Below are positions 1 through 15,399 of a DNA stretch of 15,399 bases, in pieces; position 1 is the first letter of the stretch, and each line of letters begins with the position of its first letter. The notes under the pieces were generated by a model. It saw only the letters and a program-made list of their open reading frames with translations. It made no database searches and was not told where the DNA came from. The DNA lies in the NCBI GenBank assembly GCA_946545505.1, contig CAMNNN010000008.1, forward strand, positions 1 through 15,399, read 5' to 3'. The DNA comes from an uncultured Clostridia bacterium (lineage in GTDB: Bacteria; Bacillota; Clostridia; Saccharofermentanales; Saccharofermentanaceae). A program made the position numbers and the translations under genes.

Positions 1-241
1 CGGGTGTAAAACCCTGTGTATACATGGAATAAAGAATTCTTCTCTGAACGGGCTTCAGACCGTCTCTTACATCGGGGAGAGCTCGGTCGGAAATAACCGA
101 CATCGCATAGTCGATAAACGACTTCTTCATCTCCTGTTCAAGGTCGACGGGAACGATCGTAGTCTGCTCGGATCTGAACGCGAGGTCCATCTCCTCTTCC
201 TGAAGCTTACGTTGTTCCTTTGACTTATCGTTATCTGCCAT
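1..241 (-). CDS. gyrA: DNA gyrase subunit A (type IIA topoisomerase A subunit), N-terminal 80 residues, cut by window edge
   Basis: Type IIA topoisomerase A subunits cleave and rejoin DNA; as GyrA with GyrB they introduce negative supercoils. The ATG at 241-239 has GGAGG at 247-251, 5 nt upstream. I translated 80 residues by hand: a charged N-terminal extension of about 30 residues, then [14 protein letters not shown] (37-50) and [21 protein letters not shown] (53-73), the family's hallmark N-terminal block. The catalytic tyrosine and the quinolone-resistance region lie beyond the edge. GyrA usually has His where this protein has Gln66 (VQRR); Gln is more common in ParC, so ParC is the alternative. 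The gene has its own promoter and is separated from rsmG by 116 nt. Confidence 0.85.
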
Positions 242-256
242 CTTATCCTCCGCATT

Positions 257-274
257 TGACGGCTGAGGCCGTCA
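257..274 (-). promoter_or_regulatory. Hairpin in the gyrA 5' leader
   Basis: A perfect 7 bp inverted repeat, TGACGGC (257-263) and GCCGTCA (268-274), with a 4 nt loop. It lies between the predicted transcription start (about 284) and the gyrA ribosome binding site (247-251), so it would fold in a leader of about 43 nt. No T tract follows on the minus strand, so it is not an intrinsic terminator. It could stabilise the mRNA or modulate translation; the function is inferred only. Confidence 0.5.
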
Positions 275-290
275 CAATTCATACTCCTCA

Positions 291-299
291 ATTATAACA
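291..299 (-). promoter_or_regulatory. Extended -10 promoter for gyrA
   Basis: On the minus strand the sequence reads TG, one base, then TATAAT, with the hexamer at 291-296 and TG at 298-299. This is an extended -10 element. I see no good -35 hexamer at 17 bp, which extended -10 promoters tolerate. The surrounding stretch 275-357 is extremely AT-rich. A second TATAAT at 335-340 lacks any partner. The predicted start is near 284. Confidence 0.55.
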
Positions 300-357
300 T
301 ACTCATACTTATATATATCTATAAATATTAAAATATTATAATATATAGAAAAATTTG

Positions 358-1095
358 TTACAGAGGATTCTTGGAGGGCTTTCCGGCCTGCCTCGGATAC
401 CCCTTGGGTGTCGGGCTGACCTTCCTTACGACTACTATCGATCTGTTCATGTCCGTTCCGGGCAGAAGGAACTTATCCGTCTTCTCTTTCCTGCCTCCGA
501 GGATGCGGATGGCTTTGGAAGAAGCCTGTTCCTCCTCGTCCACGTTACCCTTCATGGCAAGAAAAGCTCCTTCCGGCTTTACGAAAGGAAGGCAGTACTC
601 GCACAGCACCGGTAAAGAAGCGACAGCTCTTGCGCAGGAGATGTCGTACTTTTCGCGCAGCTTCGCGTCACGGCCCGCGTCCTCAGCCCTACCGTGCACC
701 GTACGCACGTTCTCAAGGCTCAAAGCGGTACTGACCTCATTCAGGAAATTAAGACGCTTATTAAGCGAGTCCAGAAGCGTCAGGGAGAGCTCGGGGACCG
801 CGATCTTTAACACAACTCCGGGGAACCCCGCACCGGTGCCGACGTCGATGACGGACAGATTTGTGCGGCCTGCCTTCTTCTGCTCAGCTCTGATATAAGG
901 AACAAGCGTGAGCGAGTCGATGAAGTGTCTTACGGCTATGCCCTCATCGTCCGTGATGTTGGTTAAGTTCATCACCTCGTTAGTCTTAACGAGCATGGAA
1001 GCGTATGTGGTAAGCTGCGTAAGCTGATTGTCGCTTAAGCCGATTCCTTCACGGTCGGAATATTCCTTAACGAGATTTCTTATGACCTCAGACAT
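358..1095 (-). CDS. rsmG: 16S rRNA m7G527 methyltransferase RsmG (GidB)
   Basis: Uses S-adenosylmethionine to methylate N7 of G527 in 16S rRNA, next to the streptomycin-binding site; in other bacteria its loss gives low-level streptomycin resistance. The 245 residues match the family length. Visible motifs are NLTNI (43-47), HFIDSL (57-62), the SAM-binding loop DVGTGAGFPG (84-93), DSLNKR (109-114), GRAED (135-139), ARAVA (155-159), and a C-terminal PKGYPRQAGKPSKNPL tail typical of Firmicute RsmG. The ATG overlaps the end of mnmG by 8 nt, with an AAGGGGG ribosome binding site inside mnmG, which suggests translational coupling. It is the last gene of the rpmH-rsmG run. Confidence 0.97.
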   Translation of the reverse strand: MSEVIRNLVKEYSDREGIGLSDNQLTQLTTYASMLVKTNEVMNLTNITDDEGIAVRHFIDSLTLVPYIRAEQKKAGRTNLSVIDVGTGAGFPGVVLKIAVPELSLTLLDSLNKRLNFLNEVSTALSLENVRTVHGRAEDAGRDAKLREKYDISCARAVASLPVLCEYCLPFVKPEGAFLAMKGNVDEEEQASSKAIRILGGRKEKTDKFLLPGTDMNRSIVVVRKVSPTPKGYPRQAGKPSKNPL

Positions 1096-3028
1096 TGCCG
1101 TCCCCCTTCAAGGTCTCAAGATAGACCAGAAGCACCGAGATATCGGCAGGAGACACTCCCGATATTCTCGAAGCCTGACCGAGGCTTACAGGCTTCATGC
1201 TGTCGAGCTTCTGCCTCGCCTCGAGTCTTAATCCCGAGATCTTCGAATAATCGATATCGGAAGGCAGCACCTTCTTCTCGAGCTTGCTGAACTTATTGAT
1301 CTTCTCTTCCTCGAGCTTAAGATAGCCTTCATACTTTATGTCAGTCTCAACTTCACGAGTGATGTCGGACGAAAGCGGGACCCTGTCCTTATCGACGGGA
1401 GCGAGCATATCGTAAGTAACTCCCGGGCGTCTTATAAGCTCCGCGAGCGATACGCCTGATGAGGGAGGTACCTGCCCTATACCCTCGAGTATTTCGACGA
1501 GTTCAGGCGTGGGACCCGTATACGTCCTGCCGAGCCTGTCGCGTTCATTCTCCACCCACTCGTATTTATTCTTGAAGGCGTCATAGCGCTCATCACTTAT
1601 GAGGCCCGCTTCATATCCTATCGGCGTGAGCCTCTTATCGGCGTTGTCGTATCTTAAGAACAGCCTGTACTCCGCACGGGACGTCATCATTCTGTAAGGC
1701 TCGTTCGTACCCTTGGTAACGAGGTCGTCGACAAGCACTCCGATATAGCCCTGTGACCTGTCGATGATGATCGCATCTTTACCCTGTACATAGCGGCCGG
1801 CATTGATGCCCGCGACTATGCCCTGACCCGCTGCTTCCTCATAACCGGATGAGCCGTTGATCTGGCCGGCAGTAAACAAGCCCGACACTATCTTGGACTC
1901 GAGCGAAGACTTGAGCGTGGTCGGCTCGATAAGATCATATTCGATCGCATATGCGCTGCGCTGTATCATCGCGTTCTCGAGGCCCGGGAGAGAATGAACC
2001 ATCCTGATCTGAACCTCTTCCGGAAGCGACGTGGAGAATCCCTGAAGGTACATCTCCTTAGTATTGCTTCCCATGGGCTCGATAAAGATCTGGTGTCTTG
2101 TCTTATCCTTGAACTTCACGAACTTGTCTTCGATGGACGGGCAGTATCTGGGTCCCGTGCCCTTGATGACGCCGCTGTACAGAGGCGATCTGTCCATGTT
2201 GTCGAAGATCACTTCTCGCGTCTCGTCAGTAGTCCATACCGAATAGCACGGAGTCTGTTCGGAAGGCACGGTCCTGCCCTGCATCTCATTATCGAAAGAG
2301 AACGGCGGGCAGTCGGTCTCGCCCTCCTGTATCTGCATCTTGGAAAAATCGATGCTGTTGGCATTAACTCTGACGGGCGTACCCGTCTTGAACCTTAAGA
2401 CCGGTATACCGAGCTCGGCAAGAGACTTCGACAGGCCCGTGGACCTCGGCAGACCGTCGGGGCCTGACTCTATGATGACCTCGCCTCTTATCGTTCTCGA
2501 CTCCATATATGTACCGGAGCAGATGACGACAGCCTTGGCCCTGTATACGGCCTTGCTCTCCGTCATGACACCTGCAGCCTTATACTTGCCGTCCCCTTCG
2601 TCTGAAGCGAGCAGCGCCGTTATGTGAGCCTGCCTTAAGTCAAGGTTGGGGGTATTCTCGAGAAGGTTCTTCATCGCGACGGAATACTTACTCCTGTCCA
2701 TTTGGGCACGAGGCGAATGAACCGCAGGTCCCTTGGTCCTGTTAAGCATACGCATCTGTATAAGGCACTCGTCTGCGACCTTGCCCATAACGCCGCCCAA
2801 TGCATCGACCTCTCTTACTATCTGACCCTTGGCCGTACCGCCGATCGAAGGATTGCACGGAAGGTTCGCGAGTGAATCGAGATGGAGCGTGAACAGTATC
2901 GTCTTAAGTCCCATCACGGCACAGGCATGCGCTGCCTCACAACCCGCGTGTCCTGCTCCTACGACGGCGACATCATATTCGCCGGCTTCATATGCGTGTT
3001 CTGTCTTAAGCGCTTCGTTTATGTCCAT
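1088..3028 (-). CDS. mnmG: tRNA uridine-34 carboxymethylaminomethyl modification enzyme MnmG (GidA)
   Basis: FAD-dependent partner of MnmE; together they make the (carboxymethyl)aminomethyl group at C5 of wobble U34 in certain tRNAs, with methylene-tetrahydrofolate as carbon donor. The 646 residues are slightly longer than usual because of a polar N-terminal extension of about 16 residues. Visible are the Rossmann FAD loop GAGHAG (24-29), NPSIGG (59-64), GPAVHSPRAQMDR (100-112), TGPRYCPSIEDK (291-302), AGQINGSSGYEEAAGQG (387-403), and the block around NEPYRMMTSRAEYRL (442-456). The start lies 1 nt after the mnmE stop and the end overlaps rsmG by 8 nt. The ribosome binding site (GGCAAG) is weak, so translation probably depends on readthrough from mnmE. 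Confidence 0.98.
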   Translation of the reverse strand: MDINEALKTEHAYEAGEYDVAVVGAGHAGCEAAHACAVMGLKTILFTLHLDSLANLPCNPSIGGTAKGQIVREVDALGGVMGKVADECLIQMRMLNRTKGPAVHSPRAQMDRSKYSVAMKNLLENTPNLDLRQAHITALLASDEGDGKYKAAGVMTESKAVYRAKAVVICSGTYMESRTIRGEVIIESGPDGLPRSTGLSKSLAELGIPVLRFKTGTPVRVNANSIDFSKMQIQEGETDCPPFSFDNEMQGRTVPSEQTPCYSVWTTDETREVIFDNMDRSPLYSGVIKGTGPRYCPSIEDKFVKFKDKTRHQIFIEPMGSNTKEMYLQGFSTSLPEEVQIRMVHSLPGLENAMIQRSAYAIEYDLIEPTTLKSSLESKIVSGLFTAGQINGSSGYEEAAGQGIVAGINAGRYVQGKDAIIIDRSQGYIGVLVDDLVTKGTNEPYRMMTSRAEYRLFLRYDNADKRLTPIGYEAGLISDERYDAFKNKYEWVENERDRLGRTYTGPTPELVEILEGIGQVPPSSGVSLAELIRRPGVTYDMLAPVDKDRVPLSSDITREVETDIKYEGYLKLEEEKINKFSKLEKKVLPSDIDYSKISGLRLEARQKLDSMKPVSLGQASRISGVSPADISVLLVYLETLKGDGNV

Positions 3029-3029
3029 C

Positions 3030-4430
3030 TTACTTGCCTATACAAAATCTCGAGAAAATATTCTCCACCAATTCATCCGACACGACGCGGCCTGTTATCT
3101 GTCCGCTGTCGTCCAGTGCCGCTCTTATAACCTGTGAGCATACATCGACTCCCAGACCATCCCTTAATATAGCCTCAGCTTCAACAAGCTTACCTGCGGC
3201 ACTTCTAAGCAGATCGGCGTGTCTTGCACTTAACACGGTAATGTCACTCGCATTGATGCCTCCTGCCTTCTCATATGCATCCTTAACGAACTGCGCTATG
3301 AGCTCAGTATTCGTCTCTTCCTTCACCGAGACTGAAGCTGTATCCGTTATGCCCTTGCTCCTGAGCTCTTCTTCAATCTGATCCTTAAGCGGATTCTCTC
3401 CTGCGTCGCTCTTAGTGAAAAGCACCCTCACCTTCGATGCATCGAGTTCACTTACGGTCTCCTTTATACTCTCAAGCGGAGCCTCGGGCGCGATCAGATA
3501 AAGAACAAGGTCAGCCTCTGCCGCAGCAGTTATCGCGAGCTTTACGCCCATGGCCTCGATCCTGTCGTCAGTCTCTCTTATGCCTGCGGTATCAACGAAA
3601 GTAACAGGTATGCCTTCAACTTCCGTGTTGAACTCGAGCGTGTCTCTCGTCGTTCCGGGAACGTCGGTCACGATAGCCCGGTCAAAGCCCGCAAGGAAAT
3701 TAAGGAGCGTGCTCTTGCCGCTGTTAGGAAGGCCCAAGATCGCGACTTTCATGCGCTCTGTAAGAAGTCTGCCCCTGCCGAAGCTTCCTGCGAGACTTAT
3801 AAGCTCGCCCTTTGCTGCCGCGATAAGGTCCTCTATACGCTTCGTGTTCTCTGGGGTGTCGTCGTGCTCGGGGAACTCGATCATCATTTCGATGGCGGAG
3901 AGGGCCTCATAAAGCGTGTCCTCGGTCTTCGTGATCCGCTCCTTAAGCCTGCCCATAAGTTGTGTGTTAGAAGCCTCGAGCGCCCGTGAGGAATCTGCAC
4001 TGATGACATTCATGACAGCCTCAGCCTCGGTCAGATCCATCTTGCCGTTGATGAAAGCCGTCTTCGTGAACTCACCCGGAGCCGCGGGACGGATGCCCAG
4101 AGAATAAAGAACACGTAAAATCTCCTGTCTGACGGCCTGACCGCCGTGACAGGAGATCTCTATCATGTCTTCACCGGTATATGAATGAGGTGCCTTAAAT
4201 ACAGTCACCACAACATCGTCTACAGTATTGCCCGTGGAAGGATCGATGAATCTTGCATAACAGGATTCATAACCTCCGAGGGACTCAAGAGCCGCATCTG
4301 TTCTCCCACCGGTCGTACGAAGTATCTTTACGGCTTTGGATGCCTTTAAGGATACGCCTTCGCCCGATGCCCTTATCACCGCTATGCCCGACAGGCCTGC
4401 CGGCGTAGATAAGGCACAGAAAGGCTCCAT
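3030..4430 (-). CDS. mnmE: tRNA modification GTPase MnmE (TrmE)
   Basis: GTPase that forms a complex with MnmG for U34 modification of tRNA; G-domain dimerisation drives the cycle. Order of parts in 466 residues: tetrahydrofolate-binding N-terminal domain (about 1-120), helical domain with IEFPEHDD (184-191), G domain inserted from about 225, and C-terminal helical region ending in FCIGK (462-466) with the conserved Cys463. G motifs: P-loop GLPNSGKS (233-240), TDVPGTTRD (255-263), DTAG (280-283). The G4 motif is TKSD (339-342) where NKxD is usual, so Thr replaces the base-specifying Asn. The gene is 9 nt downstream of jag and 1 nt upstream of mnmG. AAGG lies 9 nt before the ATG. Confidence 0.98.
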   Translation of the reverse strand: MEPFCALSTPAGLSGIAVIRASGEGVSLKASKAVKILRTTGGRTDAALESLGGYESCYARFIDPSTGNTVDDVVVTVFKAPHSYTGEDMIEISCHGGQAVRQEILRVLYSLGIRPAAPGEFTKTAFINGKMDLTEAEAVMNVISADSSRALEASNTQLMGRLKERITKTEDTLYEALSAIEMMIEFPEHDDTPENTKRIEDLIAAAKGELISLAGSFGRGRLLTERMKVAILGLPNSGKSTLLNFLAGFDRAIVTDVPGTTRDTLEFNTEVEGIPVTFVDTAGIRETDDRIEAMGVKLAITAAAEADLVLYLIAPEAPLESIKETVSELDASKVRVLFTKSDAGENPLKDQIEEELRSKGITDTASVSVKEETNTELIAQFVKDAYEKAGGINASDITVLSARHADLLRSAAGKLVEAEAILRDGLGVDVCSQVIRAALDDSGQITGRVVSDELVENIFSRFCIGK

Positions 4431-4439
4431 GGATGCGCC

Positions 4440-5141
4440 TTATGCCTGTGCGTCTGCAGGTGAAACGATAACGTGTCTGTCGGACTCGTCGCCCTCGGAA
4501 TGAGTTGTTACACCCTCGACGTTCTGGAGATAAGAATGAACCATTCTTCTCTCTGCAGGATTCATGGGCTCCATGGCAACAGGCTTGCCGTAACGCAGAG
4601 CCTTGTTTGCAGCACGGTCAGCGAGGCCTTCGATGATCCTCTCTCTGTGCTTTCTGTAGCCGCCTACATCGAGGTGAACGTGTACTCTCTCCTCGCTGTG
4701 CTTGTTGGCGATAAGATTTGTCATGTATGTGATAGCCTCGAGAGTCTCACCGTGGCGTCCGATAGCGGAACCGCAGTCGCCGCCGGAAACGGAGATATAG
4801 ATGGTGTCATCCTCTCTGTAGGAATCCATATTGCCGTGAATGCCGATACCGGAGAGAACCTCAGCAACGAAAGAAACTGCTGCATCCTCTGCCTCACTTA
4901 CTGCGTCACCTTCATAGCTCTCGTCATCACCGTAGTAAACGACTTCCTCTTCTGTCTCTTCAACATTGGCAGTAACCTTTACCTCTGCCTGCTTGCCGAT
5001 ACCGAGGAAACCGCCCTCGCTCTCGTTGATCACTTCTATAGTTGCCTGATCTTCGGAAACACCGAGCTCCTCGAGAGCTGCAGCCTTTGCCTCTTCAACA
5101 GTCTTGCCTGTCTTAACGATTGACTTTTCCATATTGTCCAC
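4440..5141 (-). CDS. jag: RNA-binding protein Jag/KhpB (EloR family)
   Basis: Jag/KhpB proteins bind RNA, usually with KhpA; in Streptococcus they affect cell elongation and division, and here the gene sits with yidC as is common in Firmicutes. Domains in 233 residues: Jag_N (about 5-57, ending in GGFLGIGKQAEVKV), an acidic linker (60-85), a KH domain with the RNA-binding loop GRHG (128-131), and an R3H domain around Arg198 and His202 (ERRMVHSYL). The chosen start is GTG at 5141, with AGGAGG at 5146-5151 only 4 nt upstream. The alternative ATG at 5132 would be 13 nt from it, giving a protein 3 residues shorter. The gap to yidC is 14 nt. Confidence 0.95.
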   Translation of the reverse strand: MDNMEKSIVKTGKTVEEAKAAALEELGVSEDQATIEVINESEGGFLGIGKQAEVKVTANVEETEEEVVYYGDDESYEGDAVSEAEDAAVSFVAEVLSGIGIHGNMDSYREDDTIYISVSGGDCGSAIGRHGETLEAITYMTNLIANKHSEERVHVHLDVGGYRKHRERIIEGLADRAANKALRYGKPVAMEPMNPAERRMVHSYLQNVEGVTTHSEGDESDRHVIVSPADAQA

Positions 5142-5155
5142 CTAGCCTCCTGCTA

Positions 5156-6181
5156 TTACTTTTTCTTCTTATTCTTCTTGCCGCTCTTGCCCTCATCCTG
5201 TGAGTGGTCCTTCTTAAAAGCAGCGGCCTTCTTAGCTTCCATCTCGAGTTTCTTCTGCTCGTAAGGCTTCGTAAACATGAAGTATGTCAGCACCTGTGTA
5301 AGGATACCCATAAGTCCGCCGACTACCCAGTAAAGACCCATGGCAGCGGGAAGGGTAAATGTCGTGAAGAGCATAAGGATAGGCATCATCCACGTCATCA
5401 TCTTTGTCGTCATCTCAGCCTGGTCGGTAGGAGTCTGACCCTGTCTTGCAGGATTCATCTTCTCTCTCTTCTTGGCCTCCTGCTGCTCCTTGTATCCGGG
5501 CTTGAGCCATGTAGCCATTCTCATCGAGAAGATGTTCGTGAGAATAACGAGGATAGGGAATAACAGCAAAGGAAGATATGTCTTGGGATCGGAGATGATT
5601 GTTACGGGATTCCATGCAGGAGTCTTCGTAAGGTCCATTCCGAGGAAGTGCAGATCGAGAAGCTGGCCCATGCTGATGTAGCCCTTCTTGATGCACTCGC
5701 TTAAGAAATCACTGTTGTTGTTAAGTATCTCGATAAGAGGAATGTGGAGCTCAGCCGTAAGCCTCTTGGAAGCAACGAGACCTTCGGAGTTAGCCAGTTC
5801 GATCATGTTCTGGACATTCTCCTTGGACACCTGTGACAGGTAGATCAAAGGTCCTGATACGATACGGTAGATAGGCCAGATGAGGAAGATCTGGATAAAA
5901 GGAAGGATACAGCCTGAGAAGCCCATTGCTCCGTTCTCCTGCTGAAGCTTCATAATCTCTTCCTGCTGCTTCTGCTTATCGTCCGGGTACTTGCGCTGAA
6001 TCTCGGCTGTCTTTCCCGACAGAGCCTGCATCTTGATCATCGACTTCTGTGAAGTGATGTTAAGAGGGATCAGTGCTGCTCTGATAATGATCGTGAGCAT
6101 GATGATGGCCATACCGTAGTTGCCGAAGAATCCGAACAGAATTCTCGTAAGCCATCCGAAAAATGTGTAGAGTAATGACAT
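5156..6181 (-). CDS. yidC: Membrane protein insertase YidC/Oxa1 family
   Basis: Inserts and folds membrane proteins, alone or with SecYEG. The 341-residue form lacks the large periplasmic domain of proteobacterial YidC, as expected for Gram-positives. A membrane helix at about 22-40 carries Arg34 (IIIRAALIPL), the conserved positive residue of the hydrophilic groove. A cytosolic helical hairpin of charged residues (about 45-85) follows, then membrane segments around 90-113, 202-222 and 263-303. The C-terminal tail (308-341) is rich in Lys and ends in a Lys run, like the ribosome-contacting tails of Oxa1 and YidC2. There is no lipobox, unlike the lipoprotein YidC forms in Bacillus. AAGGAG lies inside the last codons of yidD, about 12 nt upstream. 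Confidence 0.97.
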   Translation of the reverse strand: MSLLYTFFGWLTRILFGFFGNYGMAIIMLTIIIRAALIPLNITSQKSMIKMQALSGKTAEIQRKYPDDKQKQQEEIMKLQQENGAMGFSGCILPFIQIFLIWPIYRIVSGPLIYLSQVSKENVQNMIELANSEGLVASKRLTAELHIPLIEILNNNSDFLSECIKKGYISMGQLLDLHFLGMDLTKTPAWNPVTIISDPKTYLPLLLFPILVILTNIFSMRMATWLKPGYKEQQEAKKREKMNPARQGQTPTDQAEMTTKMMTWMMPILMLFTTFTLPAAMGLYWVVGGLMGILTQVLTYFMFTKPYEQKKLEMEAKKAAAFKKDHSQDEGKSGKKNKKKK

Positions 6182-6184
6182 AAT

Positions 6185-6409
6185 CTATCTCTTCTCCTTA
6201 GTCGGAACCGGATCGTAGCCGCCCTTCGAGAAAGGATTACAGCGCATAATACGCCATATTCCCATGGGAAGTCCTTTGACTACTCCGTGATTCTCCAGAC
6301 ATCCTATCATATATTCGGAACACGTAGGCTGATACTTGCAGTAAGACTGCATGTTAGGAGAGATGTTCTTCTGATAAAACCTCACGGCTTTGATCATCGC
6401 TCTTCTCAT
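6185..6409 (-). CDS. yidD: Membrane protein insertion efficiency factor YidD
   Basis: Small membrane-associated protein that aids YidC-dependent insertion. The 74 residues match the family size. Visible are the amphipathic start RFYQKNISP (10-18), KYQPTCSEY (25-33), and the hallmark [14 protein letters not shown] (56-69), with the conserved cysteines 30 and 57. The ATG at 6409 overlaps the end of rnpA by 56 nt and has GGAG about 8 nt upstream; a second in-frame ATG is at 6397. The family alignment supports an N-terminus of this length, so the overlap looks real. The stop (TAG) is 3 nt before the yidC start. Confidence 0.95.
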
Positions 6410-6785
6410 TCTGCGCTCCGGGCATTAAGACTTTAAGTCTGGACATAAGAACCTCCATCTCGGCGGATATTTCCGCATAAGACGGCAGTTCATCGACATT
6501 ACGTAGTGTAATAACAATATCATTTCCTTCGCGTATCCGCGGTTCGAGGTGTCGATAGGCCTCGCGCATAAGGCGTCTTGCTCTGTTTCTGCCCACTGCG
6601 CCCATCTGCTTCTTCGAGGCGCAGAACCCTACTCTTAATAAGTCTTCGGGTATGCGTGTATTGTTATGTTTTAAACCTTTGGGGCGGTTGAAGACGTGAA
6701 CCGTCAGTATCCGACCCGTTGCGAACGCGGCGCGGCGATACACTCTTGAGAATTCATAATTGAACCTTAAGGGTAAAGCCTTCAA
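6354..6785 (-). CDS. rnpA: Ribonuclease P protein component RnpA, TTG start
   Basis: Protein subunit of RNase P; it assists the catalytic RNA in removing 5' leaders from pre-tRNAs. The 143 residues are longer than the usual 110-125. Visible are the N-terminal [13 protein letters not shown] (6-18) and the RNR signature [14 protein letters not shown] (65-78). The start is TTG (6785-6783), preceded by AAAGAGG about 6 nt upstream; it places the NYEF motif at the normal distance from the N-terminus and no ATG does so. The extra C-terminal residues (about 125-143) are mostly those encoded in the yidD overlap. Located after rpmH behind an apparent attenuator. Confidence 0.95.
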
Positions 6786-6808
6786 ACAACGCCTCTTTCA
6801 CAATAACG

Positions 6809-6831
6809 AAAAAGGACCACAGCCGTGATCC
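6809..6831 (-). terminator. Intrinsic terminator/attenuator between rpmH and rnpA
   Basis: Minus strand: stem GGATCAC (6831-6825), loop GGCT (6824-6821), stem GTGGTCC (6820-6814), then TTTTT (6813-6809). The 7 bp stem contains one G-U pair and starts directly after the rpmH stop codon (6834-6832). With its T tract it has intrinsic-terminator form. As rnpA has no separate promoter that I can see, it most likely stops a share of transcripts, giving more rpmH than rnpA mRNA. Confidence 0.7.
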
Positions 6832-6966
6832 TTACGCTGCAAGCTTCTTTCTGCCCTTAAGTCTTCTTCTCTTAAGAACGTCGCGACCATCACGAGTAGC
6901 CATTCTTGCACGGAAACCGTGAACCTTAGCTCTCTGCCTCTTCTTAGGCTGATATGTCATCTTCAT
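6832..6966 (-). CDS. rpmH: 50S ribosomal protein L34
   Basis: Structural protein of the large ribosomal subunit. I translated 44 residues by hand; they begin [20 protein letters not shown] and continue with RMATRDGR and [12 protein letters not shown], the complete L34 pattern (bacterial L34 is 44-46 residues, Arg/Lys-rich). The start is the ATG at 6966, with GGAGG about 9 nt upstream; family alignment prefers it over the ATG two codons later. The gene is first in the rpmH-rnpA-yidD-yidC-jag-mnmE-mnmG-rsmG run, behind a consensus promoter. Confidence 0.98.
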
Positions 6967-6990
6967 ATCGCTCTTCCTCCATATCTTTCT

Positions 6991-7004
6991 TATGCTTACG
7001 CATA
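6991..7004 (-). promoter_or_regulatory. Small hairpin in the rpmH 5' leader
   Basis: TATGC and GCATA (7004-7000 and 6995-6991 on the minus strand) enclose GTAA, a GNRA-type tetraloop. An upstream copy of TATGC (around 7010) could pair with the same 3' arm instead. The hairpin sits in the leader of about 54 nt between the predicted start (about 7020) and the ribosome binding site. It is short, so the structure may be weak; the function is unknown. Confidence 0.3.
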
Positions 7005-7019
7005 CTTTCGCATAAATAG

Positions 7020-7063
7020 CCTAACGATTATAAAGGCGATTGTCCGAAGTGTCAACCGTTAGG
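7020..7063. repeat. Inverted repeat flanking the rpmH promoter
   Basis: CCTAACG (7020-7026) and CGTTAGG (7057-7063) are exact inverted 7-mers. They enclose the promoter almost precisely: one arm touches the -10 hexamer, the other is 1 nt from the -35. The 30 nt between arms makes an RNA hairpin unlikely, and only one arm would be transcribed. A pair of protein-binding half-sites is possible, but chance cannot be excluded. Confidence 0.4.
7027..7055 (-). promoter_or_regulatory. Perfect consensus sigma-A promoter for rpmH
   Basis: Minus strand: -35 TTGACA (7055-7050), a 17 bp spacer, and -10 TATAAT (7032-7027). Both hexamers match consensus exactly and the spacing is optimal. The predicted start is near 7020, giving a leader of about 54 nt before the rpmH ATG. 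It is probably the main promoter of the whole rpmH-rsmG run, consistent with growth-linked, high expression. Confidence 0.9.
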
Positions 7064-7074
7064 TAATGTTACAT

Positions 7075-8262
7075 TTATCGAAGCAGCGGATCTATGATCG
7101 AGTATGCGTAGCTGGCGGCCGTAAGGAAGCCGTTTGCCGGATACTCGTCAAGAGAATCGGAATCCATACCGAGCCTGAAGACCTCGGGTTCGGCGAAGTC
7201 ATATGCCCAGCAGATCTCATCACCGCACATGGCATCATCGAACATATAGGTGTTGTTTCCGTCCGTGAACACGAGGACGGAACGTCCGATATTGTGCTCA
7301 TCGAGGGGGCCGTAATACTCATACGAGTTGCTGTCCTCATAGTAGATGGCGGTCTCAGGCTCGAAGTTATCGTTGCTCATCTCGAATGAGAGAATCGCAA
7401 GATAAGCGAGTGTGTTCGAGAGCTGATTCCTTGTAAGATCCATATTCTCGTATTCGGTAGCACTTATGAACTGGAAGGTAACCAGTTTTCTGAATGTCTC
7501 TCTGTCGAATGTGGCAGACTGACCGAAGTATCCGCTGGCCACAAGATTCTCCTCGAGAGCATCACATATCTCGCCGAAGTCGGAGTTGAACATCTCGAAG
7601 TCGTCAGGAATACCGTCTTCATATTCGATCGTGGCACAAGCGAGTTCTTCGTCAACTTCAATATCCGTCCATTCATTCTCGATATTACTAACGCCGTTCT
7701 CGTAACGCTCATCCAGGGTATCGAGTTCCTCCGAGAGATTCTCGAAGAATGAAGCTATATCTCCGCTGTCGGTTTTCTCGGAAGCTGCCTGTATAGCCGG
7801 CCAGCAGACCAGTACTTCGATTGCTATAAACAATGTAAGAAGTCCTGATATGATCAGACCTGCGATGGCAAATCCCATACCCTTCTTATTCTTCTTCGAA
7901 GCTGAAACAAGTCCTGCTATGGACAGGATCAATCCGATAACGGCAGTAAAACCGCAGCAGAATATAGATACCAGTGACACAACGAAGCCTGCCATGGCAA
8001 GGCCGCTCATGGTCGGCACATCTTCCATAACAGGTCTATATACAGACTGATCGTATCCACCGCTTCCCTGCTGATTACTCTGCCCGTACGCTGACTCATA
8101 CGTAGGCTTATAAACATCCTCTGCCGGTGTATACGAAGCAGCCGGCTGTTCTATGGGCTGTTCTATGGGTTGTTCAACAATCTCCGGAAACTTGGAGCCG
8201 CAGTGTGAGCAGAACCTCGTGTTGTCTTCGCTTGCACTTCCGCAGTGACTACAATACTTCAT
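7075..8262 (-). CDS. Zinc-ribbon membrane protein with DUF4190-like segment and unrecognised acidic C-terminal domain
   Basis: Function unknown. Parts of the 395 residues: a double zinc ribbon with Cys4, Cys7, Cys18 and Cys21 in two CSHCGS motifs; EQPI repeats (29-40); a Tyr/Gln/Ser/Pro-rich linker to about 84; a hydrophobic block at 87-118 and another at 128-155, separated by SKKNKKG, a pattern like DUF4190 membrane hairpins; then a soluble domain (about 160-395) rich in Asp and Glu with few basic residues, which I do not recognise. The zinc ribbon is probably cytosolic; the side of the acidic domain depends on the number of helices. The ATG has AAGGGA about 9 nt upstream. The stop lies 12 nt from the inverted repeat around the rpmH promoter. 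Divergent from the VTC operon. Confidence 0.85.
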   Translation of the reverse strand: MKYCSHCGSASEDNTRFCSHCGSKFPEIVEQPIEQPIEQPAASYTPAEDVYKPTYESAYGQSNQQGSGGYDQSVYRPVMEDVPTMSGLAMAGFVVSLVSIFCCGFTAVIGLILSIAGLVSASKKNKKGMGFAIAGLIISGLLTLFIAIEVLVCWPAIQAASEKTDSGDIASFFENLSEELDTLDERYENGVSNIENEWTDIEVDEELACATIEYEDGIPDDFEMFNSDFGEICDALEENLVASGYFGQSATFDRETFRKLVTFQFISATEYENMDLTRNQLSNTLAYLAILSFEMSNDNFEPETAIYYEDSNSYEYYGPLDEHNIGRSVLVFTDGNNTYMFDDAMCGDEICWAYDFAEPEVFRLGMDSDSLDEYPANGFLTAASYAYSIIDPLLR

Positions 8263-8414
8263 AATCTATCCCTTCCCTTAAACAAGAACTTTATGGGAAT
8301 ACGTTTTTGAATCCCCACTTCAACAGTATACATAATTGTCGATTTCTTTTCATTCTTTAAGTTTCGTTTTAAGTTCGCCCTGTAAGATATGCTCAACAAC
8401 AGGAGGAACATGAG
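8263..8414. promoter_or_regulatory. Divergent intergenic region with TTTAAGTT direct repeats
   Basis: This 152 nt gap separates the divergent zinc-ribbon and VTC genes, so promoters in both directions are expected. Two TTTAAGTT copies (8356-8363 and 8368-8375) lie 12 bp apart start to start, about one helical turn, like direct-repeat sites of response regulators. A TAAGAT at 8383-8388 is a possible -10 for the plus strand, without a good -35. For the minus strand, TATACT (on the complement of the stretch around 8325) is a weak -10 candidate. No riboswitch pattern was recognised. Confidence 0.3.
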
Positions 8415-9149
8415 ATGAGTCACATTGATGTTTTCAAAAGATATGAATATAAATACCTGCTCGACGTATCCTCGAAGGCCAAGCTTCTCGAAGTTCTTGA
8501 AGGACACATGAAGCTCGACGAGTACGGAAAGACGACTATAAGAAACGTTTACTACGATACTCCGGATTACGCTCTCATAAGAAAGTCTCTCGAGAAGCCC
8601 GTTTATAAGGAGAAGCTTCGCGTCAGATCCTACAGCAAGGTCACAGAGAATGACAACGTGTATGTAGAGATCAAGAAAAAATACATGGGCATCGTCTACA
8701 AAAGAAGAACGGCTGTTAGAGAATATCAGGCGGAAGGCTGGCTCGAGGGCACCTTCCCTCAACCTTATATCTCGCAGATAGCAGACGAGATCGAGTACTT
8801 CAGAAGATTATATAAGGATTTAAGACCTTCCTGCTTCCTTTCCTACGAGCGCGAATCATACTACGCGACGGACGGAAGCGGTCTAAGACTTACGATGGAC
8901 GAGAAGATCTTGGGCAGGACCTGCGACATATCGCTTACCGAAGGCGTGTACGGTGACAGGATAATCTCTCCGGGGTGCACACTTCTAGAACTTAAGACAT
9001 CAGGCGCCATCCCTTTGTATCTTACGAAATTCCTAAGCGAAAACGACATCGCGCGGACATCATTCTCGAAGTACGGTTCCTACTACGAGAACAAGATCAG
9101 AAAAGCATCCCGCGTAACAACAATCGAAGGAGGACTTCTATATGCTTAA
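8415..9149 (+). CDS. VTC domain protein (polyphosphate-polymerase-like triphosphate tunnel enzyme)
   Basis: The yeast VTC4 homologue makes polyphosphate from ATP inside a tunnel lined with basic and acidic residues; the bacterial proteins are named by similarity and their product is mostly unproven. The 244 residues show the family pattern: RYEYKYLL (9-16) with Lys13, YYDTPDYALIR (46-56), KEKLRVRSY (65-73) with paired Arg69 and Arg71, YVEIKKKY (83-90), YKRR (95-98), YERESYY (144-150), RLTMDEKI (158-165), LLELKTSG (190-197), and FSKY (217-220). The charged residues needed for binding triphosphate and metal therefore appear intact. There is no membrane segment or signal peptide. AGGAGG (8401-8406) is 8 nt before the ATG; the out-of-frame ATG at 8410 is too close. 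The 3' end overlaps the DUF4956 gene by 8 nt. Confidence 0.93.
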   Translation: MSHIDVFKRYEYKYLLDVSSKAKLLEVLEGHMKLDEYGKTTIRNVYYDTPDYALIRKSLEKPVYKEKLRVRSYSKVTENDNVYVEIKKKYMGIVYKRRTAVREYQAEGWLEGTFPQPYISQIADEIEYFRRLYKDLRPSCFLSYERESYYATDGSGLRLTMDEKILGRTCDISLTEGVYGDRIISPGCTLLELKTSGAIPLYLTKFLSENDIARTSFSKYGSYYENKIRKASRVTTIEGGLLYA

Positions 9150-9786
9150 CACTACGGATTTTATTATATACATTGCAGTCGCACTCGGGCTCGGCATAGT
9201 TATCGCAGCCTCTTACATGTTCAAGACGAAGACGAGCAGATCTTTTCTCGCGACACTGGCTTTGCTTCCCGCTCTTGTCAGTGTCATCATCATGATGGTC
9301 AACGGCAGCATCGGAGCAGGAGTCGCCGTGGCAGGCACCTTCAGTCTGGTTCGCTTCAGATCCGCTCCCGGCACTGCCCGCGAGATAACCGCCGTATTCC
9401 TGGCGATGGCAACCGGTCTTATCTGCGGTATGGGATATTTCGTATACGCAGGCATCTTCACGGCAATAATCTGCGTCGCCATGATGCTTCTTAAGGTCAC
9501 GGGCTTCGGCGACAGCAAGGACGAGAAAGAGCTTCACATCACAATCCCGGAAGACCTGGACTATGAAGGCGTCTTTGACGAGATTTTCGACAAGTACACA
9601 TCGGAAAGAAAGCTTATAAGCGTAAAGACCTCCGACATGGGAAGCCTGTTCCGCTTAAAGTACACATTCACACTCAAAAACGGGATGAGTGAAAAGGATT
9701 TCATCGACAAATTAAGAGTGCGTAACGGTAATCTTCCCATCGCCGTATGCGTATCGCAGCTTACCGAATCATCGGCACAGCTTTAA
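9142..9786 (+). CDS. DUF4956 membrane protein
   Basis: Function unknown. The 214 residues hold hydrophobic segments at about 6-24, 36-54, 56-70 and 82-118, then a soluble domain (about 125-214) probably in the cytosol. The motif GTFSLVRFRSAPGTARE (65-81) between membrane segments is the signature of DUF4956 and carries conserved Arg residues that could contact an anionic substrate. The start is ATG at 9142 with AAGGAGG about 8 nt upstream, inside the end of the VTC gene; the 8 nt overlap implies coupled translation. DUF4956 proteins commonly neighbour VTC-domain genes in Firmicutes, which suggests the two act together, for example in moving or anchoring the VTC product. This role is inferred. 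Confidence 0.92.
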   Translation: MLNTTDFIIYIAVALGLGIVIAASYMFKTKTSRSFLATLALLPALVSVIIMMVNGSIGAGVAVAGTFSLVRFRSAPGTAREITAVFLAMATGLICGMGYFVYAGIFTAIICVAMMLLKVTGFGDSKDEKELHITIPEDLDYEGVFDEIFDKYTSERKLISVKTSDMGSLFRLKYTFTLKNGMSEKDFIDKLRVRNGNLPIAVCVSQLTESSAQL

Positions 9787-9807
9787 CAAGGAAAGGGGAT
9801 CACGACC

Positions 9808-11289
9808 ATGAAAAAGATCAGAACCATAGCATTATTCATAGCACTTGTCCTTCTTATGACAGGATGTGCAGAAGCTTCTTTAACGGCAGATAATACCGTA
9901 ACTGAGACAACACAGATCTCTTCCGAAGATTTGTATTCAGACCGCGACTTCGAGACCGATTATGACGAATCAGACGCCGTGCTGATATCATTGACTTCCG
10001 ATTCCGTCACTATCACGGAAGAAGGAACATATATCGTACAGGGAACTTTGGAAGACGGATCGATAATAATAGACGCAGGCGACGAGGATAAAGTACAGCT
10101 CATTCTGGACGGATGCTCAATTTCCTCTGCTTCATCAGCGGCAATCTATGTTAAGAATGCGGACAAAGTCTTTATCACCACAGCACAAGGAAGCGTAAAC
10201 ACACTTACCAACGTAACAGGATTCGAAGCCGACGAAGAATCCAATATCGACGGTGTCATATTCTCGAAGTCAGACCTTACTCTTAACGGAGAAGGAATCC
10301 TGATCATAAGCTCTTGTGATCACGGTATTGTAGGCAAAGACGATCTTGTCATAACAAGCGGAGAATATGAGATTGATTCGACAGGCGACGCTTTACAGGC
10401 GAACGATCTTATAGCTATATCAGACGGAACATTCACCATCAATTCGGGCGATGACGCTATCAGGTGCGACGCAGATCTTGTGATAGACGGCGGAACAATC
10501 GATATATTAAGTTCGAAAGAAGGTCTCGAGGGAAATACGATCACTATTAACGGAGGAGATATTACCCTTGAAGCTTCCGAAGACGGCATCAACGCATCCG
10601 GCGAATCGGGAGACACCATGATGTCGGATTCTTCCTGTCAGATCTATATCACAGGAGGAACTGTCAGCATCACGACTTACGGCGACGGTATCGACTCGAA
10701 TGGTGATCTTACGATCACAGGCGGATATATAACAGTCAGCGGTCCCGAGAATTCCGGTAACGGCTCTCTTGATTATGCAGGCACAGGCACTATAACGGGC
10801 GGTACCATCATCGCGGCCGGCATATCGGGAATGGAAATGAATATGACCGAAGCAACCCAGGGATCCATCCTCGTATCAACAGGCAATCAATCCGCGGGAA
10901 CTGAGATAACAGTGACGGATGCATCCGACAACGAGATCATAAGCTTTACGCCGTCGACATCTTATTCCTGTGTTCTAATAAGCTCTCCTGAACTTCAGGT
11001 CGGGCAGACATACACGATATCATCAGGCTCCTCTTCACAAGATGTCACATTGGATGATTATATTTATGGTCAATCCATGGGATTCGGCGGATTTGGCGGA
11101 GGATTCGGCGGTCCCGGCGGACAGATGCCCGACGGACAAATGCCTGATATGTCAGACTTTGACGGGCAGATGCCGTCTGACTTTAACGGCGAACGGCCCG
11201 AACTTCCGGGCTCCGACGGCCAGACTCCTCCCGACTTACCCGAAGGCTTCGACGGTCAGACCCCGCCTGAACCTCCCTCGGGGCGTTGA
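9808..11289 (+). CDS. Secreted lipoprotein with Cthe_2159-type carbohydrate-binding beta-helix and Gly/Pro/Gln tail
   Basis: Similar to Cthe_2159 of Clostridium thermocellum, a calcium-dependent parallel beta-helix that binds cellulose and pectin-like polymers. The 493 residues start with a lipoprotein signal peptide ending in LLMTGC (Cys20). An acidic linker leads to a beta-helix (about 55-345) with repeated rungs such as DHGI (171-174), GDAL (193-196), DDAIR (215-219), EDGIN (258-262) and GDGID (292-296), each followed by a GG-turn. Asp-rich turns could bind calcium. After a small beta domain (about 350-417), the tail from about 424 is Gly/Phe-rich and then carries GQMPD and DGQTPP repeats. 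The ribosome binding site is AAAGGGG. The gene is 21 nt after DUF4956 and last in the operon; its TGA directly abuts the convergent gene's stop. Confidence 0.88.
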   Translation: MKKIRTIALFIALVLLMTGCAEASLTADNTVTETTQISSEDLYSDRDFETDYDESDAVLISLTSDSVTITEEGTYIVQGTLEDGSIIIDAGDEDKVQLILDGCSISSASSAAIYVKNADKVFITTAQGSVNTLTNVTGFEADEESNIDGVIFSKSDLTLNGEGILIISSCDHGIVGKDDLVITSGEYEIDSTGDALQANDLIAISDGTFTINSGDDAIRCDADLVIDGGTIDILSSKEGLEGNTITINGGDITLEASEDGINASGESGDTMMSDSSCQIYITGGTVSITTYGDGIDSNGDLTITGGYITVSGPENSGNGSLDYAGTGTITGGTIIAAGISGMEMNMTEATQGSILVSTGNQSAGTEITVTDASDNEIISFTPSTSYSCVLISSPELQVGQTYTISSGSSSQDVTLDDYIYGQSMGFGGFGGGFGGPGGQMPDGQMPDMSDFDGQMPSDFNGERPELPGSDGQTPPDLPEGFDGQTPPEPPSGR

Positions 11290-12567
11290 TCAGCCGGCGA
11301 GCGCCATAAGCTCTCGCTGGATCTGCGCCGCTGTTTCTTCAAGAGTAGCTTCATCATAGATATACATATCGCTCAGATTCTTAAAGATATCCAGGAAATC
11401 CGAATTCTCCAGCATGGGATTAATAAGATTCATATTGGCTATATTATCCGATATAAACTCTCCTGCCTCATATTCGATTCCGCCGAGCAAACCGTTATCG
11501 ATAAGAGCCTGCCTGGCAGCCGCACTTACCGGAATTCCCTTCTCTGTTCCCTGAAGGATCGCGAATTCCGGATCGTTCAAAAGAAAGTTCACCAGTCTGC
11601 CGCAGGCTTCAGGGTCCCTGCAGTCAATGCTTATGGCATACATCGTCGCAGGTTTGATATACCACTCGCTCTGATCGTCCAAAGAGATCCTTAAATACTC
11701 TCCTATCACTACATTCATTCCGTCATCGATAGCAGGCTGACAGTATCTTAATGAATCGCTGGCCCAACAGACGGTACCTGCAACCCTTCCGTCTTCAAGG
11801 TCACTGACATTGAAATTATAAAGAGGCATAATTACCCTACGGTCTGTGAGTTCTTTGTAGAATTCCAGGATCATCGAGATATCTTCTGTTGTTCCTATGT
11901 AGGTTCCTTCATCATCAAACAACGTTCTTCCCGTGGTCTGTTCAAACCATGCATTAAGAAGAAGGAACAAGTGCTTATTCACCATACCCAGCACATAGAT
12001 ATCATCCCGGCTCATTACATCTGCCGCCTCGAACAGATCATCCCACGTCATCGGTATATCAAGTCCGTACGAGGCAAACATATCAGCATTATAGAACATA
12101 CAGATCGTATTATAGGCTATGGGAAGTGCATTAAGGTGTCCGTTTCTCATTCCTGTAGCGAGATCTTCCTGAGAGAACTGTGACAGGTCGATATACTCTG
12201 AAAGCTGATTGATATCATAGTAACCCATACCGTCGGAGGAATACTCTGATAGCCATGCATAATTGATCTGCATTACATCGCAGTTGTTATGGGATGCCAT
12301 CTGCATCAAATATCTTCTCTCATATCCGTTCCATATACCGTAAGAATGGTTAACGATAATGTCGGGATTGTTCTCCTGGAATAAAGACAACCCCTGCAAA
12401 GTGTACTCATGTCTGGGGTCGTTTCCCCACCATGACATTGAGATAACGGCCGACTGCTCCTGGGCACTTATCCTTACCTTGGACACATCAGAAGAACATG
12501 ATGCTATGGGAAGCATAAACATCAACACAGCCATCAAAGAAGAAAAAATCTTAATGTGTCTACGCAT
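11290..12567 (-). CDS. Extracellular solute-binding lipoprotein, SBP family 1 (sugar ABC-type)
   Basis: Substrate-capturing lipoprotein of the kind that feeds sugar ABC importers. The 425 residues begin with a basic n-region (RRHIK), a hydrophobic core and the lipobox IASC (Cys24). The mature protein has features of SBP_bac_1: SWWGND near the start (45-50), a FQENNPDI segment (63-70), LPIAYNTICMFYNADMF (148-164), and the hinge-proximal DIPMTWDDLFEAADVM (170-185). The likely ligand is a saccharide, but the sequence does not identify it. GAGG about 8 nt before the ATG overlaps the diguanylate cyclase stop, and the gap is only 10 nt, so the two genes are one operon. No ABC permease or ATPase gene is in the window. 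Confidence 0.9.
   Translation of the reverse strand: MRRHIKIFSSLMAVLMFMLPIASCSSDVSKVRISAQEQSAVISMSWWGNDPRHEYTLQGLSLFQENNPDIIVNHSYGIWNGYERRYLMQMASHNNCDVMQINYAWLSEYSSDGMGYYDINQLSEYIDLSQFSQEDLATGMRNGHLNALPIAYNTICMFYNADMFASYGLDIPMTWDDLFEAADVMSRDDIYVLGMVNKHLFLLLNAWFEQTTGRTLFDDEGTYIGTTEDISMILEFYKELTDRRVIMPLYNFNVSDLEDGRVAGTVCWASDSLRYCQPAIDDGMNVVIGEYLRISLDDQSEWYIKPATMYAISIDCRDPEACGRLVNFLLNDPEFAILQGTEKGIPVSAAARQALIDNGLLGGIEYEAGEFISDNIANMNLINPMLENSDFLDIFKNLSDMYIYDEATLEETAAQIQRELMALAG
11294..11320. repeat. Inverted repeat just past the convergent stop codons
   Basis: CCGGCGAG (11294-11301) and CTCGCTGG (11313-11320) pair over 8 bp with one G-U, around an 11 nt loop. It lies within the last codons of the solute-binding gene and directly downstream of the beta-helix gene. 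No T tract follows in either direction, so it is at most a weak transcript end or RNA-stabilising element. Confidence 0.3.
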
Positions 12568-12577
12568 TCACTTTACC

Positions 12578-14041
12578 TCAGATAAATGTCGGCTTGGACT
12601 TGCCGTTACGCTTCGATATATAAAGGGCAACATCCGTCTTCTGATACAGATCGTCGAACTTATAATCGCCTGCACCGGTAACGAGCACTCCGCTTGAGAC
12701 CGAGAGTCGGAACTTTTCATTCTCTTCCTTGAACCTGATATCAAACCTGTCATAAAGCTTCATGGTAAGATCGTGCATCCTCTTCTCTGCTTCATCGCGG
12801 CTGATATCCGTATACGACTTATAAACGGCGAATTCATCACCGCCGATGCGGCCTATCAAAGCCTCTTCTTCGCCGAATACTTCCCTTAGCAGATCCGCCA
12901 TTCTCTTGATTACTTCATCACCGAATTTATGACCCGCCGCATCGTTGACCTCTTTAAAGTTATCAAGGTCAAACATAAGGAAAGCAATTGCCTGTTTGCC
13001 GCTGAATGCTGACAGGTCGTTCTCGGCTAATTGCCTGAATGTGCTCTTGTTCAGAAGATTCGTCATCAGATCATTCTTTGCCTGATGATCAAGATCTTCC
13101 ACAACATCGGTAACCGAATGATTAAGTCTGCTCATTATGAGGAGCATAGTAAGAACGACGAGCACCGTTATAAGCAAAACTACTATGATCAGATTCTTCG
13201 TCGCAGCCACCTGATCGGCCATGATAGAAGAAGACGGCATCGAACACACGACCTTCCAGCCGTTTGACAAGCGGTTGGAAGTGATCAGGTAATCGTTGTT
13301 GATCGCGGTTATGCCGACATTATCGCCTATGATCTGTGTAAGCTCGGGATTCAGGACAGTTGCTGTTTCTTCGGAAGCAGTCGAATAGATAACATAATCA
13401 TCCTCAGTTACCAGTCTGACACTCATGTCGGACAGCTCGTTAGGTACGGCAAGAACATTCTCAAGCTCTGAGATATAGAAAGACACAACGCATACCGCAT
13501 TCGGATTAAGTCTCTTAACATAGTAGATGCGGTCCGTGTTCTCGAAAACATTAACCAGCCATGCATCCTGCTTAAGATTATCTTCGGGAATGACTGAAGA
13601 GAAATACGAATAGATACTGCTGTCTTTAAACATCTGTCCCGTAGTCTGAGATATCCAGCCCGTAGAGCTGTCATTTGCATAGACAATACCGAAGTCGCAG
13701 AAATTATTCATCATGCCAAGATCGACGATCCTGTTAAGTATAAGCGTCTCGCCTTGGATCTTCTCATAATCGCTCAACGACGGATCAGAAGCATCATAAA
13801 GATAATAATCCTTATCCGAGAACAACAAAGCCGTTACCTGCTGAACATTGTTAAGATAACTGTCTACATTGAGCTCCATCTGATGAGCATCGGCGGAAAT
13901 AAAATATGATATCTTGTCTTCCGTGGTACGCCTTACCGAACGAAGCAGAACGAAGGAGATAATTATTGACAACAGAATAATGCCGAATGCAACGACCAGA
14001 GAATAGATAATCTGAGTAAGACGTAAATTCTTGAGTTTCAT
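12578..14041 (-). CDS. Membrane diguanylate cyclase with extracytoplasmic Cache-like sensor (GGDEF)
   Basis: Makes cyclic di-GMP from two GTP. Using the ATG at 14041 (487 residues): membrane helix 11-34, extracytoplasmic sensor region 35-282 resembling double-Cache domains, second helix 283-303, then a GGDEF domain. Catalytic features are intact: DLMTNLLNK (324-332), FDLDNFKEVND (357-367), and GRIGGDEFAVY with GGDEF at 400-404. The inhibitory I-site (RxxD five residues before GGDEF) is replaced by EEEA (391-394), so classical product inhibition is unlikely. I prefer 14041 because AAGGG lies 8 nt upstream; an in-frame ATG at 14071 has no good site and overlaps the promoter. Followed 10 nt later by a solute-binding lipoprotein. 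Confidence 0.93.
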   Translation of the reverse strand: MKLKNLRLTQIIYSLVVAFGIILLSIIISFVLLRSVRRTTEDKISYFISADAHQMELNVDSYLNNVQQVTALLFSDKDYYLYDASDPSLSDYEKIQGETLILNRIVDLGMMNNFCDFGIVYANDSSTGWISQTTGQMFKDSSIYSYFSSVIPEDNLKQDAWLVNVFENTDRIYYVKRLNPNAVCVVSFYISELENVLAVPNELSDMSVRLVTEDDYVIYSTASEETATVLNPELTQIIGDNVGITAINNDYLITSNRLSNGWKVVCSMPSSSIMADQVAATKNLIIVVLLITVLVVLTMLLIMSRLNHSVTDVVEDLDHQAKNDLMTNLLNKSTFRQLAENDLSAFSGKQAIAFLMFDLDNFKEVNDAAGHKFGDEVIKRMADLLREVFGEEEALIGRIGGDEFAVYKSYTDISRDEAEKRMHDLTMKLYDRFDIRFKEENEKFRLSVSSGVLVTGAGDYKFDDLYQKTDVALYISKRNGKSKPTFI

Positions 14042-14061
14042 ATCAAGTACCCTTAAACAAG

Positions 14062-14070
14062 AGTATAACA
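14062..14070 (-). promoter_or_regulatory. Extended -10 promoter for the cyclase/solute-binding operon
   Basis: Minus strand: TG (14070-14069), one base, then TATACT (14067-14062). No convincing -35 is present. The predicted start lies about 7 nt downstream, leaving a leader of roughly 15 nt that contains the AAGGG ribosome binding site of the ATG at 14041. This placement is the main reason for rejecting the longer start at 14071. Confidence 0.5.
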
Positions 14071-14071
14071 T

Positions 14072-14092
14072 GATACGAAGTCTCTTAGTATC
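14072..14092. repeat. Inverted repeat upstream of the cyclase promoter
   Basis: GATAC (14072-14076) and GTATC (14088-14092) pair; after one mismatch, AAG and CTT pair too, around a 3 nt centre. The 21 bp near-palindrome fills the gap between the permease stop codon (14096) and the -10 of the cyclase operon. It could be an operator for a dimeric regulator at the -35 region, or a weak terminator of the permease gene; no clean T tract follows. Confidence 0.4.
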
Positions 14093-14095
14093 GGT

Positions 14096-15364
14096 TTAAC
14101 CCCATACGATCCAGAGATATACATAGCCTGCGAGCACCGCAGTAAGCGTGTAAGGAACACCGATCCTCATGAAGTCCTTGAAAGAGACTTCATATCCTTC
14201 TTTCTTAAGAAGTCCTGTCGCAGCGATATTGGCAGATGCGCCGATAGGCGTGATATTGCCTCCGAGTGTCGCTCCGGAAAGAAGTCCGAAGTACAGAAGA
14301 TAAGGCTCGACTCCGAGCGAAGCCGTAACAGCCGCGAGTACCGGAAGCATCGTAGCCACATAAGGAATATTATCGACAAATGCGGAGATGATTACCGACC
14401 CCCACACAATGATCGTATACAGAAGGAATAAGTTGTCTCCGCCGACCTTAACGATAAAGGCCGCGAAGTCATCGATAACGCCTACCTGTGTAAGACCTCC
14501 TATAACGATAAACAGACCGAGAAGAAGACCGAGTGTCTCGAAGTCCAGTTCGAATATCGCATCCTTGGCCTCTTTGATCCCCTTGTTCCTGGCAACCTCT
14601 ATAGCCATCGTGACCATCGCGAGGAACATACAGATGATGCCGTTGATTGCACTCGGTGTATCAGGAATAAACGAAGCAATTATAAGTGCGAGCACCATTA
14701 TAAGCAGCATCCATGTCGGAACATAATCGCTGACCTTGGTGCGGTCTGAAGATGATACCGGATTCCTGTCCTTACGGAAGAGGATCATCATGATAGGCAC
14801 CGTCGCGAGAGCTCCTATCTCGACTGCGAAGAAGATTCCGGGCCTTCCTTCCATCCAGAAGAACTCCATGAAGTTCATGTCCGCATAAGCCGCGAGCATG
14901 ATAGATGTCGTGTCTCCTACGAGTGTCGCGGCCCCCTGAAGATTGGACGATACCGCGATAGACAGTATCATTCCCACAGGATTCATCTTAAGCTTCTTGC
15001 ACACTGCAAGCCCCACGGGAGCTACCATCAGCACGGTGGCGACGTTATCGATAAAGGCACTTATAAGCCCTGCGAAAAGCGACATCAGTATCGTTACCCA
15101 CATCGCGTTCTTGGACTTGTTAAGTATCATGTCCGCCAGAAGGTTCGGCATCAGGGATTCAATGAAGTAATAGACGATGATCATGGTTCCCGAGATCATC
15201 ATGAGAACATTCCAGTTGATCGTGAACGGGAGTTCTTTGAACGGAACTACGCCCAGGCACACGAATATGGCGGCTACCGCCAAAGCGATAACCGGACGGA
15301 ACTTCGGCTTCGCTATCATGCCTATATACATGATTACGAACAGAATGAGAGCTACTGTCTTCAC
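14096..15364 (-). CDS. ArsB/NhaD/SLC13-type permease, GTG start
   Basis: Ion-transporter-superfamily permease of the inner membrane; relatives move arsenite, sodium/protons, citrate or other anions. The substrate cannot be told from sequence. The 422 residues contain about 10-12 hydrophobic segments. Two inverted-topology repeats each carry the same re-entrant motif, SAFIDNVATVLMVAPV (102-117) and SAFVDNIPYVATMLPV (327-342), the family's transport core; GGNITPIGASAN (368-379) follows the second and SSNLQGAATLVGD (139-151) the first. The start is GTG at 15364, supported by GGAGGT (15371-15376) at 6 nt distance; the first in-frame ATG (residue 12) would cut the first helix. It lies 24 nt upstream of the alternative cyclase start. 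No ars regulator is visible. Confidence 0.88.
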   Translation of the reverse strand: MKTVALILFVIMYIGMIAKPKFRPVIALAVAAIFVCLGVVPFKELPFTINWNVLMMISGTMIIVYYFIESLMPNLLADMILNKSKNAMWVTILMSLFAGLISAFIDNVATVLMVAPVGLAVCKKLKMNPVGMILSIAVSSNLQGAATLVGDTTSIMLAAYADMNFMEFFWMEGRPGIFFAVEIGALATVPIMMILFRKDRNPVSSSDRTKVSDYVPTWMLLIMVLALIIASFIPDTPSAINGIICMFLAMVTMAIEVARNKGIKEAKDAIFELDFETLGLLLGLFIVIGGLTQVGVIDDFAAFIVKVGGDNLFLLYTIIVWGSVIISAFVDNIPYVATMLPVLAAVTASLGVEPYLLYFGLLSGATLGGNITPIGASANIAATGLLKKEGYEVSFKDFMRIGVPYTLTAVLAGYVYLWIVWG

Positions 15365-15399
15365 GATACTACCTCCGCAACGATCCAGCGGTGACTTAT

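Follow-up and report, generated by a model that had tools for sequence, protein, structure and literature searches.

The three-gene operon described here, which encodes a VTC-type triphosphate tunnel enzyme, a DUF4956 membrane protein and a Cthe_2159 beta-helix lipoprotein, represents a single branch of a two-gene core of VTC and DUF4956 that is widespread. We propose that this core serves an exported third protein, with VTC making polyphosphate, DUF4956 passing it outward and the exported partner using or binding it, a joint proposal that we advance as a serious but tentative possibility. The operon lies in a 15,399-nucleotide stretch of DNA from a bacterium of gut type, referred to below as the window.

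Results

Organization of the operon

An earlier note on this DNA had described a tight operon of these genes, and all of its coordinates were confirmed on one strand (Table 1), with an 8-nt overlap between VTC and DUF4956 (9142-9149) and a 21-nt gap between DUF4956 and the Cthe_2159 gene (9787-9807). In the VTC frame, positions 9127-9149 encode the C-terminal GGLLYA tail region, and several relatives have the same VTC tail or arrangement at this junction; of the 105 VTC-first pairs that fall outside the CotH clade, 58 have exactly this 8-nt overlap. Scanning the window yielded two terminators (3.2 expected), zero Rfam matches, zero tRNA and 12 promoter-like sites (7.3 expected, sd 2.5); the terminators and promoter-like sites were not used as evidence.

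Table 1. Features of the operon, in window coordinates
Feature	Position	Strand	Basis
Ribosome-binding site of VTC gene (AGGAGG)	8401..8406	+	read from sequence
VTC-type triphosphate tunnel enzyme, 244 aa, stand-alone	8415..9149	+	PF09359
Ribosome-binding site of DUF4956 (AAGGAGG), within VTC coding sequence	9127..9133	+	sequence
DUF4956 membrane protein	9142..9786	+	PF16316
Purine-rich ribosome-binding region of Cthe_2159 gene	9788..9799	+	sequence
Cthe_2159 beta-helix lipoprotein, 493 aa	9808..11289	+	PF14262; phmmer to 4peu

The VTC protein retains the residues of yeast Vtc4

The VTC protein matched PF09359 above its curated cut-off of 23 (E 2.2e-35, 122.8 bits), and among tunnel enzymes its fold was closest to that of the Vtc proteins. 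We looked up 22 conserved VTC positions and found 17 to be identical in yeast Vtc4, including R9/R196, K13/K200, R69/R264, R71/R266, E85/E279, K87/K281, K96/K294, R146/R361, R158/R373, D162/D377, E192/E426 and K194/K428, in an alignment that is of low certainty near E192-K194, ends before S218-K219 and covers Vtc4 to about residue 451. The other five positions were unlike (E11/T198, D35/L222, K67/A262, K89/H283 and T160/S375). The charged tunnel residues, which had been thought an apparently complete set, were thus retained rather than lost. R264, R266 and E426, the residues changed in PMC9911596 to impair yeast VTC, are all kept.

The eukaryotic VTC complex (Vtc1/Vtc3/Vtc4, PMC9911596) resembles the window's pair in its tunnel fold, in most of the mapped residues and in the conserved basic residues of its membrane partner. 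However, the eukaryotic complex has an SPX domain and a fused Vtc1-like membrane domain, neither of which was found by a Pfam scan of the window VTC, which gave nothing but the VTC domain and, below threshold, CYTH; the window's membrane partner is instead a separate MgtC-like protein.

PPK1 was found in 49 of 59 genomes, the window's own among them, suggesting that most such cells do not depend on VTC for polyphosphate in the cytosol and that bulk polyphosphate storage is an unlikely role for VTC. That role was accordingly ranked low.

DUF4956 is a remote relative of MgtC

The DUF4956 protein matched PF16316 above its curated cut-off of 30.6 (E 2.2e-17, 63.7 bits), and was predicted to consist of five membrane-length helices and a C-terminal ferredoxin/ACT-like domain (AF2, pLDDT 80.6). 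The conserved Arg-rich motif reported for this membrane protein proved to be R71-F72-R73, which closes helix 3 and shows conservation of 95% or more in each of the two clades.

Judged by profile comparison, DUF4956 is a remote MgtC relative. Alignment to the MgtC profile (PF02308) by hhalign scored 96.6% (E 5.9e-10) over 196 columns, and among about 1,600 proteins a DUF4956 HMM (A2) reached MgtC proteins with a best E of 4e-8, the reverse search giving 4.7e-6 at best. A profile of window-type DUF4956 alone (A4) found MgtC weakly (0.05, about 1,600 proteins), and PF02308 was not listed in a Pfam scan of the window protein with E up to 0.01. The fold of the C-terminal domain, compared with that of MgtC (2lqj), is a common one, and the membrane half had no standout match among solved structures, so that the homology rests on profiles and not on fold. 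DUF4956 and MgtC/SapB share similarity along the full-length profile, as well as the combination of membrane helices and a C-terminal ACT-like domain, but, as judged by eye, DUF4956 has not retained MgtC's AG-x-RT motif and RFR is its own. We know of no MgtC relative that acts as a channel.

The third gene encodes an exported lipoprotein

The Cthe_2159 protein matched PF14262 above its curated cut-off of 25.8 (E 7.5e-66, 222.5 bits), and phmmer matched its residues 7-257 (E 1.8e-26) to 4peu, the Cthe_2159 protein of Clostridium thermocellum and a member of the same family, which is reported to bind cellulose and polygalacturonate (PMC6712302). Of 86 cassette copies in an alignment, 83 retain the window protein's lipobox Cys20, which bears out the proposed secreted beta-helix as an exported lipoprotein, and a lipobox was present in 80 of 97 Cthe_2159 proteins. 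The same 86 copies reveal an acidic ladder (D156, D216, E238, E241, D259, N262, D293, D296, N298 and D322), and the C-terminal tail is Gly/Pro-rich and acidic. Window residues D200, D215, E238 and E241 align with G, A, D and D of 4peu. Most of the cassette Cthe_2159 has been lost in the closest relative (G030), which keeps VTC and DUF4956.

VTC and DUF4956 form a conserved pair that is faithful to one family of exported partners

VTC adjoined DUF4956 in 31 of 32 DUF4956 loci in a sample of the phylum, in every one of the 38 full DUF4956 genes that the window and its relatives carry (36 identified by script and 2 more added), and in 76 of 80 named loci, with one more added afterwards. The families that the earlier note had grouped therefore do co-occur. 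These counts were taken from neighbour tables, using a clean DUF4956 profile that separates MgtC genes at a strict cut; the window and its relatives supplied 41 regions, of which three (L051, L058 and L061) lacked a full-length DUF4956 and were excluded. The VTC gene was located by tblastn in L040, L059 and L151, while L109 had no VTC in 2.2 kb and L096 and L122 end at contig ends. The named loci were picked as the 80 top matches to window-type DUF4956 out of at least 337, so that frequency can hardly be deduced from them (VTC and Cthe_2159 were both present in 67); the phylum sample is the one suited to that purpose. Among the 270 genes at least four places from DUF4956 in that sample there was no VTC, CotH or Cthe_2159, which rules out chance neighbourhood. 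In control genomes VTC and DUF4956 matched in the same 3 of 14, and the distances of the two proteins were correlated (Mantel r 0.82).

The third gene in the 32 phylum loci was CotH in 19, Cthe_2159 in 7, both in 1 and neither in 5. CotH, described in the earlier note as often accompanying such genes, is thus an alternative occupant of the third slot. Pairs with downstream room but neither partner were seen in 5/38 of the window and relatives, 5/80 named and 4/32 phylum loci. A Lamin Tail Domain protein follows VTC in three of the phylum loci with neither partner (L171, L172 and L181), the others having unrelated genes (L175) or a contig end (L178); in L110 the third slot is occupied by a Listeria-Bacteroides-repeat/SH3 protein.

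On a joint VTC and DUF4956 tree, the CotH and Cthe_2159 labels of 119 labelled rows changed a single time, and one change was also found on the VTC tree alone and the DUF4956 tree alone (67 rows); FastTree gave a long-branch warning. The rows represent 140 of 150 DUF4956 genes, with VTC adjacent by script and both proteins at least 190 aa; 21 were unlabelled in the count, 20 having neither partner and one having both (L164).

Exported CotH follows the pair

Exported CotH was present in 23 of 199 phylum genomes, and 22 of these 23 also have VTC and DUF4956, against a base rate for DUF4956 of 27/199; the 22/23 figure and the Fisher table were both compiled by hand, and because the genomes share ancestry (13 family codes cover the 22) the p value serves as a guide only. 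The one exception, G126, has an exported CotH with neither VTC nor DUF4956. Short, cytosolic-looking CotH does not follow VTC-DUF4956 in these 199 genomes. Export was judged by a hydrophobicity scan, not by a signal-peptide program: an N-terminal hydrophobic stretch was present in 32 of 32 CotH proteins, and the exported set comprises 21 cassette and 9 off-cassette genes by score, with G126 included by its lipobox. The CotH proteins of L193, L194, L195 and L196 were not exported by score, and L198 (G115; internal stop) and G218 (below cut-off) were left out of the count. A 200-aa ORF of L046 was labelled by our CotH profile, found no support in a Pfam search and went uncounted, G019 being without CotH. 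The lack of CotH in the window, remarked on previously, extends to its own genome (70% complete), where none was detected.

Relationship to the Pel locus

A CotH-PPP(VTC)-DUF4956 cassette beside Pel genes has been published (PMC7112168), and CotH-VTC-DUF4956 adjoined PelG in L070 and L176. The Gram-positive Pel-locus cassette (PMC7112168, PMC12345266) is like the window's in that a polyphosphate polymerase and DUF4956 adjoin, with an exported third protein, but it has CotH where the window has Cthe_2159, and the window's VTC and DUF4956 fall in the other deep clade. Dependence of the window's branch on Pel was rejected: three of 59 genomes carried PelG over the cut-off, none of them among the 35 that belong to the window's genus, its own (70% complete) included. 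One weak sub-cut-off match was seen in G007, and no Pel genes were among the window's scanned genes.

In Streptococcus intermedius, according to PMC12345266, deleting SIR_1592, in which MgtC and ACT domains had already been read, or CotH (SIR_1594) altered aggregation and changed the Pel level in opposite directions, the SIR_1592 deletion raising it; the accessible part of the paper tells of no phenotype for deletion of the streptococcal VTC gene, SIR_1593. From its place and domains we infer that SIR_1592 is the DUF4956 gene. In the literature searched we did not find the Cthe_2159 version, the partner fidelity or the exported-CotH rule; the CotH version is already in print.

Discussion

The earlier note's interpretation, that the operon links cytosolic polyphosphate-like chemistry to the cell surface, is partly supported. 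The observed gene order and co-occurrence, the fold and homology, the conserved residues, the partner fidelity and the signals for export describe a conserved unit, suggesting that bacteria may send polyphosphate through the membrane to extracellular proteins. In our tentatively favored model, VTC at the cytosolic face would polymerise nucleotide gamma-phosphate into a polyphosphate chain, and the MgtC-like DUF4956 would dock VTC and pass the chain outward, its RFR motif, probably on the cytosolic side, lying at the mouth and playing the role of the basic channel residues of the yeast VTC complex. In the sister branch, exported CotH, a kinase that should meet no ATP outside, could draw on polyphosphate as its source of phosphate. 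For the window's operon, Cthe_2159 would retain the chain on its anchored beta-helix, perhaps via metal ions on its acidic ladder; such binding of polyphosphate we purely infer. Several observations speak against this model: the S. intermedius CotH and SIR_1592 deletions moved the Pel level in opposite directions while the accessible part of PMC12345266 tells of no VTC phenotype, the window-type DUF4956 profile matches MgtC weakly, G126 has exported CotH and lacks the pair, some pairs have neither partner, G030 has lost most of the cassette Cthe_2159, and eight strong Cthe_2159 genes of the relatives lie apart from the pair. A bolder version, in which a membrane-crossing polyphosphate line powers phosphorylation by exported CotH and, in a second ancient branch, Cthe_2159 replaces the kinase and captures or consumes the chain, we regard as doubtful.

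The same genes might instead form a regulatory unit, in which DUF4956, like MgtC, would regulate a sensor kinase or the balance of ATP and phosphate, VTC would sense or consume nucleotides, and the timing of the surface protein would be set via a neighbouring two-component system. According to PMC12345266, PhoR and ATP synthase are targets of Salmonella MgtC, the Pel increase upon SIR_1592 deletion also fits, and an OmpR-type regulator with a HisKA kinase lies within five genes in 14/32 phylum loci, 20/38 of the window and relatives and 48/80 named loci; an off-cassette Cthe_2159 of G030 adjoins the same kind of pair. However, no two-component pair was found beside the window's operon, more than half of the phylum loci have none within five genes, and regulation leaves unexplained both the Vtc4 residues kept by VTC and the way in which the pair holds to a single family of exported partners, so we consider this unlikely. 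Modification of a surface polymer is also improbable: VTC would transfer phosphate to a glycan or lipid-linked precursor bound for export, DUF4956 would move or present it, and CotH or Cthe_2159 would finish or bind the phosphorylated polymer. This agrees with the CotH cassettes beside PelG and Pel genes and with the acidic sugars bound by Cthe_2159 (PMC6712302), but PelG is rare and lacking over cut-off in the genus, no constant glycan-making neighbour was seen among those neighbours that were identified, and the VTC residues fit a polyphosphate polymerase.

We think it very unlikely that Cthe_2159 is simply a lipoprotein that binds plant fibre, with VTC and DUF4956 merely on the same promoter. 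Many relatives of the window are of rumen origin, the family binds cellulose and pectin-type sugars (PMC6712302), and some Cthe_2159 genes stand apart from the pair: eight strong ones in the relatives do not adjoin VTC-DUF4956 on their contig, although at least two of these (G003 and G015) extend past the contig end and could be the cassette copy itself. However, the third gene tracks the VTC-DUF4956 clade in 119 of 119 single-partner rows, and within the window's genus strong Cthe_2159 matches occur in 20 of the 22 genomes with VTC versus 1 of the 13 without. The Cthe_2159-type cassette is also carried by cultured bacteria such as Chakrabartyella piscis and Streptococcus cristatus, the latter to our knowledge not a plant-fibre degrader.

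These findings bear on the phosphate-donor question for exported kinases, and on the roles of bacterial VTC and DUF4956. They place the published Pel accessory genes in a wider, Pel-independent system, and give DUF4956 and Cthe_2159 a common genomic context. The strict pairing, with one switch among the labelled loci, and the exported-CotH rule make the proposal directly testable with two genes and one assay.

Operon layout in the window

The genes for a VTC-domain protein, a DUF4956 membrane protein and a Cthe_2159 lipoprotein lie together on the + strand of the window with the VTC and DUF4956 coding regions overlapping, as the earlier note had described them. The DUF4956 start lies within the overlap, and its ribosome-binding site is inside the VTC gene. 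Outside the CotH clade (the deep branch of VTC-DUF4956 pairs partnered by CotH), 58 of 105 VTC-first pairs have an identical 8-nt overlap; inside it, 0 of 29 do. In the VTC frame, window 9127-9149 encodes the C-terminal tail GGLLYA, spanning the DUF4956 ribosome-binding site and start; several relatives share this tail.

Features of the cassette and its divergent neighbour in the window
Feature	Coordinates	Strand	Basis
VTC-domain protein gene	8415-9149	+	domain scan
DUF4956 membrane protein gene	9142-9786	+	domain scan
Cthe_2159 lipoprotein gene	9808-11289	+	domain scan
Zinc-ribbon/DUF4190 protein, divergent neighbour	7075-8262	-	domain scan

Convergent neighbours of the operon encode a solute-binding lipoprotein and a GGDEF protein (window 11290-14071) and a CitMHS-type transporter. 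Two genes of similar size and order to the first two occur in the closest relative, G030 (L032:8191-10943), and one CotH-type cassette (L064) is preceded by a GGDEF protein that also carries a periplasmic-binding domain.

Conservation of the module and its partners

Neighbourhoods were classified in three sets (a phylum sample, the window with its relatives, and named loci). DUF4956 was present in 27 of 199 phylum-sample genomes, the window's own counted. Leaving the window itself aside, these gave 32 DUF4956 loci, of which 31 had VTC adjacent; none of 270 background genes at least four places from DUF4956 encoded VTC, CotH or Cthe_2159. The co-occurrence of VTC, DUF4956 and a partner is conserved; the earlier note read the window's three genes as one operon. 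The partner at these 32 loci was CotH in 19, Cthe_2159 in 7, both in 1 (L164) and neither in 5. The window and its relatives gave 41 regions with 38 full DUF4956 genes, beside which VTC was found by script in 36 and by further checks in the remaining two; their partners were Cthe_2159 (19), CotH (12) or neither (7, two at contig ends). Among the 80 named loci, the closest of at least 337 matches, 76 had VTC by script and 67 had VTC with Cthe_2159, including Ruminococcus torques ATCC 27756, Chakrabartyella piscis and Streptococcus cristatus. A two-component pair lay within five genes in 14/32 phylum-sample loci, 20/38 of the window and relatives, and 48/80 of these closest named loci.

Several loci had features of their own. 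The R. torques cassette has an arylsulfotransferase and a RelA/SpoT-type protein as flanking neighbours (L081:5538-7157, L081:10624-11289); in one sub-branch (L171, L172, L181) VTC comes after DUF4956 and is itself followed by a Lamin Tail Domain protein; in L057 this domain is fused to CotH; and the VTC gene of a CotH-type locus in G048 (L056:7840-8604) is broken by one stop codon.

In the window's own genome and 58 relatives, VTC was present in 34 genomes; CotH was present in 11, each of which also had VTC, and 13 of the 14 CotH genes (counted from rows) lay inside VTC-DUF4956 loci, the exception being G045:C84. Within the window's genus (35 genomes), 20 of the 22 VTC-positive genomes had a strong Cthe_2159 match (E under 1e-10), versus 1 of the other 13, an association that is partly trivial because the genes share an operon. 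Scored as presence per genome in 14 named controls, VTC and DUF4956 matched in the same three; CotH matched in two of the three and also in B. subtilis, and Cthe_2159 solely in the third, Bacteroides ihuae.

CotH exceeded the cut-off in 26 of the 199 phylum-sample genomes and was exported, as judged by an N-terminal hydrophobic stretch or lipobox, in 23, of which 22 had both VTC and DUF4956. The exception, G126 (93% complete), has a lipoprotein CotH and no VTC or DUF4956 match. Of the genomes with short CotH proteins lacking a hydrophobic stretch (L193 to L196), two carry the pair and two lack it. As a correlation, this pattern fits a model in which the pair supplies a donor, since a cytosolic kinase has ATP and an exported kinase should not.

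A FastTree phylogeny of 140 concatenated VTC-DUF4956 pairs (L034 and L072 being identical rows) separated CotH (29) from Cthe_2159 (90) labels by one single change, although the labels track a long, starred branch and the tree carried a long-branch warning. Quick IQ-TREE trees of VTC alone and DUF4956 alone (67 rows) also had one label change each. Both cassette kinds occur within single genomes: G157 (L165; L176, L190), G078 (L163; L188), G231 (L167; L192), G158 (L170; L182), G046 (L052; L062) and G058 (L053; L070). Across 85 Cthe_2159 cassettes, VTC and DUF4956 distances correlated at r 0.82, and each correlated with those of Cthe_2159 at r 0.39.

The DUF4956 and Cthe_2159 proteins

The predicted DUF4956 structure (pLDDT 80.6) shows five helices of membrane length, with a ferredoxin/ACT-like domain at the C-terminal end. 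Judging by the positive loops, this domain and the RFR motif appear to be cytosolic. In both clades, conservation at G65, R71, F72, R73, F86 and G92 is at least 95%. Comparison by hhalign with six aligned MgtC proteins taken from relatives gave 96.6% (E 5.9e-10, 196 columns), and HMM searches agreed in both directions (best 4e-8 and 4.7e-6); a profile of the window's own DUF4956 subtype alone matched MgtC weakly (0.05).

The window's Cthe_2159 protein matched 4peu at E 1.8e-26. Residues E238, E241, D259, N262, D293, D296 and N298 were identical in 85 of 86 aligned cassette copies, the remaining copy being gapped, and the lipoprotein Cys was retained in 83. In eight copies not adjoining the pair, these seven residues together with D258 and D322 were also identical, and other ladder positions were variable or absent in some. 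The window's protein deviates at two ladder positions (window 10462-10581), with R at 219, where H is usual, and E replacing D258, the sole such case among the 86. G030, whose DUF4956 is 96% identical to the window's, keeps VTC and DUF4956 with the cassette Cthe_2159 reduced to remnants (L032:7388-8200); a second Cthe_2159 lies elsewhere (L214:44-3027), where its neighbours are a response regulator and a histidine kinase resembling those flanking other cassettes.

Relation to published loci

In excerpts of PMC7112168, CotH, a polyphosphate polymerase, DUF4956 and DUF4832 are described as neighbours of Pel genes in streptococci and clostridia. In Streptococcus intermedius, according to excerpts of PMC12345266, deletion of SIR_1592 decreased aggregation and increased Pel, and deletion of CotH decreased both; these excerpts tell no effect of deleting the VTC gene. 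They also assign MgtC and ACT domains to SIR_1592, which from its place and domains we infer to be the streptococcal DUF4956 protein, a name that is ours and not that of the excerpts. The same excerpts state that no case of the three-gene synteny was found outside the Pel locus. Among our genomes, the order CotH-VTC-DUF4956 occurred in G039, G048 and G054, and VTC-DUF4956-CotH in G007, G028, G043, G044, G046 and G050. PelG did not reach the cut-off in any of these genomes, G007 having one weak match below it. Part of PMC2879425 describes a C. perfringens run of VTC-'tubulin'-resolvase-VTC-'tubulin'-CotH, in which the genes called 'tubulin' could, from their size, be DUF4956.

In open-licence papers searched for pairings of Cthe_2159 with CotH, VTC or MgtC, CotH alone was met; the two are among many domains in anaerobic fungi (PMC6712302, in part). 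Judged by their search entries, the papers listed from the same literature did not describe the Cthe_2159 cassette or the exported-CotH rule.

The module is real and conserved, and the window's variant was not met in the open-licence literature searched. It seems unlikely that the complete scheme holds, in which VTC makes polyphosphate, DUF4956 exports the chain, and the chain then serves exported CotH kinases as phosphate donor or, in the window's branch, is captured or consumed by Cthe_2159; the proposal that polyphosphate is made and passed outward is tentative, if distinctly more plausible. That the module exists and is tied to an exported partner is highly probable.
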